From assembly GCF_002464935.1 (NCBI RefSeq), contig NZ_NBYY01000010.1, forward strand, positions 1 through 64,000: 64,000 bases of DNA, given 5' to 3'. Under the pieces are notes generated by a model. It was not told the DNA's origin. It made no database searches and saw only the letters and a program-made list of their open reading frames with translations. Position 1 is the first letter of the stretch. Each line of letters begins with the position of its first letter. Shown here piece by piece: positions 1 through 64,000 of this stretch. Made by a program: the position numbers and the translations under genes. The stretch comes from Candidatus Enterovibrio escicola. Its GTDB lineage: Bacteria > Pseudomonadota > Gammaproteobacteria > Enterobacterales > Vibrionaceae.

Positions 1-355
1 AGGGGATTTCAGAGCAGGACATTCATCAACGTAAAAACCGAATTGAGATAGCCTTATACTCCACGAAGAGGGAGTTTAAAAATGCCTTTCACCATCAGTT
101 CCGTTTTAATCGAGGTATCCGAAAATATAAACTCACGGCTACAATGACCAGGATGCTTTGGACAATGCCATTCCTTAATAGTAGCGACATCTATCCAAAG
201 ACATCTATCCAAAAAGTGACTGAGCCACGGTTTACTAATTCTTGATTATATTGTTGCCAGTTGCTGATCTTGTGCTTTCCCTATCCCATCAATACTTCCC
301 GCTTAACTCCATTATGATCTGATCGTAGGAATTGAGATTAGTTCAGATATTTGGG
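1..355 (-). mobile_element. IS5-family (IS903-group) transposase relic, N-terminal part
   Basis: Read on the minus strand, bases about 285 to 185 give the N-terminal signature of IS903-group transposases (HKISNWQQYNQ, then LVNRG and TFWID). The next stretch, down to base 1, gives KGIFKLPLRG and FTLMN, which are interrupted by stop codons. The leader (about 300-355) is nearly identical to an inverted copy at 58571-58625. The element runs off the left edge of the window and abuts an IS982 relic at about 356. There is no intact open frame, so it cannot make transposase. Confidence 0.8.
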
Positions 356-573
356 ACACAATGCCGGCGAGACGGCTTGTTTCTTTGTTTGATACCGTAA
401 GAAATTAGGTATTTTTTCCATGCAGGGAGGAAAGTTTGGCAGAAGTCGTCGATATCAACGAAAACAGCGTCTAAGTTGTTCATACCTAGGTTCTTATGCA
501 GTCACTAGTTTTTCTCAAACGATCAGATCGCGACTTTAGCATTTAGTTCATTTCTTATGTGCAGCTCAGGTTA
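356..573 (-). mobile_element. IS982-family relic, left end and transposase N-terminus
   Basis: The minus strand carries the IS982 terminal repeat seen elsewhere in the window (TAACCTGAGCTGC, then CATAAG) ending at 573. About 70 bases of leader follow, and then a transposase start reading MNNLDAVFVDIDDFC and FLPAWKKYLIS. It is cut off after about 40 codons where the IS5 relic begins. The terminal repeat ends one base from the hpf stop codon. This element, or what followed it, replaced the ptsN-rapZ-npr genes that usually come after hpf. Confidence 0.8.
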
Positions 574-574
574 G

Positions 575-862
575 TTAATGATGATTCATCTTTTTCTTGT
601 GTTTGTTTAACTGCTTAGCCAGCTTATCGCTAAGCGAATCAACGGACGTATACATGTTATCTGAGTTAGATTTTGCGTGAATTTCTCCATTGTTTATATG
701 AAGTGTGGCTTCGGCAATTTGGTGGAGTTTTTCGCGGCTAAGCACGATATGCACATTATTAATATGCTCAAAAAAACGCTCAAGCTTATCAAACTTCTGT
801 ATCACATGCTTTCGGAGGGACTCGGTGATTTCGACATGGTGTCCAGTGAGATTGATGTGCAT
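575..862 (-). CDS. hpf: Ribosome hibernation promoting factor
   Basis: This 95-residue protein of the HPF/YfiA family binds the 30S decoding region and helps form inactive 100S ribosomes in slow-growing cells. The whole family length is present: the N-terminal INLTGHHVEIT, the central HINNGEIHA, and the basic, His-rich C-terminus. The ATG at 862 is chosen over the one two codons upstream because AAGGAAG lies at good spacing before it. It is the last gene of the kdsD-to-hpf operon, directly after rpoN, as in vibrios and E. coli. An IS982 end sits one base beyond the stop codon, yet the protein is not shortened. Confidence 0.93.
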   Translation of the reverse strand: MHINLTGHHVEITESLRKHVIQKFDKLERFFEHINNVHIVLSREKLHQIAEATLHINNGEIHAKSNSDNMYTSVDSLSDKLAKQLNKHKKKMNHH

Positions 863-889
863 AAACAACTTCCTTTTTGTTGAAATGCC

Positions 890-2377
890 CTACAGAAGGC
901 ATTTACGCTGATGAGACGGGGCAATACGCATAGACTCACGATATTTTGCAATTGTTCGTCGTGCGACTTGGATTCCTTGTTTTGCCAAAAGTGTAGCAAT
1001 TTTACTGTCGCTGAGTGGTTTTACTGTATCTTCTGCAGCAACTAATTTTTTAACCAGTGCTCGTATTGCGGTGGAACTAAACTCACCGCCATTGTCAGTA
1101 CTTACATGGCTAGAAAAAAAGTATTTTAATTCAAAGATACCTCTTGGGGTATGCATGTATTTTTGGGTCGTAACCCGAGATATGGTGGATTCATGCATGT
1201 TCACAGCTATTGCGATGTCATTAAGCACCATTGGTTTCATTGCTTCTTCACCGTACTCAAAGAAATCTTGCTGATATTCAACGATACAGCGTGTGACTTT
1301 GAGTAGGGTTTCATTGCGGCTTTCTAAACTTTTTATTAACCATTTAGCCTCTTGCAAATTATTTCGAATAAATTGTCTATCTGCACCACTGCAGCTATTT
1401 TTTATTAGAGCGGCATATTTTTGATTTATCTTTAGTTTTGGTATGTTATCTGGATTTATTTGTACGATCCATTTATCGTGTTCTTTGAATACAGATACGT
1501 CAGGAATTACATATTCAGCTTCATTGGTGACAATGAGATTTCCAGGGCGGGGTTCAAGGCTATGAATGAGATTCATGATTTCTTTGAGCTCTGGTTTTCG
1601 TAATTTGGTTTCTTTCATGATCTGGCGGAAATCTCGGTTTGCCAGCAAATTCATGTGAACTTTTAGTACTGACTTCGCCTCTGCTAGCCAAGGTGTGTAT
1701 TCCGAAAGCTCGGCAAGTTGTAGCAACAAGCACTCTTGCAGCGAGCGTGATGCGACGCTTAGTGGGTCGAAATGCTGCACACGTTTTAGTACTGCTTCAA
1801 CTTCATCAAGTTCGACATGGTCACTACCAAGACTCTCGAGAATATCTTCACAGGATATGGTTAAGTATCCTTTGTCATTAACCGCATCGATAATAGCTGT
1901 CGCGATCGCGAGGTCGACATCAGTAAACGGAGTTAGTTGAACTTGCCAATTAAGATAATCTTGGAGTGTTTCTGTGGTTTCACCCTGATACACGGGAAGT
2001 TCATCACAGAATGGAATGCCTATGCTTCCTGTATTGGCACTATAGACGTCATCCCAAGTAGTATCCACAGGGAGATCATTTGGCATTTCTTGCTGATTAA
2101 TAGCATCGGCACTGTCTAGGTTATCTTCATGGTTTAGATGGTTTTCATTGTCTGTTGGGGCACTAAGACGCTCATCGTTTTCATAATCTTCTGACACATC
2201 ATTGTTTGATGTGTACTCTGTAGGGTCTTCTTGTTCGAGGAGCGGATTTGCTTCCAGTGCTGCTTGAATCTCTTGTTGAAGATCTAATGTCGACAACTGT
2301 AGTAGGCGTATTGCCTGTTGCAGTTGTGGTGTCATAGCAATTTGTTGGCCAAGCTTTAGTTGAAGCGAGGGTTTCAT
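890..2377 (-). CDS. rpoN: RNA polymerase sigma-54 factor
   Basis: Sigma-54 directs RNA polymerase to -24/-12 promoters that need an AAA+ activator, controlling for example nitrogen, flagellar and luminescence genes in vibrios. The 495-residue protein has the glutamine/leucine-rich region I ([20 protein letters not shown]), an acidic region II rich in Asp/Glu/Asn (about 57-115), the core-binding domain, and near the C-terminus the DNA-binding RpoN box ([10 protein letters not shown]). The start is set at MKPSLQLK, the usual beginning; an in-frame ATG nine codons upstream is less likely. Retention in a shrinking genome suggests sigma-54 genes are still in use. Confidence 0.95.
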
Positions 2378-2454
2378 AGTAATTTTGACACCTTTCCTAT
2401 TCATGTTATCAGTGCATTATGTTAGACACTATTAAGCTAACACTTTTCTTTTAA

Positions 2455-3180
2455 CTATAGCCTGAACTCATCTCCGAGATATACACGTTTTACATGCTCA
2501 TTGTTGAGCACTTCATCAGGAGTACCATGAGCAATCAAATTCCCTTGACTTACAATGTAAGCGTATTCACAAACACTCAGTGTTTCACGTACGTTGTGAT
2601 CTGTAATTAAGACACCTAAACCTCGGTCTCGAAGGTGTTCTATGATCTTTTTTATATCGATAACGGAGATAGGGTCAACACCTGCAAATGGTTCATCCAG
2701 CAAAATAAATTTTGGATTAGCAGCAAGGGCTCGTGCAATCTCCACTCGGCGTCGTTCCCCTCCTGAGAGAGTCAGACCCATGCTGTTTCGAATGTGTTGA
2801 ATGTTAAACTCTTCGAGCAGATCCTCAGCTTTGTCCTGACGTTGCTCTTTTGTTAAGTCTGAACGTGTTTGAAGTACTGCCATTAGGTTATTGTATACAC
2901 TCAGTTTTCTAAAAATAGAAGCTTCTTGAGGCAAGTAACCGATCCCCATTCGAGATCGGTTGTGCATTGGTTGTAAACTGATATCTATATCATCAATATG
3001 AATGGATCCTTCATCAAGGGTAACCAAGCCAACAATCATATAAAACGACGTGGTTTTTCCAGCTCCATTTGGACCAAGTAACCCAATGATTTCACCAGAT
3101 TCAACTTTGAGACTGACATCAGCAACGACTTTTCGTCCGTTGTAGCTTTTCGCAAGGTTCTTTGCGGTAAGTATTGACAT
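2455..3180 (-). CDS. lptB: LPS export ABC transporter ATPase
   Basis: LptB is the cytoplasmic ATPase that, with LptF and LptG (not in this window), extracts lipopolysaccharide from the inner membrane and pushes it along the Lpt bridge. The 241 residues show Walker A (GPNGAGKTT), the ABC signature (LSGGERRR), Walker B ([10 protein letters not shown]) and the H-loop histidine (ITDHNVRET). It follows lptA with a short gap and precedes rpoN in the conserved operon order. Length and motifs are normal. Confidence 0.96.
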
Positions 3181-3195
3181 AAAGTATTAGTTCTT

Positions 3196-3705
3196 TTATT
3201 GTTTAGTGTGTGGTTGTAAAATGGTAGTGACACGACCGTTAACATCACTTTCTGCTACCAACTGTTGCTTATCAATCTGGTAGGAGATGAGCTGACCTTC
3301 AATCTTATTACCACCTTCTTGGGTCAATACAGCGTGGTTTCTCATCCTTAGAAAGCTTTTATCCACTTCATATTGAAGATCGTAGGCTTTACCAATCATT
3401 TTCTTGCCATCATCCATGGTTTGTTCGAATTCTGCAGGTTTACCAGAGGCATCAATAATTTCGCTCCCTTTTTTTCCACTAGGGCGAGTGACGATGACCT
3501 TGTCGGCGTTTAAACGAATTGAACCTTGGCGTAGATGTACGTTACCGTCGAAGACGACGGTGCCGGTTTTCATGTTCAAACTTTGGGTGTCTGAGTAAAT
3601 ATAAATAGGTTCCTCAGAATCACTTGATAATGCGAATACTCTGCTAAAAATTAGGATTTTTAGTATTAGTATAAAAGTGATAAGTTTATTCAATGTCTGG
3701 TGCAT
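3196..3705 (-). CDS. lptA: LPS transport periplasmic bridge protein
   Basis: LptA forms the periplasmic bridge that carries lipopolysaccharide from LptC to LptD. The 169-residue product has a hydrophobic signal sequence (about residues 8-26). The OstA/LptA beta-jellyroll region follows, with IYSDTQSLNMKTG and VFDGNVHLRQGSI typical of the family. Its start overlaps the end of lptC by about 20 bases, which suggests translational coupling. Confidence 0.93.
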   Translation of the reverse strand: MHQTLNKLITFILILKILIFSRVFALSSDSEEPIYIYSDTQSLNMKTGTVVFDGNVHLRQGSIRLNADKVIVTRPSGKKGSEIIDASGKPAEFEQTMDDGKKMIGKAYDLQYEVDKSFLRMRNHAVLTQEGGNKIEGQLISYQIDKQQLVAESDVNGRVTTILQPHTKQ

Positions 3706-4252
3706 ACTTGCTTTTCACTTGGTCAGTCAGTTCCATTTGATGGGATATAAAATTTCCTTTTGCCCGTTGTCCTCGGATTTGAAATCCTACACCAGTGATT
3801 TCCGTTTCGGTTTCAGACCAAAAATCCCGAGTAGTAAGATTTAGAGTTAATTTATCTACCTTGATAATTGCCATTCGAGCGTTAGGTAACAGGTTAAAAA
3901 TTCTGACGTGACCTGTCATATTTAGGTAGTTGCTACTATCTAGAACTGCAAAATCTGAATGGATTCGCCATTCTTCTACAGTACTATCATTGTATGTCCA
4001 TAAAGTGGGTTTATGAAAATGGGTTTCATCAAGTTTTTGATAGTGTTTGACGTGAATTGAATTCAATGTGTAGCTGCGCATACCGTGCTCGTTGTAGCGG
4101 GTAGATTTGATATTGTCAGCAGTAAATAATGGTTCTTCTGCATCTAGTTTGACCTTTATTTCTGACTCTAAATGATATTGACTCAGCAGGTAGTGACCTG
4201 TGAATCCACATATGACAAGTAGTGCAATACGACCGAGATGCCGAAGAATCAT
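3686..4252 (-). CDS. lptC: LPS export inner-membrane-anchored protein
   Basis: LptC is a bitopic membrane protein that receives lipopolysaccharide from LptB2FG and passes it to LptA. The 188 residues include one N-terminal membrane segment (about 7-25) and a periplasmic beta-jellyroll domain. It lies between kdsC, whose stop overlaps its start codon, and lptA, which fits the family better than the low sequence conservation alone. No lesion is visible. Confidence 0.9.
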   Translation of the reverse strand: MILRHLGRIALLVICGFTGHYLLSQYHLESEIKVKLDAEEPLFTADNIKSTRYNEHGMRSYTLNSIHVKHYQKLDETHFHKPTLWTYNDSTVEEWRIHSDFAVLDSSNYLNMTGHVRIFNLLPNARMAIIKVDKLTLNLTTRDFWSETETEITGVGFQIRGQRAKGNFISHQMELTDQVKSKYAPDIE

Positions 4253-4812
4253 ATGTTTAGCCTTTTATTCATATTAAGTTCTTCTCGTGCTTCAAGGATT
4301 AGATCACAGACTTCACGTACGGCACCATAGCCACCAAGTGTGCGAGTGATAAAATCAGCACGTTGTGCTAAAACTAAGTGTCCATCCTTCACACAAACAG
4401 ACAAACCTACCTGTGACATGACTGGCCAATCTGTTAAATCGTCACCAATGTATGCTATGGTCTTTGTGGCAATACTAAGGCGATCAATCAAATCTTCAAA
4501 GGCAGTATTTTTATCATCTTGACCTTGATAGACGTGTTTAATACCAAGGTCTGACATTCTTTGCTCAACAATAAAGGATTTTCGGCCAGTAATAACTGCA
4601 ACTTCAATACCTGCATTCATTAAAGATTTTATGCCATAACCATCGCGGATGTGGAAGGCCTTAAGCTCTTCCCCTTGATTACCCATATAAATACGACCAT
4701 CAGAAAATACACCGTCAATATCACAAATTAGCAATTTGATACCAGCTGCGGTGTTAAACACGGTTTCAAGAATAGGTCCATATAAGCTTCCAACTGTTTG
4801 CGCCTTAGCCAC
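4249..4812 (-). CDS. kdsC: 3-deoxy-D-manno-octulosonate 8-phosphate phosphatase
   Basis: KdsC hydrolyses Kdo-8-phosphate to Kdo, a core sugar of lipopolysaccharide. The 187-residue HAD-superfamily protein has the catalytic DxD motif in LLICDIDGVFSDGRIY. A Ser/Thr motif lies in AVITGRKS, and the distal acidic motif is YIGDDLTDWPV. The length is typical of the C0-type HAD phosphatases. It lies between kdsD and lptC with overlapping ends, as part of the Kdo/LPS export operon. Confidence 0.95.
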   Translation of the reverse strand: MAKAQTVGSLYGPILETVFNTAAGIKLLICDIDGVFSDGRIYMGNQGEELKAFHIRDGYGIKSLMNAGIEVAVITGRKSFIVEQRMSDLGIKHVYQGQDDKNTAFEDLIDRLSIATKTIAYIGDDLTDWPVMSQVGLSVCVKDGHLVLAQRADFITRTLGGYGAVREVCDLILEAREELNMNKRLNI

Positions 4813-5780
4813 TACATTACTCCTGCTTTTAAAAGATCATGCATGTTTAGTGCACCAACCAATTTGTTGTTGTCTGTAACGAGAAGACCGTTTATTTTTT
4901 TTTCTTCCATTAGTTTTAGACCTTCAGCGGCAAGCAGTTTTGCATTAACACAGGTTGGGTTAATACTCATGACATTACCAATGAGAGTGGAATGCAGATC
5001 ATAACGCTGGTCAAGAAGACGTCTTAGATCTCCATCCGTAAAAATACCACAAATCGTACCGGTGTTATCAATAACGCCGGTCATACCTAAGCCTTTAGCA
5101 GACACTTCCAACAATGCATTGCGTAGGGATTCATCCACAAATACGGTTGGTAATGCATTACCAGTGTGCATCACATCCGAAATATGTAGCAATAGTTTTC
5201 GGCCAAGTGGTCCTCCGGGATGAGAAAGCGCAAAATCATCTATGGTGAAGCCTTTTGCTTGCATCAGCGCAACGGCAAGGGCATCTCCCATGACAAGTGT
5301 TGCGGTAGTGCTGGACGTGGGGGCTAATCCGATAGGACAGGCTTCTTTTGGAACTTTAATGCACAGGTTTACCTGTGCAAGGCGTGCCATGCTTGAGACA
5401 GGATTACCTGTCATGGTGATTAGCGTAATACCTCGGCGTTTAACCACTGGTAGAAGAAGGAGGACTTCGGACGTTTCGCCAGAGTTTGAAATGGCCAGTA
5501 CGACATCTCCTTTTCCAATCATGCCTAAATCGCCATGGCTGGCTTCTCCGGGATGAACAAAAAAGGACGAAGTACCTGTACTGGCAAGGGTGGCTGCAAT
5601 TTTATTACCAATATGACCTGATTTACCCATCCCCATTACAACCACTTTTCCGGAGGCTGCCAGGATAAGCTGGCAGGCTTTGACAAAGTTTTCATTGATA
5701 TACTGTTCTAGCTGCACAAGTGCGTTAAGTTCAGTTTGTAGTACAGCTGTGCCTGCTTTGCGAAAATCAAAATCGGTCAT
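4812..5780 (-). CDS. kdsD: D-arabinose 5-phosphate isomerase
   Basis: KdsD interconverts ribulose 5-phosphate and arabinose 5-phosphate, the first committed step toward Kdo. The 322 residues have an N-terminal SIS sugar-isomerase domain (about 40-180, with GMGKSGHIGNK and SNSGETSEVL) followed by two CBS domains (about 205-322). The start overlaps the stop of the damaged yrbG gene upstream, so transcription and translation evidently continue through that region. Confidence 0.96.
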   Translation of the reverse strand: MTDFDFRKAGTAVLQTELNALVQLEQYINENFVKACQLILAASGKVVVMGMGKSGHIGNKIAATLASTGTSSFFVHPGEASHGDLGMIGKGDVVLAISNSGETSEVLLLLPVVKRRGITLITMTGNPVSSMARLAQVNLCIKVPKEACPIGLAPTSSTTATLVMGDALAVALMQAKGFTIDDFALSHPGGPLGRKLLLHISDVMHTGNALPTVFVDESLRNALLEVSAKGLGMTGVIDNTGTICGIFTDGDLRRLLDQRYDLHSTLIGNVMSINPTCVNAKLLAAEGLKLMEEKKINGLLVTDNNKLVGALNMHDLLKAGVM

Positions 5781-6679
5781 AACGTTTCCGAATTAGGTTG
5801 TAATATCGGTGAGCAGATAGCCTCAAAAGTACACGAAGATGACCAGTGATGTGATTTTCGTTTCCAACGATTGAGGGGATGGGACTTACTAACTCTAAAC
5901 AAAAACAACAGTACAGAAACTGCAAATATTAAACAGAAATCACGCTCTATGGTTAATAAGGGATTCAGAACTGATGGATTAATAATTTCTGCTAGAGTTA
6001 TTATGGCAGGGATATCGAAAATATTCGAACTCATGATATAGTTAAAAACTAGATTATCTTCACCTTTAAGTACACTGGAAATCAATGCGAATAGTTCTGG
6101 ATGACTTATACCTTCAGCAACGATAATTAGGTCAATAATCAGATCACTTATTCCAACGGTTTTGTAGATGAAAAGAGTGACTATATAGGAGGATACGATT
6201 ATACCTGCGCTAGAGATAACAAGAATAAAACCCATAATCAGCGAGATAGTTGCTATGATGTTGCTTACGTCTTGTGGGGTTTTCGTTTCTTGTTTTGTAA
6301 GCATTAGGCTAAACGCTGTATTCTCTTGAACAATTTTCAACAGGATGAGCCAGAATGTATTAAACAAGATGGAAAGCAAAATACTTTTGTGAAATCTGAG
6401 CGTAGCATTCCATGAAATTACGCTAGAGATTGGGATAATAATCAGCATCAGAGGTAATTGTCGATGAATGAGGTTTGAGCTTATAGACAAAGGTTGAATG
6501 AGTGTAGAGATACTAGGAATAATAGTGATATTGGTTATGTTTGAATGAAGTATGTCACCGACGGCTGCATGGCTGTTATCACTTAACACTTCCTGAGCAG
6601 AGAAACTGTAGACTAACCTGTAAGGATAGCTTGCTAACAAACATAAGCCACTGACAAGCATGGTGATAGTTTCAGACAC
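5777..6679 (-). pseudogene. yrbG: YrbG-like Na+/Ca2+ exchanger family protein, internally deleted and probably non-functional
   Basis: Position upstream of kdsD and residual similarity (SNITNITII, RQLPLMLI, KGEDNLVFNYIMSSNIFDI) mark this as yrbG, a CaCA-family cation exchanger. The frame is open for 300 codons. However, the first alpha repeat, normally with a GTSLPE ion-binding motif, is deleted between the first membrane segment and AVGDILHSN. The second repeat reads EGISHPEL where the family has GTSLPEL. The C-terminal end is also replaced by a hydrophilic, Ser/Lys-rich tail. The open frame is seen; loss of exchange activity is inferred. It may be kept open because it is translationally coupled to kdsD. 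Confidence 0.7.
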
Positions 6680-7134
6680 TTAATTACCTTTTGAATAGAT
6701 AAGGTCAAATATAAGAAATGGTAATTCTGACTACTATTTGAGGAAATGTGAAGAAAAACTATGCAGTTAAATGACGCAACATAATATGCCAGTAGCACTG
6801 TAGTTAAAATCTACTCCAATAGTGAAATAGTAAATTTGATTTTGATTAGAATGTGGGTGAAGATAAGCATAGCGACCGAGTTGCCGATTAGGTTGGCGCA
6901 CCTTCCGATTTATTTAAGTAAATAACCGGAAATCTAGTTGTATAACATTTTCGTTGCAGATAGACATTATGAATATGAAAAGGCAACGTTTTCAGGATAA
7001 TTAAAGATTAGCAAGCATTTAACTAAAAATTTAAAAATGAATGCTGTGTAATTACTCGCCTTGCACTTACTCTCACTACTAGAGCAGTATTAATAAGTCG
7101 TGAATAAATCAAGTCAACACAATAGGCTATATTA
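6680..7134. other. Non-coding divergent region between yrbG and mlaF
   Basis: About 455 bases separate the divergent lpt/kds and mla operons. I find no convincing open frame. A near-perfect hairpin spans 6903-6931 (TTCCGATTTATTTA pairing with TAAATAACCGGAA), which could be an old terminator or operator. Promoters for both operons must lie here, but I could not identify a convincing -35/-10 pair. Confidence 0.5.
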
Positions 7135-7932
7135 ATGGGTGCAAATAATTTGGTTGAAATCAGCAACCTGACCTTTTGTCGGGAAAGAAAGGTTATCTTC
7201 GATAATATCAGCCTGACGGTTCCCATTGGTAAAGTAACAGCAATTATGGGACCTTCAGGGATAGGAAAAACCACACTTTTACGCCTGATCGGGGGGCAGC
7301 TGTTGCCTGAAAGTGGCATAGTTAAGTTTGCAGATCAAGATATTACAACCCTCTCGCGTCGTAAACTTTATGAAGTTAGAAAGCGCATGAGTATGCTATT
7401 TCAATCAGGTGCACTTTTTACTGACATGACGGTGTTTGACAACGTCGCTTTTCCGTTACGAGAGCATACCTATCTTACCGAGTCACTGATTAAAACCCTT
7501 GTATTATTGAAACTTGAATCAGTAGGGTTGCGTGGTGCTTCACAACTCATGCCAAGTACACTTTCTGGTGGGATGGCTCGACGAGTAGCCCTTGCACGTG
7601 CGATTGCACTTGATCCTGAACTTATTATGTTTGATGAACCTTTTGTGGGACAAGACCCCATTACCATGGGGGTATTGGTTTCGTTAATTCGTAATTTGAA
7701 TGAGGCACTTGGGCTAACATCAATAGTGGTATCACACGATGTTCCTGAGGTGATGAGTATTGCTGATCATGTCTACTTGTTGGTTGACGGTAGCATTGTC
7801 GCATCTGGCGTGCCCCAGTCGATTTGTGACAATCCTGATCCTCGAGTGATTCAATTTCTTAGAGGTGATGCTGATGGTCCGGTGCCTTTCAAATACCCTG
7901 CTAAAGACATTATACAGGAGTTGTTTTCGTGA
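7135..7932 (+). CDS. mlaF: Phospholipid transport ABC ATPase MlaF
   Basis: MlaF powers the MlaFEDB complex, which moves phospholipids between the inner membrane and the periplasmic carrier MlaC to keep the outer membrane asymmetric. The 265 residues contain Walker A (GPSGIGKTT), the signature [14 protein letters not shown], Walker B ([11 protein letters not shown]) and the H-loop SHDVPEV. The LSGGMA variant is typical of Mla/Mce ATPases. The gene opens the mlaFEDCB operon; its stop overlaps the mlaE start. Confidence 0.96.
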
Positions 7933-8711
7933 TAGTTAATATGCTTCAAGAGCTGGGTGCATGTACGTTGGCTGTTTCACGAACAATGGGTCGAGCAACG
8001 TTTATGTTACTCGGTGCCTTGATTGGAAAACCACAGCCTAAGAAGATGTTACCGCTTCTGATTATTCAACTTTATTCGGTGGGTGTACGTTCGCTGGGTA
8101 TCATCATGGTATCTGGTCTGTTTATTGGCATGGTACTTAGCCTGCAAGGTTATTTAGTTTTGGTAGATTTGGGTGCTGAAAGCTCACTGGGTCAAATGGT
8201 TGCGGTAGCGTTACTGCGCGAACTTGGTCCTGTAGTTACGGCCTTGCTCTTTGCTGGTCGTGCGGGTTCTGCGTTGACCGCAGAAATTGGGTTGATGAAA
8301 ACGACGGAACAACTTTCTAGTTTAGAAATGATGGCGGTAGATCCATTGCGCCGTATTATTGCCCCGCGTTTATGGGCAGGTGTAATTTCGATGCCACTGC
8401 TGACAATGATCTTCATCATGATAGGTATTTGGGGTGGGCAACTTGTTGGCGTTGATTGGAAGGGCATTGATTACGGCAGTTATTGGGCGGTCATGCAATC
8501 TTCCGTCGAATTGGGTTATGACATTGGCCAGTCGTTCATTAAAAGCATCGTGTTTTCCATCACCGTAATTTGGATTGCTCTTTTTAATGGCTATGATGCT
8601 ATCTCTACGTCTGAAGGGATAAGTCGTGCTACTACACGTACCGTCGTACATTCGTCTTTAGCAGTGTTGGGGTTAGATTTTATCCTCACTGCATTGATGT
8701 TTGGGAGTTAA
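7929..8711 (+). CDS. mlaE: Phospholipid transport permease MlaE
   Basis: MlaE is the membrane permease of the MlaFEDB complex. The 260-residue protein has several hydrophobic helices and the conserved MlaE-family block [20 protein letters not shown]. It starts with GTG overlapping the mlaF stop (GTGA), which indicates tight coupling. Length and motifs are normal. Confidence 0.95.
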
Positions 8712-8716
8712 TTTAG

Positions 8717-9199
8717 ATGCAACAAAATCGTAAAACTGAATTCTGGGTAGGAACATTTGTGTTGGTGGGAATTACAGCTGTATTACTACTTTCTTTTCAA
8801 GTTGCTGGTGTGAAAAGTTATTCTCGTTCTGACTATTATTCACTTGATGCACATTTCGACAATATTGGTGGTTTGAAAGTGCGCTCTCCTGTAAAAATTG
8901 GGGGGGTTGTTGTTGGTCGTATTAGTGATATTAGTTTAACTGCACCTGATTATGTGCCGATGGTGACGATGGAGATTGAACGTAAATATGGCTTCTTCCC
9001 TGAGACTAGTTCTGCTGTAATTCTAACGTCAGGTTTACTTGGTGAACAGTTTATTGGTATTCGTTTAGGTTTTCTTGCTGAAGGCATCGATGTATTGGAA
9101 GACGGTGACTTACTAGAAGATACTCGTTCGGCAATGGTATTGGAGGATCTCATCGGTCAGTTTCTTTACAGTGTCCGTAGCGGTCCGAAGGAGCCGTGA
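8717..9199 (+). CDS. mlaD: Mce-domain lipid-binding protein MlaD
   Basis: MlaD is a bitopic inner-membrane protein whose MCE domains form a hexameric ring that channels phospholipids between MlaE and MlaC. The 160 residues have one N-terminal membrane segment (about 10-30) and one MCE domain (about 38-120; GGLKVRSPVKIGGVVVGRI is characteristic). It follows mlaE by five bases and is followed directly by mlaC. Confidence 0.95.
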   Translation: MQQNRKTEFWVGTFVLVGITAVLLLSFQVAGVKSYSRSDYYSLDAHFDNIGGLKVRSPVKIGGVVVGRISDISLTAPDYVPMVTMEIERKYGFFPETSSAVILTSGLLGEQFIGIRLGFLAEGIDVLEDGDLLEDTRSAMVLEDLIGQFLYSVRSGPKEP

Positions 9200-9201
9200 A
9201 T

Positions 9202-9852
9202 ATGAAAAAGTGGTTAAATCTCTGTATCCCTACGATCGGTTTGATCATGTCATCGCCCATGTTTGCTGACGTGGATTCGAGTAATCCATACATATTGGTT
9301 AATAGTGTGGCACAAAACACGTTTAGTCGACTAAAAGATAACAAAGACAGATATCAGGCCAATTCAGATCTACTTTATGTCGTAGTTGAAGAAGAGTTGA
9401 TGCCTTATATTAATGTTCGCTACGCAGCGATGAAAGTGCTGGCATCACAAGCAAGAGAAGCTACGAAGGAAGAGCGAGATCTATTCACTGAGGCATTTTA
9501 TGGTTATATGGTGGAATCTTATGTACATATTCTAAGGGGATATACAGATCAGGAGCTTAAAGTTGAGCCAATAAAAGCTGTCGATCTAAAGCAAAGAATT
9601 GTCTCCGTCCGTGTCGAAATTATGGATAGCGTTCGTCCACCAATTCGGTTTGATTTTATACTGCGAAGAAACGGGAAAACTCATCATTGGCAGGTATTTG
9701 ACTTACAGATTGAAGGCGTGAGTATATTGGATGTTAAGGCCGGTGAGTGGAGTGCCAAACTTCGCAAAAATGGTATCAAAGCTGTGGCTAAAGAACTAGA
9801 ACTTCGTTTAAAGTCACCTAATAATAAAGGAAATAAAGTAGAAGGTGAATAG
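9202..9852 (+). CDS. mlaC: Periplasmic phospholipid carrier MlaC
   Basis: MlaC shuttles phospholipid through the periplasm between the outer-membrane MlaA complex and MlaFEDB. The product has a signal peptide ending near MFADVDSS and the Tol-Tol-type MlaC fold (LMPYINVRYAAMKVL). The ATG at 9202 is preferred because AAGGAG lies nine bases upstream; an in-frame GTG at 9196 is too close to that site. The stop overlaps the mlaB start. Confidence 0.94.
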   Translation: MKKWLNLCIPTIGLIMSSPMFADVDSSNPYILVNSVAQNTFSRLKDNKDRYQANSDLLYVVVEEELMPYINVRYAAMKVLASQAREATKEERDLFTEAFYGYMVESYVHILRGYTDQELKVEPIKAVDLKQRIVSVRVEIMDSVRPPIRFDFILRRNGKTHHWQVFDLQIEGVSILDVKAGEWSAKLRKNGIKAVAKELELRLKSPNNKGNKVEGE

Positions 9853-10175
9853 TGAATGAGCCATTAGTCTGGCGAATGGTAACAAATGGGTATTATTGTT
9901 TATCAGGAAGGCTTGACCGTGGTACAGTCCCCGTTTTTTGGGGGTACCGTGCGGACTGGCTCCCTGCAGATAGAGTAATTATACTTGATCTTTCTGATGT
10001 GAAACACGTGGATTCATCTGGAATGTCGATGTTGCTTCACTTGTGGCAACAACTCAGAGTAAATAAGCAAATGCTGACTCTTATTCATGTACCATCTAAG
10101 CTTAACTTGTTATTGAGGTTAAGTAATGTGGAAAGTTTATTTATGGATGACCAGACATTGTGTGACGGGAAATAA
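9852..10175 (+). CDS. mlaB: STAS-domain subunit MlaB
   Basis: MlaB is a small cytoplasmic STAS-domain protein that binds MlaF and stimulates the complex. The 107-residue product has the STAS core with its conserved Ser-Ser in [13 protein letters not shown]. It starts with GTG overlapping the mlaC stop and closes the mla block before ibaG. Confidence 0.9.
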
Positions 10176-10177
10176 TC

Positions 10178-10435
10178 GTGGAAGCTATTGAAATTAAAGT
10201 AATCCTAGAAAAAAGCTTAACCCTAGATGAACTCCATGTGAAAGGTGATGGTAGTTACTTTGAAGTTATTGCTGTGGGTGAAATATTTGACGGGATGTCT
10301 CGTGTTGGAAAACAACAAATTATCTATGGACCCCTGATGAAATATATTAAAACCAATGCCGTTCACGCGCTGAACATAAAAGCTCTAACCCCAATCGAGT
10401 GGTTACGTGACAAAGAACTGATGCAATTGTTATAA
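10178..10435 (+). CDS. ibaG: BolA-family iron-sulfur-associated protein
   Basis: IbaG belongs to the BolA family, which pairs with monothiol glutaredoxins to bind [2Fe-2S] clusters. The 85 residues have the family core [22 protein letters not shown] and the C-terminal His in [10 protein letters not shown]. The start is a GTG. In this copy the loop reads GDGSYF where many homologues have GDGSHF, so one candidate ligand position is Tyr. It sits between mlaB and murA, its usual place. Confidence 0.92.
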
Positions 10436-10441
10436 GTTTAA

Positions 10442-11707
<1,266 letters not shown>

Positions 11708-11736
11708 CTTTAGTATTATATTTTTCAGTTGAAGAA

Positions 11737-11877
11737 GCGTTGTTGATATAATTATGATTATAACACACTGATTCTAATCTTTTTTACAGTCTTAATTTGT
11801 TTGCTGGTGAACAGGCATAGCGAGTCTTGTAACTTCGTTTATCGCTTTCATATTTTACCAGCACTTCACTAACTTTA
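11737..11877 (-). mobile_element. IS5-family relic, transposase C-terminus and end
   Basis: On the minus strand this reads the last residues of the IS903-group transposase (MKAINEVTRLAMPVHQQTN, stop). An IS903-like terminal repeat follows (GCGTTGTTGATATAAT on the plus strand at 11737). Only the 3' end of the element is left, between murA and the rpsI terminator. Confidence 0.75.
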
Positions 11878-11934
11878 GAATTTAGTTCTGTTCTTATGCA
11901 CAGCTCAGGTTAATTAATTTATTGAATACATGAC
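11878..11934. mobile_element. Abutting tips of IS982 and IS1
   Basis: Bases 11878-11912 are an IS982 left tip in minus orientation (TTCTTATGCACAGCTCAGG). They are followed at once by an IS1 tip (TTATTGAATACATGACC, to about 11934). No coding sequence of either element remains. The same kind of IS982/IS1 tip junction occurs at 23793-23832. Confidence 0.7.
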
Positions 11935-11965
11935 CATAAAAAAGCCTAGCAAATAAACTAGGCTT
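11934..11965 (-). terminator. Rho-independent terminator of rplM-rpsI
   Basis: On the minus strand, a perfect 8-bp stem (AAGCCTAG pairing with CTAGGCTT) with an 8-base loop is followed by a run of Ts. It lies about 40 bases after the rpsI stop codon. Confidence 0.9.
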
Positions 11966-12002
11966 CAGGATCCATGTTCCCGAATAAAAATTCGGAAGTG
12001 AA

Positions 12003-12392
12003 TTAACGTTTAGAAAACTGTGGACGTCGTCGTGCTTTGCGTAAACCGACTTTCTTCCGTTCAACTTTACGCGAGTCACGAGTGACAAAACCCGCTGCAC
12101 GCAGAGTAGGGCGCAAAGATTCGTCGTATTGCATTAGTGCACGGGTAATACCATGGCGGATCGCACCGGCTTGACCGGAGATACCACCACCGGCAACTGT
12201 GATATATAGGTCCATCTTCTCGGTCATCTGAACAAGCTCAAGCGCCTGTAAAACGATCATCCGAGCAGTTGGACGTCCAAAGTATTCTACCAGCGAATGC
12301 TGGTTGATCACCATGTTACCTGTTCCAGGCTTGAGGAATACGCGAGCTGTAGAGCTTTTCCGACGACCAGTTCCGTAGTATTGTTCTGCCAT
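12003..12392 (-). CDS. rpsI: 30S ribosomal protein S9
   Basis: S9 binds the head of the 30S subunit; its basic C-terminal tail reaches the P-site tRNA. The 129 residues are complete, with the N-terminal [15 protein letters not shown] and the terminal [11 protein letters not shown]. It is the second gene of the rplM-rpsI operon, 12 bases after rplM, and ends just before a strong terminator. Confidence 0.98.
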
Positions 12393-12404
12393 TGTTAAAT
12401 TCCC

Positions 12405-12833
12405 TTAGATGTTCAGTACTTGCGGGTGTTGTGCCGTGTGCTTGTGCTCGTTTCCCGTGTAAACCTTCAGTTTACGGAACATCGCACGACCTAAAGGACC
12501 ACGTGGCAACATGCCTTTAACAGCAAGCTCGATGATCATTTCTGGTTTCTTCATGATCAGCTTATCGAAGCTAATTGACTTGATACCACCCATATAACCT
12601 GAGTGGCTATAGTACATCTTATCAGTTGCCTTCGCGCCAGTTACGGTAACTTTATCCGCATTGATAACCACGATATAGTCACCAGTATCTACGTGTGGGG
12701 TATATTCTGGCTTATGTTTGCCACGTAGACGAGAAGCGATTTGAGTTGCGAGACGACCCAGAGTTTTACCTTCTGCATCTACAATATACCAGTCGTGTTC
12801 TACAGTTTCTGGTTTAGCAACGAAAGTCTTCAT
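12405..12833 (-). CDS. rplM: 50S ribosomal protein L13
   Basis: L13 is an early-assembly 50S protein. From [16 protein letters not shown] it has 142 residues, the standard length; an in-frame ATG 11 codons upstream lies in the leader and is rejected. Conserved blocks include [12 protein letters not shown] and [11 protein letters not shown]. It is the first gene of the rplM-rpsI pair. Confidence 0.98.
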
Positions 12834-13000
12834 GCTTATAAATATCCGATTTTTTAGGAATTTCACTTAAGGAGCAATTGCTCCCACTGTTTAAGAGTCC
12901 ATGCAACACCCCTTCGAATGGTGTACTCTTGGCTTAAGCCTTTCAACAGTAACGGTGGGTTGCGAGATTATAGAGAAGGGTGTAAACAAAATCACCTTTT
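12834..13000 (-). promoter_or_regulatory. rplM leader and likely promoter
   Basis: A consensus -10 box (TATAAT, minus strand, 12972-12967) is followed by a GC-rich discriminator (CTCGCAACCC), as at growth-rate-controlled ribosomal promoters. No good -35 is seen at 17 bases. The leader of about 125 bases contains a self-complementary GGAGCAATTGCTCC at 12871-12884 and further inverted segments, so leader-level control is possible. The -10 is seen; its function is inferred. Confidence 0.5.
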
Positions 13001-13067
13001 TTCCCAAAAAAGTCCTGACTTTTTATTCAGCTGAAGAATAATCACGTTCTAACCAAACTATGCCATA

Positions 13068-14171
13068 TCATGGTAGGTGTTTTAAGGCTAAATAACTATA
13101 GCTTTGCATTTCTTTTAGGCGAGAACAACATCTTTTAAAATCAAAGCTCAGCCGTCCATCCAAGTACAAATCCTCTAAGGTCACCTCTGCTGAAATAATT
13201 AGCTTGACATTTCTTTCGTAGAATTCGTCTACCATGGCAATAAATCTCTTTGCTACAGCATCCTTGCATATTCCCATTTGTAATACATTTGACAAGAAAA
13301 CTGTATGGTACAAACGTGCAATCTCGATATAATCCCATTGGCTGCGAGGTGCATCACAAAGCGTTGAAAAATCAAAATGAATAACTCCTTCCACCTCTCT
13401 GATTGTTTTAAGCAAGCGGTTGTTGATTTTTATAACGTGATCTTCGATGTACGGTGCCATTGCAAGCTTACAGAAATACAATTCAAGATTTGTTTTAGCT
13501 TTCATGTCTAGTGGGTAATGATAAATTTCTGCTTGCTCAAGGGTACGTAAACGATAGTCGGTTCCACCATCTACGTTCTCAACCTCACAATGCTTATTAA
13601 GCAACGCAATCGTGGGTAGGAACTGGATTCTCTGTAAACCATTTAGATAAAGGTTCTCGGGCACTATATTGGACGTCACGACTAAACAAATACCACGTTC
13701 AAACAACGCTTCCATTAACCTCCCTAAAATCATTGCATCCGTAATATCAGAGACAAAAAACTCGTCAAAACAGATTATATGAGATTCATCAGCAAGTTTT
13801 CCGGCGACTTTCTTCAAAGGGTCTATTTCGCCAGGAAGTGCTTGTAGCTCAAGATGAATACGCTGCATAAAACGATGGAAGTGCAGGCGTATCTTTTTTT
13901 CAAAAGGCAGGCATTCAAAAAAGGTGTCAACGAGATACGTTTTACCTCGACCCACACCTCCCCACAAGTAAATACCTCTTTCTGGCTGTACTCTTTTTGT
14001 TTTTTTTCTAAACATCTTTTGCCATAATGGATGTTTTTCTGTGGGGGTATTAACCCTGTGTACAAGACGATGGTATAAATCATCCAATAACATGATAGCA
14101 TGTTTCTGAGATGGATCTTCATAAAAATCTGAGTGTTGCACGTCTTTGTGGTATTTCTCTGACGGTGTCAT
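13068..14171 (-). CDS. zapE: Cell division AFG1-like ATPase ZapE
   Basis: ZapE is an AFG1/LACE1-type P-loop ATPase that associates with the Z-ring. The 367 residues contain Walker A (WGGVGRGKTYLVD) and Walker B (IICFDEFFVSD). Arginines of the FRLRTLEQAEIY type and the C-terminal FFDFSTLCDAPRSQ-like block also match the family. It is divergent from zapG, as in vibrios and E. coli. No lesion is visible. Confidence 0.94.
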   Translation of the reverse strand: MTPSEKYHKDVQHSDFYEDPSQKHAIMLLDDLYHRLVHRVNTPTEKHPLWQKMFRKKTKRVQPERGIYLWGGVGRGKTYLVDTFFECLPFEKKIRLHFHRFMQRIHLELQALPGEIDPLKKVAGKLADESHIICFDEFFVSDITDAMILGRLMEALFERGICLVVTSNIVPENLYLNGLQRIQFLPTIALLNKHCEVENVDGGTDYRLRTLEQAEIYHYPLDMKAKTNLELYFCKLAMAPYIEDHVIKINNRLLKTIREVEGVIHFDFSTLCDAPRSQWDYIEIARLYHTVFLSNVLQMGICKDAVAKRFIAMVDEFYERNVKLIISAEVTLEDLYLDGRLSFDFKRCCSRLKEMQSYSYLALKHLP

Positions 14172-14242
14172 TTTCTGAACCTAACTGTAGATGAAGACAT
14201 ATGTGTTCTCAAAATCAGTAGTACCCTGTGTAACTTTTGCCA

Positions 14243-14251
14243 TGTTATAAT
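14243..14251 (+). promoter_or_regulatory. Extended -10 promoter candidate for zapG
   Basis: TGTTATAAT is a perfect extended -10 element (TGn followed by TATAAT), about 100 bases before the zapG start. No matching -35 is apparent, which is common for extended -10 promoters. Confidence 0.5.
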
Positions 14252-14353
14252 AAAAAAGAGCATTAAGGGAATTACGTGCGACATCCCTCTGATTAGGTAG
14301 AACCATAAAGATTCTCGGCTATCCATAAATTTATAAAACATTAAGGAGTAGTC

Positions 14354-14767
14354 ATGACTTGGATCAACTCGCTAGTTTTTATGATCATTGGTATGGTCAT
14401 TGGTTTCCTTGTTTCCCGATTGACAATATGTAGTAACTCCCATCAGAAAGGTCTAAGAAAAGAACTTGAAAAATCAAGATATGAGCTAGAACAATACAGG
14501 CAAGAACTGGTTGATCATTTTGCCCAAAGCGCTAACCTTCTGGATAATATTTATCGTGATTACAGTAGGCTATATCAACATTTGGCAACCACAACGGCAG
14601 AACTAATGCCTAATCTACCAGAGCAAGATAATCCATTTGCTAAACGTGTTAGTAAGCTATCAGACATCTCCATTGAGCAAAAAGTTCCTCAAGAACCACC
14701 TCGTGATTATTCAGATAAATCGACGGGGATACTTGGCAATGCAAATAAAACAGGCACGATAAGTTAA
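14354..14767 (+). CDS. zapG: Z-ring associated protein ZapG (YhcB/DUF1043)
   Basis: This 137-residue membrane protein has one N-terminal membrane helix (about 5-22), a coiled-coil segment (about 30-60), and the DUF1043 stretch DHFAQSANLLDNIYRDYSRLYQHLA. The family links cell-wall synthesis and division. AAGGAG precedes the ATG. It lies between zapE (divergent) and degQ, its usual context. Confidence 0.9.
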   Translation: MTWINSLVFMIIGMVIGFLVSRLTICSNSHQKGLRKELEKSRYELEQYRQELVDHFAQSANLLDNIYRDYSRLYQHLATTTAELMPNLPEQDNPFAKRVSKLSDISIEQKVPQEPPRDYSDKSTGILGNANKTGTIS

Positions 14768-14770
14768 CTA

Positions 14771-14811
14771 GATCACAATTATAACCTAATGATCACAATT
14801 ATAACCTAATG
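14771..14811 (+). repeat. Exact 20-bp tandem duplication
   Basis: GATCACAATTATAACCTAAT occurs twice in direct succession between zapG and degQ. The copies are identical, so the duplication is recent or maintained. Confidence 0.9.
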
Positions 14812-14878
14812 CGGTATTGAACTTTTCTAATTACCTCCACTCTTAGACCGTACCGAGTAGTAATAAATGGGAGTGTTT

Positions 14879-16243
14879 ATGAAAAAAAAAGCTTTATCTT
14901 TGTTGGGTGCATTGGTACTCACTTTTAGTATATCTTTTATTGCCTTACCTGCTGCTGTTTTTTCTGTAGCTGTTTATGGTGATAGTCTACCAAGCTTGGC
15001 TCCTATGCTTGAATCTGTTAGTCCTGCAGTTGTGAGTATATCTGTAGAGGGTAGTCACACCTCAAAACAACGCCTCCCAGAGTCTTTTCGCTTCTTCTTT
15101 GGCCCAAATTTTCCCTCAGAACGAATCGAAGAACGGCCATTTAGGGGTCTAGGTTCAGGAGTTATTGTAGATGCAGATAAAGGGTATGTAATCACCAATC
15201 ATCATGTCATTGATGGTGCAAAAAAAATAAGCGTTCAATTATATGATGGGAGAGAATACGATGCGCAACTCATTGGCAGTGATAGTCTATCAGACGTTGC
15301 GTTACTCAAACTCGAAAAAGCAAAGAATCTTACCAAAATAGAATTTGCCAACTCTGACACCTTGCGTGTGGGTGATTTCGCCATCGCCATTGGGAATCCA
15401 TTTGGCCTTGGTCAAACCGTTACATTGGGAATTATATCTGCACTTGGCCGCAGTGGCCTCAACCTCGAAAATGTAGAAAACTTCATCCAAACTGACGCTG
15501 CTATCAATAGTGGTAATTCTGGTGGTGCGCTTGTCAACCTAAATGGAGAACTCATCGGTATCAACACCGCGATTATGGGACCAAATGGTGGCAATGTTGG
15601 AATAGGGTTTGCTATTCCTGTGAATATGACTAAAGGCCTCATTGAACAGATTCTTGAATTCGGGGAGGTTATACGTGGGGTTTTAGGTGTCAAAGGTGGA
15701 GAATTGACCACCGAACTCGCCGAAACTTTTGGTTACAAAACTACTCACGGTGCATTTGTCAGTGAAGTCCTTCCAAACACAGCGGCAGATAAAGCAAACA
15801 TCAAAGCAGGTGATATCATCGTGTCGGTAAACGGTAAAACAATCCGTACCTTCAGTGAACTCCGAGCTAAAATTACCACATTAGGTGCAGGTAAGGAAGC
15901 TACACTCGGGTTAATCCGAGATGGAAAGGATTTAACCGTCAGCGTAATTCTAAAGAAAGAAGACAGTGTTAAAGCAAAAGCAGAAACCTTTCATGAAGCA
16001 CTAACAGGTGCTGAACTGGAGGATAATTCTGAAAGTAAGGTAAAAGGAGTCCGTGTATCCAGTGTAGAGAAAGAATCTATTGCGGCTCGTTATGGCCTCA
16101 AAAAGGGTGATATCATTGTTGGCCTTAATAGGCAGGCTGTACATAGCATCGGTGATCTAGAAAGACTTTTAGAGGTCAAACCAAACATACTTGCACTGAA
16201 TATTAAACGCGGTGATTCAACAATGTATCTAGTTATCCGCTAG
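14879..16243 (+). CDS. degQ: Periplasmic serine endoprotease DegQ
   Basis: DegQ is an HtrA-family protease and chaperone that clears misfolded periplasmic proteins. The product of about 454 residues has a signal peptide and a trypsin-like domain with the full catalytic triad: His in TNHHVIDGA, Asp in SDVALLKL, Ser in GNSGGALV. Two PDZ domains follow (about 270-360 and 385-450). The ATG at 14879 is preferred over the one four codons earlier because GGGAG precedes it. It is now the only intact HtrA-type protease of the degQ-degS pair. Confidence 0.95.
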   Translation: MKKKALSLLGALVLTFSISFIALPAAVFSVAVYGDSLPSLAPMLESVSPAVVSISVEGSHTSKQRLPESFRFFFGPNFPSERIEERPFRGLGSGVIVDADKGYVITNHHVIDGAKKISVQLYDGREYDAQLIGSDSLSDVALLKLEKAKNLTKIEFANSDTLRVGDFAIAIGNPFGLGQTVTLGIISALGRSGLNLENVENFIQTDAAINSGNSGGALVNLNGELIGINTAIMGPNGGNVGIGFAIPVNMTKGLIEQILEFGEVIRGVLGVKGGELTTELAETFGYKTTHGAFVSEVLPNTAADKANIKAGDIIVSVNGKTIRTFSELRAKITTLGAGKEATLGLIRDGKDLTVSVILKKEDSVKAKAETFHEALTGAELEDNSESKVKGVRVSSVEKESIAARYGLKKGDIIVGLNRQAVHSIGDLERLLEVKPNILALNIKRGDSTMYLVIR

Positions 16244-16361
16244 TTACAATCCTCAAAATAAAGGAGTCTGTTTCACTTAGGCTCCCTTTCAATATCTATT
16301 TTATCCATGTTTCGATGCTATGATCGGTAACTTGATAATAACAACCTTGTTTAGGAGTGGA

Positions 16362-17424
16362 ATGCTACATTTTATGGTGCGTCTGGTTTGTTTATAGAGT
16401 GTTTATTGCCACATTCCCATTACTAAAAACAAATAAGTTGGTGTAGGAAGTAACGCTCACTCAATCCGAGATTAACTCTTTTTTACTTTCCTATAACTAT
16501 GCTGTTCGACGCGCCTCCCCTGTAGTGGTGAATATATATACACGCTGTTATAAGTAGTTAAAACCGACTACAACTTAATACTGAAGGTTTAGGTTTAAGT
16601 GTCATAATAAACGACAAAGGCTACATTATGACAAATTATCACGTTGTTGCATGCGCCGATCAAATAATCATTGCTCTGCAAGACTGCTGAATTCGTACTG
16701 CATAACTGGTCGGTAAAAACCGGCATACAGATCTAGCAGTCCTCAAAATAGAGCAGGATAACTTACCTGTTATCCCCTTCAATGACAGTTACAAACCTGC
16801 TGTCAGCTATGTTGTTCTAGCCATTGGTAACCCCTACAATCTTAGATAAACCACCACCTTTGATATAATTTTTGCTAAAGGTCGCCTAGGGATTAGTTGC
16901 AACCGACAACAAGACTTTCTCCAAACTGACGCCGCAATTAATCGTGATAACTCAGGTAGCGCACTGGTAAATAGTCGTGGTGAATTGGTGGGGATTAATA
17001 CTGCTTCTTTTCAACAAGCTACCGATCTTGAAACTTATGGTATCTCTTTTGCCATCCCCTCTTCTTTGACTGTTAAAATTATGCAGAAACTTATTGCTGA
17101 TGGACGTGTTATTCGAGGATATATTGGCATTGAAGGGCGAGCAGTAAACCCAAGAATGGCAAGTATTTTCGATGTTGAACAGTTAAGTAGGCATTATGAT
17201 TACAAACATCGAAGTAAATAGTCCAGCAAAACAAGCGGGGTTAAAAGTTAACGACTTGATTATCGATATAGATAATCAACCTATTCTTAGTTTTAGGAAC
17301 GCCTTCGATATCGTGGCAGATATTTGGCCAGAAACGACTGTTCCATTTAAAATCATTTCGCGATGGGATAACTGTGGAATTTCCCGTCAACATCAGCGAA
17401 GAACTTGCATGGTAAATTTATAAT
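16362..17424 (+). pseudogene. degS: degS pseudogene (site-1 protease of the sigma-E pathway)
   Basis: Directly after degQ, the sequence reads as a degraded DegS. It opens with MLHFMVRLVCL preceded by an intact AGGAG. It continues with SYNYAVRRASPVVVNIYTR, the His motif NYHVV, DNLPVIPFNDSYKPA, DFLQTDAAIN, then a long intact piece VGINTASFQQATDLETYGIS, and a PDZ piece (EVNSPAKQAGLKVNDLI) in another frame. Several stops and frameshifts separate them, and the active-site GNSGG has become DNSGS. DegS normally cleaves RseA to release sigma-E. The gene cannot make a working protease. Confidence 0.92.
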
Positions 17425-17447
17425 GATAACTCGATTATCAATCTTAA

Positions 17448-18011
17448 CGGGGATTGCCTTCTTTGATTAGTCTAAGCTACAGGTTTGTCACAACCTACGC
17501 ATTCTTAGATATTAGATTTTTAAAGGTACTGCGAAGCGAGGAAAAGGAACGATGGGGTGGTTCTAGAGTTTTAAATTACACCTTATTATCAATTACCAAA
17601 GTGGCATTATCTCAGTCAAAGTGACGACGGTTAACGTGGATGATAGAAAGCCTGTATCCGAAATGGTTGATGATCTTTGAGGGTGTTTATACGAAAATAA
17701 AGGTTATATCTATGATCCATTGGACCGAGAACTTGCAGACAAGGGAGTGACACTGATAACGGGTGTGAAAAAATATGAAACCCAAAGTGATAAAACTTTG
17801 GAACTGCCTGATGCTCCGGAAAAGATTTATTATTGAAATCGTTTTTGACCAACTAAAAAACATATCCCAAATCAAGGATTTTAGGCACCTTAATTGTATC
17901 AGCTTATGGTCAACAAGCTGGCTTGGCTCATCGCGTATTCATTTCAATTAAAAAAGCCGAGTGTCAAGATGACTCGGCTTGATAAGCAAGTGCTTATGCA
18001 GATCTTAGGTT
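17448..18011 (+). mobile_element. IS982-family relic, 3' half
   Basis: The C-terminal half of the IS982 transposase is readable with frameshifts: a segment of the SKLQVCHN type, then LHLIINYQSGIISVKVTTVN, then KPKVIKLWNCLMLRK. An identifiable right terminal repeat follows (CTTATGCAGATCTTAGG). A perfect 9-bp hairpin (AAGCCGAGT pairing with ACTCGGCTT, 17954-17980) lies just inside the repeat. The 5' half is absent, and the relic begins about 25 bases after the degS remnant. Confidence 0.85.
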
Positions 18012-18012
18012 G

Positions 18013-18030
18013 ATTTAATCAACAACACCT
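18013..18030. mobile_element. IS5/IS903-type terminal repeat, solo
   Basis: GATTTAATCAACAACACC matches, in reverse, the IS903-type end (GGTGTTGTTGATTAAATC) seen at 51546. It follows directly on the IS982 end. Confidence 0.6.
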
Positions 18031-18078
18031 AGAAGAATATTAAAAACCTCATAATTTCTATAAAAGATTAGCTTTTCC

Positions 18079-18107
18079 TTGTTCTAAAGTGGGGTTATGC
18101 TTATTAT
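18079..18107 (+). promoter_or_regulatory. Candidate promoter of petABC
   Basis: TTGTTC and TATTAT are separated by 17 bases, about 160 bases upstream of petA and downstream of the IS relics. This is a reasonable sigma-70 match but unproven. Confidence 0.4.
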
Positions 18108-18264
18108 TTAATCAATATATTAGATAGATCACCTTGAGATGGTCTGATTTTATTTACGCAGGTACCGGCTCGGTAAGGATATCTTTTTTGATTTAGCCGT
18201 ACACTCCAAGTATGCATATGGATAGAAATAAGAAACCATGCCGGAGCACATGGGAGAATGTTGG

Positions 18265-18855
18265 ATGAGCAATACACCAGTGAATTCGGGTAGACGCCGT
18301 TTCCTAACTTTATCGACTGCTGTGGTTGGTGCTGTAGGTGCAGTAACCGTAGCTGTACCTTTTATAAGTTCATGGAACCCTAGCTCTAAAGCAAAGGCAG
18401 AAGGTGCGCCGATCGAAGTTGATATTAGCAAGGTCAGAGAAGGACGATTAAGCAGGGTTGTTTGGCAAGGAAAGCCTGTATGGGTAGTGCGTCGTAGCGA
18501 ACAAACCCTGAGAGAATTAAAAGAAATTAGTGGTAAGCTTCGCGATCCAGACTCACTAGAACCACAGCAGCCTAAGTATATCACTGCAATTTATCGCTCT
18601 ATTAAACCAGAACTTTTTGTTGCTGTTGGCATTTGTACGCACCTAGGTTGTTCGCCAACGTATCTCTCAGTCGGTTTTGGTGAGGAGGATCAAGGTGTGA
18701 CTTCAGGTTTTTTCTGTCCTTGTCACGGCTCTAAGTTTGATATGGCGGGTCGTGTTTTTCAGAGTGTTCCTGCACCCCTTAATCTGCTGATCCCACCTTA
18801 CACGTATATTAATGATAACCGTATTATAGTTGGTAATGACGAGGCATCTGCATGA
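18265..18855 (+). CDS. petA: Ubiquinol-cytochrome c reductase Rieske iron-sulfur subunit
   Basis: This subunit of the bc1 complex transfers electrons from ubiquinol to cytochrome c1. From MSNTPVNSGRRRFLT it has 196 residues, the usual length; GGGAG precedes this ATG. A twin-arginine-type N-terminus with a membrane anchor (about 10-35) leads into the Rieske domain with both cluster-binding loops, CTHLGC and CPCHGS. The stop overlaps the petB start. Confidence 0.96.
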   Translation: MSNTPVNSGRRRFLTLSTAVVGAVGAVTVAVPFISSWNPSSKAKAEGAPIEVDISKVREGRLSRVVWQGKPVWVVRRSEQTLRELKEISGKLRDPDSLEPQQPKYITAIYRSIKPELFVAVGICTHLGCSPTYLSVGFGEEDQGVTSGFFCPCHGSKFDMAGRVFQSVPAPLNLLIPPYTYINDNRIIVGNDEASA

Positions 18856-20120
18856 TGGATAGTTTATCTAACTGGATTGAAGAACGTCTTCCAGTAATGA
18901 ATGCGTATAAAAAGCATCTATCTGGATATCCGATGCCAAAGAACTGTAATTTTTGGTATCTTTTTGGCTCGTTGGCCATGTTTGTGCTAGTAAGTCAACT
19001 ATTGACAGGTATTTGGTTGACTATGAGTTACAACCCCTCCGCGGAAGGGGCTTTTGCATCAATTGAATACATCATGCGTGATGTGGAATACGGTTGGTTG
19101 CTTCGTTATATGCACTCTACAGGTGCATCTGCCTTTTTTGTTGTGACCTACTTGCACATGTTCCGAAGCCTAATCTATGGTTCATATCAGAAACCTCGTG
19201 AACTTCTGTGGATCTTCGGCATGTTAATATTTTTGGCTTTGATGGCAGAAGCCTTCATGGGATATTTGCTTCCATGGGGACAGATGTCTTATTGGGGTGC
19301 TCAGGTAATCATTTCTCTGTTTGGTGCAATTCCCGTTATTGGTGACGACTTAACCTTGTGGATTCGTGGTGACTATGTTTTGTCTGGTGTGACTCTTAAT
19401 CGTTTCTTTGCACTACACGTTATCGCTTTACCAATCGTCATTCTATTATTGGTTGTCTTGCATATACTTGCGTTGCATGAAGTGGGTTCAAACAATCCTG
19501 ACGGTATTGAAACCAAATTGCCTAAGGGCAGTAAAACTGAAGATTACAAAACAGAATTCTCTTTCCACAGTTACTATACCAAGAAATATGACATCATCGA
19601 CTCTGTTCCTTTCCATCCGTACGGAACAGTGAAGGATCTGATTGGTGTGGTATGCTTTTCAATTTTGTTTGCTTATGTCATTTTCTTTAATCCAGAAATG
19701 GGAGGCTATTTTCTCGAGTCACCTAACTTTGAAGTTGCTAATTTATTAAAGACACCTGAGCATATTGCACCTGTTTGGTACTTTACTCCGTTTTATGCCA
19801 TTTTGCGTGCAGTTCCAGACAAGCTGTCTGGCGTGTTGTTAATGGGACTGTCGATCGTGTTTCTTTTCCTGTTGCCGTGGTTAGACCGTTGTAAAAAGCG
19901 TTCTTACCGTTATCGTAGCATGTGCCATCAGGTAAACATTATTCAGTTCATCATTTCATTTTGTGCATTAGGTATTCTTGGTACATTACGGGTAACAACA
20001 TCTTACACACTGTTGGCTCAGATCTTTAGCTTTGGTTACTTCATGTTTTTTGTTTTGTTGTTATTTTACAGCAAAAACGAAGTAACAAAACTATTACCGG
20101 AGAGAGTGCACTATAAATGA
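18852..20120 (+). CDS. petB: Ubiquinol-cytochrome c reductase cytochrome b subunit
   Basis: Cytochrome b is the quinone-oxidising membrane core of the bc1 complex. The 422-residue protein has eight or so hydrophobic helices. Haem-ligand histidine pairs lie in MHSTGASAFFVVTYLHMFRS and in the region of LHVIALPIVILLLVVLHILALHE. The quinol-site motif is PEHIAPVWYF (with PE). It overlaps petA and petC by four bases each. Confidence 0.97.
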   Translation: MMDSLSNWIEERLPVMNAYKKHLSGYPMPKNCNFWYLFGSLAMFVLVSQLLTGIWLTMSYNPSAEGAFASIEYIMRDVEYGWLLRYMHSTGASAFFVVTYLHMFRSLIYGSYQKPRELLWIFGMLIFLALMAEAFMGYLLPWGQMSYWGAQVIISLFGAIPVIGDDLTLWIRGDYVLSGVTLNRFFALHVIALPIVILLLVVLHILALHEVGSNNPDGIETKLPKGSKTEDYKTEFSFHSYYTKKYDIIDSVPFHPYGTVKDLIGVVCFSILFAYVIFFNPEMGGYFLESPNFEVANLLKTPEHIAPVWYFTPFYAILRAVPDKLSGVLLMGLSIVFLFLLPWLDRCKKRSYRYRSMCHQVNIIQFIISFCALGILGTLRVTTSYTLLAQIFSFGYFMFFVLLLFYSKNEVTKLLPERVHYK

Positions 20121-20854
20121 AGAAGTGGTTTGTAATTTTATTTACACTATTGCCTTATTTTACTTTGGCAGCAGGTGCTCAAGTTTACTTGGATGTTGCG
20201 AATAATGATTTATCAGATAAAGTCTCTCTACAAAACGGCGTAAAGATATTTATGAACTATTGTTTTGGTTGCCATGCTACGAAGTATCAGCGCTATGAAC
20301 GTATCGCAAATGACCTTGATATTCCAGATGATCTGATGTTGGATAACTTGGTATTTAATAAGAATGCTAAAATTGGTGATCTGATTACCAATGCTATTTC
20401 TATGGATGATGCTACAAGATTCTTTGGTACTCCAGCGCCAGATTTAACCTTAGTAGCTCGGGTACGTGGTACCGATTGGATTTATACGTATCTCCGTTCG
20501 TTTTATGCAGATCCATCTCGACCGTTTGGGGTGAATAATACCGTGTTTCCTAGTGTCAACATGCCGCATATTCTTGAGGAACTACAGGGTACACCCATTA
20601 AACTATATAAAACAGTAATGGTTGACGGTCAGTTAGTTGAAGAGTTTGTTGATATTAAATCTTTAGGTAACGGTGAGCTGAGTCCAGAAGAATATGACGC
20701 CGCGATTCTCGATTTGGTTAACTTTCTCGAGTACTCTGGAGAGCCAAATAAATTGGAACGGTTGCAACTTGGTTATTGGGTTATCGGATTTTTGTTAATA
20801 TTCCTTGTATTGGCTATCCTGCTTAAAAAAGAGTATTGGCGTGATGTGCATTGA
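20117..20854 (+). CDS. petC: Ubiquinol-cytochrome c reductase cytochrome c1
   Basis: Cytochrome c1 accepts electrons from the Rieske centre and hands them to soluble cytochrome c. The 245 residues have a signal peptide, one CxxCH haem site (CFGCHA, about residue 52), and a C-terminal membrane anchor (about 217-237). It is the last gene of petABC, and sspA follows after 87 bases. Confidence 0.95.
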   Translation: MKKWFVILFTLLPYFTLAAGAQVYLDVANNDLSDKVSLQNGVKIFMNYCFGCHATKYQRYERIANDLDIPDDLMLDNLVFNKNAKIGDLITNAISMDDATRFFGTPAPDLTLVARVRGTDWIYTYLRSFYADPSRPFGVNNTVFPSVNMPHILEELQGTPIKLYKTVMVDGQLVEEFVDIKSLGNGELSPEEYDAAILDLVNFLEYSGEPNKLERLQLGYWVIGFLLIFLVLAILLKKEYWRDVH

Positions 20855-20941
20855 TCGGTTAGGCTAACTGGCTTCTGATCTACAATGGAGAATAAGTGTC
20901 TCTATTGTTCATACTAATGATGAAATATTCTGGAGGAGTTA

Positions 20942-21580
20942 ATGGCTGTTGCTGCTAGCAAACGCTCGGTGATGACGTTGTATTCCGACGCATCAGACAT
21001 ATATAGCCATCAGGTGCGTATTGTTCTTGCAGAGAAAGGTGTAGCTCATGAGGTTGAGCTTGTTGATCCAAATAACCTACCAGGAGAATTATTGGACCTA
21101 AGTCCATATAATTCGGTACCAACTTTGGTTGATCGTGAATTAGCGTTGTATGACGCGAAGATTATCATGGAATACCTAGATGAGCGTTTTCCTCATCCTC
21201 CTTTGATGCCTGTTTATCCTGTGGCGCGGGGTAATAGCCGCCTGATGATGTACCGCATTGAACGTAACTGGTACAGCTTTATTGGGAAAATTGAAAAAGG
21301 TAATGAAGAGGAAGCAGATAAAGCCCGTAGGCAGCTTCGTGAAGAGCTACTGGCTTTGGCGCCTGTATTTGCGGAATATCCATTTTTTATGAGCGAAGAA
21401 TTCAGTTTAGTTGACTGTTATTTGACACCTTTATTGTGGCGATTGACGGTCATGCGTATTGAACTTACTGGTCAGGGTGCCAAAGAAGTTAAAACGTACA
21501 TGGCACGTGTATTTGAACGTGATTCGTTTTTAGCATCATTGACTGAAACCGAGCGAGAAATGCGTTTAGCGGGTCAATAA
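20942..21580 (+). CDS. sspA: Stringent starvation protein A
   Basis: SspA has a glutathione S-transferase fold but binds RNA polymerase, modulating transcription in stationary phase and acid stress. The 212 residues contain the family signatures LYSDASDIYSHQVRIVLAEK and NSVPTLVDRELALYD. A strong GGAGG precedes the ATG. Its usual partner sspB follows but is decayed. Confidence 0.95.
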   Translation: MAVAASKRSVMTLYSDASDIYSHQVRIVLAEKGVAHEVELVDPNNLPGELLDLSPYNSVPTLVDRELALYDAKIIMEYLDERFPHPPLMPVYPVARGNSRLMMYRIERNWYSFIGKIEKGNEEEADKARRQLREELLALAPVFAEYPFFMSEEFSLVDCYLTPLLWRLTVMRIELTGQGAKEVKTYMARVFERDSFLASLTETEREMRLAGQ

Positions 21581-21581
21581 A

Positions 21582-21868
21582 GAATAGTAAAAATCTTGAA
21601 TCACGACATGCTTACTTGTTACGAGTATTTTACGGTTGGTTATAGACCAACTACTGGTGACAATACTGATCTGTATGGTTATGGGACTTGTCTGCGTAAA
21701 AACGACGCTGGGACTATTTTTAACTTTGAGCATTCTGTATATTGGGGTGAGTTTGAGAAAGTAAAATACATCGTTGGGTTCGTAGATACATATGAGTCTA
21801 TGAATCAACAATCTACATCTTCTGATAAGGAACTGAGAGGCAGATCGACATTACCCTTCGCTAAATAA
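21582..21868 (+). pseudogene. sspB: sspB pseudogene (ClpXP specificity adaptor)
   Basis: Immediately after sspA, one frame reads SRHAYLLRVFYGWL followed by a stop. This matches the SspB start (RRPYLLRAFYEWL). After a large internal deletion another frame reads RKNDAGTIFNFE (SspB: RENGAGTMFEPE), and the end reads GRSTLPFAK, like the ClpX-binding tail GRPSLRVIK. No start codon or continuous frame remains. SspB normally tethers ssrA-tagged proteins and RseA fragments to ClpXP. Confidence 0.88.
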
Positions 21869-21897
21869 AAAGCAGCTGAGAGGCTGCCTTTCTCAGT
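21868..21897 (+). terminator. Likely terminator after sspAB
   Basis: GCAGC-TGAGAG-GCTGC followed by a short T-rich stretch, overlapping an alternative stem CTGAGA/TCTCAG, lies just after the sspB remnant. Confidence 0.5.
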
Positions 21898-21912
21898 CAT
21901 ATTTTTAATAGG

Positions 21913-22582
21913 TAACTTCAAATCTGTATAAGCGCGACTTTTTCAAACCGAGTAATTTTAAGGCTAGATTTTTCTGGTTTGAACGTATAGAAATAAGTCT
22001 AGCAATAATGTTAACCATAAAACTCACTCCACTTCAGTGCCGAGAATACTCTATTTGGGATATGTTTTTTTATCTGATTAAAGACTACCTCGATGATCAA
22101 TCGTTTTCTAAATATCAGATGATCCTAAATCTTCATTACCTTTAATTTCATGTTATTCCGTGTGTTTGCGATGAAAGCAACCCATTTTTTGGCGAATATT
22201 TCTAAGGAAACTAGATAGATATCCCCTATCTAACATAGAGTTATCTCCATAGATTATCTGGTCATATTAGGCAAGGGTTTTCTGTCATCAATATTGGCTT
22301 TTGTTACCGTTACCAACATGATACTGATTTGGTCTTTGATGAAAATATATAATAATCGACATAACTTCACTGATTGAAAGGCGAGAAGATTTATTTCTTT
22401 TTTGAAACCTAAAATCAGGTGTTTTTCCAAATAGGAAGGGGAACCTGACAGAAATCGTCAATATCGGTAGAACAACGTCTAACTTAGCCATGTTAAAGTC
22501 TTTCTGTGACTTATTCTTTGATTTAAACGATCAGATCGCAATTTGGGAACTTAGTTTATTTTTTATATTCAGCTTAGGTTAA
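21913..22582 (-). mobile_element. IS982-family relic with internal deletion
   Basis: Both decayed terminal repeats can be seen (TAACTTCAAATCTGTATAAG at 21913 and TATTCAGCTTAGGTTA, reversed, ending at 22582). Read on the minus strand, it gives the transposase N-terminus, then a piece around KANIDDRKPLPNM, then FRKRLIIEVVFNQIKKHIPN. Stops break every part. At about 670 bp it lacks roughly a third of the IS982 copy at 22845. Confidence 0.82.
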
Positions 22583-22583
22583 T

Positions 22584-22740
22584 TACAATGCTTAAGTTGG
22601 TGGAGTGCTGGCCAATATGAAAGTGATAAACAAAGTTATAAGACTCGGTATGCCTATTTGCCAGCAAACAAATTAAAACTGTAAAAAAGATTTGGATTAG
22701 TGCGTTATAGAGCTATATTAATCAATAAAACTGTATAAAA
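22584..22740 (+). mobile_element. IS5-family relic, transposase C-terminus
   Basis: The plus strand reads QVGGVLANMKVINKVIRLGM, then PICQQTN and a stop, the C-terminus of the IS903-group transposase. The conserved tail sequence follows. It is wedged between two IS982 relics. Bases 22741-22844 between it and the next IS982 show nothing I recognise. Confidence 0.75.
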
Positions 22741-22844
22741 TCCCTAATTTTCTCATGGTGATCAGCACTATTGATAAGGAATGGTATTTGTATGTTATAC
22801 ACCAGTGCGACCCTGTTAATGGTCATGCTGACTTGCCTAATAAC

Positions 22845-23813
22845 TTAACCTGAACTGCGCATAAGAAATGAACTAAGTTCCCAAATTGCGATCTGATCGT
22901 TTAAAAAAACTATTGACTGCATAAGAACTTGGGTATGAATAAGTTAGACGCTGTTTTGTCGATATCGATGACTTCTGCCCAGATTTCCCTCCCTGCTTGG
23001 GAAAAATACCTAATTTCTTCCGGTGTCAAATAAAAAAACAAGCCTTCTCAGTTATCGAAGTGATGACGATAGTGATAGCTTTCCATCAATCTGGGTGTCG
23101 AGACTTCAAAATCTATTACATCTACTTTGTTTGTCGCTACCTCACCAACGAATTTCCTGGATTAGTTAGCTACACAAGGATGCGCAAGCTCATGCAAGGT
23201 GTTCTGGTTCTGCTTTGCTCTTATCTCATTCACCGTCAGGCAAGGCCAACAGGGATTGTCTTCGTTGAGTCGTCTAAGCTACAGGTTTGTTACAACCTCC
23301 GTATTCTCAGATATCAGGTTTTAAAAGTACCGAGAAGTGAGGAAAAGGAATTATGGGGTGGTTTTTCAGTTTCAAATTACACCTTATTATCAATGACCAA
23401 GGTGGCATTATCTCAGTCAAAGTGACGACGGCTAACGTTGATGATAGAAAGGCTGTGTCGGAAATGGTTGACGAGATTTTGGGGTATTTATACGGAGATA
23501 AAGGTTATATCTCTGGTCCATTGGAGCGGGAACTTTCAAACAAGAGAGTGACACTGATAACGGATGTAAAAAACATTAAACCCAAAGTAATGAAACTTTG
23601 GAACCGCCTGATGCTCCGGAAACAATTTATTATTGAAACCGTTTTTGACTAACTAAAAAATATATCCTAAATCAAGTATTCTCGGCACCGTAGTTGTATT
23701 AGCTTTATGGTCAACTTGCTGGTGGGGCTTATCGCGTATTCATTTCAACCAAAGAAGCCGAGCATCCAGATGACTGGATTTGATAAGTAAGCGCTTATGC
23801 AGATCTGAGGTTA
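22845..23813 (+). mobile_element. IS982-family element, near full length, inactivated
   Basis: Both terminal repeats are clear (TTAACCTGAACTGCGCATAAG-type at 22845 and CTTATGCAGATCTGAGGTTA ending at 23813). About 970 bp encode the whole IS982 transposase in pieces. The start near 22936 is frameshifted, CAA has become TAA in the region of IKQRNKP, and the two long frames (22997-23425 and 23353-23652) are out of register. The DDE-type core is recognisable (FKLHLIINDQGGIISVKVTT; NVDDRKAVSEMVDE; YGDKGYIS). This is the best-preserved IS copy in the window, but it is not functional on its own. Confidence 0.9.
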
Positions 23814-23832
23814 ACTTATTGTAGACATGACC
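23811..23832. mobile_element. IS1 tip, solo
   Basis: AACTTATTGTAGACATGACC closely matches the IS1 terminal repeat (AACTTATTGAATACATGACC). It directly abuts the IS982 right end, and no IS1 coding sequence is attached. Confidence 0.6.
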
Positions 23833-23841
23833 GCCTTTCTC

Positions 23842-24414
23842 TTATCTTACATGATGCGGTTTATTTGTTTTTTCCGCTTTGTCCTCATTGTACTGAAATC
23901 CTTTAATTACTCGCTTTACTCCGCTTATATTTCGAGTTATTTCAACCACGTCGTTGGCTTGTTCTCTGGATACATACCCTAATAAGAACACTTCCCTGTC
24001 CTCCGTGATGACTTTGATGTCAACGTCTCGTAACCTTTTACTGCTAATTATCGCAGATTTTACCTTTGCGGTTAGCCATGTATCTTTGCTGACCTCGTAG
24101 AGAGAGAGCGGTACTTTGATGCGGATTTGATCATAAACAATCTCGATACCATCTAGTTCCCTAATTTTAGTAATCAGAGATTGCTTAAGTAATTCAGTTT
24201 TTGCTTGGCCGACTAAGAGTACTTTTCCGGCATAGCTAGCAGCGTTGACCCGAATGCTATCTATAAAAGATGCCCTGTTCACTATACCCGCAATTTTCAT
24301 GGAAATCTGCCTATCTTCCCACTCTATTTTTGTACTGCGAGTATCTTGTTCATAGATCAAAGAGCAGGCATTTAACATTAACACGCTTGCAAGGAGAAAG
24401 GTTCTTTTTCCCAT
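23842..24414 (-). CDS. dolP: Dual BON-domain outer-membrane lipoprotein DolP
   Basis: DolP (YraP) is an outer-membrane lipoprotein that helps maintain envelope integrity and is usually under sigma-E control. The 190-residue precursor has a lipoprotein signal ending in LNAC. Two BON domains follow (about 45-115 and 125-182; VLLVGQAKTELLKQSL and VFLLGYVSREQANDV). It follows diaA by 16 bases in the lpoA-(yraN)-diaA-dolP order. With degS lost, its stress control may have changed; that is inference. Confidence 0.93.
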   Translation of the reverse strand: MGKRTFLLASVLMLNACSLIYEQDTRSTKIEWEDRQISMKIAGIVNRASFIDSIRVNAASYAGKVLLVGQAKTELLKQSLITKIRELDGIEIVYDQIRIKVPLSLYEVSKDTWLTAKVKSAIISSKRLRDVDIKVITEDREVFLLGYVSREQANDVVEITRNISGVKRVIKGFQYNEDKAEKTNKPHHVR

Positions 24415-24430
24415 AAGTTATCTCCAGTTA

Positions 24431-25423
<993 letters not shown>

Positions 25424-27235
25424 CTAATCTCCATGCATTACCCATGATACTGTTCGATGTACAATACAGTTATCACCTAAAGATAGCATACCTGATTGGC
25501 CTTCAAAACGGTATTCTGGGAATATTTGCATTTGCGGTAATGCTTCAATCAGTGAATATGCATCCATTCCAAGGGCGTATAAACGTGTCATGCCATTGCC
25601 AAGTTCAGGCCACATTTGATGGAAACGTACGAAAATTGGATGGTCTTTTTTAACCAGCAAAGGCATCTCACTGAATTCTATACCATTAAGTTCACCCACT
25701 TTATCTACACCATTTAGTCGATTGTTACTGCGCGAGCTAGCATACAGTTTTGGTGGTTTGACATTAGGGTTGATTGCTACTTCTATGAATGGTTTGAGCA
25801 AAGTGAGTTCGCTAGTATTGGCAATCAAATACACTGCATCAATATCACGTCGGCTTCGTTGTTCTGCTTCTATATCAAGATCTAGGATTTGCCTAAGTTG
25901 TTGAATGCGACTTTGGCTTTCAGTAAGGCCAAACACCTGTTGAACTGTTTTGTGCAGGGTTGCAAGGTTTTTGAAAAATGCCTTTTCGGCGGTATGTCCC
26001 GTGATTTCTTGCCATTTCCTAGAGAACGCTTCACTGACTCGGTGACCAAATTGATTATCCTCTGCGATTATAAGAGGGTAACGGTGTTGGTTTTGCGCAA
26101 TATGAAGTGCTGCTTGTTCAGCTTCTTGCTCAGGTGACAAAGTGAAGAAACAGACATTCGTCTTGATAGTTGCATCTTGTGGGATGTTCAAGGCAAGTGT
26201 TGGGTATGCATGTTGACTGGCGATAAGAAAGGAATCTAGCTTGTCTTTTTGTAGAGGTCCAATAACAAATTGAACACCATTACTTTTCATTTTGGAAACG
26301 ATCTCTGTCATAGACATCGCATTAGTATCATAAAACATCGTAGCGGGATTCTCTGAGTTTTTATTGTCAAGGAGTGCTTGAATAAAGCCATTTCGAATGG
26401 TTTCACCTTGCGCTGAAAATTGTTCACTTAGAGGCAGTAATATAGCAATACGCTCTGGGCGTATGATATTCATCGCTTGAAGTCTCTTCAGATTCTTTGG
26501 TAGGTATTGATTTGTGGGAAGCCCTCTGTTTTCGATTAACCACGTATTTAGTGCGTACTGTTGTTCTGCTGGTCGTCCGTCATATTGATGCAACAAGATC
26601 ATTAATTTGACCCAAGCAGACAGTATTTTATTGCTATGCTCGGCAAGTTCCTTGAGTTCGTTCGGTTTCATTTGCAGAAGCAAAGCCCAAACTCGTTCAC
26701 AGTTTTGTTCCTTCTCAAAGGTTTCTGCAAGATAAGGGTAGGCCTCAGTGTAAGAAAGTAAGGAACTTGGGAGATTGCCGACTGTTTGATAAAGTTCGGC
26801 TTCCAATAGGTAGTAACGCTTATACTGAAGGTTTGGTAATTGCCAACTTGGTGAGAAATTCAAATTATCTATTGCTATCTGAGGTTGACCTTTTTGCTGT
26901 ATTAGCTTGGCTCGATTGAGTTGCCATTCAGACAGCTGGAGTTGTGTCAGCATAAGTTTAGATAAATGACTAATCAAAACATCGGACTGTACAAATTGCT
27001 TTTCCTTAATTAGTGCTTTTAATGCGAGCAAATACCAGTCGACCTTTCTTTTACCGGTACTGTCTTCAGCTTTCAGCAAATAGAATGTTGAGGATTCAAG
27101 TGCAGGCGTTGTGATGTCAGATTGAGACGTCCGAAGAACTGATGGGATGATCATACACGACGAAAGCGCCAATGCTAGCGCAATTGGTGAGATAATTCGT
27201 GATATAGCTTCAAGCTTATGGGTTATTTTACACAT
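25424..27235 (-). CDS. lpoA: Outer-membrane lipoprotein activator of PBP1A
   Basis: LpoA reaches from the outer membrane through the peptidoglycan to activate the synthase PBP1A. The 603-residue precursor has a lipobox (ALALSSC, about residue 27), an N-terminal TPR-like helical domain and a C-terminal periplasmic-binding-protein-like domain (about 260-600; RIALLLPLSEQFSAQGETIRNGF). It is divergent from rsmI with a 46-base gap, as in vibrios and E. coli. Confidence 0.94.
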   Translation of the reverse strand: MCKITHKLEAISRIISPIALALALSSCMIIPSVLRTSQSDITTPALESSTFYLLKAEDSTGKRKVDWYLLALKALIKEKQFVQSDVLISHLSKLMLTQLQLSEWQLNRAKLIQQKGQPQIAIDNLNFSPSWQLPNLQYKRYYLLEAELYQTVGNLPSSLLSYTEAYPYLAETFEKEQNCERVWALLLQMKPNELKELAEHSNKILSAWVKLMILLHQYDGRPAEQQYALNTWLIENRGLPTNQYLPKNLKRLQAMNIIRPERIAILLPLSEQFSAQGETIRNGFIQALLDNKNSENPATMFYDTNAMSMTEIVSKMKSNGVQFVIGPLQKDKLDSFLIASQHAYPTLALNIPQDATIKTNVCFFTLSPEQEAEQAALHIAQNQHRYPLIIAEDNQFGHRVSEAFSRKWQEITGHTAEKAFFKNLATLHKTVQQVFGLTESQSRIQQLRQILDLDIEAEQRSRRDIDAVYLIANTSELTLLKPFIEVAINPNVKPPKLYASSRSNNRLNGVDKVGELNGIEFSEMPLLVKKDHPIFVRFHQMWPELGNGMTRLYALGMDAYSLIEALPQMQIFPEYRFEGQSGMLSLGDNCIVHRTVSWVMHGD

Positions 27236-27281
27236 GAATATCTTCTGTATATAACTTGTTACCTATTATATTAATAACAGA

Positions 27282-28160
27282 ATGGTTGTGAAACAAATGA
27301 CTGATGAAACTTCAACCATGGTTGACACCTCAACTTTGTATATTGTACCGACACCGATTGGAAATCTGGGAGATATCACACAGCGTGCATTATCAATTTT
27401 GGAGCATGTTGGAATTATTGCTGCTGAGGATACCCGTCACACAGGAAGATTACTGTTACATTTTGGTATAACGACCAGACTTGTCTCGCTTCATGACCAC
27501 AATGAGCAGTATAAAGCAAATATCTTGATAGAAAAACTGATCTCTGGGCAAACCATTGCATTGGTCTCTGATGCAGGCACGCCGTTGATATCTGATCCAG
27601 GTTACCACTTAGTGTCACGTTGTCATCAAGCGGGTGTCAAAGTTGTTCCGTTACCGGGGGCATGTGCTGTGATTACTGCACTGAGTGCATCTGGATTACC
27701 TTCTGATCGATTTAGCTTTGAAGGCTTTCTTCCTACGAAAAGCAAAGGTCGACGGAATAAGTTCACTGAAATTGCACAAAACCCACGAACCATGATCTTT
27801 TATGAATCACCGAATCGTCTTCTTGATGCACTTGACGATATGCTAGCAGTATTAGGTGGAGAGCGTGTTGTGGTGTTAGCTCGTGAACTAACGAAAATTT
27901 TTGAAACTATCCGTGGTGGGCCTTTATCTGAAATCATTGATTGGATAGATGAGGACACCAACAGAATTCGTGGTGAAATGGTGTTATTGGTTGCGGGTCA
28001 CCGTGCAAAGAAAAATGATTTACCGTTGGAAGCTACCAACGCAGTGGTATTGTTAGTGAAAGAATTACCACTAAAGAAAGCAGCCGCTATTGCGGCTAAA
28101 CTTTTCTGTGTTAAGAAAAATGTGCTCTATAGGTGGGGATTGAACAATCTTCATCAATAG
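27282..28160 (+). CDS. rsmI: 16S rRNA 2'-O-ribose C1402 methyltransferase
   Basis: RsmI methylates the ribose of C1402 in the 16S rRNA decoding centre using S-adenosylmethionine. The 292-residue tetrapyrrole-methylase-fold protein has the hallmark [36 protein letters not shown] and FYESPNRL. The start is uncertain: ATGs lie at 27282, 27297 and 27318. It is divergent from lpoA and followed by rnpB. Confidence 0.95.
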
Positions 28161-28213
28161 GATTTTATTTAACTCTAGATTAGGGGTGGTAACTTCTATA
28201 TAATCAAGCGTAT

Positions 28214-28590
<377 letters not shown>

Positions 28591-28596
28591 CATAAA

Positions 28597-28625
28597 CAGA
28601 AGGCGAGCATTAGCTCGCCTTCTCT
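28597..28625 (+). terminator. rnpB terminator
   Basis: AGAAGGCGAG-CATTAG-CTCGCCTTCT forms a strong stem directly after P1 of RNase P RNA, followed by TAATTTT. Confidence 0.92.
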
Positions 28626-28749
28626 AATTTTAATAAAGATGGACTTATTAGATGAATAATCTTTTGAGTTTGTTAATATTTCGTTAAATTTTATCGAGAA
28701 ACGGATACGTGGATTACCTATACTTTTTGTGTATCTCATGATACGTAGA

Positions 28750-29290
28750 TGTCATGTATTTAATAAGTTGATTATGATTTAAAGATAATACTCACGTTCA
28801 ATGAATAACCCTATCACCGTATCGTGTTTTTCCGTTGACTTTGAGTATCCAACCGTTCCTAGATTGAATCGTTTCAGGCGTGTAGGTAGGGTAAAATTTA
28901 CCTCTTAATGCGTTGTGTATAAAGCTTGCTAGCTAGGTGTTTATTCGCGGGAAGGATATCGTACATATTGAAATTGTTCGTGCACCAGAATACAACATTG
29001 AATATAGATAACAGGTGAAAAATAAATTAAATATTTCTCTTCTATGACCATCGAATGCGTGAGCAATCATTTTTCAATCGAGGCTCACAAGTATACTAAA
29101 GCTGACGACGGTATGCTTGTTTCCCGGGAAAGACCATTGCTTATCTACTTCGCAGATAAATATTACTTTCTGTACATCAAGAGGGAATGTTGTTACATAG
29201 CGTAGTGTGCGTTTTTTTAAAACACGGACAAACAGATTAATGCTGATTTGTAGCACTCGAGAGAAATCTCGGATACCCCAGTGGGGTAGT
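28750..29290 (-). mobile_element. IS1-family relic
   Basis: An IS1 tip (GTCATGTATTTAATAAGTTG at about 28750) opens a region that reads on the minus strand as InsB and the end of InsA: ITLSVLRIISINLFVRVLKK-type residues, RYVTTFPLDVQ and FICEVDKQWSFPGNK. The outer (5') end is missing where the mraZ remnant begins. It separates rnpB from the dcw cluster. Confidence 0.82.
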
Positions 29291-29336
29291 GTGAAATCAA
29301 AGTGGATTATTCTGGTATGAAAGGCAAGAAAACAGT

Positions 29337-29775
29337 ATGTTAAGGCGAGTTTCAGTTGTTTTACTCGATACTAAGTGCTGTGTAGAATTGCCGAAATGTT
29401 ATCGGGAAAAACTAGACCGTTGTTGTGATGGTACGTTTGTCTGGATAATTGGGAATTGCCTGTCAGAATAGACGAGTATTAAAGTTAACCTGACTTAAAT
29501 TTCTAGTTTTTATCTCGCCTAGTGAAGATTCTAAGGGCTACTTATCCGGTCACTTATTTTGATGTAAAATGAATGATTAAGGACGGGTTATGATTGCACC
29601 TACTTTGCGGGATCATGCAGTATTCACCCAATAATGAAATGTTAACTGGACAATTAAACAAGTTTGGACTTGTGGCTTAGTACCTTGGAACAACAGCAGA
29701 TCTATCAAGATCTTCAACTTCTAAGCGGAATCAGCAGAGAGGTTGAGTTTTAGACTTGCCGCACTCTCGCTTTAG
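29337..29775 (+). pseudogene. mraZ: mraZ pseudogene
   Basis: The ancestral first gene of the dcw cluster is readable as a fossil. The start is MLRRVSVVLLDTK, then CYREKLDRCCDGTFVW (MraZ: RYREKLLDDCDGQFVC), and LSGH with a piece around CKMND. GRVMIAPTLRDHAVFTQ, TGQLNKFGL and the end RLAALSL follow. At least five stops and several frameshifts interrupt it. MraZ is a DNA-binding repressor of its own cluster. The lost frame ends 12 bases before rsmH, which is intact. Confidence 0.9.
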
Positions 29776-29787
29776 GTAGTAAATATT

Positions 29788-30741
29788 ATGTCAGGAAATT
29801 TCTCACACATATCCGCACTGCTTCATCAATCCATTGATGGTTTAGCAATAAAACCAAACGGTATTTACATTGATGGAACCTTTGGCCGTGGTGGTCATAG
29901 TAGAGAGATTCTGTCACGTCTTGGCAAAAATGGTCGTCTTTTCAGTATAGATCGTGATCCACAAGCGATTGCAGAAGCTGCAAACCTTGTTGATCCCCGT
30001 TTCAATATTATTAATGGCCCTTTTTCTAATATCCAACAATACATGGAAGATCGTAGTCAAAATGGTCAGATTGATGGTGTACTGTTGGATCTCGGGGTTT
30101 CGTCACCTCAGCTAGATGATCCTGAGCGAGGATTTAGTTTCATGCGAGATGGGCCATTAGATATGCGTATGGATCCTACTTCTGGTGTTCCAGCAGCACG
30201 GTGGTTGCAAGAGGCGAATACGGAGGAAATTGCATGGGTGTTGAAAGTGTTCGGTGAAGAGCGTTTTGCTAAACGTATCGCTATCGCTATTGTGGAGCAT
30301 AGGAAGGACAAACAAAAAGCTCCATTAACGCGCACCTTACAATTGTCTCAACTAATTACCAACGTATCTCCAATCAAAGAAAAAAAGAAGCACCCAGCTA
30401 CACGTAGCTTTCAAGCGATACGTATTCATACCAACGGCGAGTTGGATGAAATTAGGATTGGATTGCAAAGTTCACTTAATGTATTAGCACCTGAAGGGCG
30501 TCTGTCAGTAATCAGTTTTCACTCACTGGAAGATCGTATGGTGAAGCGTTTCATGCGTCAACAAAGTAAAGGGCCAGATATACCATATGGCTTGCCAATG
30601 ACTGAGGCTCAAATTAGTGAAATGGGTCGTGCACGTTTGAAATTGGTGGGTAAGGCACTAAAACCCTCAGATCTGGAAATATCAAAAAACCCGCGTTCAC
30701 GGAGTTCTGTGCTTCGTGTTGCCGAAAAGATAGGTGATTGA
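29788..30741 (+). CDS. rsmH: 16S rRNA N4-methyltransferase (m4C1402)
   Basis: RsmH (MraW) methylates N4 of C1402 in 16S rRNA, the same nucleotide that RsmI modifies. The 317 residues carry the SAM-binding motif [12 protein letters not shown] and the family blocks [20 protein letters not shown] and [14 protein letters not shown]. It is now the first intact gene of the dcw cluster; its stop overlaps the ftsL start. Confidence 0.96.
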
Positions 30742-31052
30742 TCTTGTCTAATCCGAGCTTAATTAAGCAAATTATCCACGACTTTATTACGGTAGGTAAG
30801 GTTCCATCTATTCTGTTTATTTTGATTTTATTTTCGGCATTAAGTATCGTTTATGTCACGGAGCAAACGCGTACTACGATTGCTAATAATGATCAGTTGT
30901 TAATGGAGCAAGAACGTTTAGAGGTTGAATGGCGGAATCAACTGTTAGAGGAGTACGCATTGTCAGAGCACAGCCGTGTTGAAAGTATGGCACGGAAAAG
31001 TCAGAATATGAGACGCCCCGATAGTAAACGCGAAATCATAGTGAGTCGATAG
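30738..31052 (+). CDS. ftsL: Cell division protein FtsL
   Basis: FtsL is a small bitopic divisome protein that, with FtsB and FtsQ, activates FtsWI. The 104 residues have a short cytoplasmic end, one membrane helix (about 22-40) and a periplasmic coiled coil. The start is TTG, either at 30738 (overlapping the rsmH stop) or at 30744; no ATG is available. A non-ATG start keeps its yield low relative to its neighbours, which is inference. Confidence 0.9.
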
Positions 31053-32803
31053 TGTTTAAGGGAAAAAAGAAAGAAGTCAATTATAGAACCAAAAAACCAG
31101 CACCAATTTTTATCAAATGGCGCTTCGTGACGGTTTGCTTTTTTGTTTCTTTCGTGTTTCTAGCATTGATTTCGCGCGCTGCTTTTATTCAGGTGATTGA
31201 GCCAGACCGCCTTCGTTATGAAGGCGATTTACGTTCTGTACGGGTAAAATCCTTTTCTTCTGCGCGTGGTATTATAACGGATCGGAATGAAGAGCCATTG
31301 GCAGTGAGTGTGCCAGTGCAAGCCGTTTGGGCAGATCCTGTACAAGTGTTCAGAAATGATGGTTTGGTTGATACCGTACGTTGGAATGCATTGGCGGATG
31401 TGTTGGGTCTTGATCGTAAGAAGATGTTAGTGCGTATTGAAGAAAATAGAAATAAGCGGTTTATCTATCTCCAACGTCAAGTTGGATCCGCGATGTGTGA
31501 TTATATCAAAGGCCTTAAACTTCTGGGTATTGGTCTTAAGGAAGAGTCTCGTCGCTTTTACCCTTCGGGTGAAGTCAGCGCGCATCTAGTGGGAGTGACG
31601 GGGATTGATGGTCGTGGATTAGAAGGGATTGAGCGGGGGTATGATAACTGGCTCAGTGGAGAACCAAGACGTCGTATTGTACGTAAAGATAGATATGGCC
31701 GTGTGGTTGAAAATCTATCTCTTGGAGTTCTTAATGAAGGAAAACCACTGCAATTGAGTATTGACCAGCGTTTGCAAGCAATGTCTTATCGTGCGATCAA
31801 ACAAGCTGTGGCAGACTATCGTGCGACATCAGGTTCGTTGGTGATGGTAGACGTGCGTACAGGAGAAGTGCTCGCCATGGTCAATGTTCCATCATACAAT
31901 CCTAATAATCGAGCTGATCTGAAAAGCTATAAGATGCGGAATCGTGCTATCACTGATGTATTCGAACCTGGTTCAACCATTAAACCCTTGGTGATATTGG
32001 CAGGATTAGAAAACGGTGTCGTAGACGAAAATACCATCATTGATACCGGAAATGGTGTCATGTCGATCGGTGGTTCAAAGGTACGAGATGTCACGAAAGT
32101 TGGTAAAGCTGATCTACGTAGTATTCTTAGGAAATCTAGTAACATTGGTGTAAGTAAACTTTCACTGTCCATGCCTGTGGAAACCTTGTTGGGTTTATAC
32201 AGTATTTTCGGTATAGGCGATGTTACGGGTGTAAATTTGGTGGGTGAGTCTCTCGGTCTTTATCCTTATCGTCGTAGTTGGTCTGATTTTGAACGTGCGA
32301 CCTTGTCATTTGGCTATGGCTTTTCTATTACGCCTACTCAGCTTGTACGCGCGTATGCTGTTCTTGGTAGTGAAGGTGTTAAACGTCCGTTGTCAATTTT
32401 AAAAACTGAATCTGTCGTCCTAGGTAAACAGGTGGTTTCGAGGAAAAATACTCGCAAGGTGTTAGATATGCTAGAATCAGTGACCGAAAAAGGTGGTAGT
32501 GCACGTCGTGCTGCGGTGGCGGGGTACCGTGTTGGGGCGAAAACAGGTACGACCAAAGTGGCTATTAGGGGTGGGTATGGTGATGATTACGTTGGCTACA
32601 CGGCGGGCATTGCACCGATTAGCGCTCCTCGTATTGCCATGGTGGTGGTGATTAACGAACCACAGGGTGATAAGTATTACGGAGGTCAAGTAGCGGCTCC
32701 TATTTTTTCTGAAGTTATGAAAAGTACGTTACAGATATTGAATGTCCCGCCTGATGGGAAACTGACCATGTTGCAGACTGCAAAAACAAACAAGAATAGC
32801 TGA
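31052..32803 (+). CDS. ftsI: Septal peptidoglycan transpeptidase PBP3
   Basis: FtsI cross-links septal peptidoglycan together with FtsW. The 583 residues have an N-terminal membrane anchor (about 25-45), a pedestal domain, and a transpeptidase domain with the three active-site motifs: S-T-I-K in EPGSTIKPL, SSN in RKSSNIGVSK, and KTG in GAKTGTTK. The start is GTG. It runs from the end of ftsL to the murE start without a gap. Confidence 0.96.
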   Translation: MFKGKKKEVNYRTKKPAPIFIKWRFVTVCFFVSFVFLALISRAAFIQVIEPDRLRYEGDLRSVRVKSFSSARGIITDRNEEPLAVSVPVQAVWADPVQVFRNDGLVDTVRWNALADVLGLDRKKMLVRIEENRNKRFIYLQRQVGSAMCDYIKGLKLLGIGLKEESRRFYPSGEVSAHLVGVTGIDGRGLEGIERGYDNWLSGEPRRRIVRKDRYGRVVENLSLGVLNEGKPLQLSIDQRLQAMSYRAIKQAVADYRATSGSLVMVDVRTGEVLAMVNVPSYNPNNRADLKSYKMRNRAITDVFEPGSTIKPLVILAGLENGVVDENTIIDTGNGVMSIGGSKVRDVTKVGKADLRSILRKSSNIGVSKLSLSMPVETLLGLYSIFGIGDVTGVNLVGESLGLYPYRRSWSDFERATLSFGYGFSITPTQLVRAYAVLGSEGVKRPLSILKTESVVLGKQVVSRKNTRKVLDMLESVTEKGGSARRAAVAGYRVGAKTGTTKVAIRGGYGDDYVGYTAGIAPISAPRIAMVVVINEPQGDKYYGGQVAAPIFSEVMKSTLQILNVPPDGKLTMLQTAKTNKNS

Positions 32804-34284
32804 TGCACGAGATAAGTTTTAATGAACTTATGGCGCCATGGTTAGAATATGTACCAGAGAAAAAAATTACTGGACTTAAATTAGATAACCGTCAGATTGA
32901 GCTAGGGGATGTATTTATCGCTATTCAGGGACATAGTCTGGATGCGAGAATTTTTATCGCTGATGCTATTAGTGCAGGTGCAGCGGCCGTGATAGCTGAT
33001 GAAGGCGATACTGGCGGACAATTTGGTGTCACTATGCATGATACTGTACCCGTTGTCACTTTTCCTGATCTTAAGTCTAATCTTTCTGAGATCGCAGCGC
33101 GCTTCTATCAATTGCCAAGTCAACGGATGATGATGATCGGGGTGACGGGTACTAACGGTAAAACCACTGTCAGTCAACTTATTGCACAATGGATTGATTT
33201 GATGGGTGGTTACACCGCAGTGATGGGTACAACAGGAAATGGTTTTCTTACTGAATTAAGGCCGTCGTTAAATACTACAGCGAGTGCAGTAGATATCCAA
33301 CAACAATTGGCATCATTCCAACACCTAGGAGCGACCCATATTGCAATGGAAGTGTCTTCGCATGGTTTGGTACAAGATCGTGTCAAAGCAGTCACATTTG
33401 ATGTGGCTATTTTCACCAATCTGAGCCGTGACCACTTGGATTACCACGGAAGCATGGAAGCTTATGCGGAAGCTAAGTTCCGTCTATTCACAAAATTTGG
33501 TTCACCAGTGTTCGTTATGAACGCCGATGATGGGGTGGGTGCACAATGGTTAGAGAGCATACCTGAAGCTATTGCGGTGTCGCTGTCTGAAGAGGGCGTG
33601 AAAGCTTACTCCGGACGTAAACTATGGCTTACATCAGTAAATTACACCATCAGTGGCGTGACGGTAGAATTTGCATCGGATTGGGGTGCTGGAAAATTCA
33701 GGGCACCATTGGTGGGTGAATTTAATGTAATGAATTTGCTGCTTAGCCTAGCTACCTTACTTGGGATTGGTTATGACAAGTCAGCATTAGTTAATGTTGC
33801 CCAGCAACTTCGGACTGTTAACGGTCGAATGGAAGTTTTTTACCGCGCTGATAAACCCCTGTTGGTGGTTGACTATGCTCACACTCCGAGTGCTCTTGGG
33901 AAAGCACTCACGGCGTTGCGACGCCATTGTGAAGGGCAACTTTGGTGTATTTTTGGCTGTGGTGGAGATAGAGATACGGGTAAGCGCCCTATGATGGCAA
34001 AGATTTCGGAAACACTTGCGGATAAAGTTATTTTGACAGATGACAATCCTCGATCTGAATTACCACAAAGCATCGTTGCGGACATGCTTAAAGGGATGCA
34101 TTCGCCAGAAAAGGCGATTGTCCTCCATAATCGTGTGCAGGCTTGTCATTATGCCTTTGAAAATGCATTTGAAAATGATGTCATTCTCGTAGCCGGAAAA
34201 GGTCATGAGGACTATCAAGTATTGATATCTGAAACGATTGCATATTCAGACCGTGAGACTGTGCGGAAGTTATTGGAATTTTAG
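32803..34284 (+). CDS. murE: UDP-MurNAc-tripeptide synthetase, meso-DAP adding
   Basis: MurE adds meso-diaminopimelate to UDP-MurNAc-L-Ala-D-Glu. The 493 residues contain the Mur ligase ATP loop (GVTGTNGKTTVSQ) and the DNPR motif (TDDNPRSE) that marks meso-DAP rather than lysine specificity. The catalytic region YAHTPSALGKALTAL is also present. It follows ftsI directly and precedes murF by two bases. Confidence 0.97.
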   Translation: MHEISFNELMAPWLEYVPEKKITGLKLDNRQIELGDVFIAIQGHSLDARIFIADAISAGAAAVIADEGDTGGQFGVTMHDTVPVVTFPDLKSNLSEIAARFYQLPSQRMMMIGVTGTNGKTTVSQLIAQWIDLMGGYTAVMGTTGNGFLTELRPSLNTTASAVDIQQQLASFQHLGATHIAMEVSSHGLVQDRVKAVTFDVAIFTNLSRDHLDYHGSMEAYAEAKFRLFTKFGSPVFVMNADDGVGAQWLESIPEAIAVSLSEEGVKAYSGRKLWLTSVNYTISGVTVEFASDWGAGKFRAPLVGEFNVMNLLLSLATLLGIGYDKSALVNVAQQLRTVNGRMEVFYRADKPLLVVDYAHTPSALGKALTALRRHCEGQLWCIFGCGGDRDTGKRPMMAKISETLADKVILTDDNPRSELPQSIVADMLKGMHSPEKAIVLHNRVQACHYAFENAFENDVILVAGKGHEDYQVLISETIAYSDRETVRKLLEF

Positions 34285-34286
34285 GG

Positions 34287-35648
34287 ATGATCCCGATTTC
34301 TATTAAAGCGTTGCAAACTTTGCTCAACGCCGATCTTGTTGGAGAAGATGTGGTTATTGATGCGTTGTCAACTGAAACATCCACATTAAGCCATGGTTCT
34401 TTGTTTGTCGCGTTGGTTGGTGAGAGGTTTGATGCACATGACTTTGTTATTACCGCCAAGCAGAATGGTGCGTCTGCACTATTGGTTTCTCAGCATGTTT
34501 CTTGTGATTTACCCCAACTAATTGTAGAGAATACCAAATTGGCTCTTGGCCAATTGGCCACGTGGGTGAAAGTGCAATGTGATGTGAAAACTATTGCACT
34601 GACAGGAAGTTGTGGAAAAACTACGGTCAAAGAAATGTTAGCGTCGATCCTTTCTCGGAAAGGACAAACCCTTTACACTGCGAATAATTTTAATAATGAT
34701 ATTGGTGTCCCTTTGACGTTACTGCGTTTGCAGCCGTCGCATGACTATGCAGTTGTCGAATTGGGTGCAAATCACATCGGTGAAATAGAATATACCACGA
34801 AAATGGTTAAACCTGATATTGCTCTAGTGACAAATATTACTGCAGCCCACTTGGACGGGTTTGGCTCACTGGAGGGAATTGCGAGAGGCAAAGGTGAGAT
34901 CTTTGAAGGTCTTGCCGATGGTGCACCTGCGATTATCAATTTAAATAGCAATGGAGGTTTGTATTGGAATTCAGTACTGGAAAGTAAGCAATTACTTACA
35001 ATGTCAGAGTCGGACAAATCTGCTGACTATCATGCTCTAAATGTACATCAAATTGACGAAGGTTGTTTTCAGTTTGATATGGTGACGCCTGTTGGCATCT
35101 TCCCGATTATTTTGAGCTTGCCAGGTGAACACAATGTCGCCAATGCGCTTCTTGCTGCGAGTGCTGCATCAAATGTTGATGGTATCACTATGAAAGAGGT
35201 GACGGAAGGTTTGGCTTCTGTTGCAGCATTGAAAGGCCGCGGTATGATTACATTTCCACGTCCCGGTCTTCGGCTAATTGATGATAGCTATAACGCGAGC
35301 GTTGCAGCTATGAAAGCAGCGGTAGATATGCTCGATAGCTTTGACGGTGACAAAGTAATCGTCCTAGCAGACATGAGAGAAATGGGTAAATATTCTGGTA
35401 CCGTTCACCAAGACGTTGCAGAACACCTTAATAAAGCATCGATTCAAACCATAATTACTTACGGGTCAGCAAGTGCTGTGATCAGCGAACATTGTGGTGG
35501 TCAACATTTTGATAACAAAGATAAGTTGATTGCGTACGTAGTAAAACTCATAAAAATAAAACATACAGTTTCTGTGTTGATAAAAGGTGCTCATGGGATG
35601 AAAATGTCACAAGTGGTTGCGGCTATTGAGGAGGCTACAACATGCTAG
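34287..35648 (+). CDS. murF: UDP-MurNAc-pentapeptide synthetase
   Basis: MurF adds the D-Ala-D-Ala dipeptide to complete the muropeptide precursor. The 453 residues show the ATP loop [29 protein letters not shown] and [14 protein letters not shown]. The D-Ala-D-Ala ligase itself is not in this cluster, as usual for vibrios. The end overlaps mraY. Confidence 0.96.
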
Positions 35649-36724
35649 TTTGGCTTTCTGATCTCCTTGAACACTACGTTCCTTTTTTCCGTCTTTTCGA
35701 CTACCTGACGTTTCGGGCAATTGTTAGTGTGTTGACAGCGTTGGTAATCTCGCTATGGATGGGGCCTCACATGATTGTTCACCTTCAGATATTGCAAGTT
35801 GGTCAGGTGGTGCGTAATGACGGGCCCGAGTCACATTTTCGGAAACGTGGTACGCCTACCATGGGGGGCATTATGATTTTAACTTCCATTACGGTGACGG
35901 TATTGCTTTGGGCTGATTTATCCAACCCTTATGTATGGGCGGTATTGGTTGTTACATTGGGTTACGGTACCATCGGATTTGTTGACGATTACCGTAAGGT
36001 GGTTCGTAAGAATTCGGATGGTCTCGTTGCATGTTGGAAATATTTCTGGCAATCCACCATTGCGCTGGCTGTTGCGTTTTTTCTTTATATACACGGTCAA
36101 GACACTGTTGTAACTCAGCTTGTAGTGCCTTTCTTTAAAGATGTGATACCACAGCTTGGTTTGTCCTACATCATTCTAACGTATTTCGTTATAGTGGGAA
36201 CCAGTAATGCTGTCAATCTTACTGATGGGCTTGATGGTCTTGCGATCATGCCAACTGTTATGATTGCTGGTGGCTTTGCGTTTATTGCGTGGGCAACGGG
36301 TAATGTTAACTTTGCAGAATACCTACACATTCCGTACATTAAAAACGCCAGTGAACTGGTAATCCTGTGTGCCGCGATTGTTGGTTCAGGTCTTGGATTT
36401 TTGTGGTTTAACACCTATCCCGCCCAAGTTTTCATGGGTGATGTGGGCTCATTAGCACTGGGTGGTGCGTTGGGTACCATAGCAGTACTAGTGCGTCAGG
36501 AATTATTATTGGTGATTATGGGTGGTGTATTCGTGATGGAAACCCTGTCTGTGATTCTGCAGGTAGGCTCATTCAAACTGCGAGGACAACGTATTTTCCG
36601 CATGGCACCCATCCATCACCATTATGAATTAAAAGGTTGGCCAGAACCGCGCGTTATTGTACGTTTTTGGATTATTACTTTGATGTTGGTTTTAGTTGGA
36701 CTTGGAACCTTGAAGGTACGTTAA
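35642..36724 (+). CDS. mraY: Phospho-MurNAc-pentapeptide transferase (lipid I synthase)
   Basis: MraY transfers phospho-MurNAc-pentapeptide to undecaprenyl phosphate at the inner membrane. The 360-residue polytopic protein has the family motifs [22 protein letters not shown] (catalytic Asp pair region), [11 protein letters not shown] and the His-rich APIHHHYE loop. All membrane segments appear intact. Confidence 0.97.
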
Positions 36725-36727
36725 ACT

Positions 36728-38068
36728 ATGGCAAACGCCACGAGAAAAAAGATTGTGGTGATAGGGCTCGGTATGACTGGGCTTTCTGTTATTCAACATT
36801 TTGTTAGGAAGGGCAGTGATACTGATATCAAAGTGATCGATACTCGAGTCACACCTCAGAGAGTTGAATTATTGCCACCGAATGTCTCATTACACACGGG
36901 TGGATGGAATATGGACTGGTTGCTCACCGCGGATCAAATTGTTACAACTCCCGGTGTTGCATTATCAACTCCAGAACTGAAACAAGCGACGGTAAAAGGA
37001 ATTGAGATCGTAGGCGATATTGAACTTTTTGCACGTGATGTGAGTACTCCAGTTATCGGTATTACAGGCTCTAATGGCAAAAGTACGGTGACGAATCTGG
37101 TGGGAGATATGGCAAAAGTAGCTGGGATAAATGTTGGTATCGGTGGCAACATTGGTTTTGCTGCACTGGACATGCTAGCAAATGACCATGCACTTTATAT
37201 CCTTGAACTGTCAAGTTTTCAGTTGGAAACAACATCATCACTCAATCTGACGGCTGCGGTGTTTCTGAATTTATCAGAAGATCATATGGATAGATACACG
37301 GGCATTAATGATTACCGTAATGCCAAACGTCGAATTTTCGACAGGGCAAAACTTGCAGTTTGGAATCAAGACGATTTGCAATCAAAAGCATTAAATCATT
37401 CGAACATGATCAGTTTCGGTTTTACTAATGGTGATTACACGGTCACATTACTTGATGGTAAGGAGTGGTTAACTGCAAAAGGTATCCCAATTATGCCTGT
37501 GTCTGATATCGCATTGGTTGGCCGTCATAATGTCGCAAATTGCCTTGCAGCAATGGTGCTTGCTGATGCGGTGGGCATAGATAGACAGGTGCAATGTACG
37601 GCAATGCGTCAGTCTAGGGGATTACCTCACCGTTGCCAGCAAGTGTTAGAACATAACGGTGTTATGTGGATCAATGATTCAAAGGCGACTAATCCAGCGA
37701 GTACGTTAGCGGCATTGGATGGACTTCAATTTGCAGGACGATTACATTTGTTGCTGGGAGGTGATGGAAAAGGTGCTGATTTTTCAGTTTTGAAACCTGT
37801 ACTTGAAAGGTTAGATATAACTCTGTATTGCTATGGCAGAGATGGTCATAAATTTACTGAATTGTCTGCCCACACAAGGGTGGTGGACACCATGCAGCAG
37901 GCGATGGACCTCGCAGCACAAAACGTAACCTTTGGGGATATAGTGCTACTATCTCCAGCGTGTGCAAGTCTCGATCAATTCACTAGTTTCATGGAACGAG
38001 GCGATACTTTCTCGGCCTATGCAAGTGAAATTGCTGCACGAATGAATGAGGGTAGGGTTTCAGTATGA
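36728..38068 (+). CDS. murD: UDP-MurNAc-L-alanine:D-glutamate ligase
   Basis: MurD adds D-glutamate to UDP-MurNAc-L-Ala. The 446 residues have the N-terminal UDP-binding Rossmann region ([11 protein letters not shown]), the ATP loop [24 protein letters not shown] and the C-terminal [12 protein letters not shown]. Gene order and length are normal; the end overlaps ftsW. Confidence 0.96.
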
Positions 38069-39261
38069 TGGGTACCAAGTGGGAAAAGATCAATGTTTGG
38101 CGTTGGTTATCGTGGCCTGATCAAACCACTTTGTATGACAGATACATCGTCTGGATCTCGTTAGGCTTGATGCTAGTGGGGTTCATTATGGTATCATCGG
38201 CATCGATTCCATTGTCGAGTCGTTTAGCTGACCAACCATTTTACTTTGCAATACGTCAGGGCATTTATCTCATTGGCGCGATTATCGTTGCAGGGATGAT
38301 GATGCAGATATCTTTGGATAAGTGGCAGCAATTTAGTGTCCCTATGCTATTGATCTCACTATCCTTACTAGGAGCTGTGCTGTTTATTGGCCATTCTATT
38401 AATGGTGCGTTACGCTGGCTCCCACTAGGTATTATTAATCTGCAACCAGCAGAAGTGGCAAAGCTTTCACTATTTTTATTTGTGTCTGGTTATTTAGTTC
38501 GCCGACACGAGGAAGTAAGAGAGAGTTTGACGGGGTTTCTTAAACCTTTAGCGGTGCTTATCGTCATTGCCTTACTGTTGTTAGCACAGCCAGATTTAGG
38601 CTCTGTCGTCGTGATGTTTGTGACCACGTTAGGAATGCTGTTTATTGCGGGTGCAAAACTTTGGCAATTTTGCGTCCTTCTTTTTTCAGGGATTGCCCTA
38701 GTGGCCATGGTTATCATCACTGAACCTTATCGTATTAGCCGTGTCACGTCATTTTTGGATCCATGGCAAGACCCATTCGGAAGTGGTTACCAACTTACTC
38801 AATCATTAATGGCATTCGGCCGAGGTGATTGGTTGGGGCAAGGTTTAGGTAACTCGATTCAGAAACTTGAATATTTACCTGAGGCACATACGGATTTTGT
38901 GGTTGCGGTTTTGGCGGAAGAACTGGGGCTTGTGGGCGTTATATCTGTACTACTGATGATATTTGCATTGGTGTTGCGTGCACTGTTTATTGGCAAACGA
39001 TGCTTAGAAGTTAACCAATTGTTTGGTGGTTTCCTCGCGTTTGGTATTGGGATCTGGTTTGCCTTCCAAACCTCTGTTAACGTGGGTGTTGCCATGGGTC
39101 TTATGCCAACAAAAGGCTTAACATTACCCTTGGTAAGTTACGGAGGGTCTAGCTTATTTATTATGTCTACTGCGGTGGTGCTGTTATTGAGGATCGATCA
39201 CGAATACCGATTAACTGCCTTCGAAACTCATGAACGAGTTACGGTACATGACAAAACATAA
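38065..39261 (+). CDS. ftsW: Septal peptidoglycan glycosyltransferase FtsW
   Basis: FtsW is the SEDS-family glycosyltransferase that polymerises lipid II at the septum with FtsI. The 398 residues have about ten membrane helices and the SEDS motifs [36 protein letters not shown] and [10 protein letters not shown]. It overlaps murD upstream and murG downstream. Confidence 0.96.
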
Positions 39262-40324
39262 CGAGCAACAAGGAAAACGCTTATTGGTGATGGCAGGTGG
39301 AACAGGAGGTCACGTTTTTTCAGGACTATCCGTAGCAAAGATGTTGCAGCAAGAAGGGTGGGATATTCGTTGGTTGGGTACTACTGGAAGAATGGAGGCA
39401 GACATAGTACCAAAACATGGCATAGAGATCGACTTTATTGAAGTAAAAGGGCTGCGCAACACTAATTTCACGCGTAAACTTTCTGCTCCTTGGATGGTAG
39501 TGAATGCTGTTTTACAAGCGAGAAAACACATCCATCGCTGGCAGCCTGATGTAGTACTTGGCATGGGTGGTTACGTGAGTGGGCCGGGTGGTTTGGCTGC
39601 ATGGCTAAGTGGTATCCCTGTGGTAATTCATGAACAGAATGCTGTAGCAGGATTAACTAACAAGTGTTTGTCTAGGATTGCTCTCCGTGTGTTGCAGGCA
39701 TTCCCAAGTGCTTTTCCAAAGGGAGAGGTAGTGGGAAATCCAATTAGAGCAGGTTTTTGTGTATTACCTGCTCCTTCAGAAAGACTCAGTGAAGTGGATC
39801 ATCCACTAAAAGTGTTTGTGATGGGTGGGAGCCAAGGTGCTCACATCCTTAACTATATCGTACCGTTAGTGATGTCAAGTTTACAGCGAAACATCTTGAT
39901 CTGTCATCAGGCGGGTAAAGGTAACCAAGCGGATACTATGCAGCGATACCAAAAATTAAATGTGGCTAATGTTGAAGTTACCGAGTTTATAGATGATGTC
40001 GTCGCCACTTACCAGTGGGCGAACCTATTAATTTGTCGTTCAGGTGCATTGACTGTATCGGAGGTTGCTGCTGCGGGTGTTGCAGCTATTTTTATCCCTT
40101 TTCAGCACAAAGATAATCAGCAAGTATTGAATGCAAGATACCTAGTAAATAAAGGTGCCGCAATCATGATTGAGCAGCCAGAACTTATAGCAGAAAAGCT
40201 AACTGAAATGTTGGGTACATTAGATTCTAATACCTTGAGGACAATGGCAGAAGCGGCACGTAACGCTGCCGTTATAGATGCTTCTTCTCGGGTTGCCAAT
40301 ATCATCAAGGGAATAGTGGATTAA
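39248..40324 (+). CDS. murG: Lipid II synthase (GlcNAc transferase)
   Basis: MurG adds GlcNAc to lipid I to give lipid II on the inner face of the membrane. The glycosyltransferase family 28 protein shows [38 protein letters not shown] and the donor-site [16 protein letters not shown]. The ATG at 39248 gives the usual short N-terminus; an in-frame ATG at 39230 is possible. The start lies inside ftsW. Confidence 0.95.
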
Positions 40325-40336
40325 GAGAACAAAGTG

Positions 40337-41800
40337 ATGAGAAAGTTGGAACGTCATCAACTAAACAAGATCAGAGTTATGGTGCCAGAAATGCACCGTG
40401 TAAAACGTATCCACTTTGTCGGTATTGGTGGAGCAGGTATGTGTGGCATCGCAGAAGTGTTAATGAATGAAGGGTATGAAATTACAGGCTCAGATCTTTT
40501 AGAAAGTTCTGTTACCCACCGCTTGAAAAGAAAAGGTGCCAAGGTTTTTATCGGTCATGCAGAAACAAACATTGAGGGCTCTAGCGTGATTGTCGTGTCA
40601 ACAGCTATTAAACAAGACAATCTAGAATTGGTTGCTGCTAAAGTTGCACGTATTCCTGTGGTATGTCGAGCCGAAATGCTGGCTGAGCTGATGCGCTACC
40701 GGAGGGGCATCGCGGTTGCAGGGACCCATGGTAAAACCACTACCACTGCACTCACGACATTGATTTATCAAGAAGCGGGTCTTGATCCAACATTCGTTAA
40801 TGGTGGTCTAGTTAAAAGTGTGGGTACCAATGCGCGTTTGGGATGCAGTCGATACTTGATTGCTGAAGCTGATGAAAGCGATGCATCGTTCCTACATCTG
40901 CAGCCGATGGTGTCCATTGTGACTAACATCGAAGCGGAGCACATGGACACGTATGGTGGTGATTTCGAAAAGCTGAAGGAAACCTTTGTTGAGTTCCTGC
41001 ATAAGCTTCCGTTTTACGGTGAAGCTGTGATGTGTATCGATGATCCAGTGGTTCGAGAACTGATTCCTTTAATCGGTCGTAAAGTAATTACCTATGGATT
41101 TTCTAACGATGCTGACGTGAGATTGGAAGATTATCGTCAGGAAGGACAAAAAGGTATTTTTACGATTATTCGTGCTGGCAAGACGAATCTAGATATTGAA
41201 CTCAATATCCCAGGTCGTCATAATGCATTAAATGCCGCAGCAGCCATTGCTGTTTCTACCGAAGAGGGTGTTGACGATAATGCAATTTTGCGTGCGTTGT
41301 CGAACTTTGAGGGGACGGGTCGTCGCTTTGAACAATTGGGTTTATTTCCAGTAGAGGACGGACACGCCTTGCTGGTAGATGATTATGGTCACCACCCAAG
41401 TGAAGTGGATGCAACCATCCAAGCAGCCCGTGCAGGTTGGAACGATGCACGATTGGTGATGGTATTCCAACCGCATCGTTATACTCGTACTCGCGATTTA
41501 TATGATGATTTTGCGAATGTGCTTGAACACGTTGATGTGTTGTTGATGCTGGATGTTTATTCTGCTGGTGAAGTGTCGATTGTAGGCGCTGATGGTAGAA
41601 GCCTATGTCGCACGATTCGTGTTCGAGGGAAAATTGATCCAATTTTTGTTCCAGATGTGAAATTATTGCCAGCGGCACTCGCTGCGGTTATTCAACCTGG
41701 TGATTTGGTATTGACACAGGGTGCAGGTGATATTGGTAAAGTAGCTAAAAAACTGGCTGAACTGAAACTGGATAAGAAGGCGTTGAACGATCACGTTTGA
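40337..41800 (+). CDS. murC: UDP-MurNAc:L-alanine ligase
   Basis: MurC adds L-alanine to UDP-MurNAc, the first amino acid of the stem peptide. The roughly 487-residue Mur ligase has [18 protein letters not shown], the ATP loop [21 protein letters not shown] and [13 protein letters not shown] at 40337 is taken; a GTG directly before it is also possible. It is followed by about 215 non-coding bases before ftsQ; no ddl gene intervenes, as in vibrios. Confidence 0.96.
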
Positions 41801-41924
41801 TAACCGTCAAATAACATTGAAAAGCTTCCGGCGAACAAGTGGTTAGTGTTTGATTTTTGCTCGGATATTGATGATTTCGTATGTATCTAAATCTAAGCTT
41901 TGTAACTTCTGCGTAAACAAGGGT

Positions 41925-41953
41925 TTGTGAGCTATCAAACTGACCGCTATAAT
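41925..41953 (+). promoter_or_regulatory. Candidate promoter for ftsQAZ
   Basis: TTGTGA and a consensus TATAAT are separated by exactly 17 bases, 63 bases before the ftsQ start, in the only long gap (41801-42015) inside the cluster. Extra promoters for ftsQAZ are known in other gammaproteobacteria; this one is a sequence prediction. Confidence 0.6.
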
Positions 41954-42015
41954 TGGTCATTGTTGCGAAATAAAAAATAGGTTGCCTGGAATAGCTGCGA
42001 GACCATTACCTGACT

Positions 42016-42783
42016 ATGACTGATGTAATTGAAAATTATATGCCGTCTCAACCTTCAGTGTTTAAAGTGCATGGAGGGGGGCTGGTGTTCCTGTTGTGTG
42101 TCATCTCAGGTATTTTATGGTCTTTGTTGCGTGTTCTGGTTTGGATGGGTGACGAAACTCAGTTACCGTTGTCCCAAATAGTTGTACAAGGAAAGTTGAC
42201 TCATTTATCCGTATTAGATATCCGCAATGCTGTGCTTAAACTTGGGCAATTGAATAGTTTTATGTTGCAGGATGTGGATGATATTCATGACGCGATTTCT
42301 TTATTGCCATGGTTGGCAAATGTTGCAGTAAGAAAACAATGGCCCGACACACTCAAAGTGTGTGTGTCAGAGTACCAGCCAGAGGCAATCTGGAATGGTT
42401 CTCAGCTCTTGGATGTGTCCGGTATTGCGTTTGATGTAGATCCGGAAAATGTCTTGGATATGGTGCTAGTCTCTTTACATGGTCCTGATGGTAGCGAAAG
42501 TGAAGTATTGAAAACGTGGCGAGAAATGCAGAAGATTATTTCACCAACAAAATTAGAAATTGCCACCTTAGCACTAAATGAGCGCCACTCGTGGCGAATA
42601 GTAACGCGAGATGGTATACGAATTGAGCTAGGGCGCAAGTCTAAAAATGTACGATTAGAACGCTTTGTTAGCTTGATCAATGCGATTAATGCAACAGGGA
42701 GAACTATGCAATATGTGGATTTACGCTACGACACGGGTGCTGCGGTAGGCTGGAAGGTTATGCAAACACTCAATGAAGAGTAA
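42016..42783 (+). CDS. ftsQ: Cell division protein FtsQ
   Basis: FtsQ recruits FtsB and FtsL to the divisome. The 255 residues have one membrane helix (about 22-42), a POTRA domain (IVVQGKLTHLSVLDIRNAV, about 52-122) and the FtsQ beta domain ending in YVDLRYDTGAAVGW. It is the first gene of the ftsQ-ftsA-ftsZ subgroup. Confidence 0.94.
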   Translation: MTDVIENYMPSQPSVFKVHGGGLVFLLCVISGILWSLLRVLVWMGDETQLPLSQIVVQGKLTHLSVLDIRNAVLKLGQLNSFMLQDVDDIHDAISLLPWLANVAVRKQWPDTLKVCVSEYQPEAIWNGSQLLDVSGIAFDVDPENVLDMVLVSLHGPDGSESEVLKTWREMQKIISPTKLEIATLALNERHSWRIVTRDGIRIELGRKSKNVRLERFVSLINAINATGRTMQYVDLRYDTGAAVGWKVMQTLNEE

Positions 42784-42800
42784 ACCTGAGAGTGGGTGGA

Positions 42801-44069
42801 ATGAAACAAACAACAGACAGACCGCTTATTATTGGATTAGACATCGGGACATCGAAGGTTGCGGTGTTAGTCAGTGAAATATTGCATGACGGTGCAGTAA
42901 ATGTTCTAGGTGTAGGTATCACACCCTCTCAGGGTATAGATAAAGGTGGAGTTAATGACCTTGAGTCCGTGGTGAGATCGGTCGAACGCGCTATTAATGA
43001 TGCCGAATTGATGTCAGATTGTAAAATACGATCGGTCTTCCTTTCATTGTCCGGTAAACATATTCATTGTCAGACTGAACGCGGGATGGGAACGATTTCC
43101 GACCAAGAAGTCACCCAAGATGATATCGATATGGTAATACATACGGCAAAGTCTGTAAAAATAAGCGAAGATCAGCGTGTCCTGCATGTGATTCCGCAAG
43201 AATATAAAATCGATTACCAAGAAAGGATTAAGAACCCGCTTGGCTTGTCGGGTGTTCGAGTGGAAGTAAGTGTTCAATTGATTACCTGCCATAGTGATAC
43301 TGCAAGAAATATTGAAAAAGCTGTAGAACGTTGTGGCCTAAAAGTTGAGCAATTAATTTTCTCTGGTCTTGCGGCGAGCCATGCCGTTATCACTAGAGAT
43401 GAGAGAGAGCTAGGGGTTTGTGTTGTCGATATTGGTGGAGGAACCATGGATATCGCAGTGTGGACAGGTGGTGCGTTACGACATTCTGCTGTTATTCCCT
43501 ACGCTGGAAATGTCATCACTAGTGACATCGCCTATGCCTTCGGTACGCCATTAAGCGATGCTGAAAAGATAAAAGTGAAATATGGCTGTGCGTTAAGTAA
43601 GTTAGTGAACACGGATTCCAAGGTGAATGTTCCAGTCAATGTACCAAGCGTAGGTGGGCGTCCTTCGCGAAGTTTGCAACACCAAACATTAGCTGAAGTC
43701 ATTGAACCACGTTGTAGTGAACTGTTGGGGTTAGTTCACCAAGAACTGGAGCGGGCTCAGGAACGCTTACGTGCGCACGGCGTAAAACATCAATTAGCTG
43801 CAGGTATCGTCTTGACAGGGGGTACGGCACACATGCAGGGTTTAGTGGAGTGCGCCGAACGTGCTTTTCAGAATCAGGTACGCGTGGGACTTCCTACGGG
43901 AGTGGTGGGGTTGACCGACTATGTTAATGATGCATATCACGCAACCGCGGTTGGTTTGCTGCATTATGGTAAAGATAATCTATTGAATGAAATGAACGAA
44001 CGTCAGCCAAAACGAACTGTAGCAGGAATGTTCAGTAAGCTTGGTGGTTGGCTTAAAAAAGAATTTTAA
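42801..44069 (+). CDS. ftsA: Cell division actin-like protein FtsA
   Basis: FtsA polymerises on the membrane and tethers FtsZ. The roughly 422 residues have the actin-like nucleotide site (GLDIGTSKVAVLV; VVDIGGGTMDIAVW; GIVLTGGTAHMQGL), the 1C subdomain, and a C-terminal amphipathic helix (FSKLGGWLKKEF) for membrane binding. The ATG at 42801 follows a GGTGG; an upstream in-frame GTG at 42792 is less likely. Confidence 0.96.
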   Translation: MKQTTDRPLIIGLDIGTSKVAVLVSEILHDGAVNVLGVGITPSQGIDKGGVNDLESVVRSVERAINDAELMSDCKIRSVFLSLSGKHIHCQTERGMGTISDQEVTQDDIDMVIHTAKSVKISEDQRVLHVIPQEYKIDYQERIKNPLGLSGVRVEVSVQLITCHSDTARNIEKAVERCGLKVEQLIFSGLAASHAVITRDERELGVCVVDIGGGTMDIAVWTGGALRHSAVIPYAGNVITSDIAYAFGTPLSDAEKIKVKYGCALSKLVNTDSKVNVPVNVPSVGGRPSRSLQHQTLAEVIEPRCSELLGLVHQELERAQERLRAHGVKHQLAAGIVLTGGTAHMQGLVECAERAFQNQVRVGLPTGVVGLTDYVNDAYHATAVGLLHYGKDNLLNEMNERQPKRTVAGMFSKLGGWLKKEF

Positions 44070-44102
44070 ACCTGATGTGAACAGGAATAACGGAGAGAAC
44101 CT

Positions 44103-45275
44103 ATGTTTGAACCGATAATAGAAATGTCCAATGATGCAGTAATTAAAGTTGTGGGTGTTGGTGGTGGCGGTGGTAATGCGGTTGAACACATGGTGCGTGA
44201 GTCAATTGAAGGGGTAGAATTTATTACCATAAATACAGATGCGCAGGCACTTCGTAAGACTGCGGTTAGCACAATCATCCAAATCGGTAGTGATATCACT
44301 AAGGGGCTTGGTGCTGGTGCAAATCCACAAGTAGGTCGTGAATCCGCGATGGAAGATCGAGAAGTGATTAAAGCTGAGTTCGAAGGTGCCGATATGGTGT
44401 TTATTGCCGCTGGTATGGGAGGTGGTACCGGAACAGGTGCAGCCCCCGTTATCGCTGAAGTGGCGAAAGAGCTAGGTATTCTGACCGTTGCGGTAGTTAC
44501 AAAACCTTTTAGCTTTGAAGGTAAAAAGCGTTTGACGTTTGCTGAACAAGGAATCGAAGAACTGTCAAAGCACGTTGATTCACTGATCACTATACCTAAC
44601 GAAAAACTTCTGAAGGTACTAGGCCGTGGTATTACATTACTTGATGCGTTTGCAAAAGCGAATGATGTATTACGTAACGCGGTGCAAGGAATTGCAGAAC
44701 TTATTACACGTCCTGGTTTGATAAATGTCGACTTTGCCGACGTACGTACTGTGATGTCCGAAATGGGTCACGCAATGATGGGTAGCGGTGTAGCAAGCGG
44801 TGAGAACCGTGCAGAAGAAGCAGCCGAGATGGCAATTTCTAGCCCACTACTTGAAGATATTGATTTAGCGGGAGCACGGGGTGTGTTGGTCAACATTACT
44901 GCTGGTTTTGATATGAGACTGGATGAATTCGAGATAGTGGGCAACACTATAAAAGCATTTGCCTCAGATAATGCTACTGTGGTTATAGGTACTTCAATGG
45001 ATACTGAAATGAGTGAAGAACTCCGTGTTACTATTGTCGCTACGGGTATTGGTAACGAGCAGAAGCCTGATATGACTTTGATTTCTGGTACACAAAAGAA
45101 ATCGGCAGTGGAATATAACACACAATCTTTGCGAGAAACACGTAAGACAGCAATATCTGTATCGGAGGGACGTTTATCGGATACATCCGTTCAGTCCCAA
45201 ACATCGAATGTTACGCCGCAACAAGAACAAGACTACTTGGATATTCCTGCCTTTCTTCGTAAGCAGGTCGATTAA
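44103..45275 (+). CDS. ftsZ: Cell division GTPase FtsZ
   Basis: FtsZ is the tubulin-like GTPase that forms the division ring. The 390 residues have the tubulin signature [16 protein letters not shown], the T7 loop [11 protein letters not shown], and the conserved C-terminal peptide [12 protein letters not shown] that binds FtsA, ZipA and ZapD. A GGAGAG precedes the ATG. Confidence 0.97.
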
Positions 45276-45389
45276 TCCAGCAACTCTTGGTTTGTGTACG
45301 GTGACATGCTAACATTATGTTAGTTAACTCAGTTATGAAAAGGTAATTAGTAACTTATTACAGGAACTAATTCTAGTTGGAAATGCCAG

Positions 45390-46307
45390 ATGATTCGACA
45401 ACGAACATTAAAAACAATTGTTCAGACGACTGGGGTAGGTTTACACTCTGGTCGTAAGGTCACGTTGATCCTTCGCCCAGCTGCAGCTAACAAGGGTGTT
45501 ATCTATCGTCGTACTGACCTTCATCCATCGGTTGATTTTCCGGCGGATCCTGCATCAGTTCGAGATACTGTGCTGTGTACTGCATTAGTTAACGATGATG
45601 ATGTGCGTATTTCTACGATAGAACACCTCAACTCTGCATTGGCGGGAGTGGGTATTGATAATGTCATTGTTGAAATAGATGGCCCAGAAATTCCAATCAT
45701 GGACGGTAGTGCTAGTCCATTTGTCTATCTGTTGCAATCGGCAGGTATAGAAACCTTAAAAGCACCTAAACGTTTTATACGAATTTTGAAACCTGTACGC
45801 ATTGAAGATGGCGATAAGTGGGCGGAATTGTTGCCTTATAACGGATTCCGACTCGATTTCTCCATCGACTTCAATCATCCAGCAATTGAAGCAGAACAAC
45901 AAAGTCTAGTGTTTATTTTTTCTTCACAGTCTTTTATTAAGGATATCAGTCGAGCTCGTACCTTTGGGTTTATGCGTGATATCGAATATCTACAATCGTG
46001 TAATTTATGTTTGGGGGGAAACTTCGATTGCGCTATTGTTCTTGACGATTATCGCATCCTGAATGAGGATGGACTTCGTTATAGTAATGAGTTTGTTAAA
46101 CATAAGGTATTGGATGCCATCGGTGATCTCTATATGTGTGGACATAATATTATTGGTGAAATGCGTGCACATAAATCTGGACATTCTCTGAATAACAAGC
46201 TTCTTAGCGCAATGTTGGCGGATGAAAAAGCGTGGGAATGGGTGACCTTTGAAGATACACATATATCGCCAGTAAGGTTTGTAGAACCTGGTATGGTTAT
46301 GGCCTAA
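45390..46307 (+). CDS. lpxC: UDP-3-O-acyl-N-acetylglucosamine deacetylase
   Basis: LpxC is the zinc-dependent deacetylase that commits UDP-acyl-GlcNAc to lipid A. The 305 residues keep the zinc ligands (His in [10 protein letters not shown]; His and Asp in [13 protein letters not shown]) and the catalytic His in [12 protein letters not shown]. The start follows ftsZ by 115 bases. It is the last gene of the cluster, converging on dciA. Confidence 0.96.
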
Positions 46308-46384
46308 GGGTTTAGAGATTATAAAATTCAGTCTATTTTGATTTCTTGTGTATCAACACTCTCATTATGCTCTCATTGAGATTT

Positions 46385-46855
46385 TTACTCTGTGCTGTCA
46401 CTATTAGATAATAAGGTAGCAATGGCTTCTAACTTTTTCTTGATTTTTTCGGGGACTATTCCCGTAACATCTCTTAGATATTCTGCAGAAATATGGCTAA
46501 CAGTTCGTTGTTGGATGGGAGCGTATGTCACTTTTTTTGCAGTAGATTTTGCAAGTTCTGGATTTACCTTGATTTCAATCGTTGATAGTGACGGTAACGC
46601 TTCTTTACGAAGGGCGGATATCAACGTTTGTCTGTCATAATTCAAGCGGGTTCCCCAAGATGAAGAGCCACACTCAATGACAAGTATTCCGTCACGAAAG
46701 TTTGCAACTCGGCAATGTTTTGCGGGTTGTTCTGGAAGCAGGGCTTGAAGCTGCATATTTAACTTCAACAAGGCAATAGCCCGTCGATGCACTGATCCAG
46801 TCGTGCTGTTTTTCAATAAATCTAGTGTTGCTTGTGGTCTGTGATCTCTCATCAT
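46385..46855 (-). CDS. dciA: DciA/DUF721 family replication-associated protein
   Basis: DciA-type proteins interact with and help load the replicative helicase DnaB in bacteria lacking DnaC. The 156 residues carry the N-terminal DUF721 domain, with the core GILVIECGSSSWGTRLNYDRQ. The position between lpxC and secA, on the opposite strand, is the usual one in vibrios. Function rests on family knowledge. Confidence 0.85.
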   Translation of the reverse strand: MMRDHRPQATLDLLKNSTTGSVHRRAIALLKLNMQLQALLPEQPAKHCRVANFRDGILVIECGSSSWGTRLNYDRQTLISALRKEALPSLSTIEIKVNPELAKSTAKKVTYAPIQQRTVSHISAEYLRDVTGIVPEKIKKKLEAIATLLSNSDSTE

Positions 46856-46994
46856 ATTCTAGATTTATCATGATTTTTCGTTATTACATCGGTATGTATA
46901 TATCCCAGAATGGCCAATAAACCCCACAAATTACATATCAAACAAATTATACATTAAACGTTCTCGCATCCTTAAGGATGGAACTTGCCGTAAT

Positions 46995-47023
46995 TTGACA
47001 GTATACCACACTTCTTATATAGG
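46995..47023 (+). promoter_or_regulatory. Candidate secA promoter
   Basis: A perfect TTGACA at 46995-47000 is followed 17 bases later by TATAGG, with overlapping TATATA at 15 bases. It lies in the 46856-47227 gap between divergent dciA and secA. A second hairpin (TGCCTTTG with CAAGGCA) occurs at about 47099-47121. Confidence 0.5.
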
Positions 47024-47242
47024 TGGGATGCTGTATCGACAAAGCTTATTATAGACTGTCATACTAAAGCTACTTAACATGCTGTTTTAGCAAGAGTAAT
47101 TGCCTTTGTTTACAAGGCATTTCTTTGTGTCCTACTTGAAAGGAGTATATATACTTCACGTAGCTTGATTAAATGATTCATTACCCTTGAAATATTCATC
47201 TAGGGATACCAGATTATCATCACGGGTATGGTAGATTTTCTA

Positions 47243-47331
47243 ACAAAAACTTCTAAAAGTTTTTGTAGGGGATGTTATGTTCATCCCTCGCAGCGCGGTA
47301 TCCTTGCTTTAGCCCGGATGCTAAAGCGTAA
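47243..47331 (+). promoter_or_regulatory. Three-hairpin leader upstream of secA
   Basis: Three inverted repeats lie in succession just before the secA start: ACAAAAACTT/AAGTTTTTGT (10-bp perfect stem), GGGATG/CATCCC, and GCTTTAGC/GCTAAAGC (8-bp perfect stem). The region is also open in the secA frame for 43 codons, but those residues do not belong to SecA. It could be a regulatory mRNA leader, an old attenuator or a relic of another mobile element's end. Confidence 0.5.
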
Positions 47332-47356
47332 AAATCAGGAGATAAACGGCAAAACC

Positions 47357-50095
47357 ATGTTATTGAAATTAATTACAAAAGCAATCGGAAGCCGCAATGA
47401 CCGCACACTACGTTGCTTACGCAAAATCGTAAACCAGATTAATAAATTTGAACCACAATTGGAAGCTTGTAGTGATAAAGAGTTAAAAGCAAAAACTACT
47501 GAGTTTCGTCAACGCTTAGAGCAAGGCGAAGAACTTGATGCTATTTTACCTGAAGCATTTGCAACTGTGCGCGAAGCATCTAAGCGTGTTTTCGGTATGC
47601 GTCACTTTGACGTCCAACTAATTGGCGGTATGGTATTGAATGATAGCCAAATTGCAGAAATGCGCACAGGTGAGGGTAAAACTTTAACGGCGACCCTACC
47701 TGCCTACCTACATGCTCTTACTAGAAAAGGCGTTCACATCGTTACAGTAAACGACTATCTTGCGAGACGTGATGCGGAAACTAATCGGCCACTGTTTGAA
47801 TTCCTTGATATGACGGTGGGCCTCAACGTACCGAACATGATCCCGTCAGAGAAAAGATTGGCGTACCAAACGGATATTCTTTATGGAACTAATAACGAAT
47901 TTGGGTTCGATTATTTACGTGACAACATGGCGTTCCTCCCTGAGGAACGTGTTCAGCGCGAGCTTTATCTTGCTTTGGTAGATGAAGTTGACTCTATCCT
48001 CATTGATGAAGCACGTACTCCTCTTATCATTTCAGGCCCTGCAGAAGATAGCTCTGTTATGTATGCACGAATTGATACACTAATCCCTCAACTTGTTAGA
48101 CAAGATAGAGAAGACAGCGAAGAATACCGAGGTGAAGGTCACTTCACTGTTGATGAAAAGTCTAAGCAAGTATATTTGACTGAAACAGGTCAAGAGTTTG
48201 TAGAGGATCTGCTGAGAAAAAAAGGCCTCATGGCTGACAATGATACGGTTTACTCTCCAGCTAATATTTTGCTGTTACACCATATTAATGCTGCATTACG
48301 TGCGCATGTACTGTTTGAAAAAAACGTTGATTACATCATTAATGATGAAAAAATCGTCATCATTGATGAACACACAGGACGGACTCTGCAAGGTCGTCGT
48401 TGGTCTGAAGGCTTACATCAAGCTGTTGAAGCCAAAGAAGGCGTAAAGATCCAAAATGAAAATCAAACACTTGCATCAATTACCTTTCAAAACTATTTCC
48501 GTCTTTACGAAAAATTATCAGGAATGACAGGTACGGCCGATACCGAGGCGTTTGAATTCCAGTCTATCTATGGTCTAAATACTGTGGTTATTCCAACTAA
48601 TCAACCAATGGTTCGAGATGATATGGCTGATCAGGTTTATATGACGGAACGTGAAAAATTCGATGCGATAATTGAAGATATTAAAATACGTAGTGGAAAG
48701 GGTCAACCTTCCTTGGTGGGTACCGTGTCCATCGAGAAATCTGAGCTGTTGTCTAATGCACTTACTAAAGTTGGAGTAAAGCACTCGGTACTGAATGCTA
48801 AGTTCCACGCACATGAAGCTGATATCATTGCAAACGCGGGTTCTATAGGTGCGGTGACTATAGCAACCAATATGGCGGGTCGTGGTACTGATATTGTGCT
48901 GGGTGGTAACTGGGAAGTTGACATGGCGAAGTTGGAAAATCCAACCAAGCAACAGATTGAAAAAATCAAAGCTACATGGCGTAAATGTCATGAGGAAGTT
49001 AAGGAGGCGGGAGGTTTACACATTATCGGTACTGAGCGACATGAGTCTCGTCGTATTGATAATCAGTTGCGTGGTCGTTCAGGTCGTCAGGGTGATCCTG
49101 GTTCAAGCCGTTTTTATCTCTCTATGGAAGATTCACTGATGCGTATTTTTGCATCGGAACGTGTATCTAATATGATGAAAAAATTTGGAATGGAAGAAGG
49201 TGAAGCTATTGAACATCCATGGGTGAATAAGGCAATTGAAAATGCTCAGCGAAAAGTTGAAAACCGTAACTTTGATATCCGTAAGCAATTGCTTGAGTTT
49301 GATGACGTAGCGAATGACCAACGTAAAGTGGTTTATGAACTGCGTGATGAACTTATGGAAACTCACAACATCAGTGATATGATCAATCATAATCGGGGAG
49401 ATGTGATTAGAGATGTTGTGGATCAATATATTCAACCTCAATCTCTGGAAGAAATGTGGGACGTAGTTGGTCTAGAAGCGCGTTTGAAAGTAGATTTTGA
49501 CGCTGAGTTACCATTAGAAAAATGGTTGGATAACGACGATGAGCTTTATGAAGAACAAATGCGTGGGCGTATTCTTGATTACATAGCTAATATGTATAAG
49601 TTAAAAGAATCGATCGTGGGAGAAAAGGCACTACGCAATTTCGAAAAATCGGTAATGTTGCAAACACTGGACACGTTGTGGAAAGAGCATTTAGCAGCCA
49701 TGGATCACCTTCGTCAGGGTATTCATTTGCGGGGTTATGCACAAAAAAACCCTAAACAAGAATATAAACGTGAATCGTTCGAACTATTCTCAGATATGCT
49801 TACTACACTGAAAGTAGATGTTATTATGATACTGAGTCGAGTTCGCGTGCAGCAACCAGAACAAGTGGATCGCATGGAAAAACTACTCCTTATTAATGCT
49901 AAGAAGTCAGTGTATCGTCAAAAAGTGAGCCATGCAGCAGCGAAAAACCAATTAGATGATAGGCACGGAAGTCATGAATCAGAAACAATTGTTCGTGAAG
50001 GTCGTAAAATTGGTCGAAATGAATTATGTCCATGTGGTTCTGGTAAAAAATTTAAGCAATGTCACGGTAGGATTAACGTATCCTCTCTAAAGTAA
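47357..50095 (+). CDS. secA: Preprotein translocase ATPase SecA
   Basis: SecA drives proteins through SecYEG with ATP. From [19 protein letters not shown] the protein has 912 residues, matching family length. It shows Walker A (MRTGEGKTL), Walker B ([12 protein letters not shown]), [15 protein letters not shown], and the C-terminal zinc site [13 protein letters not shown] that binds SecB and lipids. The ATG at 47357 is chosen because the 43 upstream in-frame codons form hairpins and have no SecA similarity. Confidence 0.97.
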
Positions 50096-50225
50096 GAGGA
50101 GTTATTTCTAGGCTTTATCTCATGAGGAAAACGAAGTTGATAGCACTGTAACTCCTGAAAGAATACTAAGTGTGATGTAAAGACCGTACAGTAGACCGTT
50201 TTAATGGAACTAAATTCGTATAATT

Positions 50226-50651
50226 ATGGCAGAAAAATCTAAAAGTTGTGTTCATATCGCGGTAGGTATTATAGTTAATACTGAATGTAGTATGATTTTC
50301 ATCACTCAGCGTTCTGGGAAAGCACCCAACGGGAATTTATGGGAGTTTGCGGGTGGGAAGGTAGAGGTAAATGAAACGGTAGAACAAGCTGTATACAGAG
50401 AACTTAAAGAGGAAGTGGGTATCAATGTAAAAATGGCAGAGCCATTTATCTCATTAATCAAAAATTGCTCAGATAAAATTCTGGCAGTAGATTTTTTTCT
50501 GATAACGTCGTTTGAGGGTGAACCCTTTGGTAACGAAGGACAGATTGGATATTGGGTACCAGTTTCCAAGCTTTCGGAGTTTAAGTTTCCAGAAGCAAAT
50601 AAACCAGTGTTGGATAAGTTAGTGGCACGATTTTGCGAGAGCCTGAATTAA
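50226..50651 (+). CDS. mutT: 8-oxo-dGTP diphosphatase MutT
   Basis: MutT hydrolyses 8-oxo-dGTP so that oxidised guanine is not built into DNA. The 141-residue Nudix protein has a complete Nudix box (GGKVEVNETVEQ, then REL-EE-G in AVYRELKEEVGI). No good ribosome binding site precedes the ATG. It lies between secA and the yacG-zapD group as in vibrios, though IS relics now separate it from yacG. Its survival contrasts with the loss of rdgB. Confidence 0.94.
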   Translation: MAEKSKSCVHIAVGIIVNTECSMIFITQRSGKAPNGNLWEFAGGKVEVNETVEQAVYRELKEEVGINVKMAEPFISLIKNCSDKILAVDFFLITSFEGEPFGNEGQIGYWVPVSKLSEFKFPEANKPVLDKLVARFCESLN

Positions 50652-50698
50652 GGTTTGAAGTGAGGTACTTTTTAATCAAGTGGCTAAAGCTATTTCTG

Positions 50699-51388
50699 GT
50701 TATGTGTTCAATAGGGCTTTCTTCGTGTAAAATGCCTATTTTTGCATGGTGATTTTTATACCTAACGTTGATGTTAAATGTGGTTTTTGCCAGCATACAA
50801 AAGTGGTTAAATAAGGAAAGTATTGACCTGGGTAGCACAGATCTCGTTTCCAGTTATGTTTTCCAGCTTGGATATACATACATGGCTTGTTAGCTTGGGA
50901 TGAAAAAGCAAATTGTTGAACTTTTTATGAACAGTGCGTGGGTGTATAGGAAGCTCCTTTCGAGGGCCTTACATCAGCATTAATGCGGTTGTAAGGGTTT
51001 TAAGAAACGTACCTCCTTGTTTAACCAAATTCCCTCTTACATGTAAAGGAAGTGGTACTTATCTGAGAAGTAGATGAGTAATCATTTTTCGTGGGTAACA
51101 ATAATAACCAGTGCGGGTTCTGGTATGCTGAGTAGCTTCGATTGAAGAAAATGATTACTCACGCATTCTACTGTTGTGGAAGAGAAATATTAAATTGATC
51201 TTTCAATCTGTTATCTATACTCAACGTATAGAGAGGGAAGATTTGATCCTACGTCCATACTTGAAACGATTAAATATGAAAACAATTGGATATTCAAATC
51301 AACGAAAATGCATGATAAAATGCTTGGTACGTTTATTGAATATGCGTCCAATCTTTGGATTACGATCAATCTATTGAATGCACAATCC
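50699..51388 (+). mobile_element. IS1-family relic, nearly full length
   Basis: Degenerate IS1 tips bound the element (GGTTATGTGTTCAATA at 50699 and ATCAATCTATTGAATGCACA near 51386). Inside, InsA-like pieces (KCGFCQHTKVV; a segment of the ALHISINAVVRVLK type) are followed by InsB (YTQRIEREDLILRPYLKRLN), with many stops and frameshifts. The length of about 690 bp is close to that of a complete IS1. Bases 51389-51477 after it hold nothing I recognise. Confidence 0.85.
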
Positions 51389-51477
51389 AATTTATTTTAA
51401 ATGAAGGATGCGGAAATCCTAAAAATTTTTTATGATAAGCTCCGGTTAGTTAGAAACTTTATCCTAAATAACCTGCG

Positions 51478-51540
51478 TTGCGCATAAAAAATGAACTAAA
51501 TGCCAAAGTCGCAATTTAGATTTTTTAAAAACTATTGATT
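51478..51540 (+). mobile_element. IS982 left tip
   Basis: TAACCTGCGTTGCGCATAA and the following leader match the IS982 left end at 22845. After about 60 bases the sequence is replaced by an IS5 end. Confidence 0.7.
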
Positions 51541-51545
51541 GTAGA

Positions 51546-52390
51546 GGTGTTGTTGATTAAATCAGGCCTATAACGCTATAATGCACTGATATGAATCTTT
51601 TTTACAGTTTTAATATGTTTGCTGTTGAACAAGCATACCGAGCCCTATAACTTTGTTCATCGCTTTTACGTTTGGTAGCTCTTCACTAACTTGAGCATTG
51701 TAATTGCGAAGAGTAAGTTTAGGGCTGAGCAACTGTTTATAGCGAAACGTTTCTGTCTCTGCTAATGAGCGTTTGTGATAACTTCTGTCCTTTTCCACTC
51801 CGCCCGCTTGGCTTCTTTTAAAGCCTTTTCAGCTTCATTTCTAGGATGTACTTCCTCCAAGTACCCCGCGTTGCTTGGCGGTGGAGTACTGTCGTTATTC
51901 CTTTGTTCTTCAGTACGTGGGGGAACATGCTCTTGTGTCATAGGATCCATCAGCACTGACTTGCTGTATCTTTCGTCGTAATGGGTTAAGCAATATAGGT
52001 AAAACCTCATTATCACCTACAAAAACTAGGTTAACTTCTGCAGCAATAACCTCCTGAGTAAACACATCAACGGCAAGATGAAGTTTTCGCAAGATACGTC
52101 GCTTTTCCTTACCGTGTGTATGCGTTTTCCATCCACCTTCGTCATATTATTTTAGGACTATGGCATCAATAACGACGTGGGAAATAACTCCTTTACTTGC
52201 AAAGGGTACTTAATTTTTACGGTCTCCCAATGGTTAATAATGCAAGTGTATGTAGGTAATTTAAGCGGGATATTTATCAACGTAAAAACTGAATTGAGAA
52301 ATCCTTCTAATTCACGAAGTGGAAGTTTACAAATACTTTTCACTATCAGTGCTATTTCAATCTCGGTATTTTTCTAAATATGAGCCTATT
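51546..52390 (-). mobile_element. IS5-family (IS903-group) relic, most of the transposase
   Basis: An IS903-type end (GGTGTTGTTGATTAAATC at 51546) opens a minus-strand transposase. It is readable in three frames: KSICKLPLRELEGFLNSVFT at 52158-52343, RKLHLAVDVFTQEVIAAEVN at 51910-52092, AGYLEEVHPRNEAEKALKEA at 51762-52016, and YHKRSLAETETFRYKQLLSP to NVKAMNKVIGLGM at 51610-51798. At least three frameshifts plus stops and the missing N-terminus show it is dead. Bases 52391-52560 hold nothing recognisable. Confidence 0.9.
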
Positions 52391-52562
52391 TATGAGTATC
52401 AAGGTTGGAAAAGTTTAGAAACAGAATTAAGGTGAAGTTGGGTTTGGTTTTTCGCCCCGTTGCTAGTAAGTAAAAGCGAGTATTGATAGGTATACCTCTG
52501 TGAAGAGTGCCCCTAAATCCTAGTATATTCGGTACTATGACCTATTGATCCGGAAACCAACT

Positions 52563-52739
52563 CTAATCATCAGATATATCTAGGACGTTGGAAATACTTT
52601 TCTCTCCCTTTTCCCACTCACCTAAATCAATAAGTTGACAGCGTTTGTTACAAAATGGACGAAATGGGCTGATATCGCTCCATACAACAGGAACTCCACA
52701 TTGCGGGCATTTAACGAGGGTTAATTTTTGTTGATCCAC
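52563..52739 (-). CDS. yacG: DNA gyrase inhibitor YacG
   Basis: YacG is a tiny zinc-binding protein that can bind GyrB. The 58-residue product keeps the four zinc Cys residues (CPQCG and FCNKRCQ) and the family block [17 protein letters not shown]. The start is a GTG with TGAGGT six bases upstream; the long open frame further upstream is a shadow of zapD. It follows zapD by 28 bases. IS relics lie just beyond its stop. Confidence 0.9.
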
Positions 52740-52767
52740 AATTACCTCAGAATAAGTGATGGGTTGC

Positions 52768-53508
52768 TCAGCAAACTGATAGATACAATACCATTGTATC
52801 TGCGATAGTTTGTCGGTCGTCGAATGGCATAAATCGAATCGAGAATCGTGATTTATGGCCTGAGACCAATGGAAATACATTATAGTCTGGTGAAATCTGA
52901 ATACGCAAAAGACTTGCACCTATGACTTCTTTCTGGAAGAATCCGGTGTGAATGGTGAAAGGTTGCATCGTGGCGCTGCCTCGAGTTAAACGTAACCAGA
53001 ATGAGAGTGCGTGGCTAAGAGGTTTGAGCGATAATTGCCAGGCTAAAGCATCGCTTTGGCGATGCGCAATCGGTAGGTTGTGCCAGTGATGGAGCGCTGG
53101 TAAATCGAAGCTACAGGTTCCTCCTGGGATTGAGAAGCGTTGACGAATAGACGATAGAAATCTGTTTTCACGAATTTCTTGGCCTAAACGAGGAGCCTGC
53201 AACAAGTCTCGTTGTAACTGACGGCTTTCAGTTAATAATGTGACAAGCTGATCCTTATCGACCTCTGGTACGTTCAACCATGCTTGAAGTTTTGCACGCT
53301 GTTTATCGAGATCTTTTGCTAATTCGGTTTTGATTTGAATTTGTTCTAGTATTTCAATAAGGTCGAATAGGCTCTTCAAAAACACATTGGAATAATAACT
53401 TTCTGATAGTGAACTGGCATGAGAGATTTGACGGAGCAGGTGTTCAAGGCGCAAGTAAACGCGAACCTGCTCATTTAAGGGGTGTTCATAAAGTGTCTCG
53501 CTGGTCAT
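52768..53508 (-). CDS. zapD: Cell division protein ZapD
   Basis: ZapD bundles FtsZ filaments by binding the FtsZ C-terminal peptide. The 246 residues begin with [19 protein letters not shown] and have the all-helical N-terminal half and the beta-rich C-terminal half typical of the family, including a region of the QDALAWQL type. It overlaps coaE by four bases. Confidence 0.95.
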
Positions 53509-54119
53509 GATGATTCTCGTTGTTTCTCTAATAGCGCAAGATACTTATTGTGTAAGGTTTCAACCCTTGTTCTTAATTCTTGATCGCTATATTCATTTTC
53601 AATAACGTCGTTTGCAAAGGATAGGCGCTCGGTTCTTGTTGCCTGCCTAGCGAGGATTTTTTTTACTTGTGTCTCATCTGTGTTATCTCGATGAATGGTA
53701 CGCGCAATTTGTGTTTCTTTCGATACATCTACTACAAGAACCCGATTACACAAGACTTGAAGTCTATTTTCAATCATCAGGGGTATAACTAGTAAGCAAT
53801 AAGGTGAAGAGACTTGTTGTATTTGTAAAATCATTTCTTTTTTGATCTGGGGATGGAGTAAAGCATTCAACCAATTTCTGTCCTCTGGGTGAGAGAAAAT
53901 ATGCTTGCGAAGTGCATTACGGTTTAGTTCTCCGTTATCACCAAGGATCTGTATACCAAACTTAGCAACAATTACAGCAAGTCCAATTGAACCTAACTCG
54001 ACAACTTGTCGGGCGATGATATCTGCATCAATAACAGTGATACCGTGTCTTCCAAACATATTTGAAACGGTAGTTTTCCCGCTGCCAATGCCTCCTGTCA
54101 GCCCAATTACAAACACCAT
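53505..54119 (-). CDS. coaE: Dephospho-CoA kinase
   Basis: CoaE phosphorylates dephospho-CoA in the last step of coenzyme A synthesis. The 204-residue P-loop kinase has GLTGGIGSGKTTVSNMF, VIDADIIARQVV and QATRTERLSFANDVIEN. It sits between pilD and zapD without gaps. Confidence 0.96.
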   Translation of the reverse strand: MVFVIGLTGGIGSGKTTVSNMFGRHGITVIDADIIARQVVELGSIGLAVIVAKFGIQILGDNGELNRNALRKHIFSHPEDRNWLNALLHPQIKKEMILQIQQVSSPYCLLVIPLMIENRLQVLCNRVLVVDVSKETQIARTIHRDNTDETQVKKILARQATRTERLSFANDVIENEYSDQELRTRVETLHNKYLALLEKQRESS

Positions 54120-54989
54120 TTATATCTCTAAATACAAAGTTAAATACCAAGCAACAATACTATTGTACCAGAGTAAACTTATCCAGCCAGCAATCACGAG
54201 ATAGGGTCCAAAAGGGAAGGGTATTTCTTTTCCCGTACCTTTAATTAACATCAGTATTACTTCTACAATCACACCTGTGGAGGAAGCGAGAAGGATAACT
54301 AAAGTCATAGGCTGCCATCCAAGCCAAGCACCAAGTGCAGCAAGGAGTTTGAAATCACCATAACCCATTCCTTCTTTGCCAGTGAGTAGCTTGAAAAGAT
54401 GAAAGATACTCCATAGTGAAAGATAACCAGCCATTGCACCAATCAATGCATTTTCAAGAGATACTGGTGATATACCTATAAGTGCCATGAGTAGTCCAGC
54501 CCACATTAATGGTAATGTCATTTGATCCGGCAATAACATTGTATCAATATCGATGAAACAAAGAGCAATCAGTACAAAGGAGGCGAAAATAACCGCCAGT
54601 GACCAATATGATCCAGGAATAACGTAGGAGACTAAGCCAACAGAAACGGCGGTGAGTAGTTCCACCAATGGATAACGGCTACTTATCTTTATGTGGCAAT
54701 GGCGACATTTTCCTCTTAGTAACACCCAACTCAATACAGGGATATTATCGATGGCATAGACTTGCTGTTTACATGACGGGCAATGAGAGCGTGGGACACT
54801 TAGGTTAAATGGTTTGACTTTCTCCTGCTTGGGTAAATAAGTAGAAGACGCATGGCATTCGATTTGCCAATGTTGTTCAAGAATCTTAGGAACACGATAA
54901 ATCACGACATTAAGAAAACTACCTACAATCAGACCAAGAAAAGAGATGATTAATACATATAAACTTGGGGAGTCAAATAGCCAATCCAT
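54120..54989 (-). CDS. pilD: Type IV prepilin / pseudopilin peptidase
   Basis: PilD cleaves and N-methylates type IV prepilins and type II secretion pseudopilins at the inner membrane. The 289 residues have the two zinc Cys pairs (CPSCKQQ and CRHCHI) and several membrane helices. Both catalytic Asp regions are intact (FIDIDTMLLPDQMTLP and GMGYGDFKLLAALGAW). In vibrios pilA, pilB and pilC lie directly upstream; here IS relics are found instead. PilD may therefore now serve type II secretion only, which is inference. Confidence 0.95.
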   Translation of the reverse strand: MDWLFDSPSLYVLIISFLGLIVGSFLNVVIYRVPKILEQHWQIECHASSTYLPKQEKVKPFNLSVPRSHCPSCKQQVYAIDNIPVLSWVLLRGKCRHCHIKISSRYPLVELLTAVSVGLVSYVIPGSYWSLAVIFASFVLIALCFIDIDTMLLPDQMTLPLMWAGLLMALIGISPVSLENALIGAMAGYLSLWSIFHLFKLLTGKEGMGYGDFKLLAALGAWLGWQPMTLVILLASSTGVIVEVILMLIKGTGKEIPFPFGPYLVIAGWISLLWYNSIVAWYLTLYLEI

Positions 54990-55138
54990 TTTTTCATCCA
55001 GTTTTTATTCAATGGGATATAATAGCGAGTTCTGCTACTAGTCTCTATCCACTTTCGTTTGAGCTTATTTAAGTGTTACCGCCGATGTAAAAACGATCTA
55101 TTTAAAGCAAAATGTTTGTTCGTTTAACAGATAAACTG

Positions 55139-55610
55139 GTCATGTATTCAATAGATATTTCTTCGTGTAAAATACCTGCTTTTGCATGGTGATCATTACA
55201 GCTAGAGTTGCCGTTAAATGTCGTTCTTGCTGATATAAAAAACGGTCAAAAACTAGGGTGTCGTCTGGGATGGAGACCAACGCTATCGTTGCTAGTCATG
55301 TCGTCGAACCTTCTAGATTGTATAGACAGACATGGCTTGTCAGTTTCGGATCAAAGTGAAACTTGTTGAACTTGCTATTAACAATGCGGGTATCTGAGAC
55401 TAATTTCGAGTGCCACACATCAGTATTAATTTGGTTTTAAGGATTTTAACAAACTTATACCCTACTGTGTGACCACATTCCATTCTGATGTACAGGTAGT
55501 GGTGTTTATCTGCGAAGTAGATGAGCAATGGGATAATAAAAACAACCTTTGCTAGCTCTGGTCTGCTTGATAATCTCACTTGAATAAAATACTTGCGCAC
55601 ACCTTTGATT
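55139..55610 (+). mobile_element. IS1-family relic
   Basis: An IS1 tip (GGTCATGTATTCAATAG) is followed by InsA/InsB pieces readable across frames (KLVELAINNAGI; then VFICEVDEQWDN). The 3' part of InsB is gone. It lies where pilC/pilB would be expected. Bases 54990-55138 show no gene remnant I can name. Confidence 0.8.
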
Positions 55611-55666
55611 ATCCATATCACTCTCCGTCAGATGAAATGCATAACCCATAAACCATAAACAGTTAC

Positions 55667-55790
55667 ATGATAGAAACCAGTCTTATATTGAACAATGTCC
55701 TTTAACACCTTGATGTCAGACCATGGTATAGATTTTTCCGATCATGAAGGGGTTACTGAAATTACCAATGCTGAATGAGCATACCAATGC
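55667..55790 (+). mobile_element. IS30-family transposase fragment
   Basis: One frame reads LMSDHGIDFSDHEGVTEITNAE and then a stop, matching the second catalytic-Asp block of IS30 transposases (SDNG.EF..H..I). This is the only trace of this family in the window. Confidence 0.6.
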
Positions 55791-56238
55791 TCTAATAAAG
55801 CGCAGATCTGCGCTTAACTAAAAACCAGCCAGATTTCAGCGTTGTAACAGATTCCTTAGGTCTGCTTTAATGTAAGGCGATGACTATATACACCGTAAGA
55901 ATTGTCTGGAATATGGCGCTTTGTTTCTACCACTGATAGTGGAGTGAGCATGGTCAAGTGTTTGGGAAATCTGGCATTATCATTTGATTTTTTATGGGCT
56001 ATGCAAATTTTCAAACCAAAAGAGAATTTGTAGAATGTACTTTAGTCTGGTTGGCTCTCCGAGATGTTGTATCTTTCACCTGACGGAGGGCAATATATTG
56101 AATATATGACCGAAGGTCACATAGCTCCTGAATATCGAGCATCCACTCCGATTATAGGAGGCCTAGATCAGAAAGATGTAGATCTGGATCATTATCCTTT
56201 ACACTAAGAGCCCGTAATTGAGTAATATTCATTAATAC
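55791..56238. other. Degraded region before yggS
   Basis: About 450 bases contain no credible open frame. A perfect 18-bp palindrome (AAGCGCAGATCTGCGCTT) lies at 55799-55816, and an IS1-like tip (ATATTGAATATATGACC) at about 56091-56107. In vibrios a pilT gene faces away from yggS here; I see no trace of it. Confidence 0.45.
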
Positions 56239-56265
56239 ATGTCCTTATATAAAATAGAAGCAATC

Positions 56266-56973
56266 ATGTGTAGTATCAAACGAAACCTAAAACAGATCAG
56301 CCTACAAATAAACGAAGTTGTGCGGAAATGCGGGAGAAATACCTCTAGCGTACAACTACTTGTGGTGAGCAAAAATCAAAGTGTTGATGCGATCGCTGAT
56401 GCGGTGCTCGCTGGACATCGTAAGTTCGGCGAAAATTGCGTGCAAGAAGGAACAGAGAAGATCACTCATTTTCGCAAACACCACGTAGATCTAGAATGGC
56501 ACTTTATCGGCCCTATCCAATCTAATAAAACTCGCCAAATTTCTGAACACTTTGATTGGGTGCATTCTATTGACCGTAGTAAAGTTGCACGCCGATTAAG
56601 TGAACAACGGCCAGTTGTTATGCCTCCATTGCAGGTGTTAATCCAAATAAATACTAGCGGTGAGAATTCAAAATCTGGCGCTAAATTTGACGAAGTGAAA
56701 GCGCTGGCAGACAATATTGATCAACTGCCGAATATTAGATTGCGTGGTCTTATGTGCATCCCACAACCGGCCACAAATTATAATAATAGACTTGCATCAT
56801 TTGCACCAATTTCCATACTGTTTAAGGCGATGCAGGCTACGCGTCCTCGATTTGATACCCTGTCAATAGGTATGAGCGATGACATGGACGCAGCCATTGT
56901 AGCAGGTAGTACCATGGTACGGATTGGTAGAGCTATTTTCGGTGTGCGGAACTATAATAAGAACAAGGTATAA
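56266..56973 (+). CDS. yggS: PLP-binding protein YggS (PLP homeostasis)
   Basis: YggS (PLPBP) binds pyridoxal phosphate and helps balance vitamin B6 and amino-acid pools. The barrel-fold protein shows the PLP lysine in LLVVSKNQS, GENCVQEG, WHFIGPIQSNKTR and the phosphate site SIGMSDDMDAAI with GSTMVRIGRAIFG. The ATG at 56266 gives the usual start; an upstream in-frame ATG at 56239 adds nine non-conserved residues. Confidence 0.93.
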   Translation: MCSIKRNLKQISLQINEVVRKCGRNTSSVQLLVVSKNQSVDAIADAVLAGHRKFGENCVQEGTEKITHFRKHHVDLEWHFIGPIQSNKTRQISEHFDWVHSIDRSKVARRLSEQRPVVMPPLQVLIQINTSGENSKSGAKFDEVKALADNIDQLPNIRLRGLMCIPQPATNYNNRLASFAPISILFKAMQATRPRFDTLSIGMSDDMDAAIVAGSTMVRIGRAIFGVRNYNKNKV

Positions 56974-57068
56974 TTGTAACGATTTCCATCACGGGTACCC
57001 ACAAACCCATATAAGTAATAATAATATCCGTTTTTTGGCATTACAAATGACTAACAGGGAAAAGGCCA

Positions 57069-57887
57069 ATGGAACAACGTACAATTGCCTTTATTGGTGC
57101 AGGAAACATGGCATGCTCAATTATTGTGGGTCTTCTCCAATCAGGCTATAAAGCTTCTAGGATCACAGCGGTTAACCGTACGTCGGAAAGAAGTGCCATT
57201 TTTCGTGATATCCATGGTATCAATGCCAACGAAAATGTGATGGAGGGTGCTAGGAATGCAGAAGTTGTTGTCCTTGGTGTGAAGCCTCAAAGCATGGAAG
57301 ATTTACTAGCTTCTATGAAAAATATAGACTGGAGTAGGAAACTGGTGATTTCAATCGCGGCTGGTATTTCAGTTTCACGATTATCCGAAATGGCACAAGC
57401 AACACTGAACCTTATTCGCGTAATGCCGAATATGCCAGCGTTAGTTGGTGAAGGGATGAGTGGCCTCTACGCACCAGACTCTGTTTCAAACCAAGATCGT
57501 GTGTTCTCAACTCAACTTCTTGAAGCTGTGGGGGAAGTTTGTTGGGTAACTAACGAAGAAGAAATTAATGGTATAATTGCAACTGCAGGCAGTGCACCTG
57601 CGTATTTCTTTCTGTTTATGGAAGCCATGCAAATTGAAGCTGAACGTCAGGGTTTTGACAAACACACTGCCAGAATGCTGGTTCAGCAATCCGCGCTTGG
57701 TGCGGCGAAAATGGTAGTTGCCAATCCAGATATTGAACTGGCAACCTTGCGGAACCAGGTAACGTCAGAAGGAGGCTCAACCGCTCAAGCTTTGAACGTT
57801 TTTAATAAAAACCAACTTTCAGAAACGATCGCAGAAGCCATGCAAGCGGCAGCACGTCGGGCGGAAGAAATGGAATCACTATTTTAG
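57069..57887 (+). CDS. proC: Pyrroline-5-carboxylate reductase
   Basis: ProC makes proline from pyrroline-5-carboxylate with NAD(P)H. The 272 residues have the N-terminal dinucleotide site FIGAGNMACSIIVGLL, VLGVKPQSM, RVMPNMPALVGEG and the C-terminal signature QVTSEGGSTAQAL. It follows yggS by 95 bases and precedes yggT by nine. Confidence 0.96.
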   Translation: MEQRTIAFIGAGNMACSIIVGLLQSGYKASRITAVNRTSERSAIFRDIHGINANENVMEGARNAEVVVLGVKPQSMEDLLASMKNIDWSRKLVISIAAGISVSRLSEMAQATLNLIRVMPNMPALVGEGMSGLYAPDSVSNQDRVFSTQLLEAVGEVCWVTNEEEINGIIATAGSAPAYFFLFMEAMQIEAERQGFDKHTARMLVQQSALGAAKMVVANPDIELATLRNQVTSEGGSTAQALNVFNKNQLSETIAEAMQAAARRAEEMESLF

Positions 57888-57896
57888 GGCTACCTT

Positions 57897-58466
57897 ATGA
57901 ACTCAATGTATTTCCTCATCTCAACACTGTTAGACCTATATATCGTAATAGTTTTGTTTCGAGTCTGGCTGCAATGGTCTCATGCAGATTTTTACAACCC
58001 ATTTAGCCAATTTGTAGTGAAAATAACTCAACCTGTTGTTACCCCACTGCGCCGTATCATCCCATCAATTGGTGGTTTCGATCTAGCTAGCGTACTGTTT
58101 GTCTACGTATTGTGTATCGGACAATCTTTCGTGCTACAGATGATTATGTTAAGTGCGATCCTTCCGTTTAATGAAAGCTATCTGTTGATTGGTTTGATTA
58201 CGATGGTCAAAACAGCAGGAAAATTGCTATTCTGGGTATTAATTATACGTTCCCTCCTCAGTTGGGTAAACCAAGGGCGCCACCCGATTCAAATCGTGAT
58301 AATCCAACTGACCGAGCCCCTCGTTGCACCAATTCGCCGAAGATTACCATCATTAGGTGGACTGGATTTGAGCATATTGGTTCCAATCATTATGCTTCAG
58401 TTCTTGAACTATTTTATTGGAGATTTGCTAACCCCATATTTTGCCCATCTGTGGTTCGGATTGTAA
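57897..58466 (+). CDS. yggT: YggT family membrane protein
   Basis: This 189-residue protein consists of two YGGT repeats, each with membrane helices and a conserved basic loop (TPLRRIIPSIGGFDLA and APIRRRLPSLGGLDLS). The family is linked to envelope and osmotic functions but its role is not settled. In vibrios yggU follows; here the sequence degrades immediately into IS relics. Confidence 0.92.
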   Translation: MNSMYFLISTLLDLYIVIVLFRVWLQWSHADFYNPFSQFVVKITQPVVTPLRRIIPSIGGFDLASVLFVYVLCIGQSFVLQMIMLSAILPFNESYLLIGLITMVKTAGKLLFWVLIIRSLLSWVNQGRHPIQIVIIQLTEPLVAPIRRRLPSLGGLDLSILVPIIMLQFLNYFIGDLLTPYFAHLWFGL

Positions 58467-58684
58467 ATAATAATGTTGCAAGCAATCACCCTGCTACGAT
58501 TGAGAAACCCTGCTATAAAAGGATCACAATGATTATATCTTTAGTTCTTAATACCCACACTAGGCGTTATTTCCCAAATATATGAACTAATCTCAATTCC
58601 TACGATCAGATTATCATGGAATTAAGCGGAAGGTGATGATGGAAAAGGACAAGGAAAAGATCAGCAACTATAAACAATATAAAC

Positions 58685-58728
58685 AACCTCAGATCTGCAT
58701 AAGCAATTGCTTATGCAGATCTAAGGTT
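58685..58728. repeat. 44-bp palindrome made of two IS982 right ends
   Basis: Two IS982 right-end tips (AGATCTGCATAAGCAA and its mirror) meet tip-inward with one mismatch in 22-bp arms. They split the codons between KQYKQ and ALVSI of the IS5 transposase, where the intact family reads YNQALVNRG. Confidence 0.9.
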
Positions 58729-59122
58729 GCATTAGTAAGCATTTGAGGACTATGGAAGTCAAGTATTGTTTGCCGAGTCGAGGAGCTGTCACCCACATTG
58801 TTATTGAGGGCAGAGGCCTACAGGTATACGGAGACTGCAAATAAAAAACGCGTAAATACAGTAAGGAAAAGCGGTTTATTTGGTGCAAACTGCATCTTGC
58901 AGTTGATGCGTCTACTCATGAGGTTATCGCCACCGAAGTTGGCCTAGTGTTGGTGGGTAACAATGAAGTTTTACTTTCATCGCTTAACCCATTACGATAG
59001 AAGATACAGCAAGTCAGTGCTGATAGAGATTATGACACAAAATCATGTTATTACGTACTTAAAAACAAAAGAATAACGCCACTATTCCACCTCGAAAAAA
59101 TGCGAGTTACGGGGAAGAAGGA

Positions 59123-59271
59123 GGTTATATATTCAATAAGTTGAATGATTCGTTGGTATGATAGGTAACCAAGTTCTCGACTACTGCAGATGTCATGTGT
59201 ATTAAAAAGGATTTATAATTCATGAAAGAATTTATTTTCTATACGGAAATCAACTTATTGAACACACTACC
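59123..59271. mobile_element. IS1 mini-remnant with both tips
   Basis: About 149 bp are bounded by inverted IS1 tips (ATATTCAATAAGTTG and CAACTTATTGAACACACT). No recognisable insA/insB sequence remains. It separates GEEG from HPRN of the surrounding IS5 transposase. Flanks AAGAAGGA and AAAAGGGA may be a decayed target duplication. Confidence 0.7.
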
Positions 59272-59599
59272 AAAAGGGACATCCTAGAAATAACGCGATA
59301 AAGGCATTGAAAGATGACAAATTGGTGAAGTGTAAATAGTATTTTGGTTATCACAAACGCTCATTAATTGAAATAGCAATGTATCGCTATAATCAGTTAC
59401 TCAGTCCTAAACTCACTCTTCTTTATTACAAGGTTCAGGTTGGTGGAGTATTGGCAAATGTGAAAGCAAGGAACCAAGTCATAAGGCTTTATATTCCTGT
59501 TTGCCAGCAGACAAATTGAGACTGTAAAGAAGATTGGGATTAGTGTGTCATAGGCTTAATGTAATTAACAACGCCGCATTTGCCAACCCTGTATTGATT

Positions 59600-60198
59600 C
59601 TTGGAGAGAATACCGTACACATTGAAACCGTCTGTGCCCAAAAAGGCAACTATGAATATAGACAACAGATTGAAAAATAAATTGAATGCTTTTTTCTACG
59701 ATAATCAAATGCGTGAGCAATGATTTTTCTTAATAGAGGCTCCCAAGCAAACTAGAGTAAATGCTGGGTATTTCTATTACCCACGAAAGACCATTGCGCA
59801 TCGACTTCGCAGATAAGCACTAATTCCTGTACATCAATAGGTAATGTAGTTACACAGAGGGGTGTAAGTTTTTTAAAAGCCTGACAGTTTCATTAATGCT
59901 GATGTGTAGCACTCGAGAGGAGTCGCGGATATCAGTACTGTTCATAGCAAGTTCAACAATTTGCTATTTTATCTCTGCCTGACAAGCCGTGTATAGCCGT
60001 GTATGTATATTTTAAGCTAGGAAGGCTAGGTAACATGTTTAGTAATCATAGCATTGGTGACCATCCCAGCCAATACTATGCTTTTAAATCATTTCTGTGT
60101 GCTGGCAAAAACGACATCTAACTTCAGCGGTAGCTATAATGATTACCATCTAAAAGTAAACATCCTACATGAAGAAGAACCTATTGAATACATGATCA
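59600..60198 (-). mobile_element. IS1-family relic
   Basis: The minus strand reads IS1 pieces (CEVDAQWSFVGNRNTQ-like residues near 59800 and a LLINFDTDLNV-like piece near 59640) and ends with an IS1 tip (CTATTGAATACATGATC, about 60180-60196). The InsB C-terminus is missing. Confidence 0.72.
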
Positions 60199-60229
60199 TT
60201 TTTTAGTTATAACGTATAAGTAATGAGTT

Positions 60230-60390
60230 TAGGAATCAGGTTAACCATAAAGATCACCTTCCTTTGGTGCTGAAAGTTCTCGATTTAGGATATATTCTTT
60301 AGTTGATTAAAGACTATATCGATGATAAATCGTCTTTTAAATATAAAACGATTCCAAAGCCTCATCATTTTGATCATGTATTCATTTGTA
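60230..60390 (-). mobile_element. IS982 C-terminal fragment with adjoining IS1 tip
   Basis: Read on the minus strand, this is the IS982 transposase end (KRRFIIDIVFNQLKNIS-like, followed by HQRKVIFMVN). It is broken, and cut at about 60371 by an IS1-like tip (GATCATGTATTCATTTG). Confidence 0.65.
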
Positions 60391-60960
60391 GGTATATGGA
60401 GCTCTATTAAACAGGGATGATCCGGATCATGATGTCAGAAAATTCGCCATCCTGAAGGGCATAAGTGTGCTAATTTTAGCGTTGAATCCTCGTGAAATAT
60501 ACTGATTATTCCCATGAGAATTTAATGCAAACTGAACGCACCGATGACCTTTAAAAGCGAGCATCTCTAAGTGTTTTTTGTCTATATATGAACAATCCAA
60601 CAAAATCATTGACACACAGGAGCTGTATGATACGACTACTATCGAGCGCTAAGATGTCCTCCCTATTGGCAAATAAAAACGATACGGAGTTAGTGTAATG
60701 TATTATTAGATATGCTCGGCATCATTGTGTGTACTCCGCTATAGGTAAAGATAGGTAAAAGAACAAAAATGCAGATGAATAACAAAATTGTAACATCACA
60801 GTATCGGATAGGCGACAATACTGCTAACAATCATACGACATTAAAATTAGGAAAAGTCTACGAGGTTCGGCCGAAATATAGTATGGCCTTTCACAAATCC
60901 ACTAGTGTCCATCTCAATTACAATTATACAGATACACAAAGCCACTCTTAGGAGAGATAA
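60391..60960. other. Unassigned region with two small open frames
   Basis: Two frames of about 60 codons exist: 60427-60615 (-; contains KKHLEMLAFKGHRC) and 60769-60951 (+; ends HLNYNYTDTQSHS, with alternating polar/hydrophobic residues like an outer-membrane beta-strand). I do not recognise either. Neither has a clear ribosome binding site, and both may be scraps of lost genes. Confidence 0.35.
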
Positions 60961-61347
60961 ATGAACTGGTATATCGGAGTACTCAAGCAGTACGCTGTGT
61001 TTAAAGGTCGTGTTCGTCGAAAAGAATATTGGATGTTTATTATGTTTAATATGCTTTTTTCTACGATTTTATCTCAACTAGATAAGATCATAGGAACATA
61101 TCATCCAGAATTGGGCTTTGGTACTCTGAGTGTCATCTATGGGATAGCAGTGTTTCTGCCCACATTGTCGGTGACGGTTCGTCGACTACATGACTATGAC
61201 TATGTTGGATGGTGGGCATTGCTGGGCCTCGTTCCATTTGGTGTGATCCTTTTGTTGATCTTGCATGCACGTGAAGGAACGAAAGGTGACAACCGTTTTG
61301 GATCAGATCCAAAACGGTATAAAAACGAGAGTACGATGAGTATATGA
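60961..61347 (+). CDS. DUF805 family inner-membrane protein
   Basis: This 128-residue protein has the DUF805 pattern: YAVFKGRVRRKEYWMF at the start, three membrane helices (about 22-42, 52-72, 82-103), VRRLHDYDYVGWWALL in the middle and GTKGDNRFGSDP at the end. GGAGAG lies six bases before the ATG. The family (YhaH/YhaI-like) has no settled function. It is the only intact gene in about 4.5 kb of IS relics. Confidence 0.9.
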   Translation: MNWYIGVLKQYAVFKGRVRRKEYWMFIMFNMLFSTILSQLDKIIGTYHPELGFGTLSVIYGIAVFLPTLSVTVRRLHDYDYVGWWALLGLVPFGVILLLILHAREGTKGDNRFGSDPKRYKNESTMSI

Positions 61348-61367
61348 TTTTCATATGATTATGTAAT

Positions 61368-62313
61368 ATAATCTGAGTGGCGCATAAGAAATGAACCAAA
61401 TATCCAATCGGTAATCTGGTCGTTTAAATTAAATCATCAGTTGAAAAGGGACTTTTATATGAATAACCTAGCTGTTGTTTTTAACAATATCGATGATTTT
61501 ATCAGGTTTCCATCCTACTTGGGAAAACACCGGATTTAAGGTTCCACAACAAGCAATAAACCTTTTTCCTTTCAAGCAGTGAACTCATGACAATTATTGT
61601 ATCTTTTCATTAATTATCAATTTGATTTTCATAATTCTAGAATGGATTACGCGCAATTTATCTGCCGTCACTTAACAGGTAAATGCCCTGACTTGGTTCG
61701 CTATACACAGATCTTTAAATTGATGCAAGGAACTTTGTTTCCCCATTTATTCTTATCTGACTCACCGTGAAGCAAAACCTATTGGCATCAGGTTTGTTGA
61801 TTCAACTAAGCTACAGATATGTCACAATTTACATATTCTATGGCATGGCTTGTTTGAGAAGGTGGCTGAACAAGGTAAGGGGACGATGAGAGGATTCTAT
61901 GGCTTTAAACTTCACCTTATCATCAATGACCAAGGAGGTATCATTTCGATAAAGGTAACAACAGCCAATGTTGATGACAGAAAATCCGTGCCCGAGATGG
62001 CCGATAATCTCTAGAGATCACTATTATAGTGATAAAGGCTATATCTCTGGTTCCCTTAAAAAACTTGCCGAAAAATAGGTTAATTTCATCCCTAATACAG
62101 GGAAGCTTTTGAAACTAAAGATGATGAAGCTTTGTGAGCATCTTTAGTACAATTAAAAAATATCTCCAAAATCGAGCATTTTCGTCACCGTAGTTTTATC
62201 AGCTTTATGGCCAACTTGCTGGCGGGATTCATCGCGTATTCATTTCCACCAAAGAATCCAAGCATCAAGATAACTCGGCTTGATAAGCAAGTGCTTATGC
62301 AGATCTGAGGTTA
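61368..62313 (+). mobile_element. IS982-family relic, full extent but degenerate
   Basis: Both ends are present (ATCTGAGTGGCGCATAAG at 61371 and CTTATGCAGATCTGAGGTTA to 62313). The transposase is readable in pieces: FYGFKLHLIINDQGGIISIK, TTANVDDRKSVPEMADNL and NFMANLLAGFIAYSF-like residues. Internal loss and stops are present throughout. Confidence 0.85.
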
Positions 62314-62376
62314 ATCAGAATTCCGCATAAAGATTTTGGCATGAATAATTTAAATTATGTTTCGATTGATATCGAT
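62314..62376 (+). mobile_element. Second IS982 N-terminal fragment
   Basis: CCGCATAAAG, then a start reading MNNLNYVSIDID, matches the IS982 leader and transposase start (MNNLDAVFVDID). It lies directly behind the previous IS982 right end and is cut by the IS1 relic at 62377. Confidence 0.7.
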
Positions 62377-62929
62377 GGTCATGCATTCAACAGTTTGTTC
62401 TTTGTGTAGAATACCTCTTTTTGCATGGTGGACACCAATGCTATTGTTATCACGCATGTTGCAGAACTTTCCAGCTTGAAATAGATAGACACGGCTTGTC
62501 AGGCTTTTAAAAAACTTACACTCCGCTATGTAACTACGTTCCTTCTTGATGTACATGGAGTGGTTCTTATCTGTGAAGTAGATGAATAATGGTCTTTTGT
62601 GGATAAAAAAGATAGTTAGCACTGTCTTTAGCATGCTTGGGAGTCTCTATTGAAGAAAGTCATTGCTTATGTATTCGGTTGTTGTGGAAGAAAAATATCC
62701 AATCTACGTTTCAATCTGTATGATATCTTCCACAAAAATAAATACATTATTGGCAAGCTCCATACGTAACGTATTAAGAGGGAAAATCTAATTCTCCGTA
62801 CCCGCTTAAAACGATGTAATTAGAAAACGATTAGATACTCAAAATTAATGGAAATGTATGATAAAATGATCGGTGTATTCATTGGCGTAAGTATTACCTT
62901 TAGATAATAATCAACTTATTGAATACATG
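62377..62929 (+). mobile_element. IS1-family relic with both ends
   Basis: Tips GGTCATGCATTCAACAG (62377) and CAACTTATTGAATACATGG (to about 62929) enclose insA/insB pieces (TNAIVITHVAEL; CEVDE; KVIAYVFGCCGRKIS; a MYDKMIGVFIG-like end). At about 553 bp it is internally deleted. It splits an IS982 fragment from the DUF4426 remnant. Confidence 0.82.
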
Positions 62930-62959
62930 GATCGTTGCTTTGGTATAAAAACTCTATAG

Positions 62960-63115
62960 TTTTTTGAAGTGTCCGGAAGCCATTCTATTTATTACTTTGC
63001 CGAAGTTACGCTCACCAACGAAAAAAAATACAGCTCTTATATTGATGTTAAAGCTAAAAGTGACTCTGCATTAGAACTGATATTTCAGCAGTAATTCTAT
63101 GTGAATCGATTTTAG
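62960..63115 (+). pseudogene. DUF4426 gene remnant, C-terminal end
   Basis: One frame reads FFEVSGSHSIYYFAEVTLTN, then KKYSSYIDVKAKSD and LELIFQQ, a stop, and FYVNRF. DUF4426 proteins of vibrios end with a similar pattern (IYYLAE, later F..KFYVD), and that gene normally precedes rdgB. The N-terminal two-thirds were removed at the IS1 junction, and an in-frame TAA interrupts the end. Family assignment rests on position plus a short match. Confidence 0.55.
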
Positions 63116-63149
63116 TTATTACCACTCACCTCTTAAAGGAAGAGGGTGG

Positions 63150-63686
63150 ATGAAATAAAGTCCCATTCTAGTAGAGTGGTATTAAAAACTTGGGTTTGCT
63201 AAAATCACCTCAAGATTCAGGTTTTGCTGCAGGTACTGGATGCTTTTTCATAAATCACCCAACAGTAGATAAACAGGAGAAACAACGCCATTTAGGATTA
63301 GAATTGGACTACATGAAGGGTACACCTAGCATAGACATCATCCGTTATGACTGTGAAGAGAAAAGATACCAAGAAAACCTTGATCAATTGATCAAATTTA
63401 TGGAGTCTGCCACAGACGATAAATTTAACGTACGATTTTACTGCGTATTGGATTTCATGTGCTTCAGCAATGACCCCACCCCAGTGGGATATCACAGGTC
63501 TCTTTAAGAGAAGCATTACCCGTGGAGATTCCGGTTCACACGGCTTCGGTTATAGTCGAGGTTTTTGGGTTAAAGAGCAGCATTGTCTGCTTATGCCAGC
63601 ATTACACTAGCAGTCAACAACGAGTATCTTAACGTGGTATCAAATTGAAGAAGTTGTTCACCATGCTTGCCCATAAGATGAAGTAA
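63150..63686 (+). pseudogene. rdgB: rdgB pseudogene (dITP/XTP pyrophosphatase)
   Basis: The start MK then a stop is preceded by AGGAAGAGG. Further pieces in shifting frames match RdgB in order: TGCFFINHPTVDK, LGLELDYMKGTPSIDIIRYD, QENLDQLIKFMESATDDKFN, VRFYCVLDFMCFSNDPTPVG, then HGFGYSRGFWVKEQHC (family: HGFGYDP.FWV.E..C), and RGIKLKKLFTMLAHK at the end (family: SHRG.ALKKL). The active-site DDSGLEVDYL lacks its DDS. RdgB removes inosine and xanthosine triphosphates. Position before hemW agrees. Confidence 0.88.
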
Positions 63687-63692
63687 ATCGCT

Positions 63693-64000
63693 ATGACTAT
63701 TCAAATCCCCTTGAGTCTATATGTACACATCCCTTGGTGTGTACAGAAATGTCCATATTGCGATTTTAACTCTCATACTCTAAAAGGCAAAGTACCAGAG
63801 CACGACTACATCGACTTTTTGTTGGATGATTTGCGTAAAGATCTGGCACGCTTTAAAGGGGTAAATGAACGTCATCTCCATTCCATCTTTATTGGTGGTG
63901 GCACGCCGAGCTTGATTTCTCCTGAGGAGATTTTCCGACTGCTGAAAGGAATAGAAGCAGAAATTTTGTTTAAAGACAGCATTGAAATAACCATGGAGGC
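63693..64000 (+). CDS. hemW: HemW-like radical SAM protein (partial, runs off the window)
   Basis: The first 102 codons are present. The radical-SAM cysteine motif CVQKCPYC appears at residues 16-23 in the typical LYVHIPWCVQKCPYCDFNSH context, followed by IFIGGGTPSLISPEEI. HemW proteins bind haem and are related to coproporphyrinogen dehydrogenase HemN. The gene follows rdgB (here a pseudogene) in vibrios. The C-terminal part lies beyond base 64000. Confidence 0.93.
   Translation, partial: MTIQIPLSLYVHIPWCVQKCPYCDFNSHTLKGKVPEHDYIDFLLDDLRKDLARFKGVNERHLHSIFIGGGTPSLISPEEIFRLLKGIEAEILFKDSIEITME

Follow-up and report, generated by a model that had tools for sequence, protein, structure and literature searches.

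Palindromes of two IS982 right ends, probable deletion scars between inverted IS982 copies, recur in the genome of Candidatus Enterovibrio escacola

The window, by which we mean the whole 64,000-nucleotide stretch of DNA analysed here, comes from contig 19 of a 39-contig genome of 2,645,619 bases. Its owner, Candidatus Enterovibrio escacola MJ02, is described in passages of PMC6020299 as an anglerfish light-organ symbiont carrying 198 IS5 and 333 IS982 transposase genes, none of them complete. The proC protein adjoining the site of interest shares 75-79% identity with proteins of Enterovibrio and Grimontia. At this site, a 44-bp palindrome interrupts the remains of an IS5-family element, and the features referred to below are as follows.

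58564..58684, + strand: IS5-family pseudogene, 5' part, ending at IS5 position 128, where IS982 copies are also inserted in loci L007, L189 and L190
58685..58728, no strand: 44-bp palindrome of two inward-facing IS982 right ends (AACCTC...AAGGTT)
58685..58706, + strand: left arm, one IS982 right-end tip, matching the right ends of full-length IS982 copies
58699..58714: palindrome centre ATAAGC-AATT-GCTTAT, the same small palindrome as in the native IS982 right end (ATAAGCACTTGCTTAT) and the proposed crossover homology
58707..58728, - strand: right arm, the same tip inverted, with one C-to-T change at arm position 6
58729..59121, + strand: IS5-family pseudogene, resuming at IS5 position 366, where another IS982 is inserted at 366/370 (L050)
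59272..59575, + strand: IS5-family pseudogene, 3' part
61364..62312, - strand: degenerate full-length IS982 near the palindrome, with its right end at 62312

An inverted-repeat scan of the window (spacer 0-30, at most two mismatches) returned the palindrome at 58685-58728 alone, and arms of this kind are expected by chance about 1e-7 times per 64 kb at spacer 0. The C and G bases that flank it lengthen the arms to 23 nt (58684-58729, 22 of 23 pairs). Each arm corresponds to the right-end tip, AACCTCAGATCTGCATAAGC, of a degenerate element of IS982 type and about 1 kb in length. The sequence-only reading had placed two inward-facing IS982 right ends here inside an IS5 transposase; the position and the arm matches to IS982 tips bear this out, and the host sequence is indeed of the IS5 family, a pseudogene. 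As a single strand, the palindrome is predicted to fold into a stable hairpin (-18.6 kcal/mol, z -8.8), and a hairpin or cruciform is therefore possible at the site.

The parent of the arms shows the traits of the IS982 family, which passages of PMC7335449 describe as elements of about 1 kb with ends starting AC and variable direct repeats: 38 of 39 full-length copies measure 741-991 bp, their ends read ACC...GGT, and short direct repeats occur. A 60-aa piece of the parent element matches the NCBIfam IS982 transposase NF033520 with an E-value of 1.3e-19 and 70.8 bits, less than the curated cut-off of 130 set for whole proteins; a second 60-aa fragment gave no match. In contrast to a typical family member, all IS982 copies read in this genome are decayed, and the palindrome keeps the tips alone. 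The native right end reads AACCTCAGATCTGC-ATAAGCACTTGCTTAT-CAAGCC, and 14 bp inside the tip of each right end sits a small palindrome, ATAAGC-4N-GCTTAT. This block is nearly its own reverse complement, so that it forms an imperfect 16-bp direct repeat between two IS982 that lie inverted to each other. The left end, which is not as well conserved as the right, does not carry the block. At one locus (L194 358-2332), two IS982 stand in direct tandem with a few bases between them.

Comparison of the flanks with IS5 changes the picture of the site. Between them, 237 bp of IS5 (129-365) are missing, and the alignment indicates that the flanks derive from two different IS982 insertion sites. It had been proposed that the palindrome splits IS5 codons precisely between YKQ and ALV and leaves the reading frame in step. 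That proposal fails: the right flank is IS5 366 rather than the continuation of 128 and belongs to another native frame. The upstream frame read across the palindrome gives ...KV ALVSI*, with a stop five codons later, whereas the right flank natively reads ISKHLRTMEVKYCLPSRGAV, in a different phase. The motif GCATTAGTAA is present twice in IS5, at about 130 and at 366, in both places as GCATTAG(T)A. Because the palindrome precedes the second of these, the apparent YKQ/ALV continuity is, on this alignment, a coincidence of the repeated GCATTAGTAA.

Non-contiguous flanks are not peculiar to the window. The palindrome C38:96550 has the same right site (IS5 366) and a left site at IS5 71, and further joints connect IS982 540 to IS5 913, IS5 300 to IS982 540, and IS5 1020 to IS982 868. 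Many of these sites also bear insertions of single, full-length IS982 (IS5 128, 366/370, 398/401, 913/916 and 1012/1020; IS982 540), while IS5 71 and 296/300 and IS982 425 and 868 carry no single IS982 insertion in our sample. The native bases beyond the junctions match the arm at about two to three of eight positions and thus show no clear homology; landing by microhomology as a general rule is ruled out by this unlikeness. One exception is C37:74409, an apparent join at a GAGGT match inside IS982 and not at a target site.

How often does such a structure occur? Searching the genome with a 32-base pattern, three mismatches being allowed, gave 14 places (its reversed control, none), and an exact pattern with a flexible centre gave 15. 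A covariance model built from 16 copies returned 112 rows in the own genome, for which strands were merged and the sequences read. As 150 of 2839 first-look candidates were scored by this model, the copy counts are lower bounds: at least 34 places, comprising at least 32 right-end/right-end palindromes and two variant joints, the remaining rows resembling single IS982 right ends. The one-off deletion that the earlier reading would have favoured in the absence of other copies is thus not what the genome holds. In the two variant joints, C33:2194 and C5:441243, one arm comes from inside IS982 near the left end and is joined at CTGCATAAG. Variant joints between an IS982 right end and the internal CTGCATAAG near the left end give very short left/right elements at L187 1195-1237 and L188 1244-1287. 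An exact 9-base-arm pattern, whose core is held by 17 of 39 left ends, found no left/left palindromes; this null result from pattern matching appears only moderately informative because the arms had to be exact and the left end is less conserved. An assembly artefact is unlikely, since flanks and arms vary among copies and the MJ02 assembly is described in PMC6020299 as built from 250-bp paired reads at 58x. The literature searched yielded nothing describing such scars, and the words 'MITE', 'inverted repeat' and 'palindrom' are absent from the main text of PMC6020299.

A family of short repeats bounded by IS ends invites the interpretation, also put forward in the sequence-only reading, of a tiny non-autonomous element of its own: a self-contained micro-MITE of 44 bp, bounded by two right ends and mobilised in trans by the IS982 transposase. 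There are many copies at different places, both tips are intact, the parental IS family is present in the genome, and as in MITEs the terminal inverted repeats are those of the parental IS. IS982-derived MITEs are moreover known from a Cardinium endosymbiont: passages of PMC9769881 describe MITECca01 of Cardinium cOegib, an element of about 240 bp whose inverted repeats resemble those of the parental IS and which its authors read as mobile. MITECca01 and our palindrome are alike in being short IS982-derived repeats in a host-restricted symbiont with decaying ISs, but ours has 44 bp and two right ends, and in general no duplications.

The target duplications that the earlier reading had proposed to look for show no excess. 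Flanks were compared for 31 of the 34 rows (C32:5363, C33:2194 and C5:441243 were dropped). Their six-base identity amounts to 104 matched bases against 105 in shuffled flanks (p 0.67), and exact 6/7-bp duplications were found in two of the 31 palindromes (shuffled 0.6, p 0.11), namely exact 6-bp duplications at C6:201415 and C37:31597; C22:65456 is flanked by an 8-bp repeat that is itself palindromic. The same test does detect duplications around full-length IS982, with exact 6/7-bp repeats in 10 of 39 copies (shuffled 2.1, p 5e-5), these 39 having come from 53 scanned loci; the difference between palindromes and full-length copies has a Fisher p of 0.054. A reference insertion is L007, where IS982 lies in IS5 as ATAATCA|ACC...GGT|TAATaAAG, the empty IS5 in L003 reading ATAATCAAGCATTAG. 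The two exact 6-bp duplications speak for a mobile unit, but duplications are no higher than in shuffled flanks overall, and the mapped flanks are non-contiguous (for example IS5 128/366, IS5 71/366 and IS982 540/IS5 913), so that the target duplication and contiguous flanking DNA of a MITE are both lacking. In addition, 44 bp would leave little room for synapsing two ends. The duplication test with its positive control rules out a mobile micro-MITE as the general case, and we hold this explanation to be very improbable. A duplication test should accordingly come before any annotation of tip-to-tip IS palindromes as MITEs. A larger moving unit, a shortened IS982 together with the palindrome, was rejected as well: of 13 copies examined, the far end was found in 11, and none of these 11 shows an exact duplication. 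IS982 site 540 is common to 10 copies with a shortened IS982, and a full IS982 is inserted at 540 in L208; we read this site as an insertion hot spot.

The two arms of a palindrome are more alike than the arms of different palindromes. For 28 copies (three more with over four mismatches, caused by indels, were left out), arm mismatches within a copy sum to 22 as against 38.3 +- 1.7 between copies (p 5e-5). Identical changes in both arms were found nine times in eight copies, where 0.64 are expected (p 5e-5), next to 22 one-arm changes; an earlier two-arm count on 16 copies agrees. Six of the nine two-arm variants are absent from 39 single right ends, though one of these six (AATCTC) does occur in two other single copies, L041 and L047. 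The symmetry even runs past the tips: among the 31 palindromes, the summed run into the flanks is 69 against 41 +- 6 in shuffled flanks (p 0.0003), and eight have flank symmetry of at least 4 bp against 2.1 in shuffled flanks, while a ten-base symmetry count is not significant (139 vs 129, p 0.11). Full-length IS982 show a weak excess in summed runs (60 vs 49, p 0.03), and four of the 39 reach at least 4 bp, against 2.2 in shuffled flanks (p 0.16). At C6:85090, both flanks are altered alike from native IS5 and IS982, and at C5:363291, C6:201415 and C17:26196, one flank is by our reading altered from the native sequence toward the other.

These patterns suggest that the arms are probably kept identical by template-switch correction, by analogy with a known process of this signature, treated in PMC8794818, in which mismatches between palindrome arms are fixed by template switching with the same change in both; quasi-palindrome correction is also a subject of PMC8604942, PMC3820800 and PMC7202029. 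The likeness lies in the same change being carried by both arms, the difference in there being many unlinked copies in one genome, some of them reaching a few flanking bases.

Could selection instead keep the arms alike, as in a terminator, a REP-like repeat or a protein-binding palindrome? The two-arm changes and the strong predicted hairpin would suit a conserved regulatory or structural repeat, as would the mean column identity of the palindromes, 95% against roughly 70-85% for the IS bodies around them. However, the tips are exactly the IS982 ends, many of the palindromes are situated within dead IS5 and IS982, and no T run follows the hairpin in the copies read; judged from these sequences, such a role would be most improbable.

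A less remote, though still unlikely, alternative is fold-back replication at a single IS982 right end, which makes a second IS982 unnecessary: the nascent strand would pair at the small palindrome, copy the tip outward and rejoin the template downstream. This would produce identical arms and flank symmetry in one step, would suit the two-arm changes, and finds a matching landing site in the GAGGT joint of C37:74409. Against it, the landing sites are places where other IS982 have also inserted, and the native sequence there lacks homology to the arm, as noted above.

We come back to a deletion. In our preferred reading, the palindrome is probably the deletion joint between two inverted IS982 right ends, with arms homogenised later. 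It builds on what was observed directly: the anatomy, the copy number, the mismatched flanks at IS982 sites, the lack of target duplication and the two-arm changes. From these we infer a precursor pair, a slip and a correction mechanism. At the window site, two IS982 would have inserted into the same IS5 at 128 and 366, in opposite orientations and with their right ends outward. In such inverted copies, the small palindrome would read the same way in both and so provide an imperfect direct repeat of 16 bp. Slippage during replication or a deletion between short repeats, probably by way of the hairpin formed by the inverted pair, would then remove both IS bodies and the intervening IS5, and the product would be a tip, the small palindrome and the inverted tip, 44 bp in total. 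The same deletion would have taken place in this genome some thirty times or more. Deletion between the blocks predicts exactly a tip, a block and an inverted tip with the native asymmetric centre, and the well-kept palindromes do have at their centre the small palindrome native to the right end, with its slight asymmetry. The want of left/left palindromes, at an end that does not carry the block, is moderate evidence in the same direction. The two-copy crossover alone does not predict arm identity, so that a second process must be added, a later homogenisation of the arms. Template-switch correction of the quasi-palindromes probably brought this about and would in some copies have converted a few flanking bases too. 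Of the idea that the palindrome is the minimal scar of an IS982 excision or deletion, the deletion scar finds support in a changed form: it would stem from a deletion between two inverted IS982 copies at different sites, and not from the excision of one copy. We count against the deletion reading the exact duplications in two of the 31 palindromes, the 8-bp repeat at C22:65456, the flank sites without a single IS982, the joint at C37:74409, the weak flank symmetry of full-length IS982 and the ten-base symmetry count that is not significant. In the window itself, two degenerate IS982 lie inverted at 21914-23812, with right ends outward (near 21914 and 23812) and an IS5 piece between them, and they are a possible precursor of such a palindrome; precursor and product at one and the same site were not seen.

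A known counterpart is the nearly precise excision of Tn10, in which a deletion runs from one short internal palindrome to another, each close to the outer end of one of two IS copies in inverted orientation. The internal palindromes act as direct repeats, the process needs neither RecA nor transposase, and the remnant is a palindrome of about 50 bp made of both outer ends. Tn10 nearly precise excision is mentioned in passing in passages of PMC5991714 and PMC12524634. Like this remnant, our palindromes consist of the outer ends of two IS copies in inverted orientation with nothing between them, and their joint lies inside a short IS-end palindrome that forms a direct repeat between such copies. 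The target duplication shared by the ends of one composite element, in contrast, is generally not found here (two of 31); the two IS982 were apparently inserted separately, with the result that flanking DNA was lost and no duplication is shared. Further differences are the dozens of natural copies and the later homogenisation of their arms. By this analogy, the palindrome works like a Tn10-type remnant but is not a strict member of the type because the shared target duplication is absent.

What could this mean for a shrinking genome? We tentatively propose, as an idea that may well not hold, that inverted IS pairs are repeatedly removed by hairpin-assisted deletion, leaving countable 44-bp fossils whose arms are then kept identical by template-switch correction that spreads into adjoining DNA. 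If true, inverted IS pairs, usually credited with inversions, would regularly contribute deletions as genomes shrink. The deletions by which IS-rich symbiont genomes become smaller seldom leave a scar that can be recognised. The thirty or so scars of a single type in this genome lend themselves to counting, to dating by means of their flanks and to comparison from strain to strain. The data suggest that inverted IS copies with a small palindrome in their ends give rise to deletions besides inversions, and this palindrome-linked deletion is open to testing in other IS families. Matching changes, in the two arms and also in a few flanks, would furthermore be evidence from nature of palindrome correction in sequences with no obvious coding function.

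Among 40 relatives, one clear further palindrome was found, in a genome that is probably Candidatus E. luxaltus (G004). It is of the same design with AACTTCAGAGCTGC arms and lies about ten bases past an apparent secA stop (L165 1501-1544); no orthologue of its site was found among the loci examined. IS982 is not listed in the paper on Candidatus E. luxaltus, and one decayed right end remains in G004 (L254 near 1190-1230). The scar seems to outlive its IS there.

The palindromes with unique flanks were also compared with relatives, gene names being read from the proteins. The neighbours omp-dusA and dksA-pcnB are neighbours in relatives too, and mlt-msbA, GS-sugar transferase, gltD-rppH, pntB-ylqF and mnmG-dsbA lie far apart or in another arrangement there, the host genome itself being shuffled. 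Between dksA and pcnB, gluQ is broken (L239 at about 7500, C22:190800): its N- and C-terminal parts remain, separated by about 0.9 kb of unrelated DNA with a decayed palindrome. On the same contig, leuS lies about 0.4-2.9 kb to the left of another palindrome (L231). Its leucyl-tRNA synthetase is 48-49% identical to the best matches in relatives, as compared with 65-90% for most other genes searched, and by this identity leuS is possibly a replaced gene.
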